Assembly (NCBI GenBank): GCA_025351485.1
Contig: JANXVU010000142.1
Span: 1-50,814, forward strand
From: Candidatus Eiseniibacteriota bacterium
GTDB taxonomy: Bacteria; Eisenbacteria; RBG-16-71-46; JACRLI01
Direction of reading: 5' to 3'
DNA: 50,814 nt
In this document: positions 1 through 50,814 of the stretch, in pieces
How positions within the stretch are numbered: position 1 is the stretch's first letter
Layout of the letters: every line of letters begins with the position of its first letter
Notes under the pieces: generated by a model
The model's input: only the letters and a program-made list of their open reading frames with translations
What the model was told of the DNA's origin: nothing
Database searches by the model: none
Made by a program: the position numbers and the translations under genes

Positions 1-34
1 GGGGTCCCGCAACTGAAGCGTGGGGGGGGACCCC
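1..34 (-). terminator. Hairpin downstream of the DUF4242 gene
   Basis: GGGGTCCC (1-8) pairs perfectly with GGGACCCC (27-34) around an 18-base loop, starting 11 bases past the stop of the minus-strand DUF4242 gene. There is no T tract that can be judged because the window begins here. It is terminator-like by position and stem only. Confidence 0.35.
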
Positions 35-45
35 GACACGCATAC

Positions 46-318
46 CTACTCTGCGGTGGTCGGATCGATGATCGTGCTGACCTTCGAGATCCGGTTCGCC
101 GGGAACCCGCCCTGCTTGGCGTGCTCGAGCACCATGTCTTCGGTCGGCGCCACGTACACGCAGTAGATCTTGTCTTCGGTCACGTAGCTGTGGAGCCACT
201 GGATCTGGGAACCCATTTTGGTCAGGACGCTGCAGGATTTCTGTGAGATGGCCTTCAGGTCCTGGGCGGACATCTTTCCGGCTCCGGGGATCTCTCTTTC
301 GATGACGTACTTGGGCAT
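46..318 (-). CDS. DUF4242 family protein (90 aa)
   Basis: The protein begins MPKYVIEREIPGAGK and matches the DUF4242 pattern: a short ferredoxin-like alpha/beta domain with a Y-[VI]-x-E-R start, a central W-x-x-S-Y-V segment and a final A-E-x-G-F-P-A-like stretch (here AKQGGFPANRI). No biochemical role is established for most members; some are described as nickel-binding. No signal peptide is seen, so it is probably cytoplasmic. The start at 318 is chosen over an upstream in-frame ATG because AAGGAGGTT lies 6-8 bases before it. It stands alone and is divergent from the lipoprotein gene that follows. Confidence 0.8.
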   Translation of the reverse strand: MPKYVIEREIPGAGKMSAQDLKAISQKSCSVLTKMGSQIQWLHSYVTEDKIYCVYVAPTEDMVLEHAKQGGFPANRISKVSTIIDPTTAE

Positions 319-539
319 GGCAAGAACCTCCTTGAGGGTGGTCTTGGGCAGGGGTCTGGTTCCGGGGAACGGAAGCATTGTAGGGGCCGGGCGCCCCGCA
401 AGTCCAGAGCAACAACGGCCCCAAGCGGCGGATTGACCACCCCCACCCCATCGGATACGGTTTCAGCCAGTTTCGCGCCGGCCCGGGTCCCCGATGCTTC
501 CATAAGGGGTCCTCTCACAAACACTTGCGAGGTAAGCGC

Positions 540-2651
540 ATGCGACGTCCCCTGGCTGCATCGCCAAGGCCGGAATTCTGGCTCCTGATTCTGCTCTCCT
601 TTGCGCTCGCCTCCTGCGCTAAAGTCTCCGCTCCGAACACCCCGGGAACTTCCGTGCCCGAGACCCGCCGGCACCTGATTATCAGCGGCGCGACCACACA
701 GTTGGACACCCTCTCCATGACGGATCCCACCCATGCGATCCAGCGGGTGCTCGCCTCCATCTCGAAGAATCCGGAAATCAAGTCCTCGGGCATGGCCGCC
801 GACAGCGGCGCCTACGCCATCTTCAGCGACGGCGTGGTGTGGCTGATCGCGAGCCCGAGCTCCATCTCCGGCCCGCCCGATGTCAGTCCCGCGCCAAGGC
901 ATTCCTTCGCCCCGCAATCCGGCACCTACATCGTTCCGCCTCCGGGGCAGGTCCACATCTTCGACGCCATGAGCCCGTTCTATCTGCACGCGAGCCAGGA
1001 TGTCGCGGATCTGGCGCACGCGGCGGGCTACCCGCTTGCAGTAGTGGACACCGGGTGGTCGCCGCAGGGACTCAAGGACTACGTGAAGGCACATGGGGGA
1101 TTCGGGGGGATCGTCTACTTCTACGGGCACGGCGCGCTGGCCGGGGAGCGGATAGCGGTGGACGTGCCGTTTGCGCTCTGGACGCCCCAGGGCTCGACGA
1201 CAGAATTGGACACGACAATCTACCGCGCCGATCTGGCCGAAAAGAGAATCGTGCTCATGTCCGCGATGTACAAGCCCGCCGTCGAGGGAAGAGGATTCTA
1301 CTCGGGCGAGCAGGCCGTGTGGCTCACCCGCTACGGCATGACGGAGAAATTCGTCAAGGAGTACCTGAGATTTGATCCGCTGGGCTCCCTGGTCTACGTC
1401 GATGCCTGCAACGGCTTCACGTCACCCGGGTTCCGGAACGCCTTCCTGGATGCCGGAGCCACGTCTTTCCTGGGTTGGGACAGCTTTCTGCTCTCGGGGA
1501 AGCTGGTCGAGGCTGCCAACGCTTTCTTCGCCGAGGCTCTCTCCGTTCACCGTCTGAAGAACGAAGGCAGCGCTCCCTGGAACCGGCCGTTCAACGTCCG
1601 CGCGGTCTACGACAGCCTCCGGAGCAAGGGTGAACTGGTGAGCGATGGGTTCGCAGGAACCGGCCTGAACTCACGCCACGTGCACGCCGACCTGCAACTG
1701 GCCCCCGACTCGCATTCGGAGCCCATCGGCGGGGGGCCGTCGTCGCTGTGGCTGGCGCCGAGCATCAACGCGGTGGAGTTCCTCGCAGGTCGCCCCTCCC
1801 GGATTTCCATCAAGGGCGACGTGGGAGCCGGGGACACCGGCCACGTGACGGTGGATGGCAAACTGCTTCCCTTTACGCGGTGGGACAGGGCGGCCCAGAC
1901 CGGGCAATACCGGATTGAGTGCCTGATCCCGGAATCGGGCGCAGGCTCATCCGGCGACGTGGTGGCCACGGTCCGCGGCATCCGGAGCAACGCGGTTCCC
2001 ATCACCGAATGGCGGGGCACGATGACCTACACCCAGATCCTGGATCCGGGATGCATCGGCCAGGTGACCTGGAATCTCCACGCGCGCGCGTGCGTCCAGC
2101 CGTGGCGAAACGTGCCGAACCAGGCCCCCTACTTCCAGGACAGTTACGCCGAGGTGATGAGCGACACGAAGTGCAGCTACGCGCTCTCCGGAACCTACGT
2201 GAACAACAACACAACGATCACCTACTCGGGCGGCGGAGATCTTGTTCGTGCGGACACGGCGAGGGCCCTGGGGCCGCACTTCTTCGCCAGGTCCTATTAC
2301 GCGCTCGGCGGGTCAGGGAGGTACGTGCTGGTGGTCGAAGTGGGGGATTTCACGGCGCGTGGATTCAGGACAGCGACCTTTTCACAAGGGTCGAGCACCA
2401 CTACGACCGAGTTGGTACTGGGTGCGGGGGTGCTTCGGATGTCGCTGGACAGCATGACCTACGACGTCAAGGCGGAGTCGGACCAGCTCGCGGGAGTCGC
2501 CTGGACGGCGATGCCGGCCGTGCACGCGCCGACGCTCGACACCCCGGCCGCTCCAGGGCTCCGGCAATCAGCTTCAATCAAATCGCCCTGGGACTCTCCA
2601 CGCGCTTCCGATTCAGAACTGGCTCACTCTCCCGAAGTTCCATCTCCATGA
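540..2651 (+). CDS. Large lipoprotein with a caspase-like (clan CD) His/Cys pair
   Basis: This is a 703-aa lipoprotein: Arg-rich start, hydrophobic segment and lipobox LASC at about residue 26. The first 400 residues look like a clan CD (caspase/gingipain C25/CHAT) fold: a hydrophobic strand ending in YFYGHGA (His197) and a second ending in VYVDACNGF (Cys290), followed by FLDAGATSFLGW, which resembles the post-Cys helix and strand of C25/CHAT proteins. The C-terminal 300 residues are beta-rich and unrecognised. ATG 540 is preferred to TTG 525 because GAGGT lies 6 bases before the ATG. Function is inferred: a cell-surface or periplasmic Cys peptidase, or an inactive relative. Its last 74 bases overlap the end of the convergent acetyltransferase gene. 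Confidence 0.75.
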   Translation: MRRPLAASPRPEFWLLILLSFALASCAKVSAPNTPGTSVPETRRHLIISGATTQLDTLSMTDPTHAIQRVLASISKNPEIKSSGMAADSGAYAIFSDGVVWLIASPSSISGPPDVSPAPRHSFAPQSGTYIVPPPGQVHIFDAMSPFYLHASQDVADLAHAAGYPLAVVDTGWSPQGLKDYVKAHGGFGGIVYFYGHGALAGERIAVDVPFALWTPQGSTTELDTTIYRADLAEKRIVLMSAMYKPAVEGRGFYSGEQAVWLTRYGMTEKFVKEYLRFDPLGSLVYVDACNGFTSPGFRNAFLDAGATSFLGWDSFLLSGKLVEAANAFFAEALSVHRLKNEGSAPWNRPFNVRAVYDSLRSKGELVSDGFAGTGLNSRHVHADLQLAPDSHSEPIGGGPSSLWLAPSINAVEFLAGRPSRISIKGDVGAGDTGHVTVDGKLLPFTRWDRAAQTGQYRIECLIPESGAGSSGDVVATVRGIRSNAVPITEWRGTMTYTQILDPGCIGQVTWNLHARACVQPWRNVPNQAPYFQDSYAEVMSDTKCSYALSGTYVNNNTTITYSGGGDLVRADTARALGPHFFARSYYALGGSGRYVLVVEVGDFTARGFRTATFSQGSSTTTTELVLGAGVLRMSLDSMTYDVKAESDQLAGVAWTAMPAVHAPTLDTPAAPGLRQSASIKSPWDSPRASDSELAHSPEVPSP

Positions 2652-3135
2652 AGATCGTGTTCTCCGGATCGCTGTCCTCGATCTCATCGTAAAGCCGGCA
2701 GGCCCGGAAGCCCAGGGCGGAATAGAACGCGATCGCCCCTTCCAGGTGCGGGGTTGTCTCCAGTCGCATGGCGCAGTAGCCGGATTCGCGCGCCGCTTCG
2801 ATGAGCTCTTCGGCCAGGCGGCGGCCGATCCGCATACCTCGAAACTCCGGGCTCACGTAGAGGTGCTTCAGCTCACAGGCATCGGGGGTCATCCGGTGGA
2901 AAGCGCCGCAACCCGCCGGCAGTTCGTAGGAGGTGGCGATCAGCAGGCATCCGTTGGGTGGCGCGAAGGCCCCGGGCGAGGCGTGGTCGCTGGTGTCGTA
3001 GTAGAAATCCAGCATTTCCTGCGTGTCCAGGCCCAGCTCCCGGACCCGGGAGCCGTCCCAGCCCATGTACTCCAGCATCAACTCACGGATTTGCTGGAAT
3101 TGCTCCTCTGTCACCGCGCGCGCGATTGAAATCAT
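2578..3135 (-). CDS. GNAT family N-acetyltransferase
   Basis: A 185-aa cytoplasmic acetyltransferase that would transfer an acetyl group from acetyl-CoA to an unknown amine. The GNAT core is clear: LKHLYVSPEFRGMRIGRRL contains the beta4 strand and the R-G-x-x-I-G pyrophosphate loop, followed by an A-I-A-F-Y-x-x-L-G-F motif (AIAFYSALGFRAC). ATG 3135 fits the domain best; a TTG four codons upstream is possible and no strong ribosome-binding site separates them. The 3' end overlaps the end of the convergent lipoprotein gene, and the last ~15 residues are probably a tail outside the fold. Substrate cannot be told from sequence. Confidence 0.85.
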   Translation of the reverse strand: MISIARAVTEEQFQQIRELMLEYMGWDGSRVRELGLDTQEMLDFYYDTSDHASPGAFAPPNGCLLIATSYELPAGCGAFHRMTPDACELKHLYVSPEFRGMRIGRRLAEELIEAARESGYCAMRLETTPHLEGAIAFYSALGFRACRLYDEIEDSDPENTIFMEMELRESEPVLNRKRVESPRAI

Positions 3136-3219
3136 GGCGCTTCCCAAACCTCGTCATGGGGCCTTGGCTGGGCCGAAGGAACGGCTGTTTCCGGCTGAGG
3201 CAGGACTGATGGAGTCAGG

Positions 3220-3261
3220 ATACGCCGGTGGCGGGCGGGCTACAAGTGGTACGAAGGGCGA
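3220..3261. repeat. Dispersed 42-bp element, copy A
   Basis: This stretch begins ATACGCCGG and ends GGTACGAAGGGCG. It matches 5649-5690 at about 36 of 42 positions. Both copies lie 11-14 bases past the stop codon of a minus-strand gene. In this copy the minus strand also reads TTGTAG, a 17-base spacer and TATCCT, so it could be the promoter of the acetyltransferase gene. Confidence 0.5.
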
Positions 3262-3274
3262 CGGCGGGGGGTCC

Positions 3275-3790
3275 TTAGGTCACTTCCCTGCTCACCGGCA
3301 CCGTCGCGTCCTGCAGGAGCCGCAAGAGCATCCCGGATCCCCGCTGCAGGTCCACCCGGCCGCCACGCGGCTTGGGGTCGAAACCGCCGCCGCTCTGAAA
3401 TACGATCGGCTTGCTCGAGATCTCCATGCTGCCGCCATTGGGGAGCAGCACGCGATCGTAGCGCAGAGCCAGCACGCAGATGTGGTTCCGGTGCCCCGAG
3501 GTCTCCGACCTGGTAACGAACCCTTCAACCCGGGCGCCGGCGGGAAGAACGGTCTGCCCCTCCACATTCCACGGGTACAGGAGCTCCGCGGCAACCGGGT
3601 CGCCGATGCGGCTTACGCCACTCGAGACGCTCGTCAGCAGGCGGACCCGTCCAGCCATTCCGCGTTCCAATACGACGAGGGTGAATCCGGTCCCGGTGAC
3701 CCGGTGGTGGATCATCACACCGGCAGTCGCTCCGCTCAGCCCGACGATCGTCGCCAAGGCTGCCGCGGTCATGCTGAGGCGGTTCAGCAT
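3275..3790 (-). CDS. Membrane-anchored protein, paralogue of the 4574-5233 product
   Basis: A 171-aa protein of unknown function with an N-terminal hydrophobic segment (about residues 5-27), probably a signal anchor, and a periplasmic domain. It shares a pattern with the product of the gene two places upstream: RVRLLT-x-x-S-S-x-x-S-R-x-G-D-P-V-A-A, then a T-x-LPAG-x-RVEG-x-V-T core and an L-R-[FY]-D-x-V-x-LPNG strand. Such 'RVEG' proteins are common, uncharacterised envelope proteins. The start is supported by GGGAGGG 4 bases before ATG 3790. It lacks the glycine-zipper tail of its paralogue. It probably forms an operon with the two genes upstream (gaps of 81 and 108 bases). Confidence 0.75.
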   Translation of the reverse strand: MLNRLSMTAAALATIVGLSGATAGVMIHHRVTGTGFTLVVLERGMAGRVRLLTSVSSGVSRIGDPVAAELLYPWNVEGQTVLPAGARVEGFVTRSETSGHRNHICVLALRYDRVLLPNGGSMEISSKPIVFQSGGGFDPKPRGGRVDLQRGSGMLLRLLQDATVPVSREVT

Positions 3791-3871
3791 GTTCCCTCCC
3801 GCTTCGCGGTGGTTCCAAGGGCGCTCTGCGGGGCCATGACAGCTTGGCCCGCCCCGCAGGGCATCGGCTGG

Positions 3872-4465
3872 CTAGAAGGTGTAGTCCCCACCCAGGAACA
3901 GCTTGCTTGCCCCACCCACGGCTTCGAGCGAGGCGCCCAGGCCCATGGATGGCGAGAAGTCGTAGCGGGTGCCGAGGCGCGCAATCCCGGCACCGTCTCC
4001 GACGCTACGGGATGAAGCCGTAAGGCGGTAGCCCAGGCCGGCCCAGGTGCTGAAGGCGCGCCCCTCGCCGACGCCCCACTCAAAGCTCAGGCCTGGCACG
4101 ACCTGCGCGTAGATCCCCGTGCTGCCACCTCCGGTGAGCAGGCCGCCCGCGAGCTGGCCTCCCAGCTCCAGCGGAGAGTCGCTTCCAGTCCCCGTCAGCC
4201 CGGCGCGCACGTCCGCCTGCGCTCCAAACGCGCTGTTTTCGACGCTGGCCGCGATACCCATGGTTGCGGCATGCCCGGAGCTCACCCGCAGTTCCGCCGA
4301 AGGATTGACGTCTCCGTTGCCCATGCCCATGTACACTCCGAGGAGCGTGCTTCGCTGGCCCATTCCCGTGAGCGGACCCATCTGCCAAAAGATCTGGGCC
4401 TGGGCGGCGCCGGCCAACGTCATGCCGGCGCAGGCGATCAGCAGTGCGGTCTTGAATCGGTTCAT
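3872..4465 (-). CDS. Outer-membrane beta-barrel-like protein
   Basis: A 197-aa exported protein with a classic signal peptide (MNRFKTALLIACAG, cleavage near AQA-QI at about residue 23). The mature part alternates hydrophobic and polar residues, is rich in Gly/Ser and ends in an aromatic (GGDYTF), typical of a small outer-membrane barrel with a C-terminal Phe recognised by BamA. No specific family is recognised. The start is set by GGAGGT just upstream of ATG 4465; the longer open frame upstream is not used. It sits between two paralogous 'RVEG' proteins, suggesting the three act together in the envelope. Confidence 0.75.
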   Translation of the reverse strand: MNRFKTALLIACAGMTLAGAAQAQIFWQMGPLTGMGQRSTLLGVYMGMGNGDVNPSAELRVSSGHAATMGIAASVENSAFGAQADVRAGLTGTGSDSPLELGGQLAGGLLTGGGSTGIYAQVVPGLSFEWGVGEGRAFSTWAGLGYRLTASSRSVGDGAGIARLGTRYDFSPSMGLGASLEAVGGASKLFLGGDYTF

Positions 4466-4573
4466 GAAACCTCCACGGTCTGGGTCGCTGCCGGCCGCGT
4501 GCGCGGAAGATCCGCACCTCGCGGGCCGGCCCTGGCTCAACCGCGCGGTCAGCCGCGCGGGAATCAGTCCCAA

Positions 4574-5233
4574 CTACACCCGGCTCTTCTTCACCGCCAC
4601 CCTCAAACCTTCGCTCAACGTGAGGCGCAGCGTGCTTCCAGCTCTCAATACCACCGGGTCGCCCTTGTGGGCCAGCGCGGCACCCGTGCCCGCGACCCCG
4701 CCAATGGCCACGCCGCGTTCGGTGTTTCCGGTGATGGCTCCGATGACTCCGCCCGCCACGGCGCCGACTCCAACGGTGGCGACGTCACGCTGAGTTTCGC
4801 CACCGGCAGCAAGGCTGTATGGCCGGCTGACGATGTTCACGCGCTCGCCATTCGGCAGCCGCACCTGGTCGAAGCGGAAAGCCAGCTTCGCATTGTGCTT
4901 GAGCCTGCCGGTGGACTCGGCGTTGGTGACCTGTCCTTCTACGCGGGTACCCGCGGGAAGGGCGGTTCGGCCGCCGGCGACCCACCGCGAAATGAGCACT
5001 GCGGCCACCGGGTCTCCGACCCGGCTGGTTTCGCTGGACAGACCGGTGAGCAGCCTCACGCGTGCCGTGTTTCCGCCGGCAAGGGTCACGTAGGTGTATT
5101 GTGGGCGGGAAGCGATTCTAAGGTCCGTCGTATATTCCGGGCCACCTGAACGACGATGGACAAGCACCCCGGCGGTTGCCACTACCGCCACCACACCCAG
5201 CGAAGCGACTAGAATGACGACTCCGATCTTCAT
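4574..5233 (-). CDS. Membrane-anchored 'RVEG' protein with a glycine-zipper tail
   Basis: A 219-aa protein: hydrophobic N-terminal anchor (MKIGVVILVASLGVVAVVA), the domain shared with the 3275-3790 product (RVRLLTGLSSETSRVGDPVAA, LPAGTRVEGQVT, FRFDQVRLPNG), then a glycine-zipper stretch (GVGAVAGGVIGAITGNTERG) and an LRLTLSEGLRV strand. Glycine zippers commonly pack in membranes or form oligomers, so it may associate with the barrel encoded next. ATG 5233 is preceded by GGGAGA; the upstream in-frame codons are non-coding. Function unknown. Confidence 0.75.
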   Translation of the reverse strand: MKIGVVILVASLGVVAVVATAGVLVHRRSGGPEYTTDLRIASRPQYTYVTLAGGNTARVRLLTGLSSETSRVGDPVAAVLISRWVAGGRTALPAGTRVEGQVTNAESTGRLKHNAKLAFRFDQVRLPNGERVNIVSRPYSLAAGGETQRDVATVGVGAVAGGVIGAITGNTERGVAIGGVAGTGAALAHKGDPVVLRAGSTLRLTLSEGLRVAVKKSRV

Positions 5234-5700
5234 GATCTTCTCCCAATTTCTTCGCAGGGGACAGGTTGCCGCGCGAACGCGCCGGAATGACGCTTGAATC
5301 CTCCGCACACGCAACCATCTTTCTGCATCCGTTCCCAAACGCCGTTTATGAATTCCAGAAGGGCTGACTCTCGTGAAGACCTGTCTTGGAGACCCGAGTC
5401 ATCTCTGGCTCGGTAACCGCGAGGGTGATGTAAATGCCCTATTGCAAGAGACGTACCATCTCCGGCTATGGCTTCGAGGCTGCCTTCCGAGGACCACCAG
5501 GCATGGCTGAGAACGGGTTGGGACTCCGGATTACTCGATTTCGGATCAGCGGGGCAGGGAACGATATCCTTCGGGGAACACGAGCGGATCGGTAGAATCT
5601 ACAATCTTCGTGCAGGAACCGGGCGGCACGGTCAGCGCGAACTCCTGGCATACGCCGGCGGTGGTCGGGCTGCAGGTGGTACGAGGGGCGCAGGCGAACC
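5234..5700. other. 467-bp intergenic region
   Basis: No convincing gene is present: the open frames here lack ribosome-binding sites and recognisable domains. It holds the likely promoter region of the 4574-5233 gene, a perfect short palindrome GTAGAATCTAC at 5592-5602, a weak CCGAG/CTCGG hairpin near 5393-5412 and the second copy of a dispersed element at 5649-5690. Confidence 0.5.
5649..5690. repeat. Dispersed 42-bp element, copy B
   Basis: Second copy of the element at 3220-3261, differing mainly by transitions (for example GGGCTGCAGG versus GGGCTACAAG). It begins 11 bases beyond the stop of the minus-strand gene at 5701. Too short and diverged to be assigned to a known repeat family. Confidence 0.5.
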
Positions 5701-6351
5701 CTAGGGGTGGCCGTTCTCGATGACGTTCTGGATGGAGTCGACGCGGGCCCGGGCCCGATCGGCGTTCGCGACGGTGGCGCTGTCGTACTGGACCTCGCTG
5801 GAATCGCCTCGAAATTCCGGACGCACGCCCCGCTCATCCCACGCCTGGATCGAATCGGGGGGTATTTCGCCCCAGGCAAACCACTCGGCATCGTCAAAGA
5901 GGCTTCCCCGGATCCTTATCCAGTTCCGTCGCAATGGCGAGCTTCGAAGGGATTTCCCGGGCTGGAGGCTTCCGGCCATCCACGCGAGCACCCTGAGCTC
6001 CCGCTGGAAATGCTGGGCCAGCGAGGAAGTGTCGGCCGCGACGCTCACCGCCAACTGTCCGATCCTGGTGCGGAGGGCGTCGCGGTCGAATTCCGAAAGG
6101 GGTTGGTCGCTGAAGATTGCCGTGTCCACGGACTCGATCTCGTGGTGGTAATCCTCGGGATTGAGAGGAGGGCAGTTGGAGATGGCCTCGATCTGCGCCC
6201 GCGTGGGCCAGTTCACGGCCACGGTCGCGCTGGTCACCGCAAGCGACGATGCCAGGAGGATGCCGCGAATCGGCGTGATGGGGCCGAGAGGAAATGCCAC
6301 GCGTGGAATATCGGCAGGAAAAGCGGGTTCTTGAATCGCCGGGGCCCACAT
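5701..6351 (-). CDS. Hypothetical protein (216 aa)
   Basis: I do not recognise this protein. It has one N-terminal hydrophobic stretch (PIRGILLASSLAVTSATVAV, about residues 27-46), so it is probably exported or anchored, followed by an acidic, mostly helical region and Trp-containing strands (EWFAWGEIPPDSIQAW). The start is uncertain: neither ATG 6351 nor an in-frame GTG at 6300 has a clear ribosome-binding site. It follows the methyltransferase gene by 53 bases on the same strand and may be co-transcribed. Confidence 0.55.
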   Translation of the reverse strand: MWAPAIQEPAFPADIPRVAFPLGPITPIRGILLASSLAVTSATVAVNWPTRAQIEAISNCPPLNPEDYHHEIESVDTAIFSDQPLSEFDRDALRTRIGQLAVSVAADTSSLAQHFQRELRVLAWMAGSLQPGKSLRSSPLRRNWIRIRGSLFDDAEWFAWGEIPPDSIQAWDERGVRPEFRGDSSEVQYDSATVANADRARARVDSIQNVIENGHP

Positions 6352-6404
6352 GGGGCGAAGCAGGCCAGGCGGGCGAGGAGGCCGGGGCCGGCCGTGCAGC
6401 TCCG

Positions 6405-7241
6405 CTACTTGCGCGCCACCAGACAGGCCATCGGAATGGTCAGCGCGAGGTTGCCGTGTTCCCGCGCCATTTCGTTGAGCCGCCGTTCCAGCATCTCAAA
6501 TGTCTTCTCGAGCGAGCCGGGGGCTGCCACCGCCTTCCACCCAGGCACAAACCCCAAGCGGATGAAGTGATGCCGCAGCAACGCCGAACCGTCGGCGAAT
6601 CTCATGCGAAAGGAGTCGAGGGCGCTCTCGACAATGGTGAAGCCGGCGCTCCGGAGCAGGCTCTCCACGGATTCCGCCGTTCCGCGATGCGCCACTTGGG
6701 CATCGAACCGGGCCAGGCTGTCCGCATCTCCGAGGTCCGTCAGCACGGAATGGTATGCCTCGTAAAACTCGGCCATGTGCCCGACGAGGTTGGTGGTGAG
6801 CACGAGTCGCGCCCCGGGCCGGGCGATCCGGAAACACTCCTGGAGCACCGCGCCGGGAGCATCGAAGTTGTTGATGCCGAGATTCGAAACAATCAGGTCG
6901 ACGGACGCGTCCGGCAGGTCGAGGGCCGCCGCATCCTGCTCGAGTAGGACGATGTTCTCCAGCCCGCGTTGAGCGACCTTCCGGCGCAGCCGGTCCATGG
7001 CATCCTTCCATGGATCCACCGCGATGACCCGGGCCCCCGCGCCGCATCGCTCGGCCAGCTCGATGGTCAGGAACCCCGTGCCGGCGCCCACGTCCAGGAC
7101 GGTGAGGCCCGCCCCAACCGGGACCCGGTCGAGCAGCATGAGCCCAAAAGGCGCCGACCACAGCGGCAGCTCGTCGAAGAACTCCGCGAAGCCCCTGGCG
7201 GTGTGGTCGATTTCTTCGAGATAGTCCTGGGTCAAATCCAT
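6405..7241 (-). CDS. SAM-dependent class I methyltransferase
   Basis: A 278-aa cytoplasmic methyltransferase of the Rossmann type. Motif I VLDVGAGTGFLTIELAERCG is complete, with the acidic ribose-binding residue in VIAVDPWKDAM, and post-motif regions DASVDLIVSNLGINNF and R-P-G-A-R-L-V-L. The domain is closest to the UbiE/Methyltransf_11 group; the substrate is not predictable. The start is ATG 7241 (MDLTQDYLEEIDH); the frame stays open upstream but those codons overlap a decayed tyrosine phenol-lyase tail in another frame and are not part of the protein. Ribosome-binding site is weak. Confidence 0.8.
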   Translation of the reverse strand: MDLTQDYLEEIDHTARGFAEFFDELPLWSAPFGLMLLDRVPVGAGLTVLDVGAGTGFLTIELAERCGAGARVIAVDPWKDAMDRLRRKVAQRGLENIVLLEQDAAALDLPDASVDLIVSNLGINNFDAPGAVLQECFRIARPGARLVLTTNLVGHMAEFYEAYHSVLTDLGDADSLARFDAQVAHRGTAESVESLLRSAGFTIVESALDSFRMRFADGSALLRHHFIRLGFVPGWKAVAAPGSLEKTFEMLERRLNEMAREHGNLALTIPMACLVARK

Positions 7242-7269
7242 GTTCGCCCCATGCCCGGCGTCGGTTCCG

Positions 7270-7359
7270 CCCGCCGATTTCGAAATGCGGCTCTTCCGCC
7301 GCGTCCATTTCGGCCGGCACATCCAGCACCAGCCTGGCTTCCACCGGCTCGAAGCGGGC
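7270..7359 (-). pseudogene. Decayed duplicate of the tyrosine phenol-lyase C-terminal tail
   Basis: Read on the minus strand this stretch gives ARFEPVEARLVLDVPAEMD followed by AAEEPHFEIGG. The last 31 residues of the tyrosine phenol-lyase encoded at 7929-9383 read [19 protein letters not shown] then [12 protein letters not shown]. About 20 of 30 positions agree, including ARFEPV, VLD and EEPHFE, and 19 bases are identical. No start, no upstream coding match and no stop at the homologous place, so it is a remnant rather than a gene. The DUF2721 gene lies between the two copies. Confidence 0.7.
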
Positions 7360-7413
7360 GCAGTGCCAAAGTCTCGTGGACCGCCATTCGGGTGCCCGGC
7401 CCGGGACTTTGCG

Positions 7414-7902
7414 TCAGCGGCGCGCACCCGGGCCGGCGGCAGCCCGCTCCATCGCTTCCATCTCCTCGCGGGTCGCCTTCATTTCCAATTTCACCGCGGC
7501 CAGGGACTGGTTGATGTCCTGAAGGAAGATGATCAACGAGACGATCAGCGACAGCATGCACACGATGAACATGGAGGCGCCGAAGAGCCCCATTTCAATA
7601 CGCAGCAACGCGCCCAGGAATAGCCCGATCACCAGCATCGCCGCCGTCAGCACGCTCACCGTCGCCAGCGTGATCGCCGCTCTCAGCAGCCGGGCCCGCC
7701 GGTACAGTATCTCCAGTTGCGAGATCAGTCCCGGCCGCTCGGGCCCCGGCGCGGTGCGAAGCGCCTCGGCCAACTGCCGGGAGCGCTCCAGCACCCGGCC
7801 GAAGCCGTTGGTCATGGAAAGCAACAGCAGGCCGACCCCGGAGATCAGGATGACTGGGCCGATCGCTCCCTGCAGGATTGGAACCAGGTCATTCAGGTCC
7901 AT
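7414..7902 (-). CDS. DUF2721 family membrane protein
   Basis: A 162-aa inner-membrane protein with three predicted helices: residues about 10-30 (IGPVILISGVGLLLLSM), 75-97 and 102-122. The segment MTNGFGRVLERSRQLAE and the LYRRARLLRAAITLAT stretch are typical of DUF2721. The C-terminus is a charged helix, possibly coiled coil (LEMKATREEMEAMERAA). Function unknown for the family. The start is ATG 7902; a much longer open frame on the same strand is only the shadow of the tyrosine phenol-lyase gene. It sits 26 bases downstream of that gene, so co-transcription is likely. Confidence 0.85.
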   Translation of the reverse strand: MDLNDLVPILQGAIGPVILISGVGLLLLSMTNGFGRVLERSRQLAEALRTAPGPERPGLISQLEILYRRARLLRAAITLATVSVLTAAMLVIGLFLGALLRIEMGLFGASMFIVCMLSLIVSLIIFLQDINQSLAAVKLEMKATREEMEAMERAAAGPGARR

Positions 7903-7928
7903 GGAGTGGCCAGCCGGCCCACGGGAAA

Positions 7929-9455
<1,527 letters not shown>

Positions 9456-9929
9456 CTATCGGATCCTAAAGAAGACATGGCTGTAGCCATCCGCCGCCCC
9501 ATCGGAAATTCGAAGGGTATCGTGCGCAGTGGTGTCCACGAAGTAGTAGGGGGGCCAGTGCGTCCGATCCGGAGGGTGGAGCTGCACCACCCAGGAAGTG
9601 TCGCCCCTGGGAAAGGCCCGGCGGAAGACGGAATACCGTCCCTCCTCGAGCGTGGAATCCCATTTAAAAAACTGATAAGTACTGTCCACTCTGAAAAACA
9701 GCTTCTGGCTGCAGCGGCAGGTGCCGGGCGTAATCGGCCCGCCCGCAATTCCGCCACTTGTTACCAGCCAGTTCCAGGTGCCCACGAGGGCCGGGGTCGG
9801 TTTGACCTTAGAGGAGGGAGGATCTTGCGGCGCAGGGTCCTGCGGTCTTCCAACGCCATCGCGGCAGCCGGCGACAACAACCGCCAGCATGAGCAATCCT
9901 GCGGCGCCCCAGGGGATGGGGTTCCTCAT
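9456..9929 (-). CDS. Small lipocalin-like lipoprotein
   Basis: A 157-aa lipoprotein with signal peptide and lipobox (LMLAVVVAGC, Cys about residue 21). After a Pro-rich linker comes VGTWNWLVTSGGIAGGPITPG, resembling the G-x-W opening strand of small bacterial lipocalin-like lipoproteins, then strands STYQFFKW, GRYSVFRR and a final HVFFRIR. Family assignment is by pattern only. ATG 9929 follows GGAGGT closely. Probably anchored in the outer membrane; function unknown. It stands 72 bases upstream of the tyrosine phenol-lyase gene on the same strand. Confidence 0.7.
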   Translation of the reverse strand: MRNPIPWGAAGLLMLAVVVAGCRDGVGRPQDPAPQDPPSSKVKPTPALVGTWNWLVTSGGIAGGPITPGTCRCSQKLFFRVDSTYQFFKWDSTLEEGRYSVFRRAFPRGDTSWVVQLHPPDRTHWPPYYFVDTTAHDTLRISDGAADGYSHVFFRIR

Positions 9930-10068
9930 CAGAACCTCCGGAAACGGCAAAGAGCCGACGACGGATTCACGTCGCCGGAGCTGCGCGGCCACAGCGATTG
10001 TCGCCCATTCGACACGGGTCTGTCCATGTGCCGTTGGGCGCGCCGACGCGGGAGTTGAATGCGCGACG

Positions 10069-10887
10069 CTAGACCGGGATCTTGATCTTGCCCGGGGCGG
10101 TTCCCGGCGGCGCGGGCGGGAACTTCGGGTTCATCTTCTTCAGGGCCGAAACGATGATCCGGGCCACCAGGTAGTTGCGATACCACTCGTGGTTGGCCGG
10201 AATCAGGTACCACGGCGCATGGGCGGTGTTGGTGGCGGTGATGGCCTCGGCGTAGACCCGGGCATAGTCCTTCCAGAAGCGGCGTTCGACCAGGTCGTTC
10301 GGATTGAACTTCCAGCGCTTGCGCGGATCATCCAGCCGGTCCTGTATCCTGCGCCGTTGCTCGTCCCTGGAGATGGTCAGGTAGAACTTGAGCACCGTCG
10401 TGCCTCCCTGGACCAGCATCTTCTCGAAGTCGTTGATCTCTCGAAAGCGCCTGGCTGCCTCCCGGTCCGAGACCTGGTCGTGGACGCGGGTGATGAGCAC
10501 GTCCTCGTAGTGCGACCGATTGAAGATTCCGATGTAACCCCTGGCGGGAACGTGCTGATGGATGCGCCACAGGAAATCGTGGCTGCGCTCCTCGGGAGTC
10601 GGGGCCTTGAACGACGTGACCAGGCATCCCTGGGGGTTGATGCCCTTCATCACGTGACGAATGGTCCCGTCCTTTCCGCCCGTGTCGACGGCCTGGAGAA
10701 TGATCAGCAGGGACCGCTTGTTTTCGGCATACAGCTTTTCCTGGAAGGAATCGAGTTTCCGGATGAGCGACTCGGTTTCGGCGACCGCCTCATCCTTTTT
10801 CTTGAAAGCTCCGGTGGAGTCGGGATCCATCGCATCCACGCGGACCCTTCGCCCCGGTTTGACCTTGTACTTCCCGGCGACCTTCAT
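10069..10887 (-). CDS. ppk2: Polyphosphate kinase 2 (PPK2), class III-like
   Basis: A 272-aa cytoplasmic enzyme that uses polyphosphate to phosphorylate AMP and ADP. It has the PPK2 Walker A loop DTGGKDG (residues 68-74), the Walker B region FNRSHYEDVL (122-131) and a lid rich in Arg (ISRDEQRRRIQDRLDDP followed by RKRWKF). The length and the WKF-x-x-x-DL-x-ER-x-x-W-x-x-Y pattern fit the class III PPK2 group, which can convert AMP to ATP; activity is inferred. AGGAG lies 11 bases before ATG 10887. It lies 25 bases downstream of the 598-aa lipoprotein gene and may be in the same transcript. Confidence 0.9.
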   Translation of the reverse strand: MKVAGKYKVKPGRRVRVDAMDPDSTGAFKKKDEAVAETESLIRKLDSFQEKLYAENKRSLLIILQAVDTGGKDGTIRHVMKGINPQGCLVTSFKAPTPEERSHDFLWRIHQHVPARGYIGIFNRSHYEDVLITRVHDQVSDREAARRFREINDFEKMLVQGGTTVLKFYLTISRDEQRRRIQDRLDDPRKRWKFNPNDLVERRFWKDYARVYAEAITATNTAHAPWYLIPANHEWYRNYLVARIIVSALKKMNPKFPPAPPGTAPGKIKIPV

Positions 10888-10912
10888 GATTGGGACTTCT
10901 CCTCTCGAGGCT

Positions 10913-12709
10913 TCACTGCGGCAGGGAATCCTGCCGGACGGCGCCGGACGGGAGGGTCCCCGGCGGTGGGGGTGGCCGGAGGCTCGGGTCGGCGCTGACG
11001 TTGGCGCTGTACCAGAAGGCTTGCGACGTGACGCGCAGCTCGTTCGGGATGGCCACGATCTCCATCCACCGCCCGCCGGTCTGGACGAACCGGGTCAGGG
11101 AAGCGGGGAATTCGACCCGCTGGAAGATGACATGAGGCAATCTCACCTTGATCCCAACGGCAGCCAGGCGATGCAGCTTCTGCATGACGTTTTCGGGATT
11201 CATGAACAGTCCGCAGCGCAGCAGCTTGTCCTGCTCCACGAGCGCGTGCCGCGCGCGGGCCCAGGAATCCGGGGTGAGATCCAACATCAGCGGATACTTC
11301 TGAACCGAGACCACCGGCTCGGCGACGATCGCGCCGCCACGGGCAAACACGTTGAAGTCCCCCACCAGGTCATACGTGTTCGGCATCACCACGCCCTCGA
11401 TCTTTTCGGAGAACGTGAACCCTCGGCAAACCATGCTCGCGAGCGCCGTGGGGTGCCACGTGAAGTCCAGGGTGGCGGCGCCCTCCCCCTGGTGAATCGT
11501 CGCGGGGACCACCATGTGCACGCGGTTTCCATTCTGCACCGTGAGCCGCGGGGGGGCTGCGCTCAGTATGGCCTGCAGCCGCTTGAAAGTGATGTGCACC
11601 AGCCAGTCCCCGGCATGGGCCTGACCGAAGGGGGTCTTGGCGCTCAACTCCCCACCCTCGTGGATCTGGAGATTCGAGCCGATGTCCAGTTCCACGTGCC
11701 GCAGATAGCGCGTCGTGGCTTCCTCAAGCAGTTCCCGAACCAGTCCCTGGCGAACCGCCAGCACCACGTCCCCGCTGTCCCGCACGATAGGTAGCAACAG
11801 CGAATCGCGCGAAACCCGAAGATCCAGCGTGTCACGAAGCTTTTGTATGTAATCCTGGTCCTGGCGGGCATGGACGAGTCGCTTCCAGAAAGGCGGCGTC
11901 GAAGGTCGTATCGTCGAGGAATCCACGGGGGCGTGCAGCGAGTCAGCGGCGCCGGGCGCAGCCACGCGAACCAGCAGGGATATCCACAGTCGCCCCCGCC
12001 ACGCCGTCACGGCGGTGACCGCAATTCGGAGCGGCACCACCGCGGGCTGGATCCGGATCTCGCCGGATGGCCCCACCTCCGGAAGCCGGATCTGGGGATC
12101 GACCTGGATGGGAATGGGCAGCGTCAGCGCGCTGGGGCCCAAGGCGTCGAGCCCGAACCGGCCGAGCCTTTCGATGAGATCTTTCGACGCGCCCGCCGGC
12201 CCGGTGGCGTCCAGCGTGAAATCCAGCAGATAGAGACGGCAGCGCAGATTGTGGAGAGCGGGATCAAATTCGAGCACCTTCAGCTCGGCATCGAAGGTGA
12301 CCCGCGCGAAGGGCTCGCCCGAGGCGGCCCCTAGGGAGCGCACTCCACCTCCCAGGCGGACGAGCGCAAGACCGTCCTGGAAGTTCACCTGCGCGGAGTC
12401 GATCAAAATGCGGAACTGGCCCCCGACGCCGTAGTCCAGGGGCATGGAGGCGCGCAGCAGGCTCTGGATCAGGCGCTGATCGATGCGGACCATGGCATGG
12501 TCGAATGGGACGACCCTGCCGCCGGCGCTTGCCTGCACCAGGCGCTCCAGGGAGGCGGTTCGCCTCTGGGCGATCCCGCCCGGTCCCGCCTCCCGGCCAT
12601 TGCGGCCCCAGCCACAACCACCGAGCGCCGCGGCGAGCGGAATCAACGCAAGAATAAGAATCCAAGGCTTCCGATGCGGCCGGAAGGCCCTGCGGGGGTT
12701 GGGGGCCAT
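10913..12709 (-). CDS. 598-aa lipoprotein of unknown function
   Basis: A lipoprotein: basic start, hydrophobic run ILILALIPLAAALGGC with Cys at about residue 32. The mature part is rich in alternating beta strands and repeats a layout of hydrophobic strands carrying 'VRIDQRLIQSLLRASMPLDY' and, later, 'VHITFKRLQAILSAAPPRL'. This recalls the two-lobed, lipid-binding SMP/BPI-like and DUF4403 proteins, but the match is weak and I cannot name a family. It ends in a Pro-rich tail (SLRPPPPPGTLPSG). No Shine-Dalgarno is seen; a TATAGC eight bases before ATG 12709 suggests a leaderless or nearly leaderless mRNA. Confidence 0.75.
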   Translation of the reverse strand: MAPNPRRAFRPHRKPWILILALIPLAAALGGCGWGRNGREAGPGGIAQRRTASLERLVQASAGGRVVPFDHAMVRIDQRLIQSLLRASMPLDYGVGGQFRILIDSAQVNFQDGLALVRLGGGVRSLGAASGEPFARVTFDAELKVLEFDPALHNLRCRLYLLDFTLDATGPAGASKDLIERLGRFGLDALGPSALTLPIPIQVDPQIRLPEVGPSGEIRIQPAVVPLRIAVTAVTAWRGRLWISLLVRVAAPGAADSLHAPVDSSTIRPSTPPFWKRLVHARQDQDYIQKLRDTLDLRVSRDSLLLPIVRDSGDVVLAVRQGLVRELLEEATTRYLRHVELDIGSNLQIHEGGELSAKTPFGQAHAGDWLVHITFKRLQAILSAAPPRLTVQNGNRVHMVVPATIHQGEGAATLDFTWHPTALASMVCRGFTFSEKIEGVVMPNTYDLVGDFNVFARGGAIVAEPVVSVQKYPLMLDLTPDSWARARHALVEQDKLLRCGLFMNPENVMQKLHRLAAVGIKVRLPHVIFQRVEFPASLTRFVQTGGRWMEIVAIPNELRVTSQAFWYSANVSADPSLRPPPPPGTLPSGAVRQDSLPQ

Positions 12710-12903
12710 GTATTGATGCTATACCGAAACCGCTTTGGCAGCCACCACGCCACACTTTGGCGTGTTCCCCGCCAGTATTAGCCCGGGGCATGCCGGCCGG
12801 AGAGCGAGCCTCAATTTGGGGTGTACGCGAGGCACATACGAGAGTGTTATATTCCATCCGTTGCCGTTCCGACTCTGGGGTATTCGCGATCGAGAGAGGT
12901 TTC

Positions 12904-13437
12904 GTGCGCCAGTTCCTGCTGTCCCTCGTCGTCGTGGTTGTCTCCCTATCCATGCCGTCGACCAACTCGCACGCAGAAAGCTCCGCCACGCCCACTCCCC
13001 AGTATCCGGCGAGGCCCTCCGCGTTAAAAGGGAGCGCACTCAAGTTCGAGTCAACCGCGCTCCGGCTCTCCATCGAGGGAACCATCCTTCCGGTTGTGGC
13101 GGGCGGGGCCATCTTCGCCCTGAGCGAGGCGAACAAGTCCCACGACCAATCGGAAGGCCGCTACGTCATTGCGGTGGGAATGGCCGCAGCGGGGCTGGTG
13201 TTTGGGCCGGCACTGGGCGAACGATACGTCGGCAGGCATGGCGGATTGTGGTTTCGCATGGGGGTCGGTGCGATTGGGGCGGTTCTGGGAAATTCCTTCT
13301 ATCAGAAGAGTCGTGACTCCCACGATGACTTCGGCCCGGCCGTAGCCGGGGTCGCGGCCGGCGCAGCCGCGGCGACGATTCTGATCATTTCGGACATTCA
13401 CGACATTTCCAACGTGAAGCTCCACACGCGGGAGTGA
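12904..13437 (+). CDS. Exported glycine-rich membrane protein, unknown function
   Basis: A 177-aa protein with a signal peptide (MRQFLLSLVVVVVSLSMPSTNSHAE) and two or three weakly hydrophobic Gly/Ala-rich segments (IEGTILPVVAGGAIFAL, VIAVGMAAAGLVFGPALG, GPAVAGVAAGAAAATILI). I do not recognise a family. The start is GTG 12904, supported by GAGAGAGGT six bases upstream; the frame is open further upstream but without a signal. A TATATT box at 12848-12853 lies in the divergent intergenic region. Confidence 0.65.
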   Translation: MRQFLLSLVVVVVSLSMPSTNSHAESSATPTPQYPARPSALKGSALKFESTALRLSIEGTILPVVAGGAIFALSEANKSHDQSEGRYVIAVGMAAAGLVFGPALGERYVGRHGGLWFRMGVGAIGAVLGNSFYQKSRDSHDDFGPAVAGVAAGAAAATILIISDIHDISNVKLHTRE

Positions 13438-13586
13438 AACGCCGCGCACACCGGCCTCACTGGACTCCGGATCGAGCCTGCGCTCGTCGGCCCCGGTCGA
13501 CAGGCCTGGCTCGCGCTGGCCTTCGAATTCTGAGTTCAACGACCCACTCGGGTAATCTCCTGAACTGACCAGCAAGGAGTCTTTCC

Positions 13587-14975
13587 ATGAATCCAGCCAC
13601 GCCGAATCCATCCATCCACCTGGATCTCCCGGTTCGTGAAGCCCAGATCGACCAGAACGCCTCTCCCGCACTCACCCTGGACTTCTTCCGCGCCGCACTG
13701 GTGACCTCTTTCGTCGCCGGCATTCTTCCGGGCGCCTGGATGCTGCTGCTCCAGGCCGGCGCCGGTACGTTCGCGGTCGCTCCCATCCACTGGATCCAGA
13801 TCCACGCTCGCGCCCAGGTGATGGGGCTTCTGCTGTGCTTCATCATGGGCTTCGGGTACCAGGCGTTTCCGCGCTTTCGCGGGATTCCGCTGCGCTGGCC
13901 GGGCTTGGCCCGGGCAAGCCTGCCGCTGCTGCTGGCGGGGCTCGGACTCCGCTTCGCCGCGGAGCTCGTCGCCGACACGTGGAGCGGGGCCAGGGCGTTG
14001 GCCCTGCTGGGGGCGGTGTTCGAGTTGCTGGCGGTGGTGGCGTTCGTCGTGGTGGTGATGATGACCGGCAGGCGGGCCACGACGCGCGTGGCCAAGCCGG
14101 GTGCCACCTCGCACGCGGGCTTCGTGATATCCGCCGCGGTGTGGCTCCTGATCTCCGTCATCCTGGGATTGCCGGAGGCGTGGTTCCTGGGAGGGCAGTC
14201 CGGAACGTCGGATCTCACCCTCAATCGCTCGGTTTGGGAGCCGACCCTTCGGGACGTTCAGCTGCATGGAATGGTACTCCTGATGATCGCGGGCGTGAGC
14301 CAGCGGCTCCTGCCAGGCTTCCTCTCCCTGCCGCCCGATGCTTCCGGGCGCGCGGTCCGGTGGCTGCCGTGGCTCAACCTGGCGGTGCTGGCGGAGGTCG
14401 TCGGCGATTCCTGGGTCGCCCGCACGGACGCGCCGCTCGCATGGGCACTGCGCGAGGTTGGAATCGTGATCCTGGCCGTGGGCGTCTTTTCGATCCTGGT
14501 GCCGCTGGGGATATTCTCGCGGCGCGCAGCCCACTCGCCGCCCCGGCCATTCGTGCTTTCCGCGGGGATCTGGCTGGGAGTGTCGCTCTTGCTGCAGGCC
14601 CTGCCGCCACTCAACTCGGCCCTGTTCGGGCGCGGCGCCTCGCACGGATTGATGGACGCGGCGCGGCACGCCTTCACCATGGGCTTTGCCATGATGACGG
14701 TGATGGGGATCTCCTGGATGGTGGGCCCCGCGCTGTCGGTCAAGCCCCGGATGCCCCTCGGGCCTCTGAGGGCCGCCTACTGGCTGCTGAATGGGGCAGT
14801 GGCGCTGCGGGTAGGTTCGGAAGTGCTCTCGGACGTCTATCCGTGGGCGTATGGCGTTGCCGGGCTCTCCGGCATCCTGGCCCTGGCGGGATTTCTGTTC
14901 TGGGCGGTTCCGCTGTGGAGATGCATCAGCGGCCCGCTGCCCGGGGCAAAATGGGCGAAGCCAACGCCGGCTTGA
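13587..14975 (+). CDS. NnrS-like multi-pass membrane protein
   Basis: A 462-aa inner-membrane protein with about 12 predicted helices. Conserved His-bearing segments fit NnrS/haem-copper-like proteins: IHWIQIHARAQVMG, DVQLHGMVLLMIAGVSQRLL and ARHAFTMGFAMMTVMG. NnrS proteins are haem- and copper-containing membrane proteins linked to nitric oxide stress; their exact activity is unsettled. The start is supported by AAGGAG nine bases before ATG 13587. It converges with the VIT1 gene, which ends 33 bases away. No nitric oxide regulator gene is visible nearby. Confidence 0.75.
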   Translation: MNPATPNPSIHLDLPVREAQIDQNASPALTLDFFRAALVTSFVAGILPGAWMLLLQAGAGTFAVAPIHWIQIHARAQVMGLLLCFIMGFGYQAFPRFRGIPLRWPGLARASLPLLLAGLGLRFAAELVADTWSGARALALLGAVFELLAVVAFVVVVMMTGRRATTRVAKPGATSHAGFVISAAVWLLISVILGLPEAWFLGGQSGTSDLTLNRSVWEPTLRDVQLHGMVLLMIAGVSQRLLPGFLSLPPDASGRAVRWLPWLNLAVLAEVVGDSWVARTDAPLAWALREVGIVILAVGVFSILVPLGIFSRRAAHSPPRPFVLSAGIWLGVSLLLQALPPLNSALFGRGASHGLMDAARHAFTMGFAMMTVMGISWMVGPALSVKPRMPLGPLRAAYWLLNGAVALRVGSEVLSDVYPWAYGVAGLSGILALAGFLFWAVPLWRCISGPLPGAKWAKPTPA

Positions 14976-15008
14976 GCCTGGCCTCTCGATCGGTGCGCGG
15001 CTCTGCCC

Positions 15009-15704
15009 CTAACTGATCCAACGGGCGATCATGAAGGCGGCCGCGGCGGCCAGTCCGCCGATGATGGTGGTCTGGAGCGCGCTGCGCACCACCGGCACGC
15101 CCGTGAAGCGGCCCTTGATCCCGCCGAACAGGGCCAGCGCCACCAGCGTCACCACCACCGAAAGCCTCAAGGCCATATGCGCGTCGCCAAAGAAGAAATA
15201 GGCGCTCAACGGAATGACGCCACCCACGATGTAGGCGCACGCGATGGTCAGCGCGCTCTTCCACGCACGGCTCGGGTCGGGCTTTTCCAGCCCCAGCTCG
15301 AAACGCATCATGAACGAGACCCAGTCGTCCGGGCGGTTTCGAAGCGATGTCACCACCGTGGCGCTCTCCTCCGCCGAAAGCCCGTAGGTCTGGAAGATCT
15401 CGGTCACCTCCTGCGCCTCGACTTCAGGAAAGACGACGATCTCGTGCCGCTCCCTGGCTTCTTCGTGCTGGTAGTGCTCGGCGTCGCCGCGCGCTGCCAG
15501 ATACCCCCCCAGGCCCATCGCGATGGAGCCGGCCGCGATCTCGGCGAACCCGGCGGTGAGAATGATATGGGTCTGGGAAATGGCGCCGGTGAGGCCCGCC
15601 GCGAGCGCGAACGGAACCGTTAGGCCGTCGGACATTCCGATGACAATGTCGCGAACGGTTTCGCCGGCGGTGAAGTGCTTTTCGATATGCGGGGTCGTGG
15701 GCAT
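15009..15704 (-). CDS. VIT1/CCC1-type Fe2+/Mn2+ transporter
   Basis: A 231-aa membrane protein of the VIT1/CCC1 family, exporting or sequestering ferrous iron or manganese. The family start is clear: GETVRDIVIGMSDGLTVPFALAAGLTGA, then AGFAEIAAGSIAMGLGGYLA, a cytoplasmic metal-binding helical region (HEEARERHEIVVFPEVEAQE) rich in Glu/His, and three further C-terminal helices. The length is usual. GAGGGG lies just before ATG 15704. It is not clustered with another metal gene. Confidence 0.88.
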   Translation of the reverse strand: MPTTPHIEKHFTAGETVRDIVIGMSDGLTVPFALAAGLTGAISQTHIILTAGFAEIAAGSIAMGLGGYLAARGDAEHYQHEEARERHEIVVFPEVEAQEVTEIFQTYGLSAEESATVVTSLRNRPDDWVSFMMRFELGLEKPDPSRAWKSALTIACAYIVGGVIPLSAYFFFGDAHMALRLSVVVTLVALALFGGIKGRFTGVPVVRSALQTTIIGGLAAAAAFMIARWIS

Positions 15705-15853
15705 GGGTCACCCCTCTGGTGGCGGCGGGGACGGGTCCCCGATCGTCGCCAGGTTCCCGGAAGACAGCACCTCACGCTACCACAGCAGCGCCTTGGAGGG
15801 CAGCCCACTGCTGCCACGACGTGGAGCGAGCGACTCGGGGTGGCCGCGCCGGC

Positions 15854-17014
15854 CTAACCGGCCCGCGCGATGGTGAGTTTGACGGTGAACTGGCGTTCGG
15901 CGCCCGGGACGGGCTGGACCGTGAGTGTGCCCCGCCACTCCTTGGCATCAATGTCGCTGAATTTCCAGGTGCCCGTGGGCGCGGAACCGGGGGCCGAGGC
16001 AGGCTCGGAACCGGCCGATACCGTAGACCACCCCGCCTGCGCCTCCAGGGCTTTGCCCATGCCGCTCAGGATCCCGGGGGCGCTAAGGCTCGACGCGCCC
16101 TTGATCACCAGTTCCCAGTGGTCGGCCCCGCCCTCCGAGCTCACCTGGCTCCACTCGCCAACCGCCCCGGCTTCCTTCTTGACGTCCACGCTGGGGATCA
16201 TCCGGTCCGCCATCATCGGGCGCATGTACCCGCCGGTGGGATGCCAGTCGTACTCCTCCATGAGAGCGACGTTCTTCGCCTGGCTCTCCCCATCCAGCAC
16301 CGAAATCACGTGCAACGCGCCGTCCATGCCGGCAGAGAGGCCGGCAGTCGTGATGATCTTGCCGTTGTCCACCACCCGCCGGTCCCCCACCACCTTGATC
16401 CTGGGGAAATTGGCGTGGAGACGCACCACGTTGCCGTAGGTGGAAGTGGCGGTGAGGCCGTCCAGGAGCCCGGCGCTGGCCAGGATGAACGAACCGTTGC
16501 ACACCGACATGGTGTGCCTGGCCTTGCCGGTCACATCCACGACGTACTTGAGCAGGGCCGAATCATTCTGCGCCCCGCGAACTCCCCCACCGGGAACCAC
16601 CAGCACGTCGGGCTGCGGCGCGTCGGCAAAAGTATACCTGGGGACCACGGTCATGCCCATGGCGGTGGTCACCGCGTCCTTGGTTTCGGCCACGGTGTAC
16701 ACGTTGTAGTCGGCGGCTCCGAAGAGCTCGTAGGGGCCGGCATAGTCGATGATCTCCACGCCGTTGAAGAGCAGGATGCCGACCTTCCTCCGGGTGTCGG
16801 GGGGCGGCGCCTGCGCACCCTGCTCCACGAGGGCCATGCCGCAGTCGGGGCAGGTGCCCGGCTTGTCGAAGCCCTTGGCGTCGCACGGCAGGCCACAGGG
16901 GACACAGATGTAGTGCTTGGCCTGGGCGTGGGCCGGAGTGGCCGCCGACTCAATGGCGACGACGAGCGAAAGGGCCAACAACATCGGCGCAACGATTCTG
17001 CATAGCTGCTCCAA
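15854..17014 (-). CDS. Exported DJ-1/PfpI protein with N-terminal CxxC metal-binding module
   Basis: A 386-aa exported protein. After a signal peptide (cleavage near PAHA-QAKH) comes a short module HYICVPCGLPCDAKGFD plus PGTCPDCGMALV, a Cys-rich heavy-metal-binding-like domain. Then a DJ-1/PfpI domain: VGILLFNGVEIIDYAGPYELF, VLVVPGGGVRG, SVCNGSFILASAGLLDG with the nucleophile-elbow Cys, and TSTYGN. The C-terminal ~120 residues (from about MADRMIPSV) are beta-rich and unrecognised. TTG 17014 is chosen because AGGGGG lies six bases upstream; an ATG ten codons later has no such site. It is third in an operon with a GlxA-type regulator carrying a related DJ-1 domain. Confidence 0.8.
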   Translation of the reverse strand: MEQLCRIVAPMLLALSLVVAIESAATPAHAQAKHYICVPCGLPCDAKGFDKPGTCPDCGMALVEQGAQAPPPDTRRKVGILLFNGVEIIDYAGPYELFGAADYNVYTVAETKDAVTTAMGMTVVPRYTFADAPQPDVLVVPGGGVRGAQNDSALLKYVVDVTGKARHTMSVCNGSFILASAGLLDGLTATSTYGNVVRLHANFPRIKVVGDRRVVDNGKIITTAGLSAGMDGALHVISVLDGESQAKNVALMEEYDWHPTGGYMRPMMADRMIPSVDVKKEAGAVGEWSQVSSEGGADHWELVIKGASSLSAPGILSGMGKALEAQAGWSTVSAGSEPASAPGSAPTGTWKFSDIDAKEWRGTLTVQPVPGAERQFTVKLTIARAG

Positions 17015-17035
17015 GGCAACCCCCTGATATCGGAT

Positions 17036-17055
17036 GGCCCGCGATGGCGCGGGCC
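17036..17055 (-). promoter_or_regulatory. Perfect hairpin before the DJ-1 gene
   Basis: GGCCCGCG and CGCGGGCC form a perfect 8-bp stem with the loop ATGG, 22 bases before the TTG start at 17014. It has no T tract, so it may affect mRNA stability or translation rather than end transcription. Confidence 0.4.
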
Positions 17056-17097
17056 CCGGGTGAAGCGAAACGGTCGCAGACAGCGCCGCCCGCAATT

Positions 17098-17277
17098 TCA
17101 GCTCCTGTGGCTCTTCAACCGATGGAACTCGCGCACGAACCGTTCGGTATCGCGCGGCTCGAACGACCCGCCGAACTTTTCTCCGTCGATGCGTACGCCA
17201 TCGAAGACCGCGTCCAAGGTTTCCACTCCCGCCGGGAACTTGGATCGGTTCGGCGGCGGGCGGGGCGGGGCCTTCAT
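17098..17277 (-). CDS. Small protein (59 aa) coupled to the GlxA-type regulator
   Basis: The start ATG 17277 overlaps the TGA stop of the regulator gene as ATGA, a usual sign of translational coupling. The protein begins MKAPPRPPPNRSKFPAG and continues VETLDAVFDGVRIDGEKFGG then SFEPRDTERFVREFHRLKS. It has a basic Pro-rich start, an acidic middle and a basic amphipathic end, with no Cys and no signal peptide. No family is recognised. Confidence 0.5.
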   Translation of the reverse strand: MKAPPRPPPNRSKFPAGVETLDAVFDGVRIDGEKFGGSFEPRDTERFVREFHRLKSHRS

Positions 17278-18401
17278 GGCCTGCTCCGGGTCCGGGATGT
17301 CCCACCGGCCGTCGCCCCTCCTGGGACGGAGTGACGGCTGAACCGTTCGCGATACTGACCCGGGGGCGTCCCGACCCATCTCAGGAACGCGCGGCGCATG
17401 GACTCCAGGCTGCAGAGGCCGCTCATCCGGCAGATCGTTTCCAGATCTTCGGAGGACTCTTCCAGCAGCCGCCTGGCGGTCTCCACGCGGGCCGACGTCA
17501 CGAAACGCGCCGGCGTGACCGCCAACTCGGCGGTGAACACCCGGGCGAAATTCCTGGGACTCATGGACAGCCGGCGGGCAAGCGTTTCAACGGAAAGGTC
17601 GTCACCCGGGTGCTCCAGGATGTAGGCCTGCAGTTCCCGCAGCGGCTCGTGCTCGGCGAACTGCACCGCGAGCTGCGCGCTGAACTGCGCCTGCCCTCCC
17701 GGGCGCCGCAGGAACACCACCAGCGCGCGGGCCACGGCGAGCGCCACGTCGCGGCCATGGTCGTCTTCCACCATGGCCAGCGCCAGATCGATCCCGGCGG
17801 TGACGCCGGCGGAAGTGTAGATGGAGCCCTCCTGCACGTAGATCGTGTCGGGTTCCACGTTCACGCGCGGATAGGTCCTTGCCAGCGTGTCGCAGTCGTT
17901 CCAATGGGTGGTGGCCCTGCGTCCGTCCAGCAGGCCGGCCTCGGCCAGGAAGAAGGCGCCCGTGCAGACCGACGCCATTCGCCGCACGTGCGTGGACTGT
18001 TGCTTGAGCCAGCGGAGGATCCCGGGATCCTTGTGGTATTCCCGGACCCCGACTCCGCCCGCCACCAGCAAGGTATCGATGCCCCGGCCCACCTCCTGGT
18101 AGCCGTGGTCGGCATACAGCCGGAGCCCGGAGGAAACGCGGAACGGGCCCTTCTTGAGGCTGAGGATTTCGACGCTGTAGGCATCGCCGGGGTAATCCCG
18201 GTTGTCCTTCAGCCAGCGGGTGGTCCTTGCAAAGACCTCCAGCGGGCCGGTCACATCCAGGATCTGGACGGATGGGTAGGCGAACATCACGATGCGGCGC
18301 GGGGCCACGCCGGAACGGGAACCGGGCCGGATCCGGGGATTGGGTTGTGGCTTGGGGGCGGCGCGGGCCGCCCGCGGCCGGGCTGGCGGGTTCTTTGGCA
18401 T
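17274..18401 (-). CDS. GlxA-family transcriptional regulator (DJ-1/PfpI + AraC HTH)
   Basis: A 375-aa regulator: a ~30-residue Pro/Arg-rich start, a DJ-1/PfpI domain (IVMFAYPSVQILDVTGPLEVF, LLVAGGVGVREY, SVCTGAFFLAEAGLLDGRRAT with the elbow Cys; TSAGVTAGIDLAL), then two AraC-type HTH motifs (LSVETLARRLSMSPRNFARVF and LETICRMSGLCSLESMRRAF). The GlxA family controls operons for amine, carnitine or related metabolism and some peptidases. It is first in an operon with a 59-aa protein (ATGA overlap) and an exported DJ-1 protein. No clear ribosome-binding site before ATG 18401; the start could lie at the DJ-1 domain edge. Confidence 0.88.
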   Translation of the reverse strand: MPKNPPARPRAARAAPKPQPNPRIRPGSRSGVAPRRIVMFAYPSVQILDVTGPLEVFARTTRWLKDNRDYPGDAYSVEILSLKKGPFRVSSGLRLYADHGYQEVGRGIDTLLVAGGVGVREYHKDPGILRWLKQQSTHVRRMASVCTGAFFLAEAGLLDGRRATTHWNDCDTLARTYPRVNVEPDTIYVQEGSIYTSAGVTAGIDLALAMVEDDHGRDVALAVARALVVFLRRPGGQAQFSAQLAVQFAEHEPLRELQAYILEHPGDDLSVETLARRLSMSPRNFARVFTAELAVTPARFVTSARVETARRLLEESSEDLETICRMSGLCSLESMRRAFLRWVGTPPGQYRERFSRHSVPGGATAGGTSRTRSRP

Positions 18402-18482
18402 GGGGAAAGGATGGCGGGTCGGCGGGGTTGGGACAATGACAACGTTGCCACGAATTCTGCCACGGGCATTTGAGGCGCGAAA

Positions 18483-19445
18483 CTACCCGCCTCCTTCAAA
18501 CCGCTCCGTCGCCGCCAGCACCGCTTCCTGCATCCCGGGATCCCGGGCCGAGTGCCCCGCCCGCCTTACCACCACCAGTTCCCCGTCCGGCCAGGCCTTC
18601 GCGAGTTCCCAGGCGGTCACCAGCGGGGCGCCAAAGTCGATCTGCCCATGCACCATCACGCCGGGAATCCCCGCCAGCTTGTGGGCTTCCCGCAGCAGGA
18701 TTCCATCCTCCAGCCAGGCGATCTTGCGGAAGTAGTGCGTCACCAACCGCGCGAATGCCATCCGGACGGCGGGGTCGGAGTACTTTGGATCGCGCGCCGC
18801 GTCCGGCTCCACCGACACCAGCGATAGCTCCCAGTCGCACCAGTCGATCGAGGCCCTCTCGCGCACGGCGGGATCGGGATCGTGCAGCAACTTGAAGTAG
18901 GCCTCCACCATGCTGCCCTCCCGCTCCGCCTCGGGAACCCCGGACTGGAAGCGGTCCCACGCGGCCGGAAACATCGGGGCCACTCCGCGGTAGAGCCAGT
19001 CGATCTCGGATTGCCGCGTGGTGGTGACGGCGGCCAGGATCATGGCGATGACCCGGTGCGGGTACCGTTCCGCGTAGGCCAGCCCAAGCGTGACCCCCCA
19101 GGATCCGCCGAACAGGACCCACTTCTCGATGCCCAGGTGAACGCGCAGGCGCTCGATGTCCGCCAGCAGGTGTTCGGTGGTGTTCACGGAGAGATCGGTA
19201 CGGGGGTCGCTCGCATGGGGAGTGCTGCGGCCGCATCCTCGCTGGTCGAATAGCACGATGCGGTAGGCGGCCGGATTGAAGATGCGGCGCATGCCGGTGG
19301 AGCATCCCGATCCGGGGCCGCCGTGCAGAACCAGGACAGGCCTGCCTCCGGGGTTGCCGCAGGTTTCCCAGTAGACCCGGTTGCCGTCCCCCACATCGAG
19401 CAGGCCATGGGCGCAGGGTTCGATGCTCGGATAGACGTCAGGCAA
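18483..19445 (-). CDS. pip: Proline iminopeptidase (alpha/beta hydrolase, S33)
   Basis: A 320-aa cytoplasmic peptidase that removes N-terminal proline from peptides. Family landmarks: VLHGGPGSGCSTGMRRIF, FDQRGCGRSTPHA, the nucleophile GGSWG (Ser115) and LAYAERYP; Asp270 (GQIDFG) and His298 (AGHS) complete the triad. Length and full-length match to bacterial Pip are good. The start is TTG 19445, six bases after GGAG. The gene is followed by the DUF3303 gene on the same strand in the upstream direction, with a gap of 51 bases. Confidence 0.92.
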   Translation of the reverse strand: MPDVYPSIEPCAHGLLDVGDGNRVYWETCGNPGGRPVLVLHGGPGSGCSTGMRRIFNPAAYRIVLFDQRGCGRSTPHASDPRTDLSVNTTEHLLADIERLRVHLGIEKWVLFGGSWGVTLGLAYAERYPHRVIAMILAAVTTTRQSEIDWLYRGVAPMFPAAWDRFQSGVPEAEREGSMVEAYFKLLHDPDPAVRERASIDWCDWELSLVSVEPDAARDPKYSDPAVRMAFARLVTHYFRKIAWLEDGILLREAHKLAGIPGVMVHGQIDFGAPLVTAWELAKAWPDGELVVVRRAGHSARDPGMQEAVLAATERFEGGG

Positions 19446-19496
19446 TTTCGCTCCGTTGCAGCCGGCCCCTGCCGGGCCGCGCTTGTGAATTCTCCG

Positions 19497-19775
19497 TCAA
19501 GACCCGCCCCCGCCCAGCACCCGCGCCGCCGCCTCCGGCGAGGTCAGCACCGGGATCACATCGAAGTCCACGAGGTCGTCCCAGTTGGCGATCCACTGGT
19601 CCAGGAGCGCCCGGTCCGCGCACTCCATCACCTGGTAGCAGCAGGCCAGGTCCTCGGTGACCCAGCTGGAGATGTAGGAGAGCCCCTCGGGTGCGAGCCG
19701 GCCCATCTCGCGAAAGCGCCGGTACACCGGGGTGGGATCGCCGCCCCGGAATCGCTCGAGAATCATGAACAGCAC
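19497..19775 (-). CDS. DUF3303 family protein
   Basis: A 92-aa cytoplasmic protein with the DUF3303 pattern: an ERFRGGDPTPVYRRFREMGR start, a YISSWVTEDLACCYQVMEC core and WDDLVDFDVIPVLTS. The family forms a small ferredoxin-like fold of unknown role. The start GTG 19775 lies 10 bases past the stop of the NTF2-like gene; ATG 19766 is an alternative three codons in. It looks co-transcribed with that gene. Confidence 0.8.
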   Translation of the reverse strand: MLFMILERFRGGDPTPVYRRFREMGRLAPEGLSYISSWVTEDLACCYQVMECADRALLDQWIANWDDLVDFDVIPVLTSPEAAARVLGGGGS

Positions 19776-19785
19776 GGGCGGCCCG

Positions 19786-20238
19786 CTACTTTGTCCGGGT
19801 GGTGTCGCACTCGGAGCAGCCCTTGTCAAAGATGATTCGCCACTGGCCGTCCTTGTCGCGGCGCCAGATGGAGCTGAAGGTGGCGATCTTCTTGCCGGCC
19901 GGATCGAACACCGGGCCGCTGCTAAGCGCCAGCGATCCCGACGGGAGCACCTCGATCACCTCGGGCTTCCATGAAAACGGCGGCTTGGCTCCGTCGAAGA
20001 ACTTTTTCCATGCCCCCACCACGGCCTCCTTGCCCCGCAGCGTGCGCCCGCCAAAGAACACCGCCTCCGGCGATACGTGCGAGGAGAACGCGGCAAAATC
20101 CCGGGCCTCCATGGACTGGGCAAAGGTGCTCTCGGCCTCGAAGACCTGCTGCTTGAAATCCTGACCCTCCGCTCCCCGGGCTGTAACCGGGACCAGCACG
20201 GCGAGCAGGGCCAGGACCGGCCATTTCAGCTGACGCAT
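19786..20238 (-). CDS. Exported NTF2-like (DUF4440/SnoaL) protein
   Basis: A 150-aa protein with a signal peptide (MRQLKWPVLALLAVLVPVTARGAE). The mature part follows the DUF4440 layout: helix with AESTFAQSMEARDFAAFSSH, then FFGGRTLRGKEAVVGAWKKFF, PEVIEVLPSGSLALSSGP, and IWRRDKDGQWRIIFDKG. Such proteins bind small molecules, often unknown. AAGGAGAT lies six bases before ATG 20238. Paired with the DUF3303 gene. Confidence 0.85.
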   Translation of the reverse strand: MRQLKWPVLALLAVLVPVTARGAEGQDFKQQVFEAESTFAQSMEARDFAAFSSHVSPEAVFFGGRTLRGKEAVVGAWKKFFDGAKPPFSWKPEVIEVLPSGSLALSSGPVFDPAGKKIATFSSIWRRDKDGQWRIIFDKGCSECDTTRTK

Positions 20239-20306
20239 GGAGATCTCCTTTGGAACGATCGAGGAGCGCAACGGGAAGGGGGTGGATGGAGGGAAACGCT
20301 ATCACC

Positions 20307-20325
20307 CTTGCCGGAGGGCGGCAAG
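20307..20325 (-). terminator. Hairpin past the beta-propeller gene
   Basis: CTTGCCG and CGGCAAG form a perfect 7-bp stem around a 5-base loop, starting 11 bases past the stop of the surface beta-propeller gene. No T tract follows, so termination is only suggested by position. Confidence 0.35.
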
Positions 20326-20335
20326 CGCGTTGGCG

Positions 20336-21442
20336 CTACTTGAGCAGCACCATCCGGGCGTCCGCGGATTGCCCGGAGTCCGTGCGCAGGCGGACAAAAT
20401 AGAGACCCGAGCCCCGCACGGCAGGCGCCCACTGGATCGAGCCGGGCCCGGGCGGGAAGGGCTGGGCCGGGCGCGAGTCCACGCGGCGACCGCTGGAATC
20501 GTAGAGGTCCAGCGACACCAGCGCCCGTTGCGAAAGCCGGAACCCCAGAGTCACCGCCTGCCCGCGCACGGCCGGATTCGGGCGGGGAAGAGCAGCCGAG
20601 AACGCGAGGTCGCCCGAAGGCTCCCCCACCGCCGTGGCCGCGGGGGTATCCACGCCCAGGCCCTTCACGGTTAGCTGGTTGATCACGCCGCGCCATTTCC
20701 AGGTGACGCCGTCCGCGGAGGTGGCCACTTCCCCGGTGCCGGCGCCGGCGATCAGCGTGGCCTTGTCACTGGTGAGAGAGGTCAGTCCCACCTGGGAAAG
20801 GGTGCCCTTGGCGGTCCAGGTGGCCGCGGAGTCGCTGCTGCTGTAGATGTCGCCGGTGGAGGTCATCATGTACAATTTGCCGAACACCATTCGCAGGCGG
20901 ATCGCATCCGAAACAACGATCGTCCCGCGGGTGGTCCAGGCCGCGCCGTTGTCGTTGCTCTTGGAGATCTCGCCCGTGGCGCTCAGCACGTAGAGCGCCG
21001 CGCCCGACCCGCTCATTCCCAGGCTCACGTAGTTGGAGCCGGTCAGCGCCCCGGTGGCCGTGAACGTGGCGCCGCTGTTGACCGAGCGGTACAGCGTTCC
21101 GGTAGCCGTGAGGAGTACCACCGAAAGGTCGGGCTTCACCATCAGGTCCACCACGTCGTTCGCACCCACCGCGCCCACCGCGGTCCAGTTCAACCCGGCA
21201 TCCGGAGATCGATAGACCACGCCGCTGGCGCTGGCCAGGTAGAGCTGGAACGTGGAAGATCCGGCGCTGAGCGCCACCGCATCGCGCACCGGCAGCGCGG
21301 AGCGGACGGTCCAGGTGAGCCCCTGGTCGGGGGAGGAATACAGTTCACCGGTGTTGATCAGGCCAAAGAGGGTGGTGGCCCCCGAAGGGGATGCGACGAT
21401 CAGGCCGAAGGCAAACAGGCCCGCAAGAAAGAACTTCTTCAC
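20336..21442 (-). CDS. Exported beta-propeller with C-terminal sorting (FlgD-Ig-type) domain
   Basis: A 368-aa exported protein: signal peptide (MKKFFLAGLFAFGLIVASP), then about six repeats with S-x-D-x-G-x-x-W or N-x-G-A-x-[WF] motifs (SSPDQGLTWT, RSPDAGLNWT, RSVNSGATFT, KSNDNGAAWT, SSSDSAATWT), i.e. BNR/sortilin-like propeller blades. The last ~85 residues read PRPNPAVRGQAV, VSLDLYDSSGRRV, GSGLYFVRL and end DARMVLLK, the type IX-like sorting/FlgD-Ig module. Such domains usually lead to cell-surface export. The start codon is GTG 21442; no strong ribosome-binding site is seen. Confidence 0.82.
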   Translation of the reverse strand: MKKFFLAGLFAFGLIVASPSGATTLFGLINTGELYSSPDQGLTWTVRSALPVRDAVALSAGSSTFQLYLASASGVVYRSPDAGLNWTAVGAVGANDVVDLMVKPDLSVVLLTATGTLYRSVNSGATFTATGALTGSNYVSLGMSGSGAALYVLSATGEISKSNDNGAAWTTRGTIVVSDAIRLRMVFGKLYMMTSTGDIYSSSDSAATWTAKGTLSQVGLTSLTSDKATLIAGAGTGEVATSADGVTWKWRGVINQLTVKGLGVDTPAATAVGEPSGDLAFSAALPRPNPAVRGQAVTLGFRLSQRALVSLDLYDSSGRRVDSRPAQPFPPGPGSIQWAPAVRGSGLYFVRLRTDSGQSADARMVLLK

Positions 21443-21553
21443 TGGAGCACCACCAGTTCGAGGGTGGAAGTCCCGCCGTTGCCGAATGGCCGGAAGGAAT
21501 GTCAGCCGGATAATTGCATCACAACTGCCTCGATCACGGGGCGGGCTCTAATT

Positions 21554-21757
21554 TCACGGCTTCCCCTTGAACATCGCCGCGTCCAGGTTCGACCACAGGT
21601 GGATGATCCAGCCCAGCAGAAAGAACCACAGGATGCCCGCCATCACGAACATCACGATGGCGATCCCGAGCCACCCCTGCAGGAGCTGCCCGAGCCCGGG
21701 AATGAAGAAACTGGCTAGCGCGGCAATGACGTTACCGGTAGAACCCTGGCCTGCCAT
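21554..21757 (-). CDS. Small membrane protein, TM2-like
   Basis: A 67-aa protein with two hydrophobic helices (VIAALASFFIPGLGQLLQG and IAIVMFVMAGILWFFLL). The FFIPGLGQLLQGW motif is the signature of TM2/DUF5683-like small membrane proteins, whose function is unknown. GAGGAGG lies shortly before ATG 21757. The promoter region is shared with the divergent cold-shock leader. Confidence 0.7.
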   Translation of the reverse strand: MAGQGSTGNVIAALASFFIPGLGQLLQGWLGIAIVMFVMAGILWFFLLGWIIHLWSNLDAAMFKGKP

Positions 21758-21835
21758 GGGGCGTTCCTCCTCAATTGGAGAGAAAGGGAGTCTATTTCGG
21801 CCTAAAGTCTTTCGTCAATTGGGCCGAAAATAGTA

Positions 21836-21864
21836 TTGACAGGGCCAGCCGGGTATGGTCTTAT
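21836..21864 (+). promoter_or_regulatory. Candidate promoter of the cold-shock leader
   Basis: TTGACA at 21836-21841 matches the -35 consensus exactly. TCTTAT at 21859-21864 gives the ideal 17-base spacing and 4 of 6 matches; TTATAG two bases later is an alternative -10. It reads towards the leader hairpin and the cold-shock gene. Confidence 0.6.
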
Positions 21865-21892
21865 AGGTAGGAAGGTTCAAGTTTCGTAGCGT

Positions 21893-21929
21893 AAGGCTGT
21901 CGGAGCTTCTTCTCCGTACAGCCTTTTTT
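21893..21929 (+). terminator. Intrinsic-terminator hairpin in the cold-shock leader
   Basis: AGGCTGT-CGGAG (21894-21905) pairs with CTCCG-T-ACAGCCT (21912-21924), with one bulged T and a 6-base loop, followed directly by TTTTTT (21924-21929). This is a textbook intrinsic terminator, yet it lies about 75 bases before the cold-shock start codon and ~30 bases after the likely promoter, so it may attenuate transcription into the gene. Confidence 0.7.
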
Positions 21930-21936
21930 AGTTTTG

Positions 21937-21975
21937 CCCGGCACGGTGCCGGGTGAAGGTGGGGCCACATGCCCC
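21937..21975 (+). promoter_or_regulatory. Two further hairpins in the cold-shock leader
   Basis: CCCGGCA and TGCCGGG (21937-21953, loop CGG) form a perfect stem, and GGGGC/GCCCC (21961-21975, loop CACAT) a second. Structured leaders are characteristic of cold-shock mRNAs, which refold with temperature; a role here is inference. Confidence 0.5.
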
Positions 21976-22002
21976 GGTCTAACAGGAAAGCAGGAAAGCA
22001 AC

Positions 22003-22206
22003 ATGGTTCAGGGAACCGTCAAGTGGTTCAACGATGCAAAGGGTTTTGGATTCATCTCTCAGGACGGCGGCGAAGACGTGTTCGTCCACCACTCGGCCAT
22101 CAGCGCCGACGGCTTCCGCTCCCTGGCGGAAGGCGAGCGGGTGGAGTTCGATGTCACCACCGGCCCGAAGGGTCTGCAGGCGAGCAACGTCCGCAAGTCC
22201 TCCTAA
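22003..22206 (+). CDS. cspA: Cold-shock protein
   Basis: A 67-aa single-domain cold-shock protein, an RNA chaperone that binds single-stranded nucleic acid. [21 protein letters not shown] contains RNP1 (KGFGFI) and is followed by RNP2 (VFVHHSAI) and the family end [19 protein letters not shown]. The start is ATG 22003, preceded by repeated AGGAAAGCA, a weak ribosome-binding site. The leader holds a terminator and two more hairpins, and a second terminator follows the gene. Confidence 0.95.
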
Positions 22207-22273
22207 GGACAGCGGCATTCCGTGGGCCCCTGGCCCGCCGGAGTTGCGCAACTTAAATCCAGAATAAACCCAG

Positions 22274-22306
22274 ACGGCCCGTGGCGAAAGCCATGGGCCG
22301 TTTGTT
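22274..22306 (+). terminator. Terminator after the cold-shock gene
   Basis: ACGGCCCGTGGC (22274-22285) pairs with GCCATGGGCCGT (22290-22301) over a GAAA tetraloop, with one G-T pair, followed by TTTGTT. The stem is 12 bp. Its 3' arm lies just before the ribosome-binding site of the DUF3311 gene. Confidence 0.75.
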
Positions 22307-22322
22307 CAATAGGAGACCCGAC

Positions 22323-22556
22323 CTGAAGACCGAGCCGAGCCTTCGCCCCTACCACCTGCTCGCCCTGCTCCCCGTCCTGGGGATCTTCGGCGGCGTGCCG
22401 CTGGCAAACCGGGGCCGCCCGTTCGTTCTGGGAATGCCATTTCTATTGTTCTGGATCGTCTCCTGCGTCCTGCTCACCTCGGCGGTGATGGCCCTGATCG
22501 GCGCCCTGGACCGCGAGCGCTCCGCCGCGGGCCCCGAAAGGCGCAAACCCCGGTGA
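22323..22556 (+). CDS. DUF3311 family small membrane subunit
   Basis: A 77-aa membrane protein with two helices (YHLLALLPVLGIFGGVPLA and MPFLLFWIVSCVLLTSAVM). The RPYHLLALLPV start and PLANR-x-x-P-x-VLGMPFLLFW pattern are the DUF3311 family, which accompanies a sodium:solute symporter in monocarboxylate-type transporters. The frame is open upstream to 22281, but the only ribosome-binding site, AGGAG at 22311-22315, is seven bases before a CTG codon at 22323, so a rare CTG start is proposed. It overlaps the symporter start by four bases as GTGA. Confidence 0.75.
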   Translation: MKTEPSLRPYHLLALLPVLGIFGGVPLANRGRPFVLGMPFLLFWIVSCVLLTSAVMALIGALDRERSAAGPERRKPR

Positions 22557-24028
22557 ACCCCGCCCTGCTGGTCATCCTGTTGTTCCTGGGAATCGCGTTC
22601 GGCTTGGGGCTCCTGGCCCGGCGGGGGCGCACCATGAACCTGGAACAGTGGAGCGTGGGCGGGCGCGGCTTCGGCACGCTGTTCGTCTTCCTGCTGATGG
22701 CCGGCGAGATCTACACCACCTTCACCTTCTTGGGCGGCAGCGGCTGGGCCTACGGCAAGGGAGCTCCCGCCTTCTACATCCTGTGCTACGGATGTCTCGC
22801 GTACACCATGTCCTACTTCCTGCTGCCGGTGGTCTGGCGCTACGGCTCGCGCCACCGGTTGCATTCCCAGGCCGATTTCTTCAGGAGCAAGTACGGGAGC
22901 CGCGCGCTGGGTGTCGTGGTCTCGCTGGTGGGCGTGGCCGCGATCCTTCCCTACCTGGTGCTGCAGCTCAAGGGGCTGGGGATCATCGTTTCGGAGACCA
23001 GCTATGGGAGCCTTTCCCCCGCCGTGGCGGTGTGGCTCAGCACGGCCGTGCTGGTGGCCTACGTGATCGTTTCAGGCGTGCACGGTTCGGCCTGGACCGC
23101 GGTGGTCAAGGACGTGATGATCCTGGGGGTGGCGGTGGCGCTGGGTCTGTACCTGCCGTGGCACTACTTCGGCGGGCTGCGGCCGATGTTCGAGGCGATC
23201 GACAAGGCCCGGCCGGCGTTCCTTACCCTGCCCTCCAAGGGCATGAGCCCTGCGTGGTTCCTGTCCACGGTGGCGCTGAGCTCGATGGGCTTCTACATGT
23301 GGCCCCACGGGTTCGCCTCCACCTACACCGCCAGGTCGGAAGACGTGTTCCGGCGCAACGCCGCCATGATGCCCCTCTACCAGCTGGTGCTGCTGTTCGT
23401 GTTCTTCGCGGGGTTCGCGGCCATCCTGGTGGTGCCCGGGCTCAAGGGGACCGACGCGGACCTATCGCTGCTGCGGATCTCGCAAATGGGATTTTCGCCA
23501 TGGCTGGTCGGAGTGATCGGGGCGGCGGGGGTGCTGACGGCGCTGGTGCCCGGCTCGATGCTGCTGCTCACGGCGGCGACGCTGCTGGCCAAAAACGTCT
23601 ACGGCGCGCTCGTGCCCGGGGCGAACGAGAAGTCGGTGGGCACGCTGGCCAAGGCGCTGGTCCCGGTGATCGCCCTGGCGGCGGTGCTGATCACGCTTCG
23701 GGGCGGGGCGGGCATTGTGCCGCTGCTGCTGATGGGCTACAGCATGGTCACCCAGCTATTTCCCGCGCTGCTCCTGAGCCTGCCCGAAACACCCTGGGCC
23801 ACCACCGCCGGCGCGCTGGCCGGGATTTTCACCGGCGAGGCCGTGGTGCTGTACCTGACGTTCTCAGGGGCCACGCTGGCCAGGCTCTTCCCCGCCTGGC
23901 CGGGTGTAATCACCGACCTGAACGTGGGCATCGTGGCGCTGGCACTGAACGCGGTGGCGGTGGTGACGGTGAGTTCGATGACGAGGCGGGTCGAGGCGGA
24001 TCGCCGGGCGGTGCCCCGGCGGGCATGA
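22553..24028 (+). CDS. Sodium:solute symporter (SSS family)
   Basis: A 491-aa inner-membrane transporter with about 13 helices. Family landmarks: the second-helix region W-S-V-G-G-R-G-F-G-T, GEIYTTFTFLGGSGWAYGKG, RYGSRHRLHSQADFFRSKYG, a glycine-rich loop SSMGFYMWPHGFASTYTAR, and PGSMLLLTAATLLAKNVYG. It probably takes up a monocarboxylate or other organic acid using sodium or proton, as suggested by the adjacent DUF3311 subunit; the substrate is not predictable. GTG 22553 starts inside the stop of DUF3311. Confidence 0.88.
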   Translation: MNPALLVILLFLGIAFGLGLLARRGRTMNLEQWSVGGRGFGTLFVFLLMAGEIYTTFTFLGGSGWAYGKGAPAFYILCYGCLAYTMSYFLLPVVWRYGSRHRLHSQADFFRSKYGSRALGVVVSLVGVAAILPYLVLQLKGLGIIVSETSYGSLSPAVAVWLSTAVLVAYVIVSGVHGSAWTAVVKDVMILGVAVALGLYLPWHYFGGLRPMFEAIDKARPAFLTLPSKGMSPAWFLSTVALSSMGFYMWPHGFASTYTARSEDVFRRNAAMMPLYQLVLLFVFFAGFAAILVVPGLKGTDADLSLLRISQMGFSPWLVGVIGAAGVLTALVPGSMLLLTAATLLAKNVYGALVPGANEKSVGTLAKALVPVIALAAVLITLRGGAGIVPLLLMGYSMVTQLFPALLLSLPETPWATTAGALAGIFTGEAVVLYLTFSGATLARLFPAWPGVITDLNVGIVALALNAVAVVTVSSMTRRVEADRRAVPRRA

Positions 24029-24036
24029 ACGCAAGC

Positions 24037-24062
24037 CCCGCCGCCTCCCTCGAAGCGGCGGG
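24037..24062. terminator. Hairpin between convergent genes
   Basis: CCCGCCGC (24037-24044) pairs with GCGGCGGG (24055-24062). It lies between the convergent symporter and TIGR03118 genes. No T tract on either side, so it is a possible shared terminator only. Confidence 0.35.
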
Positions 24063-24078
24063 ACCCCGAATTATTCCA

Positions 24079-25203
24079 TCAGCTGCGGTTCTTCTTGACG
24101 ATCAGGACCAGCGACGCCATCCCCATCAACATCAAGATGCCGGTGTTGGGCTCGGGCACCGCCGAAAGCTTCCCGAACAGGCCATCCTGCTCCCCATTGA
24201 TCCCGGCGGTGAAGTACATTTCGTTTTTGGCCCCACCGTTGCCCCCATTCCCGAACATCAAGCCCCAGAGACCATCGATGTGAAGCGCATTGCCCTTGCC
24301 GTCGAGCATCTGTCCCTGGGACGCGCCAGTCAGCGGGTCATAGGCGTTGATGGTCCCATCTCCGAAATTTCCCACCAGCAGGTCGTTGCTGAAGTCGCCG
24401 AAGTCCCCGGGCGCCAGCGCAAGGCCCCACGGCGAGTCCAGGCTGCCCTGCGAGACGAGCCGCTGCACGAAACTGCCGTCGGTGTTGAATACGTCCACGA
24501 ATCCGTGACCCGCCCCGCCCACGTCATCGTGCTTGGCGGCGTCCTGGAGCGCATAGGTGACATACAGCTTGCCTCCGATGTTCTGGATATTGAACGGAGC
24601 GTATCCGGACGGAAGGGTGGGATCGGTAAAGGGCGTGGCGAACAACGTCGGGTTGTAGTTGCCATCGAAGACGTCAATCCGGCCATCGTGAAAGTTGGCG
24701 GCGTAGAGATAGTTGAGTGCGCCGCTGGTACCCATGGCAAGCCCCTTGTAGACGGCGCCGGACACGATGGCGTCCGTTTCGGCGTTGGTGCCCAGGGCCC
24801 CCCTCCAGCCGGAAATCGTTCCATCCTCTCCTGCGAAGATGAAGCGATTCGCCTTGAAGTCCGAGCCGCTGTTGAACACCTGGCCCGTGGGCGAACCGGA
24901 TTGGGCTGCAAAGGAAACCACCAGGCCCTGCTTGGCTCCGGCTCCATTGTAGAGCGTGGAAAGGTCAGAGCCGTTGTCAGAGACCCAGATCGGGCTCGTG
25001 GCAGATGAGGACATTCCCCATGGGTTGATCATGCCCGGGTCGGTGAACTTGGCAAGGCCCGGGATGTTGGAGACCAGGTTGGTCTGGTCATAGCCCAGAA
25101 AGGCACGGGCGGGTTGTGCGGCCTGCAATCCAAAGAGCACCAACAGGATGGCGAGTCGGGACACACGGACGCGCCTGGTCATCGTCGAGAGCACATGGAG
25201 CAT
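24079..25203 (-). CDS. TIGR03118-family exported protein with PEP-CTERM tail
   Basis: A 374-aa exported protein: signal peptide with basic start (MTRRVRVSRLAILLVLFGLQ), then the TIGR03118 pattern (INPWGMSSSATSPIWVSDNGS, STLYNGAGAKQGLVV, PFNIQNIGGKLYVTYAL, RLVSQGSLDSPWGLALAPGDFG, GNALHIDGLWGLMFGNG). It ends in a PEP-CTERM signal: VPEP, a hydrophobic helix (GILMLMGMASLVLIV) and a basic end KKNRS, which would be processed by an exosortase. AAGGAGG lies five bases before ATG 25203; the far longer open frame is a shadow. No exosortase is in this window. Confidence 0.85.
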   Translation of the reverse strand: MLHVLSTMTRRVRVSRLAILLVLFGLQAAQPARAFLGYDQTNLVSNIPGLAKFTDPGMINPWGMSSSATSPIWVSDNGSDLSTLYNGAGAKQGLVVSFAAQSGSPTGQVFNSGSDFKANRFIFAGEDGTISGWRGALGTNAETDAIVSGAVYKGLAMGTSGALNYLYAANFHDGRIDVFDGNYNPTLFATPFTDPTLPSGYAPFNIQNIGGKLYVTYALQDAAKHDDVGGAGHGFVDVFNTDGSFVQRLVSQGSLDSPWGLALAPGDFGDFSNDLLVGNFGDGTINAYDPLTGASQGQMLDGKGNALHIDGLWGLMFGNGGNGGAKNEMYFTAGINGEQDGLFGKLSAVPEPNTGILMLMGMASLVLIVKKNRS

Positions 25204-25351
25204 GACGCCTCCTTGTTGTTGGGGAATCCGGAGCATAATCCAGCAAGCCGGGCCGTGCCAAGCTCCATCTTTCCCGCCGACGGCGCCGGCCGGGCCGGTG
25301 CGGGCCCAACTCCCCACGCAGAAAAGCGCCTGACCCAAGCGCGGATATTTA

Positions 25352-25365
25352 GTACGCTTTCGTAC
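25352..25365 (+). promoter_or_regulatory. Candidate operator of the SRPBCC-MarR operon
   Basis: GTACG, CTTT, CGTAC is a perfect inverted repeat, in a local TAG…ACATT context, 52 bases before the SRPBCC start. MarR proteins usually bind palindromes in their own operon's promoter, so this may be the autoregulatory site; a TATTTA box lies just upstream at 25346-25351. Confidence 0.45.
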
Positions 25366-25417
25366 ATTCCGATACCGTTGGAACAACGAAGGGCACTCAC
25401 GAGCTGGGAGGAACCGA

Positions 25418-25996
25418 ATGACGCGCGTACTTTCGATGATCTGCGCCTTCGCTGGAGCCGCCGCGCTGATGGCCCTCTCCGCCTCGCGGGGCAAGGGCGC
25501 GACGGGCCCGGCCGCGGCCGAGTCCACGCCGTCCCTGAGACGGGAGACGCGAACGATGAACCTCAGGCTCCGCGCTCCGGCAGATGAGATTTTTCCGCTC
25601 TTCGGCCCGGTGCGCGAGGCCGAATGGGCGATGGGATGGGCGCCGAAGTTCGCCTCGCCCAATCCCCCCGCGCAGGATCCGGACTGCGCCGTGTTCACCA
25701 CCCAGGGCCATGGCGGGGAGGCCACCTGGGTGATGAAGCAATTTGATTCCACGAGCCGGCAGGTGAACTACGTGGTGGTGCGCCCCAAAGTGGTGGTAGT
25801 AGAGATCCACATCGCGGTGTCCCCCGCGGAGCCGGGCCGGAGCTTGGCCGCGGTGACCTACCGCCTCACCGCCCTCTCCGCGGCGGGAAACGAACACATC
25901 CGCGAGTGGATCGAGCAATTTCCGCACATGGCCCCGCACTGGGAAGAGGCCCTCACCAGCCGGCTGGCCACCCTCGCCGGGGAGGGGAGGAAATGA
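25418..25996 (+). CDS. SRPBCC-like protein with signal segment
   Basis: A 192-aa protein: hydrophobic start (MICAFAGAAALMALSASRG) then a START/SRPBCC (polyketide cyclase) fold, with RLRAPADEIFPLFGPVREAEW and the C-terminal WEEALTSRLATL helix that typically closes the ligand cavity. Such proteins bind hydrophobic small ligands. GGAGGA lies before ATG 25418. Its stop overlaps the MarR start as ATGA, so the two are coupled. Confidence 0.72.
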   Translation: MTRVLSMICAFAGAAALMALSASRGKGATGPAAAESTPSLRRETRTMNLRLRAPADEIFPLFGPVREAEWAMGWAPKFASPNPPAQDPDCAVFTTQGHGGEATWVMKQFDSTSRQVNYVVVRPKVVVVEIHIAVSPAEPGRSLAAVTYRLTALSAAGNEHIREWIEQFPHMAPHWEEALTSRLATLAGEGRK

Positions 25997-26478
25997 CTCC
26001 CAAGACCAGGCGCCCGCCTCTGGAGCTGATCCCCCACATCCACCGGGCCACGCACCGCATCGGGATGTGGCTGGAGAAGAACGAGAGCCTGGGCGTGACC
26101 CAGGCGGAAGCCCACCTGCTGGCGCACCTGGCAGCCTCCGGGCCCTCCACCGTGGGAGACCTGCACCGCAGCCTGGGGCACCGCCGCTCCACCCTCACCA
26201 GCGTCCTGGACCGGCTGGAGACGCGGGCGCTGATCGTGCGCGACGTGGCCCCAGGGGACCGGCGGTCCTTCGTGGTGGCGCTCACCACCAAGGGGTCGAC
26301 GCTGGCGGAAAAAACCCTGAGGGCGCTCACGGCGATGGAAAGGGTGGTACTGCGAGAGCTCGAGAAGGCCGAGATGCTGGCAGTCACCAGCGCCTTGGAG
26401 AGGATCGGGCACACCGAAGAGACCGCCAGAGGAGCAAAGAAACGAGGCCGTCCCCAGGGGAAACGGCCTCGCGCTTAA
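25993..26478 (+). CDS. MarR family regulator with AT-hook-like tail
   Basis: A 161-aa winged-helix repressor: LGVTQAEAHLLAHLAASGPS, DLHRSLGHRRSTLTSVLDRLETRALIVRDVAPGDRRSF (recognition helix and wing) and a long C-terminal helix for dimerisation. It ends in KKRGRPQGKRPRA, an AT-hook-like basic tail with the GRP core. Its start at 25993 overlaps the SRPBCC stop. A likely operator lies upstream at 25352-25365. The last codons form the hairpin that looks like the terminator of the convergent yebC. Confidence 0.85.
   Translation: MTPKTRRPPLELIPHIHRATHRIGMWLEKNESLGVTQAEAHLLAHLAASGPSTVGDLHRSLGHRRSTLTSVLDRLETRALIVRDVAPGDRRSFVVALTTKGSTLAEKTLRALTAMERVVLRELEKAEMLAVTSALERIGHTEETARGAKKRGRPQGKRPRA
26436..26471 (-). 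terminator. YebC terminator inside the MarR reading frame
   Basis: CGAGGCCGT (26443-26451) pairs with ACGGCCTCG (26463-26471), with inner CCCC/GGGG pairing. Read on the minus strand, it starts 26 bases after the yebC stop and is followed by TTTCTTTG, so it serves yebC. The same bases encode the basic tail of MarR on the other strand. Confidence 0.65.
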
Positions 26479-26496
26479 GTCCCGGCTGCGCCGGAG

Positions 26497-27219
26497 CTAC
26501 ACCAAGTTGTGGAACACCCGCTGGACGTCCTCGTCCTGCTCCATCTTGTCCACCAGCTTGAGCACGCCCAAGGCCTGGTCTTCAGGCAACTCCACCGGCA
26601 AGGTCGGCACGTACTCTGATTCGGCGGAGATCGGTGTGATCCCCCGGTCTTCCAATGCCTTCTGCAGATGCCCGAACTCCTGGAACGCGCACCGGACCAC
26701 GATCTGGGGCTCGCCCTTTTCGCCGGTGCTCTCTCCGATCTCCTCCAACCCGAAGTCGATCAGTTCGAGTTCCATGGCGTCCATGTCGAGCCCTTCGGGC
26801 TTCAGCCGGAAGACACCCATGCGCTTGAACATGAAGCTCACGCTGCCCGTGGAGCCCATGTTGCCGCCGTACTTGCCGAAGTTCGAGCGAACATTCGCGA
26901 CCGTGCGGGTGGGATTGTCGGTGGCAGCTTCCACCAGCACCGCCACGCCGTGGGCGGCGTATCCCTCGTAGATGATTTCCTGGAAGTCCGCCTGGTCCTG
27001 GCCGGAGGCCCGCTTGATGGCGGACTCCACCTTGTCCTTGGGCATGTTGAGCGCGCGAGCGTTCTGGATCACCCGCCGAAGCGACGGGTTGTTCTCGGGG
27101 CTCGGCCCGCTCGCCTTGACGGCGATGGTGATTTCCTTGCCGATGCGCGCGAACGCCTTGGACATCTTGTCCCAGCGGGCGAACATCGTGGCTTTCCGGG
27201 TTTCGAAAATGCGTCCCAT
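26497..27219 (-). CDS. yebC: YebC/PmpR family protein
   Basis: A 240-aa cytoplasmic protein of the YebC family, DNA-binding regulators also implicated in easing ribosome stalling at proline-rich sequences. The start KRDKMSKAF-like region ([15 protein letters not shown]), [39 protein letters not shown] and [19 protein letters not shown] are all present, as is the C-terminal domain pattern [14 protein letters not shown] lies before ATG 27219. Full length. Confidence 0.93.
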
Positions 27220-27339
27220 GATGGTTCCTGGCGAAAGAGGGTCGAAGGTCGGGTGGCTCGTTCGGATGGCCCCGATACTAGGCTACCGGGACGCGTCGGG
27301 CAAGCGGCCCGCGTATCGGTTCGGGGGCAGCGAGCGCGG

Positions 27340-27759
27340 TCAGCGCGCCGCCCGGCCACGGGTGAAAATGGAGGCGGCGATCCAGGCGGTCAGGGTGCAG
27401 AGGACCATGCCCCATATGGTGTCCACCAGGGTCATCGCCACCGGCCAGTCCTTGAGCAGGGAGAGATTGGTGAAGTCGTACGTCCCGTACACCACCAGGC
27501 CCAGCGCCGCGCCCCTCCACAGTTCGCGGCGGGATTTGAGCACCGCGGGGAGCACGAAGAGCGTGATCCCCAGTGGGAGCAGCAGGTAGACCATGAGCCC
27601 CGGTGCGATGTGTCCTGCAAGACGGCCGTCCGGCCCCCGCCGGGCGAGCGCCCCGAGTTGGCCGTCGTAGAACCGGGTCATCGTCGCGGCCAGCCAGGCG
27701 ATGTCCAGCACCACCAGGGCCAAGGCCACCGCCAGATAGTGCTTCAGGAACGCGGTCAT
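27340..27759 (-). CDS. DUF2177 family membrane protein
   Basis: A 139-aa inner-membrane protein with four helices: YLAVALALVVLDIAWLAA, APGLMVYLLLPLGITLFVL, AALGLVVYGTYDFTNLS and AMTLVDTIWGMVLCTLTA. The GLVVYGTYDFTN and DTIWGMVL motifs are typical of DUF2177. Function unknown. ATG 27759 and ATG 27765 are both possible starts; a longer frame beginning in the cupin is less likely. It lies directly past a truncated cupin gene, so the junction may be a deletion scar. Confidence 0.78.
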   Translation of the reverse strand: MTAFLKHYLAVALALVVLDIAWLAATMTRFYDGQLGALARRGPDGRLAGHIAPGLMVYLLLPLGITLFVLPAVLKSRRELWRGAALGLVVYGTYDFTNLSLLKDWPVAMTLVDTIWGMVLCTLTAWIAASIFTRGRAAR

Positions 27760-27793
27760 CGGCATCTCGCCGCGGACGGACCCGGCCACCGGG

Positions 27794-28021
27794 TCAAAGC
27801 CTTTCCACGTCACGGCCGCGAAGCTGCATCGTAAAGGAACCGTTCACGACCAGGAACATCTCGTCCTCCGCCTCGTGCGAATGCCACAGGAACGGTCCCT
27901 TGAACTTGACCAGCTTCACCATCTGGCCGTTCAGTTCCCCCACGATCCTGGGTTCGTAGTGGACGTGAAAGAGCGAGAACTTTTCGATGATGTTGACCTT
28001 TTGCGGCGTGGGCGCGACCAT
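27794..28021 (-). pseudogene. Truncated cupin-domain protein
   Basis: Starts MVAPTPQKVNIIEKFSLFHV, after AAGGAGGT, and gives 75 aa. Complete relatives with IIEKFSLF and IVGELNGQ…VKLVKFKG starts are about 110-120 aa. The first cupin motif is intact (FLWHSHEAEDEMFLVVNG, with H-x-H, E and G), but the frame stops (RGRDVERL) just before the EEGE…P-x-G-x-x-H second motif, so a metal ligand and half the barrel are missing. It probably lost its 3' end to a deletion next to DUF2177. A functional short protein cannot be ruled out. Confidence 0.65.
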
Positions 28022-28136
28022 CGGACCTCCTTGGTAGGGATCAGATCGGGGTGAGGGAAGAATAGCCCACCCGGGATTTGGACGGAACAGGCCACCGACC
28101 GGTCCGTGAAGAATTGCAGACACGCGAGGGGGACCA

Positions 28137-28937
28137 TTGGCCGCACCGAGACAGATTGCCGATTCGAAGGCCATGGGGCTGCCCGTCCGGGTGGCGCCCA
28201 AGCACCACGTGCTGGTGCGCCTTACCCACTGGGTCAACGTCCCGCTGCTGTTCGGGTTGATCGCCACCGGGCTTTCCATCTACTGGGCTTCCCCGGTGTT
28301 CAAGCACGCCGCCGCCCCTGGAACAGAAAACCGCGACTACCTGGTGGATGCCGGAAACGCCGTCTCGCGATTCCTGCACGACGACGCCGGCGTGCCGGGC
28401 GCCTGGATCTACAATCACTTCGGCCTTGGCACCGGCAGCCTGGGGGAAGCGCTCCGCCTGCACTGGGCGCTGGCCTACTTCTTCATGCTCAACGGCGTCT
28501 TCTACCTGATCGGCCTCCTGGCCGGCGGCGGATGGCGCTCGCTCCTGCCCCGGCCTTCCGATGGCCCCGGCGCGGTGGCCATGATCCGCTTCTACATGGG
28601 ATTGGTCCCGATGACCCTGATGCGCCGCCCCTGGCCGCACCCGGTGGTGAAGTCCAAGTACAACGCCCTGCAGCGGACGGCCTATTTCTCCATGCCCATC
28701 CTGGGGGCCCTGGTGGTGCTCTCCGGCTGGGCCATGCACAAGCCGGCGCAACTGGGATGGCTGGAGCGGTTGTTCGTGAACTACGACGGCGCCCGAATCG
28801 TGCACTTCGGCTGCATGCTGGCGCTGGGCTCGTTCGTGGTGCCGCACGTGGCCCTGGTCGCCGCCGACGGCTGGGATACCTTCCGATCCATGGTGGTCGG
28901 ATGGTCCAGGCGGGTGAAGGAGGGATCTCATGAGTGA
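28137..28937 (+). CDS. Cytochrome b561-type membrane subunit
   Basis: A 266-aa membrane protein of the di-haem cytochrome b561/Ni-Fe hydrogenase b-type/thiosulfate reductase group. Family landmarks are HHVLVRLTHWVNVPLLFGLIATG with the first haem His, LHWALAYFFMLNGVFYL, LQRTAYFSMPILGALVVLSGWAMHKP and VHFGCMLALGSFVVPHVALV. It would pass electrons between quinones and the molybdopterin enzyme encoded next. The proposed start TTG 28137 follows GAGGGGG; ATG 28173 is an alternative. Its end overlaps the next gene by eight bases. Confidence 0.87.
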   Translation: MAAPRQIADSKAMGLPVRVAPKHHVLVRLTHWVNVPLLFGLIATGLSIYWASPVFKHAAAPGTENRDYLVDAGNAVSRFLHDDAGVPGAWIYNHFGLGTGSLGEALRLHWALAYFFMLNGVFYLIGLLAGGGWRSLLPRPSDGPGAVAMIRFYMGLVPMTLMRRPWPHPVVKSKYNALQRTAYFSMPILGALVVLSGWAMHKPAQLGWLERLFVNYDGARIVHFGCMLALGSFVVPHVALVAADGWDTFRSMVVGWSRRVKEGSHE

Positions 28938-30069
28938 CGAGGAACGTCCCGGCCGCGAACCGGAGCAGGACCCGGCGGGGCCTCCGCACGCGCCGGAGCC
29001 GGGCTCGCCCGGGGCCCGGCAGTCGGAGGCCGGACCGGCGGAGGTGCCTGCCCCGGCGGAACAGCAGCCGGCCTCGCCGGGCGCTTCCGTGGATTCCTCC
29101 GTTGCGCCGCCCGGGCCGGAGGACGCGGAAGTCGAGGCGACGCCCTCGCAGCCCACGGAGCGCACCTCGAACGCGCCGCCGGCCCCTTCGCCCCCTCCCC
29201 TGGCCCGCAGGCCGGGACCGCTGGAGGAGCGCCCGGAAGAGATCCTCGAAGTTCCGGCGGCCCGCCTGAAAGCCCAGTCGCGCCGCGACTTCTTTCTGTT
29301 CTCCGCGGGTCTTCTCGCGACCGCCGTGGGGGCCTGGTGGCTGCTGCCGTCCCGCTCCCGGGCGCGGCTCCTGCCGCAGGCGCACGACCGGCTCGACACG
29401 CTGGCGGCCCGGGTGGGCCTCACGCGCGAGCGACGCGAACGGACCCTGAACCGCGCGCTCACCTTCGATGACGACGTGGCGGAGGCCCTGTACTCCAGGG
29501 GCCGCCGGGTGCGGGAGTACGACCGCTCGCAGGTGACGGCGGTCCCCAACAACTACAACGGCGAAACGCCGGACCCGGATTACATTCCAGGCTGGAGACT
29601 GAACGTCAGCGGCCTGGCCTCGGGCAGGACGGAGAACTTTTCCATCCAGGATCTGATGGGAAGGTTCAAGGTGCACGATCAGGTCACGCGCCTGGTTTGC
29701 GTGGAAGGCTGGAGCGCGGTGGGCTGGTGGGGCGGAATCCGCTTCGCGGATTTTCTGGAGGCCTATCCGCCGGCGCCGGGGATGAAATGGGCCTCCCTGC
29801 GCTCGTCCGTGAACCTGGACGGAAACGGCGACGAGGATCCCTACTACGTCTCCATCGACCTCGAAACAGCCCGGCACCCTCAGGCGCTGCTGGCCACCCA
29901 CCACGACGGGCGCCCCCTCACCGTGGAGCACGGCGCACCGATGCGGCTGCTGGTCCCGATGAAACTGGGGCTCAAGAACATCAAGGCCATCACCGACATC
30001 GCCTACACCGCCGAAGAGCCCGCGGACTACTGGAACGAACGGGGCTACTCCAAGTACGACGGGCTGTGA
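28930..30069 (+). CDS. Molybdopterin-dependent oxidoreductase with a long Pro-rich tail before its Tat-like segment
   Basis: A 379-aa enzyme of the sulfite-oxidase-type molybdopterin fold: NVSGLASGRTENFSIQDLM, the Moco ligand LVCVEGW (Cys257), GWWGGIRFADFLE, ASLRSSVNLDG, GAPMRLLVPMKLGLKNIK and a YWNERGYSKYDGL end. A twin-arginine-like segment SRRDFFLFSAGLLATAVGAW sits not at the N-terminus but at residues 117-136, after about 110 Pro/Glu/Ala-rich residues, so the tail is probably cytoplasmic and the segment a membrane anchor. It pairs with the preceding cytochrome b as a quinone-linked redox enzyme; substrate unknown. Confidence 0.85.
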   Translation: MSDEERPGREPEQDPAGPPHAPEPGSPGARQSEAGPAEVPAPAEQQPASPGASVDSSVAPPGPEDAEVEATPSQPTERTSNAPPAPSPPPLARRPGPLEERPEEILEVPAARLKAQSRRDFFLFSAGLLATAVGAWWLLPSRSRARLLPQAHDRLDTLAARVGLTRERRERTLNRALTFDDDVAEALYSRGRRVREYDRSQVTAVPNNYNGETPDPDYIPGWRLNVSGLASGRTENFSIQDLMGRFKVHDQVTRLVCVEGWSAVGWWGGIRFADFLEAYPPAPGMKWASLRSSVNLDGNGDEDPYYVSIDLETARHPQALLATHHDGRPLTVEHGAPMRLLVPMKLGLKNIKAITDIAYTAEEPADYWNERGYSKYDGL

Positions 30070-30102
30070 GCGTGCGAAGGGCTGGCCCGGATCGATCTTC
30101 CA

Positions 30103-30870
30103 TCAAAGCTCGATGGCCGCCCCGCCCAGGATGGCCGAACTCCGGAGGTCCTGCACGAACACCACGGCCTTGCCCTTGCCGGCCCGGATGGCCTCGGCCG
30201 GAACCAGCGTGAGGCTGCCTTCGTTCCCCCGGGTGGCCGGGACCACTTCGAACCTTCGCACCACCCCGGTGTGCTCCAGCGTGCGGCCCGAGTTCTCGCC
30301 CCGGGCCACGTGCGAAACCAGCCCCGACTCCACCAGCGCCACGCACACCAGCGCCCCATCCGTCGCCCCGGACAGGTGGTAACTCACCAGCCAGCCCTTG
30401 CCGGCACGCTTCGCCCAGGCCCGCACCTGCACCCTGGGCGCGTGCGACAGCGCCAGTTCCACGGCCCGCGCTCCACGTCCCCGGTCCGAGCCCATGAACT
30501 CTTCGGTTCCGTTCACGATCATCTGGGGCGTGTACATCTGCGCCAGGTCGAGCGCTCGCACGTAATCTTCCTGGCGGCGTGAAAAGGCGGCAGAACTGAA
30601 CGGATCCGCCCAACCCAGGTGGTTCCAGTAGTCCACGTGGAACTCCAGCGGCAGGATGCGGCGTCCGCTCCTGCGTGCCTCCTCGGCCAGGTCGGCCAGG
30701 TAGCGCTCCGCGGGCGGACAACTGGAGCAGCCCTCCGAAGAAAAAAGTTCCACCACCGCCACTCCAGGGGAATCGCCGGGAGCGGCGTCGGACGGGCGCG
30801 CCCAGGCGCCGGCCAGGGCAAAGGCCAGCGCGAAGGCGGGGGCCAGCGTTGAAACCACGTGACGGCTCAT
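30103..30870 (-). CDS. DUF1223 exported thioredoxin-like protein
   Basis: A 255-aa exported protein: signal peptide (MSRHVVSTLAPAFALAFALA), then the DUF1223 pattern VELFSSEGCSSCPPAERYLADL with a CxxC, LEFHVDYWNHLGWADPF, FSRRQEDYVRAL, MYTPQMIVNGTEEFMGS, and a C-terminal beta domain VFVQDLRSSAILGGAAIEL. Members of this family are thioredoxin-like proteins of unknown function. The start is supported by GGAG about 10 bases before ATG 30870. It converges with the molybdopterin gene, with a 33-base gap. Confidence 0.88.
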   Translation of the reverse strand: MSRHVVSTLAPAFALAFALAGAWARPSDAAPGDSPGVAVVELFSSEGCSSCPPAERYLADLAEEARRSGRRILPLEFHVDYWNHLGWADPFSSAAFSRRQEDYVRALDLAQMYTPQMIVNGTEEFMGSDRGRGARAVELALSHAPRVQVRAWAKRAGKGWLVSYHLSGATDGALVCVALVESGLVSHVARGENSGRTLEHTGVVRRFEVVPATRGNEGSLTLVPAEAIRAGKGKAVVFVQDLRSSAILGGAAIEL

Positions 30871-30968
30871 GGGAATGTCGCTCCGGGTTCGATGGACGGG
30901 GGCCTCCGCCGCCTGCGCGGACGGAACCAGACGTCGCTCCGGGGATTCTACGCGCGGCGCCCGCCCGA

Positions 30969-30997
30969 GTGACTCCGCCCCGGGATTCGCCTACAAT
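30969..30997 (+). promoter_or_regulatory. Likely leaderless promoter of the cysteine-desulfurase-like gene
   Basis: TACAAT at 30992-30997 ends seven bases before ATG 31004, with GTGACT 17 bases upstream. Transcription would begin about at the ATG, and no Shine-Dalgarno is present, so the mRNA appears leaderless. Confidence 0.5.
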
Positions 30998-31003
30998 CCC
31001 CGC

Positions 31004-32227
31004 ATGTTCAATCTCGAGTTCGTGCGCAGTCACTTCCCGGCGCTTTCAGACGACTGGGCCCTGTTGGACAACGCCGGCGGCAGCCCGCCGCTTCGCGGCG
31101 TGATCGAGCGCGTGCGCGACTACATGAGCCGCTGGCAGGTGCAGCTCGGGGCGAGCTATCCCCTCTCGGCCACCGCCACGGAAATGGTCGCGGAAGGCCA
31201 CCGCGCCATGGCCCGTCTGGTGAACGCCGGGCCCGACGAGATCGTGCTGGGCCCTTCCAGTACCATGAACGTCCGCATCCTGGCCAGGGCGCTCCTTCCG
31301 ATGTTCTCCCCGGGCGACGAGATCGTGGTGACCAACCTGGACCACGAGACCAATGTCGGGGCGTGGCGCGAGCTGGAGGCGGAGGGGCTCCGCATAAGGG
31401 AATGGCAGTTCGATTCCGGCACGCTGCGGCTGACGCTGGAAGGATTGGAACCACTGCTGAACGATCGTACCCGGCTGGTGTGCTTCACCCACTGCGCCAA
31501 CGTGGTGGGTTCCATCCACGACGCCGCCGCGATGATCCGGCGCGTCCACCAGGCCGGGGCGCTGGCGTGCGTGGACGGCGTGGCGTATGCCCCCCACCGC
31601 CGCGTGGACGTGAAGGCGCTGGACGCCGACTTCTATTTCCTCTCGATCTACAAAGTGTTCGGCCCGCACCTGGGGATGCTCTACGGAAGGCGCGAGCTGC
31701 TGCGGAAGGCGCGCGGCGTGAAGCACTTCTTCATCGGGGAAGACGAGGTGCCCTACAAGCTTGAGCCGGGGAACGTGGTGCACGAGCTGGCGGCCTCGCT
31801 GCCGGCCATTCCCGAGTACCTGCTGGCGCTGGACGAGCGGTTGTTTGGCGCGGGCGCGCTTTCCGAGCAGGCGCGATTCGACCGGGTGTTCGGGGCGATC
31901 GCCGGGCACGAGGCCTCGCTCGCCGCCCCGCTGCTGGACTTCCTGAAGACTCGCAGCGGCGTGCGCATCCTCGGGGAACGCGCGGCGGATCCCGCTCTGC
32001 GAGTCCCCACCGTGGCCTTTGTCGTGGAAGGCCGCCACTCGGGAGAGATCCCGCCGCTCCTTGACCCGCAGAAGATCGCCATCCGCTTTGGCCACTTCTA
32101 CGCGTACCGCGCGATGGAAGCGCTGGGGCTGCACGGGCGTGGTGGCGAGGTCCGGGTGAGCATGGCGCACTACAACACGCCCGCCGAGGTCGCGCGGCTC
32201 ATCGCAGCCCTGGACCGGGCGCTGTAA
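31004..32227 (+). CDS. Class V aminotransferase, cysteine-desulfurase-like (VC1184-type)
   Basis: A 407-aa PLP enzyme of the class V aminotransferase/cysteine-desulfurase-like group. Landmarks: FPALSDDWALLDNAGGSPP, HRAMARLVNAGPDEIVLGPS, DEIVVTNLDHETNVGAW, CFTHCANVVGSIHDAAAM, and the PLP lysine in FYFLSIYKVFGPHLGML (Lys217). It matches the VC1184 subfamily (TIGR01976), whose substrate is unknown. The start lies seven bases after a -10-like TACAAT, without a ribosome-binding site. It converges with msrA after 12 bases. Confidence 0.87.
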   Translation: MFNLEFVRSHFPALSDDWALLDNAGGSPPLRGVIERVRDYMSRWQVQLGASYPLSATATEMVAEGHRAMARLVNAGPDEIVLGPSSTMNVRILARALLPMFSPGDEIVVTNLDHETNVGAWRELEAEGLRIREWQFDSGTLRLTLEGLEPLLNDRTRLVCFTHCANVVGSIHDAAAMIRRVHQAGALACVDGVAYAPHRRVDVKALDADFYFLSIYKVFGPHLGMLYGRRELLRKARGVKHFFIGEDEVPYKLEPGNVVHELAASLPAIPEYLLALDERLFGAGALSEQARFDRVFGAIAGHEASLAAPLLDFLKTRSGVRILGERAADPALRVPTVAFVVEGRHSGEIPPLLDPQKIAIRFGHFYAYRAMEALGLHGRGGEVRVSMAHYNTPAEVARLIAALDRAL

Positions 32228-32239
32228 GGCAGGCCCCCG

Positions 32240-32914
32240 CTACTTCCGGTCCACGCTCCGCCCCGGCATTCCCCACAACTCCATCAGCCGGCGATCGCGC
32301 CCGCAACCCTCGCGGTAGGCGTGGTACTGAACAGGGTCCTTCTTGTAGAAATCCTGGTGGTATTCCTCTGCGGGGTAGAACTTTGTCGCTGGCACGATCT
32401 GGGTCACGATCCTGCCGCTCCAGCGCTGTTTGGCGCTCTCCAGGCGGGCCTTGGACTCCAGCGCGAGCTTCTTCTGGCCAGCATCATGATAGAAGATTGC
32501 CGAACGGTACTGGGTGCCGTGGTCGCAGAACTGGCCGCCCGCCTGGGTGGGATCGATGTTGTGCCAGTAGATGTCCAGCAGCTTGGCGTAACTGGTCCGG
32601 GTAGTGTCGTACAGCACCTCCACCGACTCGGCGTGGCCGGTGATGCCCGAGGAAACCTCTTCGTAGGTTGGGTTCTTCGTCAAGCCGCCGGTGTAGCCCG
32701 AGGTGACCGAGATCACTCCCGGCAGCCCTTCGAATGCGGTTTCCTCGCACCAGAAGCAGCCCCCGGCGAAGGCCGCGCGGGCCAGAGTGCTGGGTGAGCT
32801 CTCGGGAGCCCTGGTGGCGCCGGAACTCCCGGCAGCGCAGGCGGCCCCGGGCTGTCCCAGGGCCGCCGCGACGCCGATGACGACAAACACTGCCGATCGA
32901 AACGAGTTCATCAT
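32240..32914 (-). CDS. msrA: Exported peptide methionine sulfoxide reductase MsrA
   Basis: A 224-aa enzyme that reduces methionine-(S)-sulfoxide. Active site GGCFWCEE (Cys53 and Cys56) follows a signal peptide (MMNSFRSAVFVVIGVAAALG with cleavage near ACA-AG), so it is exported. Family landmarks VTSGYTGG, NPTYEEVSSGITGHAE, SGRIVTQI and the terminal YHQDF-Y…YREGCGRDRR are present. CAGGAG lies 10 bases before the paired ATG codons at 32914 and 32911. It converges with the aminotransferase gene. Confidence 0.95.
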   Translation of the reverse strand: MMNSFRSAVFVVIGVAAALGQPGAACAAGSSGATRAPESSPSTLARAAFAGGCFWCEETAFEGLPGVISVTSGYTGGLTKNPTYEEVSSGITGHAESVEVLYDTTRTSYAKLLDIYWHNIDPTQAGGQFCDHGTQYRSAIFYHDAGQKKLALESKARLESAKQRWSGRIVTQIVPATKFYPAEEYHQDFYKKDPVQYHAYREGCGRDRRLMELWGMPGRSVDRK

Positions 32915-33031
32915 TTTGGAAACGCTCCTGGAAATCGAAGGTGGGGCTCTGCCCGAGCGGTCATCCGACGCGCCGTGCCGATCCTACGGCCCGGCTGCCC
33001 CTCCCGTGACATCCCGGTGCGGCCGGACCCG

Positions 33032-33874
33032 CTACATCGGCCTCCGGCTGCTCTTCACCTGTGCCGGACCATTGGTGGTCACCACCCGCACCGGCGCACC
33101 ACCGGCCCCTAGTGTGTAGGTGTTCCAGCGGCCGGAGCGGAAGGCGCCCCCGTGGTCCAGCGAAATGCTGCACGGGCCCGCAATGGTCCCGGTCACCAGC
33201 CTGGCCGAATAGTCCCGCGGGATGCTGAGCGACAAGGGGCCGTTGGTGGTCTCGGCATCCAGGCCCTTGCCGTCCCACTTGGACCCGTCCAGGTCCACGC
33301 TGAGCGGACCGTTCTCGAGCCGGGCCACCACATCTCCGGCGAGGTCCTTGAGATCCATGGGGCCGTTTACCGTGGCCACGTCGATCTTTCCCTTCACCCC
33401 CTCGATCGAGACTGGGCCGTTCTGCGTCCTGACTTTCAGGTCGCTCTGCCGCGGAACGAGAAGATGAAAGACCACCGACCAGGAGCGATGATCTTCGGCG
33501 GGCGGGCCTTCCGCGCGAAGCGTGCCGCCCTCGCGCACGATCCTGACCTTGCGGGCGAGCTGGACGGCCTCGTCCTCCGTGGGCGCCTGGGCCTCGATGC
33601 GGGCCGCCACGGACACTTCGTCCTGGCTCCAGGCCTGGATCTCCGCCCCACCGTTTTCCAAGTCCACCATCGCGAGCATTGCATGGGGGTTGGCGAACGT
33701 CATGCGCTGGAGCTCACGGTGCTTCGGATGGTTCGCGTCTCCCCACCATTTGTGCATGCGCGTGCCGGGCTTCTCATGGAGCCAGGAAGTGTCTTCGTCG
33801 GCCCTGGCCATGGCCGGCAGGGTGAAGAGAATGGTCGCAAGCAGGACGAGACGCAGCGCTGGGAAGGATCGCAT
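33032..33874 (-). CDS. Exported DUF4097-like beta-repeat protein
   Basis: A 280-aa exported protein (signal peptide MRSFPALRLVLLATILFTLPAMARA). After an N-terminal region with a W-x-E…H…W-W-G segment, it carries at least five strand-turn units centred on NGP: TQNGPVSIEG, VNGPMDLKD, LENGPLSVDL, TTNGPLSLSI and TTNGPAQVKS. This is the DUF4097 parallel-beta repeat, an adhesin-like, uncharacterised family. GGAGGA lies directly before ATG 33874. Sits in a minus-strand run upstream of msrA by 117 bases. Confidence 0.85.
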   Translation of the reverse strand: MRSFPALRLVLLATILFTLPAMARADEDTSWLHEKPGTRMHKWWGDANHPKHRELQRMTFANPHAMLAMVDLENGGAEIQAWSQDEVSVAARIEAQAPTEDEAVQLARKVRIVREGGTLRAEGPPAEDHRSWSVVFHLLVPRQSDLKVRTQNGPVSIEGVKGKIDVATVNGPMDLKDLAGDVVARLENGPLSVDLDGSKWDGKGLDAETTNGPLSLSIPRDYSARLVTGTIAGPCSISLDHGGAFRSGRWNTYTLGAGGAPVRVVTTNGPAQVKSSRRPM

Positions 33875-34035
33875 GGTTCCTCCAAGTAGGAAGGGAGCGG
33901 CGAGCGCGCAGAAAAATGGCGACCGGAAGGACCGGCCGAAGGGTAGGACGGGATCGGGCGGCAGGAAGTTGCCCTGATCGCGGGGGCCGGCCCGAACTTT
34001 GAAGAAGGGTCGCGCGGCCGGACAGGGTGGACCGC

Positions 34036-34054
34036 CCGGCCCGGGGCGGGCCGG
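34036..34054. terminator. GC-only hairpin past the DinB gene
   Basis: CCGGCCCG and CGGGCCGG form a perfect 8-bp stem with loop GGG, 17 bases past the DinB stop. No T tract is seen, so its role is uncertain. Confidence 0.35.
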
Positions 34055-34071
34055 CCGCAGGCGGGTCCTCC

Positions 34072-34545
34072 CTAGGGCGCTTCCTCGATCCATCCCTGCC
34101 GGACGCAGTGGATGTAGTCCGTGTAGGCGGGCTCAAATCCGGCATTCCGGAGTTCCGAGGCCACCTGGCCCCGGTGATAGGCGGAGTGGGTGACCACGTG
34201 GAGCAGGATGTCCCTCACCGTGCTGCTCCACTCATCACCCCTGGAATTGCGGTAAAGGATCGGATGTTGCAGCTCCCTGGGGCTGAGAGCACCAAGGTAG
34301 GCGTCCCACGCCCGCCCGAGTTCCAGCAGCCCCTCCCGGATCTGCTCCGGCGTGAGGTCCGGCCACACCACCGGCTTTGCGCCCTCCGGGCGCAGCCGCT
34401 CGAGCCACAGGCGGTCCGCCCCGACCTGGTGCGCCAGGATCTTGCGCGCCCGGTCGGGGGGCGTCCTGCAGGCGATCAGGGCCCTGGCCGTTTCAAGATT
34501 GGCCCACGTGTGGTAAGCGAACAGCCGCTGGAGTTCCTGGAGCAT
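34072..34545 (-). CDS. DinB family protein
   Basis: A 157-aa four-helix-bundle protein of the DinB/DUF664 type. The metal triad pattern is visible: LFAYHTWAN at the start, HQVGADRLWLERL in the second helix, and LLHVVTHSAYHRGQVA at the third, giving the usual His ligands. These proteins are metal-dependent thiol S-transferase-like enzymes of mostly unknown substrate. GGAGGA lies just before ATG 34545, and a longer open frame is not used. It lies 28 bases downstream of the metallophosphoesterase gene. Confidence 0.88.
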   Translation of the reverse strand: MLQELQRLFAYHTWANLETARALIACRTPPDRARKILAHQVGADRLWLERLRPEGAKPVVWPDLTPEQIREGLLELGRAWDAYLGALSPRELQHPILYRNSRGDEWSSTVRDILLHVVTHSAYHRGQVASELRNAGFEPAYTDYIHCVRQGWIEEAP

Positions 34546-34573
34546 CGGATTCCTCCGTGCATTCCCGGGCGCT

Positions 34574-35557
34574 TCACCAGGAGATCGGATGAAATTGAAA
34601 CCGCGCGGGATCGCCCGCGCTTGCGTTCCACTCTGCCGTGAGGTACCCACCATCTTTGAGCAGCTGGATGCCGGTCAACGCCGGACACAGCCGCACGCGG
34701 AATTGCTTCCAGATCCGCGCCTCCCCGAGACCGGATGAAATCCGGCTCAGCCCCTTTCCCAGGAAAGTGACCCTGGGCAGGCCCGCCAGCAACCGGCTCT
34801 GCCGAAGCACCATCTCGGAATGCAGGTGCCCCACGACAGTCTGGTCCAGCTGCGAGATCCGCTCCCGCACCACCTCTTCCCGCCACAGGAAAGGCAGCGC
34901 CGTGGGATCGTGCGAGAAGAGCACCACCCGCTGGCGGGGCTCAAGCGCCTGGAAGGCGCTCCGGATTTCCCGCATGTGGACTTCCCGGAGCTGCTCCCAC
35001 TCCGCCACTTCCTCCTCGAGCAAGTCCTGCCGGTAGGTGTCCAGCGCCACCAGCGACGATGTCACACCGAGGAGGACATGGCTTCCGAGCTGGACTCGCC
35101 AGAAAGGTTCGACGTTGAGATCTTCCACCATCCGCCGCCAGCTCTGGAGACTCATCGCTCCGCGCCCGCAGAAGGGACCGATCTTGCCCAGATCGTGGTC
35201 TCCCATGGTAGCGAAGAGCTTTCCGGGAAACCTCCCGCGCAGCTTCTCCAGGCACTCACGGGCGCTCTCGAACGAAGCGGCGTCGCTCACGCCCACCAGC
35301 CGGGCGTTGCACGAGTAATCGCCGTTGGCGACCACCAGGTCGGGCTCTCCGGCCGCGTGCAGGAACTTGTCCAGCAGGTGGTTGTGGGCGCCGTACCGGC
35401 GCAGCCACACGAAGTGATGAAAGGCCCGGCTGGCGATCCGGGCCGCGGGATTCTTCACCGTCCGGGGATCGTATCGAGCGCAGATCCCCCGTTCTTCGGC
35501 CGCGGCGTAGTGGATGTCGCTCACGATGGCGATGCGAAAGGCCTGCGTCAGGGCCAA
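34574..35557 (-). CDS. Calcineurin-like metallophosphoesterase
   Basis: A 327-aa cytoplasmic phosphoesterase. The motifs are in order: SDIHYAAA (D-x-H), VVANGDYSCN (G-D), ATMGDHDLGK (normally GN-H-D/E, here G-D-H-D), LFSHDPTALP and VVGHLHSEMV (G-H-x-H). The Asn-to-Asp change at the bridging motif is unusual. There is a C-terminal beta-rich extension of ~100 residues. Start TTG 35557 follows GGAG. It lies 37 bases from the large cytochrome gene on the same strand and may be co-transcribed with DinB. Confidence 0.87.
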   Translation of the reverse strand: MALTQAFRIAIVSDIHYAAAEERGICARYDPRTVKNPAARIASRAFHHFVWLRRYGAHNHLLDKFLHAAGEPDLVVANGDYSCNARLVGVSDAASFESARECLEKLRGRFPGKLFATMGDHDLGKIGPFCGRGAMSLQSWRRMVEDLNVEPFWRVQLGSHVLLGVTSSLVALDTYRQDLLEEEVAEWEQLREVHMREIRSAFQALEPRQRVVLFSHDPTALPFLWREEVVRERISQLDQTVVGHLHSEMVLRQSRLLAGLPRVTFLGKGLSRISSGLGEARIWKQFRVRLCPALTGIQLLKDGGYLTAEWNASAGDPARFQFHPISW

Positions 35558-35594
35558 CGTCTCCTGGAACCCGATTTCGCCCCGCGCCGCACCA

Positions 35595-38399
35595 TCACCG
35601 CACCAGCAGCATGGGCCGCGAAAGGCTCACTCCGGCCGACTGCAGGCGGCAGAAGTAGCGCCCGCTCGAGGCCGGCTCGCCGCGGGAGCTGCGCCCGTCC
35701 CAGCGCGTGTGGTAATTGCCCGCGGGAAGCGATTCGTCGATCAGGGTGCGCACCAGGCGGCCGGAGAGATCGAACACCCGGATGCTCACGCGGCCCTGGC
35801 GGGCGATGGCAAAGGGCACCAGCGCCTCCCGGGTGAACGGATTGGGAGAGCTCATACCCAGGCGCGCGAGCTGCACTCCGGGCGCCGGATCGTGCACCGC
35901 CGTGGCGCTCGGCACCGAGGTCGGGTCCGCGGGACTGGAACCCAGCAGCACCTCGTCGCGGTCGCGGAATCCGTCGCGGTCGCGATCGATCCCCATCCGC
36001 CGGCCGCTCCCCACCGGGACGCCCGCATAGACGATCTCGTTTCCGGTCGTGGCCCACGAGAGCAGGGTGTCGGCCGGGATCACGCCGTCGGAAGTATAGT
36101 CGCTGATGAAGGTGTGGCTGCCATTGTAGAGGTAGCCCCGCACCACGCCGCCCCGGTAGGCGTGCGCGACCAGGTCACAGTTGGCCGCGTCGGCCTGGGT
36201 GTAGAGCGTGTCGAGCAGCGTCAGGGCGTCGGCGTTATTTCGGGCCGCCGTGTTCATGGTCACTTCGCGCCCCACCGACGGGGCGATCCCGGTGTCGAAG
36301 CACAGCAGGAAGGCCTCCACGTCGCGCCGCTGGGCGTCGGAGGCAAAGGTGAATACCGTCGATTTCAGGAAGTCGAACAGGTTGTCCACGGCGCCGTCGT
36401 GGGTGTAGGCGGTTCCGCGGGCCTGCGGCCCAGGGGCGCGGGTGAAGCCGCTCTTCTGGTACATGTTGCGCAGCTGCGGGATCTTCATCTGCTGGCTCTC
36501 TTGCAGAGCCGCGCCGTTGATCAACTGGCCGTTAGTGCCTGCCGGAAGCTGGTGGCAGGTCACGCACCGGAACGGTCCGTCGTGCGTCACGTTCAGGAAC
36601 TCGTTCTGTCCACGCGCGGGGCTGGGGCCGCTCAGCGGAGCCGGCTGCGTCCGGTCCAGGTTCTGGTTCGGGTTGGGCGGGTAGGCGAGCGTCATGATGA
36701 AGTCGTTGTAGGCCTGCATCTGGGGACCGGACAGCGTGTCGGGCGCTCCCAGCAGGCTCTTGAAGGCCGGATTGAACTTGGTGAAGTCCGCGCGGTCCCC
36801 TCTCCAGTGGAGCGGCAGAGTGCCAGCAAGCCCGCGCAGGCTCTGCGTCACCATGGGACCCTTCATGGGGTGGAAGGAAGTCAGCAGCGGATCGACCTGG
36901 CCAGGAGGCGCCGGAGCCAACTGGCCCTGCGGATCTCCCAGGTCCCACGCCAGGCCGTCCAGATCGCCACCGATGTGGCAGGAGGCGCACGCCACGGTGC
37001 CGTGGGCCGAGGCGGAGGCGTCATACAGGAAAGGCCTGCCGGCGTTGACCGTGAGCGGGCTGGGGTCGAACCGAAGGGGGGTCTCGAACACCTTGGTCTC
37101 GGTGTTCAGGTCCAGGACCGCCAGCGAATTGGCAAAACGGTTCAGGACGTACAGGCGTTGCCGTGGCGCGTCCAGGGCGAGCCCGGAGGGTCCCTGGCCA
37201 CTCGGAATCCGGTTGGTGACCGTGCCCGTGCCGTCGAGCACTCCGATTTTGCCCGAGCCGAGGGTGGCCACGTACACCTTGGTGCCGGCGGCGTTGACCG
37301 CGACATCGAGCGGAAGAGCCAGCGCCAGCGCGGAACTCTGGGTGGTGTCGTTCAGATTGACCAGGCTCGCCGCGCCCGCCCCTCCCGAGGCCACCACGTC
37401 CACGCGGTTCTGCACGAAACGCCCGCGCACGTTGATCTCAAACCGGGTCGGGTTGCCGGCGGCCAGCGCCGACACGTACAGCCTGTCGGTGCCCGGCGCC
37501 ACCGCCACGTTGAAGACATTGGAGCCCAGACCGGTCACGGTTCGGATCTGCGCCCCGCTGGACGGGTTGAACGCAATCACCCCGATTTCGTTCAACGTGT
37601 ACGGAATGTTCGAGTCCCAGGTCTTGACCCCGGCCCCCCGCTCGTCCACCCAGTGCCCGCCCTGGTTCTGCACGATCAGGCCCACGGAGGGCGCGGGGGG
37701 CAGCGAGGGGCTCTTGGGCGGGTTGGGCGGTGGCAATCCACCGCCGATCTGCACCACCGGCGCGGGCACCACGGTGGTCTTGTTGCCGCTCTCGCGCACG
37801 GTCACGTACAGCTCGGTGCCGGCGGAATTGACCGCCAGCGCGCGGGGGTGACGGGCAAACGCAGTGGGCATGACGGCGCCGGCGGGCGCGAGCGTGACCG
37901 GATCGAAGGGCTTGATGACGTCCTCGCCGCTCACGCACACGAAGGCCTTGCCCGCGGCAAAGGCCACATCGGTGGGTTCGTCCCCCACGTGGATCGTTCC
38001 GGTCACGTGCAGGGTCGCGAGGTCGATGATACTGACGTCGTCGGACACCTGGTTCACCACCCATGCCTGCGCGTTGCTGCGCGCCACCACGCTCACCGGT
38101 TCCAGCCCCACAGGCACCTCGCCGGCCAGCACCGGTGAGCCGGAGGAAAGGTCGAACACTTCCAGGCGCGCATCGGGGATGTTGAGGACCAGCAGGCGCG
38201 TGCCGTCCGGGGTCAGGGCGACCGGGTGAACCGGCAGGCTCTCGAAGTTGACGAAATCAGGGGTGTTGGCCAGGGCGCCCTCGGGCGCGGGCGCGCGGGT
38301 CGCGGATACCAGCAGGCCCCCCCCCAGGGGCAGCAACAGGGTCAGGGACACCAGTGGGAACAGGCGTTTCCAAGCCGCCTGGGGTCGTCTCTGCTGCAT
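35595..38399 (-). CDS. Di-haem beta-propeller cytochrome with surface-sorting domain
   Basis: A 934-aa exported protein: signal peptide, then a YVTN/NHL-type beta-propeller (VHPVALTPDGTRLLVLNIPDARLEVFDLSSG, DEPTDVAFAAGKAFV, HPRALAVNSAGTELYVTVRE, GPSGLALDAPRQRLYVLNR), then a cytochrome c/peroxidase-like region with two CxxCH haem sites (VACASCHIGG and FRCVTCHQLP) and the typical FHPMKGPMVTQSLRG segment, then an Asp-rich linker and a C-terminal FlgD-Ig-type sorting domain (SSPNPFTREALVPFAIAR, VSIRVFDLSGRLVRTL, SSGRYFCRLQSAG). GGAGGAG lies 6-8 bases before ATG 38399. It probably acts on the cell surface; role in electron transfer is inferred. Confidence 0.88.
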   Translation of the reverse strand: MQQRRPQAAWKRLFPLVSLTLLLPLGGGLLVSATRAPAPEGALANTPDFVNFESLPVHPVALTPDGTRLLVLNIPDARLEVFDLSSGSPVLAGEVPVGLEPVSVVARSNAQAWVVNQVSDDVSIIDLATLHVTGTIHVGDEPTDVAFAAGKAFVCVSGEDVIKPFDPVTLAPAGAVMPTAFARHPRALAVNSAGTELYVTVRESGNKTTVVPAPVVQIGGGLPPPNPPKSPSLPPAPSVGLIVQNQGGHWVDERGAGVKTWDSNIPYTLNEIGVIAFNPSSGAQIRTVTGLGSNVFNVAVAPGTDRLYVSALAAGNPTRFEINVRGRFVQNRVDVVASGGAGAASLVNLNDTTQSSALALALPLDVAVNAAGTKVYVATLGSGKIGVLDGTGTVTNRIPSGQGPSGLALDAPRQRLYVLNRFANSLAVLDLNTETKVFETPLRFDPSPLTVNAGRPFLYDASASAHGTVACASCHIGGDLDGLAWDLGDPQGQLAPAPPGQVDPLLTSFHPMKGPMVTQSLRGLAGTLPLHWRGDRADFTKFNPAFKSLLGAPDTLSGPQMQAYNDFIMTLAYPPNPNQNLDRTQPAPLSGPSPARGQNEFLNVTHDGPFRCVTCHQLPAGTNGQLINGAALQESQQMKIPQLRNMYQKSGFTRAPGPQARGTAYTHDGAVDNLFDFLKSTVFTFASDAQRRDVEAFLLCFDTGIAPSVGREVTMNTAARNNADALTLLDTLYTQADAANCDLVAHAYRGGVVRGYLYNGSHTFISDYTSDGVIPADTLLSWATTGNEIVYAGVPVGSGRRMGIDRDRDGFRDRDEVLLGSSPADPTSVPSATAVHDPAPGVQLARLGMSSPNPFTREALVPFAIARQGRVSIRVFDLSGRLVRTLIDESLPAGNYHTRWDGRSSRGEPASSGRYFCRLQSAGVSLSRPMLLVR

Positions 38400-38522
38400 G
38401 GATGGCTCCTCCGGGCTGTCGGGACGTCCAGTTCAAGTGGCGCCGTGATTTTAGCAGATGGACGGGGGCCGGACAATCCGGAGCAGCCCGACGAACGGGC
38501 CGCTTTCCTTTGGCGATGGTTT

Positions 38523-38537
38523 GGGGGATAATCCCCG
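38523..38537 (+). promoter_or_regulatory. Palindromic site over a -10-like box before the efflux operon
   Basis: GGGGAT-A-ATCCCC (38524-38536) is a perfect inverted repeat that includes GATAAT (38527-38532), a five-of-six match to the -10 box. It lies 131 bases before the TolC-like start. A regulator binding here would block the promoter; the -35 is weak. Confidence 0.45.
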
Positions 38538-38667
38538 AACTCGGAATATTCGTCGGAAAACCTCTATCTTCCTGCTCCGCTTCGAAGTGGGACTGCATCC
38601 AAGACAATTGTTGCCCCGCCGGGACTGTCGTCGGGGATATCCGTTTGCCAATCGAGGTCTTGACCGA

Positions 38668-40254
38668 ATGACCCCAAAGAAATCGACGCTGCCGATCCTT
38701 GCGGCGGCCCTGATGCTCTGCGGCCCCGCCCATCGGGCCGGCGCTGCGCAGGCCGGTTCCGCCCCCGAACTCTCACCCGACAGTTCCATGCAGGCCGTGG
38801 TCTCCGGCATCCAGGGCGCCGCGCTGTCGCTCCAGGAGGCCATGGACGAGGCGGTGCGCAACTCGGTCGCCACGCGCAGCGCCTCGGCGGCCCTGGATGC
38901 GGCCACCGGGCTCGCGCGGCGGGAGCGCGGCGGGTTCGATCCCACGCTCTCGGGCTTGCTCTCCCACGGCGGCAACACGCTTCCCAGCACATCCCCCTTC
39001 CAGGGCGCGGACATCCTGCGCACGCAGACCACCACCGGATCCCTGGGCGCCGGCGTGCTGCTGCCGACCGGCGGGCAGCTCTCGGCCAGCTTCAACGCCA
39101 CGCGTTCCGAGACGAATTCCATCTTCGCGACGCTGAATCCCCAGACCAACGCTTCGGGTTCGCTGAGCCTGGTCCAGCCGCTGCTCAAGGGCTTCGGTCC
39201 GGCGGCAACGGGATCGCGCAGCGCGGCCGAGTTCGAACTGCAGGCGTCGCGCAACTCCTACGAGAGCGCGGTGTCCGCGATCCGGGCGGTGGCCGAGCAG
39301 ACCTACTGGGCGCTGTACGCCGCCGAGCGCACCTACGCCGCGCAGCGCCTCGCGCGCGACCAGGCGGCCGCGTTCCTGACCCAGACCGGGCTTCGTGCCA
39401 CCGTGGGCCGCGGCGGCCCCTCGCAGGTCGCGAGCGCCAAGGTCTTCCTGGCCGAACAGGAGCAGTCGCTGCTGGACCGCGAAGAGGCGATGGACGCGGT
39501 CTCGGACCAGCTGGGAAGCCTGATGGGCCGCAGGCCTGCCGCGGGCACCGGCCGCTTCCTGACCACCACCGAACCGGGCCGCAATTTCACCGTGGAGGAC
39601 GAGGACACCCTGGTGGCGCGGGCCATCCGGCGGAACCGCTCCCTGCGCGCCACCGAGCGCGCGGTGGCGGCGGTCGGCGCGCGCGTTCGCGCAAGCCGCT
39701 GGAAGGCTCTTCCCCAATTGGATTTCGTGGGCTCGATCGGCGGCAACGGGATTTCGGGCACCGGGCAGGACATCGTTTTCAGCGGCGACACGCTGCATAA
39801 CGCGCTGCGCGGCGGGCTCGGCGACGCGTGGAGCCAGGTGCGCCAGCGCCAGTACCCCTCGTGGAACTACGGCTTGGTGCTCTCGGTTCCGCTGAGCCTG
39901 CGCCGCAACGACGGCGAGCGCCAGCGGGCCGATGCGGAACTGGCGCAGGCCGAGCAGGGGCTTCGCGCCGCGCGGCTGACACTGGAAGAGAACGTACGCG
40001 CCGCCCGCCGCGAGTTGCTCCACGCCTCCGAGCGCCTGAAGTCGGCGCGCAGTGGCGTGGACGCGGCGCTCGAACAGGTGCGCATCGGTCAACTGGAGTA
40101 CAACGCCGGGCTCAAGACGGCGTTCGAGCTGGTAAGGCTGCGCGCGGACCTCGCGACGGCGCAGCAACGTTATTCGCAGGCGCTGGTGCGGGCTGCCACC
40201 GCGGAAGCCGCCCTTCGCCACCTGGTGCCTGACAACGATCCGACGGATGAATAG
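38668..40254 (+). CDS. TolC-family outer-membrane efflux protein
   Basis: A 528-aa exported TolC-like channel: signal peptide (MTPKKSTLPILAAALMLCGPAHRAGAA), then SLQEAMDEAVRNSVATR, FNATRSETNS-type strands, LVQPLLKGFGPAATGS, and two repeats of coiled coil ending LRRNDGERQRADAELAQAEQ and LEYNAGLKTAFELVRLRADL. It forms the outer-membrane part of an efflux pump. GAGGT lies about 10 bases before ATG 38668. It is first in a three-gene operon with adaptor and RND pump. Confidence 0.9.
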   Translation: MTPKKSTLPILAAALMLCGPAHRAGAAQAGSAPELSPDSSMQAVVSGIQGAALSLQEAMDEAVRNSVATRSASAALDAATGLARRERGGFDPTLSGLLSHGGNTLPSTSPFQGADILRTQTTTGSLGAGVLLPTGGQLSASFNATRSETNSIFATLNPQTNASGSLSLVQPLLKGFGPAATGSRSAAEFELQASRNSYESAVSAIRAVAEQTYWALYAAERTYAAQRLARDQAAAFLTQTGLRATVGRGGPSQVASAKVFLAEQEQSLLDREEAMDAVSDQLGSLMGRRPAAGTGRFLTTTEPGRNFTVEDEDTLVARAIRRNRSLRATERAVAAVGARVRASRWKALPQLDFVGSIGGNGISGTGQDIVFSGDTLHNALRGGLGDAWSQVRQRQYPSWNYGLVLSVPLSLRRNDGERQRADAELAQAEQGLRAARLTLEENVRAARRELLHASERLKSARSGVDAALEQVRIGQLEYNAGLKTAFELVRLRADLATAQQRYSQALVRAATAEAALRHLVPDNDPTDE

Positions 40255-40270
40255 GAAAAGGGGACAAGTG

Positions 40271-41431
40271 ATGATGCGCTCGATTCAGTGGAATCGCGGG
40301 ACCGCCGCCGCGCTGCTTTCGGTTGCGCTGCTGGCGCAGGCCTTCGGCCTGGGCTGCGCGCCCAAGTCCGGCGGTGGAGGATTCAAGCCGCCGGCGATGC
40401 CGGTGGAGACCGCCACGGCCACCGTGGGCAGCATCGCCGACCGGTTCGAAGCGGTGGGCACCGTGGAAGGCGTGAACGCCGTCACCGTGGTCTCGGAGAT
40501 CGACGGCACCGTCAAAGCCCTCCCCTTCCGGGAGGGCGAATTGATCGCGGAGGGCTCCCCCATCGCCACGCTGGACGACGCCCAACTCAAGGCCGAGGCC
40601 GACCGGGCCGCGGCGTTGCGGGACCAGTCGCGCAGCACCTACCAGCGGGTCAAGACCATCGTGGACCAGAACGCGGGATCGGCCGAGGACCTGGACAACG
40701 CCTCCTCCGATCTCAAGGTGGCCGAAGCCAACGTGGCGGTCGCCAAGGCCCGCCTGGCCAAGGCTCACATCGTGGCGCCCTTCACCGGCTTGGTGGGAGC
40801 CCGGCGCGTGAGCCTGGGCACCTTCCTGCGAGCCGGATCGCCCATCACCGACCTGGCCGACACCCGCACCCTCAAGGTGACGTTCGCCGCCCCGGAGCGT
40901 TTGCTGAGCAAGCTGCGCCAGGGATCCGAAGTGGACATCTCCACTCCCGCTTTCCCGGGCAGCGTGCTGCACGGACGGGTGGATGTGGTGGAGCCGATGG
41001 TGGATCCGGCCACGCGCAGCGCCCGTCTCACCGCCAAGGTACCCAACACCGGCGGCAAGTTTCGCCCCGGCATGTCGGCCACGGTGAGCGCGGTGCTGAG
41101 CGAGCGCGCCAGGGCCATCCTGATCCCGAGCGAGGCCGTGTTCGCCGAGGGCGACCAATCCTTCGTCTACGCCATCAAGCCCGACACCACCGTGGCACGC
41201 ACCGCGGTCACCCTGGGCACCCGCACCGCCTCCGAAGTGGAAGTCCTGGGCGGCCTGACGGCCGGCACCATGGTTGTCAAGACCGGCCAGCAGAAGCTTT
41301 TTGACACGGCGAAGATCATCCCCCTGCCTCCGGGCGGCGGAATGGGCGGCCCCGGCGGACCGGGCGGCCCCGCGCCGGCTGGCGGAAAACCAGCCGGCGG
41401 AAAGCCCGGCGCGGCCAAGGCGGGCAAGTAG
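40271..41431 (+). CDS. RND efflux periplasmic adaptor (MFP), lipoprotein
   Basis: A 386-aa adaptor: lipobox AFGLGC, then the barrel-sandwich and coiled-coil hairpin (ALRDQSRSTYQRVKTIVDQN, ASSDLKVAEANVAVAKARLA, HIVAPFTGLVGARRVSLGTF), and membrane-proximal region ILIPSEAVFAEG…VVKTGQQKLF. It ends in a Gly/Pro-rich tail (GGGMGGPGGPGGPAPAGG). ATG 40271 has AGGGGA six bases upstream and is preferred to 40247, which overlaps the TolC stop. It couples the pump to the outer-membrane channel. Confidence 0.92.
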   Translation: MMRSIQWNRGTAAALLSVALLAQAFGLGCAPKSGGGGFKPPAMPVETATATVGSIADRFEAVGTVEGVNAVTVVSEIDGTVKALPFREGELIAEGSPIATLDDAQLKAEADRAAALRDQSRSTYQRVKTIVDQNAGSAEDLDNASSDLKVAEANVAVAKARLAKAHIVAPFTGLVGARRVSLGTFLRAGSPITDLADTRTLKVTFAAPERLLSKLRQGSEVDISTPAFPGSVLHGRVDVVEPMVDPATRSARLTAKVPNTGGKFRPGMSATVSAVLSERARAILIPSEAVFAEGDQSFVYAIKPDTTVARTAVTLGTRTASEVEVLGGLTAGTMVVKTGQQKLFDTAKIIPLPPGGGMGGPGGPGGPAPAGGKPAGGKPGAAKAGK

Positions 41432-44400
41432 ATGAAGCTGAGCGAACTTTCCATCAAGAGGCCGGTGCTGGCGACGGTGATGAGCCTCACCATCGTGCTG
41501 TTCGGCCTGCTCTCGCTGATGCGGCTGCCGGTGCGCGAGTACCCGGACATCGATCCGCCGGTCGTCTCGATCACCACGTTCTACCGGGGCGCCAGCCCCA
41601 CCGTGGTGGAAACCGAGATCACCGATGTGCTGGAAGAGCAGTTGGCCACCCTGGAAGGCGTGAAGACGCTCACTTCCTCCAGCCGCGAGCAGGGCTCGGT
41701 GATCACGGTGGAGTTCGAACTGACCCGCAACGTGGAGACCGCCGCCAACGACGTGCGCGACCGGGTCTCGCGGGTGCGCGGCAGCCTGCCCCGGGAAGCC
41801 AATGACCCGGTCATCTCCAAGGTCGACGTCAACGCGCAGGCCATTGTGTGGGTGGCCCTGTCCAGCGAGCGCCACAACACGCTCGAGCTTTCGGACATCG
41901 CCGACCGCGTGCTCAAGGAGCGCATCCAGCGCCTTTCGGGAGTGGGCTCGGTGATCATCGGAGGCGAGCGCCGCTACGCCATGCGGGTGTGGCTCGACCA
42001 GCAGCGGATGGCCGCGCGCGGGGTGACCGCCCAGGACGTGGAGGGGGCGATTCGCGCCTCCAACACCGAGATCCCGGCGGGCCGCGTGGAGGGCACCGGG
42101 CGCGAGTTCACGGTGCAGACGCGCGGCAACCTGGTCACGCCCGAGGAGTTCTCGAACATCGTGGTGGCCCAGTCGGGCGACCAGCCGGTGAAGCTTTCGG
42201 ACGTGGCCACGGTGAGCATCGGCGCCCAGGACGAGCGCACGGTGGTGCGCTACAACGGCAAGCCGGCCGTGGGGCTGGGGATCGTCAAGCAGTCCAAGGC
42301 CAGCACCCTGGATGTGGCCAAAGCGGTGCGCGACGCGCTCCCGGCGCTGGTCTCGACGCTGCCCGAGGGCATGCGCCTGGACGTGGCCTTCGACTCCTCC
42401 ACCTTCATCCAGCACTCGGTGGACGAAGTGGTGCACACTCTGCTGATCGCCGTGGTACTGGTGCTGCTGGTCATCCTGGTGTTCCTGAAGAGCCTGCGCG
42501 CCACCATCATCCCCGCGCTGGCCATTCCGACCTCGATCATCGGCACATTCGCGGTGGCGTACTTCCTGGGCTTCACCATCAACATCCTGACATTATTGGC
42601 GCTGGTGCTGGCCATTGGGCTGGTGGTCGACGACGCCATCGTGGTGCTCGAGAACATCTACCGGCACATGGAGATGGGCAAGGACCGGCGCAAGGCTTCC
42701 TTTGACGGCGCGGACGAAATCGGTTTCGCGGTCATCGCCACCACCATCACCCTGGTGGCGGTGTTCGTCCCGGTGGCCTTCCTCACCGGCAACGTGGGCC
42801 GGCTGTTCAGCGAGTTCGGCATTTGCGTGGCGGTGGCGGTGCTTATCTCGGGATTCATCGCGCTGACCCTGACCCCGATGCTGGCCTCGCGCATGCTCCG
42901 CCCGCTGCACGGCGGGAGCCAGAGCGCGGCGACCCGCTCCTTCGACGCCTTCTTCGATTGGCTCCACCACACCTACGAGCGGATCCTGAGGGGGGCGCTG
43001 AAGCGCCCGGCGGTGCCCCTGGGGGTCGCGGCCTTCCTGGTGGCCATGGTGTTCGTGATCGTGCGCTTCCTCCCGAGCGAGCTGGTGCCGGTGGAGGACC
43101 GCGGCATCGCCTTCGGCGTGGTGATCGCCCCCGAAGGAGCCACGCTGGACTACACCGACAAGTACATGAAGATCGTGGAGTCCCGAATCCTGCCCCTGCC
43201 GGAGCGCCGCGGCCTGTTCACGGCCACCGGGCTAGGATTTGGAGGCCCGGGACGCGTCACCAACGGGTTCATGTTCCTGAACCTCAAGCCGCGCGAGGAG
43301 CGCCAGCGGTCGCAGCAGCAGATCGTGGGCGCGCTGTTCCCGCAGCTGATCTCGATCCCCGGAGTGCTGGCATTCGTGATCAACCCGCCAAGCCTGGGCG
43401 GGGGCTTCTCCTCCACGCCGGTGCAATACGTGCTGCAGGCGGACAGCTACGCGGAGCTGCAGACCGCCGTGGGCAAGATGATGATGAAAGCCAATGCCAC
43501 CGGCATGTTCCTGAACCTGGATTCCGACCTGCGGCTCAACAAGCCCCAGCTGGACCTGGGCATCGATCGCGACCGCGCCGCGCAGCTGGGGGTTTCGGTG
43601 AGTGACATCGGCACCACCCTGGAGACGCTGCTGGGCGGGCGAGTGGTGACCAACTTCCGGCGGGCCGCCAAGCAGTATGACGTGATCACCCAGATGCAGA
43701 CGGCCGACCGGGCCACTCCGGATGCGATCGACGGCATTTACGTGCGCGGCAAGGGCGGGCTGGTGCAGCTCGCCAACCTGGTCTCGCTCAAGGAGACGGT
43801 GGCGGCCAAGGAACTGAACCACTTCAACCGGGTGCGATCTGCCACGGTCAGCGCCAACCTGGCGCCGGGCGTGAGCCTGGGGCCCGCACTGGACGCGCTG
43901 GACAAGATCTCGCGCGAGGACCTCGGCCCCGCCATCCGGCACGAGCTCTCCGGCCAGTCCAAGGAGTTCAAGGACTCCGGATCCAGCCTCTATCTGCTCT
44001 TCCTGCTCGCCGTGGTGTTCATCTTCCTGGTGCTGGCGGCGCAGTTCGAAAGCTTCATCCACCCGCTCACGATCCTGCTCACCGTGCCGCTGGCGGTGGT
44101 GGGCGCGTTCGTCTCGCTGTTCGTGTTCAAGCAGAGCATCAACATCTACTCGCAGATCGGGCTCATCATGCTGATCGGCCTGGTCACCAAGAACGCCATC
44201 CTGATCGTGGAGTACTCCAACCAGCTCCGTGAACGCGGAATGGAGGCCATGGAGGCGGTGGTGCAGGCAGCCACCATCCGTTTGCGGCCCATCCTGATGA
44301 CCTCGTTCGCGACCATCTTCGGCATCCTGCCGATCGCCATCGGGCTGGGCGCGGGCGCCGAGTCGCGGCGGCCGCTGGGGATCGCGGTGGTGGGCGGGCT

Positions 44401-44533
44401 GTTCTTTGCAACGTTCCTGACCCTGGTGCTGGTGCCGGTGGTGTATTCGCTCCTGGCGCGTTTCACGAAGGTGCGCCACGCCGCTCCCGCGGCGCCGGTG
44501 CCCGAGGCCGACCAGGAAGCCAGGGCCGGCTGA
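41432..44533 (+). CDS. RND multidrug efflux pump (AcrB-type, HAE1)
   Basis: A 1033-aa inner-membrane proton-driven exporter. It follows the family pattern from SIKRPVLATVMSLTIVLFG through YRGASPTVVETEITDVLEEQL and REQGSVITVEFE. The proton-relay pair is present in GLVVDDAIVVLEN (helix 4), with FTINILTLLALVLAIG before it, the porter-domain repeat LGVSVSDIGTTLETLLGG, and the helix 10-12 stretch LIMLIGLVTKNAILIVEYSN. Full length. It starts 1 base after the adaptor's stop, ATG 41432. A strong terminator follows at 44563-44602. Drug or metal substrates cannot be told. Confidence 0.95.
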   Translation: MKLSELSIKRPVLATVMSLTIVLFGLLSLMRLPVREYPDIDPPVVSITTFYRGASPTVVETEITDVLEEQLATLEGVKTLTSSSREQGSVITVEFELTRNVETAANDVRDRVSRVRGSLPREANDPVISKVDVNAQAIVWVALSSERHNTLELSDIADRVLKERIQRLSGVGSVIIGGERRYAMRVWLDQQRMAARGVTAQDVEGAIRASNTEIPAGRVEGTGREFTVQTRGNLVTPEEFSNIVVAQSGDQPVKLSDVATVSIGAQDERTVVRYNGKPAVGLGIVKQSKASTLDVAKAVRDALPALVSTLPEGMRLDVAFDSSTFIQHSVDEVVHTLLIAVVLVLLVILVFLKSLRATIIPALAIPTSIIGTFAVAYFLGFTINILTLLALVLAIGLVVDDAIVVLENIYRHMEMGKDRRKASFDGADEIGFAVIATTITLVAVFVPVAFLTGNVGRLFSEFGICVAVAVLISGFIALTLTPMLASRMLRPLHGGSQSAATRSFDAFFDWLHHTYERILRGALKRPAVPLGVAAFLVAMVFVIVRFLPSELVPVEDRGIAFGVVIAPEGATLDYTDKYMKIVESRILPLPERRGLFTATGLGFGGPGRVTNGFMFLNLKPREERQRSQQQIVGALFPQLISIPGVLAFVINPPSLGGGFSSTPVQYVLQADSYAELQTAVGKMMMKANATGMFLNLDSDLRLNKPQLDLGIDRDRAAQLGVSVSDIGTTLETLLGGRVVTNFRRAAKQYDVITQMQTADRATPDAIDGIYVRGKGGLVQLANLVSLKETVAAKELNHFNRVRSATVSANLAPGVSLGPALDALDKISREDLGPAIRHELSGQSKEFKDSGSSLYLLFLLAVVFIFLVLAAQFESFIHPLTILLTVPLAVVGAFVSLFVFKQSINIYSQIGLIMLIGLVTKNAILIVEYSNQLRERGMEAMEAVVQAATIRLRPILMTSFATIFGILPIAIGLGAGAESRRPLGIAVVGGLFFATFLTLVLVPVVYSLLARFTKVRHAAPAAPVPEADQEARAG

Positions 44534-44562
44534 TCTCAACCGGCCGACCCGGCCTGACAAGC

Positions 44563-44602
44563 AGAAGCCTCCGGCGGCGCCGTGCCACCGGAGGCTTCTT
44601 TC
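44563..44602 (+). terminator. Terminator of the RND efflux operon
   Basis: AGAAGCCTCCGG (44563-44574) pairs perfectly with CCGGAGGCTTCT (44588-44599), a 12-bp stem, and is followed by TTTC. It sits between the pump stop and the convergent PAS-protein stop at 44623. Confidence 0.8.
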
Positions 44603-44622
44603 ATTCGGGGACGAAGGGGCGT

Positions 44623-45420
44623 CTAGCCGGAGTCGCCCGCAGCCCCTCCAGGGGCCTCCGCCAGGGCCTGGCCCACGCGCCGCTCCGTGATATCCTTGGC
44701 GGCCCCGTAGAAGCGCACCACGCGCTCCTTGGCGGGGTCCCACACCGGCCGGATGTTGTTCCTGAGCCACAGGCTTTCGCCCCGGCGGGTCAGGATCCTG
44801 AATTCACACACGTCCGGCTCGCCGGCCATGACCCGGGCCATGTGCTGCCGGACGATCTCGATGTCCTCGGGATGCACCCGGGTGCTCCAGGAGCGGGTGT
44901 TCAGGTCGCCCAGGTTGTAGCCGGTCGCGCGAGTGAACGCCTGGCTGATCCACTCGGTGACCGCGGTGCCATCCGGCTCCATCCCACAAATGTAGGCAAA
45001 ATCCGAGATCACTTCGGTGATGGCTCGAAAGTGGCGCTCGCTCTCCTTGAGCGCGGCGGCGTTGGCCCGGAGCGCCACCGCGTTGGATTCGATCCTCTGG
45101 CGGGCGCGTTGCAGCGCGCTGATGATCGAGACGGTCAGCAGGGAGACCAGGACGAATCCGAGGAGCCCGATCTGGTCGCCCACGTCGGCGGGCGACAGGT
45201 CCACCCAGAAGTAGGCCACGGCCGCCGCGCACAAGCCCAGCGCCAGGAGCCCCGGACCCAAGCCGCTGTACCAGACCGTGAGGATCACCGCTCCGTAGAA
45301 GGTCAGGAAGACCAGCCGGTCCTTCCAGAACGGGATCAACAGCAGCCGCAAGCCGAGTCCGACGGCAGAGGCGGCCACGGCCACCAGGTAGCCCGTCCAC
45401 TTCGATTGGATCCCACGCAT
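44623..45420 (-). CDS. Membrane PAS-domain protein without an output domain
   Basis: A 265-aa protein: four DUF4118-like membrane helices (YLVAVAASAVGLGLRLLLIPF, VFLTFYGAVILTVWYSGLGPG, LLALGLCAAAVAYFWVD, IGLLGFVLVSLLTVSII), as in KdpD and hybrid kinases, then a coiled-coil linker and a PAS domain (FAYICGMEPDGTAVTEWISQAFTRATGYNLGDL) with PAC end (GAAKDITERRVGQ). The frame ends just after it, where a histidine kinase, GGDEF or PP2C domain would begin. No output domain follows in any frame before 44623. ATG 45420 is weakly supported by GAGAAG. It lies 22 bases past the 1043-aa surface gene. Confidence 0.82.
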   Translation of the reverse strand: MRGIQSKWTGYLVAVAASAVGLGLRLLLIPFWKDRLVFLTFYGAVILTVWYSGLGPGLLALGLCAAAVAYFWVDLSPADVGDQIGLLGFVLVSLLTVSIISALQRARQRIESNAVALRANAAALKESERHFRAITEVISDFAYICGMEPDGTAVTEWISQAFTRATGYNLGDLNTRSWSTRVHPEDIEIVRQHMARVMAGEPDVCEFRILTRRGESLWLRNNIRPVWDPAKERVVRFYGAAKDITERRVGQALAEAPGGAAGDSG

Positions 45421-45442
45421 CGAGCTTCTCGCTTTCGGGGCG

Positions 45443-48400
45443 TCAGGGCAGACGGATGAGTTTTCGGGCCCGGACACCGGACGTTCCGGTGAGCCGGACG
45501 AAATAGATTCCCGCGGGCGCCAGCGAGCCGCGCATATCGCGGCCGGACCAGCGGACCTGGTGGACCCCGGGTTCGAGCGATGGCCAGTCCTGCCGCCACA
45601 CCAGCCGGCCGTTCACGTCGAGCACCGCCACCGAGGCCTGCCCCTGGCGCTCCAGCGAGAACCCCAGCGCCACCTGTCCGGTGCTGGGGTTGGGCACCGG
45701 GCGCAGCAGCGCAAAGACCGGACGGGTTCGCCCGTCCACGGCCACCACCGGGCTCGTGATCGAAAACAGCGAATCGTTCTCGTCCATGCCGGCGTTTAAG
45801 GCCTGGTCGTAGGCGGTCACGCGCACCGCCGCGCTGTCGGTGAGCGTGGCGGGCACGGTCCAGCCGTAGGATCCGGAGTTGGCCAGCGAGTGCGCCACCG
45901 GGGCCCACGGTCCGCCCAGTCCCTGGACCGAGTAGTCGATGCTGACCGAGTCCACCGCCACGTTGTCGGCGGCGATCCAGGTGATGTTATGAGCGGTGCC
46001 GGAGGGCCAGCGCTCTCCCCCGTTGGGGGAAGTGACGATGACCAGGGGCGCGCTGGTATCGGCGGCGGCCACGATGTGGAACAAGCTGTCGCCGGCATCG
46101 GCCCCGGCGTTCAGCGCAGGGTCGTAGGCGATCACGCGCACCGCGGCGCTGTCGGTGGGCGGGGCCGGCACCGTCCAGCCGCGGGTGCCGGAATTGGCCA
46201 GCGAGTGGGCTACCGGAGCCCACGGCCCTCCGAGCCCGTGCACCGAATAATCGATGTTCACCGAATCCACGCCCACGCTGTCCGCGGCGCTCCATGTGAT
46301 GGAGTGGACGCTCCCGACGGTCCACGACTCGCCCCCGTTGGGCGAGGTCACGGTGACCACCGGAGGAGTGACGTCCGGAGGCGGGCTGACCGTGAGCGGT
46401 TGGGCGGCGGAAATCCCACCCGCGGGATTGAACACCCTCACCTGGTGCACGCCCGGCGTGGCCAGGTCCGTGGCCGGAATGACGGCGGTGAGCTGCCCGG
46501 AATTCACGAACGTGGTGACGCGGGCGGCCCCATCCACCTGGGCCAAGGCGCAGGTTGCAAAGCCGGTCCCGTTCAGGGTCAGAGTGAACCCCGGGTCGCC
46601 CACAGTCTTCGAATTGGGCAGGATGGAGCCCAGGGTGGGCGAGCCGTGCAACTGCCCCACGATGAAATTGTTGTTCCTGGAAGCCTGCGTATTGGTCAGG
46701 TTGACCTGGATGTCCCCCGCGCTTACCCGGGTCTGAGTGCTTCCCCCGGAGCCGACCACGGCGTCCACGGCCCCGCCCGCAGGCGCAACCAGCACGTCGT
46801 AGAGACCGGACTCCAGGTAGCCAAACCGGTAGCGCCCGGAGCCGTCCGTGGTGGTGTTGGCCAGCAGAGCTGCGCCCTGCTTGAGCTGCAACGGGAGCCC
46901 CGCGAGCGGGGCGCGGTCTCCGGAAGTGGCGGCGCTGCTGTCACAGTCGGAAAACACGGTGCCCGAAATGGTGCCGTAGGTAAAAGTCAGAGGCGAGATC
47001 CACGCGCCCCAGGGCCCACCCGCCTTGGCGAACTGCCCGGCATACCAGGCGGTGCTGGCCGAATCGCTGGCGGAAGCTTCGTCCAGGTCGATCCCGGTGT
47101 AATCTCCCCAGCGCGATCCGGCGTATCCGGTCACGCCGGTCTTGAGCAGCACGCTCGGCTCGATCACCGAATCGGAGCGACGCTTTCCGGTGCCCCACGA
47201 GGACGCGTATTCGTCGTACCTGGACCGGTCGAAACCGATGAACACCGCGCCGGCGGAGTCCACGGTGGAAGCGGGATAAGTGTAGAAGGTGCTGTCGGCC
47301 CCGAACGACTCGTCGGTGAGGAGCTTCTGGTCCCCTACGCGCAATTTCAGATAGCGGATCATGTTCACCTTGACCACGTTGAACCGAAGCCCGAAGTGGA
47401 AGGCCAGGTGCAGCATGCCGTTTCGGACCTGGAACTCCGGGGTGCGGCAATCCCCCGATGCCAGCAGGTTGGTGGTGCCCAGTTGCGGCGAGTTGGCGGG
47501 CAGGGCGTACGGGCTGCACAGGATGGTCCGCCCGGTGGAAAGCACCGGGGCCGTGGGCGGACCGGTGATGGTGCGGAACGTCAGGTATCCCCCGCCGTTG
47601 TAGCGCACGCTGCAGCAATAGACGGTGTCGTTGGGGCTGGTGTTCCGGCCGGGCTTGGTCACGAACAGGCTGCTGACATCGCCGCCGATCACGCTCGGAA
47701 AATTGTAGAAGTCCACGTACGGGACCGCTCCGCCGCTGTAGGCCGCCGCCCGATCGATCACCCGGAGTTTCTGGTACTTGTACGCGCCGAGGCTGTCGAA
47801 CTGCTGGCCGCTCATCACCAGCTTGTCGTTGCTGATCCCCAGGCCCGGAAAGTCCGACCAGTAGCGCGACCCTACGGAGCCGTCCTTGGTCATGTCGAAC
47901 TTGTAGCGCCACCAGTCGCCGCGCGCATCGCTGGTCTTGGAAATGGCCAGGTAGTAGAACGACGAGACCGGCGAGGTGCTGATGGTGAAGGCCAGGGCCA
48001 GGAACCGCCCGTGCATGGCGTCGTAGAAACACTTGGGGTCGGAAATGGCCCCTTCGGAGGCCGGTGCCCCGAAGAACGAAGCTCCATCCACTTCGGTTCG
48101 GCCGGATCCGTCCTTGTTCGCGATGCTGATCGTGACGTTCCCGACATCGAAAATCTGGTTGGGCCCCGCCGCGCAAGTGGGCTCGCCGGGGATGTAGCCG
48201 TGCTGGGTCACGCCCTCGAACCCGACCCCGAACAAGGGAGCCTGCGGCGAGGCGAGGCGAGCGGACGGATCCACCGTGATGTGGGCCATGTCGCTCGCCC
48301 TGGGCACCGGGCCGGTCTCGCGAAGGTTCTCAAGCTCCACGTCCCCCATCGGCACCTCTCCCTCGGCGATCGTGCGCAAGGGTCCGGGGGGAACGGTCGC

Positions 48401-48574
48401 GGGCGGAGGCAGGTCGCGGATGCGGAACGATTCGGCGACCACCGCCACGCGCGAGACGTGAGCCGCAAGGGACGGCGCGGTCCTGCCCGGCACCCCGGCG
48501 GCCAACGCCGCGCCTGGAACCAGGAGCATCCAGGCCGGGACGGAGAACAGGATTCGTCGATACAAGGATGTCAT
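45443..48574 (-). CDS. Large surface protein with Ig-like repeats and sorting domain
   Basis: A 1043-aa exported protein: signal peptide (MTSLYRRILFSVPAWMLLVPG), a ~500-residue domain (IPGEPTCAAGPNQIFDVGNV, FAMHGRFLALAFTIS-like, SGQQFDSLGAYKYQKLRV), a SdrD-B-like fold (GTVFSDCDSSAATSGDRAPL, GYLESGLYDVLVAP), an IPT/TIG domain (SPTLGSILPNSKTVGDPGF, LNGTGFATCALAQVDGAAR), two ~105-residue tandem Ig-like repeats that are almost identical (VTSPNGGE[SR]W, SVDSV-x-IDYSV-x-GLGGPWAP), and a FlgD-Ig-type sorting domain at the end. A cell-surface adhesin- or enzyme-like role is inferred. GGAG lies 11 bases before ATG 48574. The frame is far shorter than the shadows on the other strand. Confidence 0.87.
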   Translation of the reverse strand: MTSLYRRILFSVPAWMLLVPGAALAAGVPGRTAPSLAAHVSRVAVVAESFRIRDLPPPATVPPGPLRTIAEGEVPMGDVELENLRETGPVPRASDMAHITVDPSARLASPQAPLFGVGFEGVTQHGYIPGEPTCAAGPNQIFDVGNVTISIANKDGSGRTEVDGASFFGAPASEGAISDPKCFYDAMHGRFLALAFTISTSPVSSFYYLAISKTSDARGDWWRYKFDMTKDGSVGSRYWSDFPGLGISNDKLVMSGQQFDSLGAYKYQKLRVIDRAAAYSGGAVPYVDFYNFPSVIGGDVSSLFVTKPGRNTSPNDTVYCCSVRYNGGGYLTFRTITGPPTAPVLSTGRTILCSPYALPANSPQLGTTNLLASGDCRTPEFQVRNGMLHLAFHFGLRFNVVKVNMIRYLKLRVGDQKLLTDESFGADSTFYTYPASTVDSAGAVFIGFDRSRYDEYASSWGTGKRRSDSVIEPSVLLKTGVTGYAGSRWGDYTGIDLDEASASDSASTAWYAGQFAKAGGPWGAWISPLTFTYGTISGTVFSDCDSSAATSGDRAPLAGLPLQLKQGAALLANTTTDGSGRYRFGYLESGLYDVLVAPAGGAVDAVVGSGGSTQTRVSAGDIQVNLTNTQASRNNNFIVGQLHGSPTLGSILPNSKTVGDPGFTLTLNGTGFATCALAQVDGAARVTTFVNSGQLTAVIPATDLATPGVHQVRVFNPAGGISAAQPLTVSPPPDVTPPVVTVTSPNGGESWTVGSVHSITWSAADSVGVDSVNIDYSVHGLGGPWAPVAHSLANSGTRGWTVPAPPTDSAAVRVIAYDPALNAGADAGDSLFHIVAAADTSAPLVIVTSPNGGERWPSGTAHNITWIAADNVAVDSVSIDYSVQGLGGPWAPVAHSLANSGSYGWTVPATLTDSAAVRVTAYDQALNAGMDENDSLFSITSPVVAVDGRTRPVFALLRPVPNPSTGQVALGFSLERQGQASVAVLDVNGRLVWRQDWPSLEPGVHQVRWSGRDMRGSLAPAGIYFVRLTGTSGVRARKLIRLP

Positions 48575-48641
48575 GTCGTGCTTGTCTCCGAGGCCTGTGG
48601 AGGGGCGGGGGACCCTTCCGGATCGCAGCTGATCTCTGCAA

Positions 48642-48647
48642 ATTGTA
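48642..48647 (-). promoter_or_regulatory. -10-like box for the surface protein gene
   Basis: TACAAT on the minus strand, 68 bases before the start at 48574. No good -35 is seen at the usual spacing. Confidence 0.3.
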
Positions 48648-48701
48648 GCATTGTTCGGCCCCCATTCCGCCCGCAAAACGGGGCCGGCCGGGGCACGCTT
48701 C

Positions 48702-48710
48702 TGATATGCT
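48702..48710 (+). promoter_or_regulatory. Extended -10-like box before the M48 peptidase gene
   Basis: TGATATGCT is an extended -10 pattern (TG-n-TATGCT) about 97 bases before the peptidase start at 48807. A clear -35 is not seen. Confidence 0.35.
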
Positions 48711-48806
48711 GCCGGCTCTGATTTCCGGAATCTCCGGGCCGTCGATCCGATGGGTGGGTGGGCGACTCCGGGCCGGTGTGCAAGCCGACCAAGGGAGGCA
48801 TCCTCC

Positions 48807-50102
48807 ATGAAGATGGTTTTCGGCATTCTGGCAGGTATTCTTGCGCTCAGCCTTGCATCGGCCCCCGCGCGGGCTGCGGGCGTCCCCGCGGTTGCCGCCT
48901 ACGACTCCGTCCTGGCCGACCACGCCGCCACCCTGACCGACCCCAAAGCGGCCACCGAGGCCTACCTGGCGGCCGTTCCCGCCGATCGGCGCGCCAGGAC
49001 CGCCAATTATGCCCGGGGCAACTACATTTACGAAGTCGTGGAATTTGTGTTTTCCACGCTGCTCTTGTGGCTCGTATTTCTCAAGACCGGGCTGTCCACC
49101 GGCATCCGCAACTGGGCCCGGTCCCGCACCGGCTCCCGCAGTTTGCAGACCGCTCTTTACTGGATCGTGTTCGCGCTGGCACTGAACGTGTTCCAGTTCC
49201 CCCTGATGTGGTGGAAGGCCTACCGGCACGAGAAGGACTTCGGCCTGCTCACCCAATCGTTCGGCGGGTGGTTCACCGACTACTGCAAGGGAATGGGCAT
49301 CGCCCTGCTGCTCGGGGCGATCGGGCTGATGATCCTGTATGCCGTGGTCAACCGGGCGCGCAAGAGCTGGTGGCTGTCCGCCTGGATCGTGACCATGCTG
49401 CTGCTGGCGATCGTGCAGGTCGTCGCGCCGGTCTACCTGGCGCCGGTGTTCTTCAAGTTCACTCCGATTCACGACCAGGCGCTGCGCGGCCGCATCCTGG
49501 CGATGGCCGTCGCCCACGGGGTGCCCGCGCGCGAAGTGTACGAAATGAACGCCAGCCGCCAGACCGACCGGGTTGGCGCCTACGTGAACGGCCTCGGCAG
49601 CACCATGCGGATCGTGATCTTCGACAACACCCTGCGGCGATGTTCCGCCGACCTGTGCCTGGGGGTGCTGGGACACGAGATGGGCCATTACGTGCTGCGC
49701 CACGTCTGGACCGGCCTTCTCATCACGGGAATCGTGCTGCTGGTGGGGCTGCTCTTTCTCAAGTGGGCGTTCGAACGCGCGGCGCCGGGGCTCGGGATCG
49801 AAGGCATCCATGACGTGGCGGGCCTCCCGCTGGTGCTGCTCCTGTTCGGCCTGTTCAACTTCTTCGTGGGAGCTCCGATCGACAACGGCACCACCCGCAT
49901 GCAGGAGAGCGCGGCGGATGCGTTTGGCCTGGACGCGGCCCGCTACCCCGATGCGATCTCGCGGGGCTACCTGATGCTGGGCGAATACCGCGACCTGGAT
50001 CCCTCGCCGCTGGTGGAGTTCTGGTTCTACGATCATCCGTCGGGCCGCCGCCGGATCCAGATGGCCATGGACTGGAAGGCGGCGCACCCGCACGCCCCAT
50101 GA
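48807..50102 (+). CDS. M48 family metalloprotease (Ste24/CAAX protease type)
   Basis: A 431-aa membrane zinc protease of the Ste24 group with a signal peptide (MKMVFGILAGILALSLASAPARA) and about six further helices. Catalytic HEMGH is at residues 290-294 and the third ligand Glu367 is in QESAADAFGLDAARYP. Landmarks NVFQFPLMWWKAYRHEKDFGL, EMNASRQTDRVGAYVNG and WFYDHPSGRRRIQMA are typical. It would cleave membrane or exported proteins in the envelope. GGGAGG lies before ATG 48807. It overlaps the next gene as ATGA. Confidence 0.92.
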   Translation: MKMVFGILAGILALSLASAPARAAGVPAVAAYDSVLADHAATLTDPKAATEAYLAAVPADRRARTANYARGNYIYEVVEFVFSTLLLWLVFLKTGLSTGIRNWARSRTGSRSLQTALYWIVFALALNVFQFPLMWWKAYRHEKDFGLLTQSFGGWFTDYCKGMGIALLLGAIGLMILYAVVNRARKSWWLSAWIVTMLLLAIVQVVAPVYLAPVFFKFTPIHDQALRGRILAMAVAHGVPAREVYEMNASRQTDRVGAYVNGLGSTMRIVIFDNTLRRCSADLCLGVLGHEMGHYVLRHVWTGLLITGIVLLVGLLFLKWAFERAAPGLGIEGIHDVAGLPLVLLLFGLFNFFVGAPIDNGTTRMQESAADAFGLDAARYPDAISRGYLMLGEYRDLDPSPLVEFWFYDHPSGRRRIQMAMDWKAAHPHAP

Positions 50103-50814
50103 GCAAGCGTCCCTCCCGGCGGCCGGCCGCCCCATCCGCCACTGTCCGCAGCGCATCCATGCTGTTCCCTGCGGCCACCGCTCTCGCCCTGATTTGGGGC
50201 GTGACGGCGGCCGTCCGGCGCTCCTGGGTGTCGGACGACGCGTTCATCTCGTTCCGGTACGCCGAGCACCTGGCGCGCGGACAGGGGCTGGTGTTCAACC
50301 CGGGCGAGCGCGTGGAAGGCTTCAGCAACTTCCTGTGGACCGTGTGGGTGGCGGCGGGCATGAAGTTCGGAGCGGATCCGGAAGCGTGGTCGTGCGCTTG
50401 GAGCGTGGCTGCCTTCGCTGGAATGGTGCTGCTCCTGGCCCTCCTGGCGCGGCGGGCCGCCGGCGGGACGGGGCGGGCCGCGGCGATGGCGTTCCCGGCC
50501 GGTGCCCTGCTCCTGGCGGCGCAACCGGACTGGAACGTCTATGCCACCAGCGGCCTGGAGACGGCGCTCTTTTCCTTCCTGCTGCTGATGGGGTATTTCT
50601 TCGCGACCCGCGCGGGAGAACGATCGGCCGCCGTGGGCGGGGGCGCATTCGCCCTGGCCGCCATAACCCGGCCCGAGGGGCCGCTGTTCGCCGTGCTGGC
50701 GCTGGCTTTCCTCGCCGCCCGGGGCCGCCCGCGCGGGCGCAGCGTGGCCTTCTTTGCCTGCGCCTTCCTCGTCCTGTGGCTCCCCTACACCGCCTGGCGA
50801 GTGTCCTACTTCGG
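50099..50814 (+). CDS. Membrane glycosyltransferase, AftB/GT39-like (cut by window edge)
   Basis: The N-terminal ~238 residues of an open frame running off the window, from ATG 50099, which overlaps the peptidase stop. It reads WVSDDAFISFRYAEHLARGQ followed by LVFNPGERVEGFSNFLWTVWV, i.e. the Asp-Asp and 'DDAFISFRYA…NPGERVEGFSNFLW' pattern of GT-C family polyprenyl-sugar glycosyltransferases (AftB-like). Then several membrane helices (MVLLLALLARR, ALFSFLLLMGYFF, LALAFLAARG). Coupled to the M48 gene, so it may share its envelope role. Confidence 0.75.
   Translation, partial: MSKRPSRRPAAPSATVRSASMLFPAATALALIWGVTAAVRRSWVSDDAFISFRYAEHLARGQGLVFNPGERVEGFSNFLWTVWVAAGMKFGADPEAWSCAWSVAAFAGMVLLLALLARRAAGGTGRAAAMAFPAGALLLAAQPDWNVYATSGLETALFSFLLLMGYFFATRAGERSAAVGGGAFALAAITRPEGPLFAVLALAFLAARGRPRGRSVAFFACAFLVLWLPYTAWRVSYF

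Follow-up and report, generated by a model that had tools for sequence, protein, structure and literature searches.

Why should the gene for a cold-shock protein be preceded, within its own transcript, by what looks like a complete intrinsic terminator? The question arises from a cold-shock (csp) gene in the window, that is, the whole stretch of 50,814 nucleotides analysed here. The answer favoured below, with a probability of roughly 0.6, is that the leader of this gene works by transcription attenuation at the first of its hairpins (hp1), a reading built on sequence comparison. The argument draws on the following features:

21836–21864, plus strand: putative sigma70 promoter, with TTGACA at 21836–21841, a 17-nt spacer, TCTTAT at 21859–21864 and TG preceding the -10 box
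21871–21892, plus strand: 5' leader segment with GUUUCG, taken from alignment A3, able in principle to pair with the 5' arm of hp1
21893–21925, plus strand: hp1, a terminator-like hairpin of 13 bp, AAGGCUGUCGGAG-CUUCUU-CUCCGuACAGCCUU, with one bulged U, -19.5 kcal/mol
21924–21929, plus strand: U tract (T6), followed by AGTTTT, read from the sequence
21932–21958, plus strand: hp2, with an A-first pentaloop, perfect as CCCGGC-ACGGU-GCCGGG at 21937–21953
21961–21975, plus strand: hp3, G+C-rich and adjoining the Shine-Dalgarno region, perfect as GGGGC-CACAU-GCCCC
21984–22000, plus strand: purine-rich Shine-Dalgarno region, AGGAAAGCAGGAAAGC, read from the sequence
22003–22206, plus strand: cold-shock protein gene (P0001), 67 aa, Pfam CSD PF00313, E 3.5e-29
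22274–22301, plus strand: intrinsic terminator 3' of the csp gene, which served as internal yardstick

The preliminary description had placed a TTGACA box and a 17-base spacer ahead of a hairpin with TTTTTT about 75 bases before the ATG, with two more perfect hairpins behind it. These elements are all present: the T6 run lies 73 nt ahead of the csp ATG (22003), and the two further hairpins are hp2 and hp3. The -10 box is weak, matching at 4 of 6 positions with a second position that is not A, and the promoter scanner missed the promoter because of this imperfection. From the position of the promoter, the transcription start is expected at about 21870–21872. TTGAC is also found upstream of hp1 in the leader L113, in 14 of 15 Gemmatimonadota leaders and in 13 of 19 Rokubacteria-type leaders, which makes it likely that the start is placed upstream of the terminator. 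The GUUUCG element is unchanged in the three closest leaders (alignment A3).

The neighbour gene upstream of the csp leader (21554–21757) is divergent in orientation; hp1 is therefore part of no upstream transcript, and a role as terminator of that gene was ruled out. Downstream of csp, a small membrane ORF (22281–22556) precedes a sodium/solute symporter-like gene (22553–24028), whose NCBIfam match to MctP falls well under the cut-off. Two minus-strand genes near csp (24079–25752 and 20336–21442) were noticed by eye, the product of one having a PEP-CTERM-like tail and that of the other a type-IX-secretion-like C-terminal region.

Taken by itself, hp1 has the make-up of an intrinsic (Rho-independent) terminator, being a G+C-rich stem-loop with an immediate U tract, and it occupies the place of an attenuator, between the promoter and the controlled gene, where the start is predicted from the sequence and the conserved TTGAC. 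For an RNA of about 62 nt that stops with the U tract the folding energy is -20.7 kcal/mol (z -3.27), which 0 of 200 shuffles equalled, and the entire window leader has a fold z of -2.42, yet such single-leader statistics are not decisive, as 23–30% of shuffled leaders from the phylum pass the terminator test. The d'Aubenton-type score of hp1 is 27 without its two A-U end pairs and 10 with them, which is comparable to the score of 19 obtained for the csp 3' terminator.

More telling is the behaviour of the hairpin across the phylum, for which the leaders of about 80 csp genes were collected, 61 of them, including that of the window, being of the GTVKWF type. A hairpin occurs in the expected interval in 60 of these 61 leaders, a U-rich tail not being required for the count. 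The 8 nt after the stem contain on average 5.4 U in the 60 leaders, against a background of 1.5, and at least 4 U are found there in 51 of 60 leaders versus 8% of the background. The U frequency by position after the stem is 0.80, 0.88, 0.78, 0.63, 0.70 and 0.63, and it declines past position 9. Hairpins located 3' of 28 csp genes have a mean of 3.8 U in 8 nt, below that of the leaders, and the leader stems are weaker than these 3' hairpins (mostly -12 to -24 versus -26 to -39 kcal/mol), a difference which fits the expectation for a partial terminator. A few csp leaders, such as L125 and L129, retain the hairpin without the U tract. Terminator-like hairpins at a similar distance also occur in single leaders from Desulfuromonadota, Acidobacteriota, Chloroflexota and Latescibacteria, which no model ties to the family.

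The preliminary description had asked whether relatives keep the stem with compensatory changes, and they do so, with the U tract at the stem foot and TTGAC upstream in most of them. Alignment A4 comprises 32 leaders (a mixed alignment, A6, was left out because hp2 is misaligned in it); pairing across its four helices amounts to 91.5%, and 13 pairs have changed on both sides, while 0 of 500 shuffles were as high on any measure, in a control that ignores the relatedness of the leaders. For hp1 alone the pairing is 93.4%, and 4 of its 8 pairs show two-sided changes. Sliding the partner strand by 1–3 columns reduces pairing to 30–47%. An alignment-free swap test points in the same direction, whereby a leader's own hp1 arms fit each other better than the arms of other leaders in 6 of 6 groups (p 0.0002–0.03).

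Covariance models extend the comparison beyond the phylum. Model R1, built from A4, gave 57 matches in 39 genomes, 53 of them immediately upstream of csp genes, many of these matches being training sequences. Its other four matches comprise one beside a csp fragment (G027:C7), an opposite-strand overlap of a true match, a weak match (E 0.008) and one in G013:C119; the R1 search did not match the window leader. The last of the four (L309/L311, G013:C119:15000–16700, minus strand) has a leader of the csp type, comprising a promoter-like GATATT, GUCUUCGGUUG, hp1 with UUUUUG and hp2, and the gene behind it codes for a fatty acid hydroxylase domain (PF04116, E 9e-8) and not for a cold-shock protein, so that the element may possibly have been captured by a membrane-lipid gene. 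Model R2 was built exclusively from 12 Gemmatimonadota leaders and thus did not include the window in its training set. Its top match in the 50.8-kb window lies at 21893–21998 (25 bits, E 5e-5), the next reaching 10 bits, and the match spans the full length of the model, from hp1 and the U tract through hp2 and hp3. In the window's whole genome, where a first-pass filter scored only some of the candidates, the window leader was not among the R2 matches listed, and background matches there reach up to 21 bits, against which the 25 bits are good but not overwhelming. The same model gave 13 matches under E 0.001 in 30 Rokubacteria-type genomes, and by their coordinates 13 of 13 directly adjoin csp genes; its 13 matches in Gemmatimonadota include 12 csp leaders, which, however, had served to train the model.

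The window carries every element of the leader type described by R1 and R2, namely hp1 with its U tract, an A-first hp2, a hairpin before the Shine-Dalgarno region and csp downstream. Judged from the alignments and models, this leader type is conserved, csp-specific and common to Eisenbacteria-type, Gemmatimonadota and Rokubacteria-type genomes, i.e. at least three phyla. A search of the window against Rfam 15 returned no family at threshold. Membership in the cspA thermoregulator family (RF01766) was rejected, as the window reached 40.2 bits where the gathering score is 78 and aligned best over the coding part, and the scores in relatives (18.8–74.7 bits) are likewise all under 78. A plasmid search yielded best matches confined to the csp coding region. 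The csp leader type is a candidate for a new RNA family that Rfam 15 does not contain.

If the leader acts by attenuation, the course of events may be pictured as follows. Transcription would start about 20 nt ahead of hp1, and RNA polymerase would soon reach hp1 and the U tract, where part of the complexes would stop and release an RNA of about 60 nt. The remaining complexes would read through to hp2, hp3 and the csp gene, and the ratio of stopping to read-through would set the level of csp mRNA. Considering its form and conservation, hp1 likely terminates in vivo. The preliminary description had suggested attenuation on the strength of the terminator's position: the conserved stem, the U tract and the upstream TTGAC speak for this reading, but no coevolving antiterminator helix was found in the groups that were testable. 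Termination would most likely be regulated by cold, by the cold-shock protein or by both, through direct action on the hairpin as it emerges or on the U tract, which is the simplest arrangement because no antiterminator helix has coevolution support. Protein-mediated attenuators can do without a mutually exclusive antiterminator. In E. coli CspE, the aromatic residues corresponding to the KGFGF and VFVHH motifs are required for melting and antitermination, and both motifs are retained in P0001, as read directly in the protein. Bae reportedly found in 1999 that CspE affects cspA transcription in E. coli, an instance of a Csp regulating csp transcription. An action of Csp on hp1 is plausible because E. 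coli Csps relieve intrinsic terminators (PMC9765468; PMC11648934). A wider proposal, which we advance only tentatively, is that of an undescribed, multi-phylum autogenous attenuator, whereby Csp would act on the conserved terminator in its own leader, either relieving termination or, as negative feedback, favouring it, and csp transcription would sense both free Csp and cold.

The same structures could also serve after transcription. Here hp1 to hp3 would control mRNA stability or ribosome access in the manner of cspA, and the U stretch would be a landing site for Csp. The conservation of the downstream hairpins lends this explanation weight: hp2, with its A-first pentaloop, and the hairpin adjacent to the Shine-Dalgarno region are conserved approximately as well as hp1. 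The hp2 pentaloop starts with A in 30 of 32, 20 of 21, 11 of 13 and 3 of 3 leaders of four groups, figures which lean upward as the selection favoured A loops when present, and the helix equivalent to hp3 covaries in A4. U-rich RNA is, moreover, preferred by CspC and CspE of E. coli (PMC7858274). The swap test adds that the 5' strand coevolves with the sequence 3' of hp1 in two groups, one family and the Gemmatimonadota (p 0.0002 and 0.016), which implies a read-through structure enclosing hp1, beyond attenuation alone. The placement of the U residues argues the other way, in that their enrichment begins at the stem foot and fades about 9 nt on, as in a terminator, whereas a landing site needs no such placement. 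We consider a purely post-transcriptional leader unlikely, albeit worth keeping in mind.

Two further observations concern pairing in this part of the leader. In Eisenbacteria f2 leaders (e.g. L163, L175 and L137) the conserved 5' GUCUUCGGUUG pairs and coevolves with the sequence intervening between hp1 and hp2 (CUUGG/CCAAG in L137). A pairing of the Shine-Dalgarno region with a 5' CUUC/CCU element, proposed by RNAalifold for alignments A1 and A2, was set aside, as it is almost invariant and hence has no covariation support.

A classical attenuator would place the switch in the RNA itself, in that an antiterminator would form between the 5' strand and the 5' arm of hp1, the balance being shifted by temperature or by Csp. 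Such a duplex can be drawn in the window, where AAGUUUCG is able to pair with CGGAGCUU, and in the three closest leaders, which are all that the window's close clade comprises, the hp1 5' arm is invariant and the 3' arm variable. The duplex outdoes its shuffled counterparts in the f5 family (mean z -1.0) and in the Methylomirabilales-type leaders (mean z -1.9), but that of the window is no better than chance (z +0.4), and the swap test of the 5' region against the hp1 5' arm revealed no coevolution in any tested group (p 0.21–0.97). As a general mechanism the classical antiterminator was thus abandoned, compelling as it looked on inspection (in the window GUUUCG/CGGAGC, in f5 CCUGACGGU/GCCGCAGG); we regard it as improbable for this leader, though it may apply in the f5 and Methylomirabilales-type leaders.

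The Methylomirabilales-type csp leaders (L266–L271) have a very uniform hairpin, GAACCGCGAAAGC...GCUUUCGCGGUUUUUGUUUAUC, whose 5' arm is matched by a complementary 5' strand, and of the sequences compared they are the likeliest to hold a true antiterminator. The Geobacter-like csp leaders L070, L085 and L068 are characterized by a long closing helix, AAGUUUCGGA ... UCCGGAAACUU, the 5' strand of which is similar to AAGUUUCG in the window leader.

It is very improbable that the csp promoter yields an independent small RNA finishing at hp1, while csp itself is expressed through leakage: the terminated product of about 60 nt, with its stable 3' hairpin and U tail, would suit such a role, but the element occurs almost exclusively ahead of csp genes, pointing to action in cis. 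That hp1 is a chance hairpin or the terminator of an upstream gene has next to no likelihood, for although G+C-rich leaders form hairpins randomly, as the shuffled leaders demonstrate, the conservation, the coevolution and the divergent upstream gene contradict it.

How, then, does attenuation at hp1 compare with known systems? In the f5 leaders (alignment A2), CCUGACGGUYGUACGCAG near the 5' end resembles the E. coli cspA cold box, a likeness that may be due to chance. The cspA thermosensor leader (RF01766) likewise provides a cold-shock gene with a structured 5' UTR, yet E. coli cspA is described as working through refolding, mRNA stability and translation (PMC7858274), whereas what the window type conserves is a hairpin that looks like a terminator and carries a U tract. 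The order of promoter, terminator and gene is shared with intrinsic-terminator attenuators such as transcriptional riboswitches and amino-acid leaders; by comparison, the csp leader has no noticed ligand domain or leader peptide and no supported antiterminator. In the open-access literature no description of a csp leader with a conserved terminator was found; attenuation and Csp antitermination are already known, and it is the cross-phylum conserved terminator in the csp leader itself that appears to be undescribed. The control of cold-shock genes is known chiefly from E. coli cspA, and a csp-leader terminator conserved across uncultured and little-studied phyla, if true, would constitute a second route, at the level of transcription. 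The closest functional likeness is with E. coli Csp antitermination, by CspA, CspC and CspE at metY-rpsO and by CspD at SgrS and other terminators, where a chaperone of the same family alters read-through of an intrinsic terminator (PMC9765468; PMC11648934). There the terminators are those of other genes, whereas the candidate terminator of the window sits in the leader of csp itself, which, if true, would offer the antitermination activity of Csps a substrate in nature.
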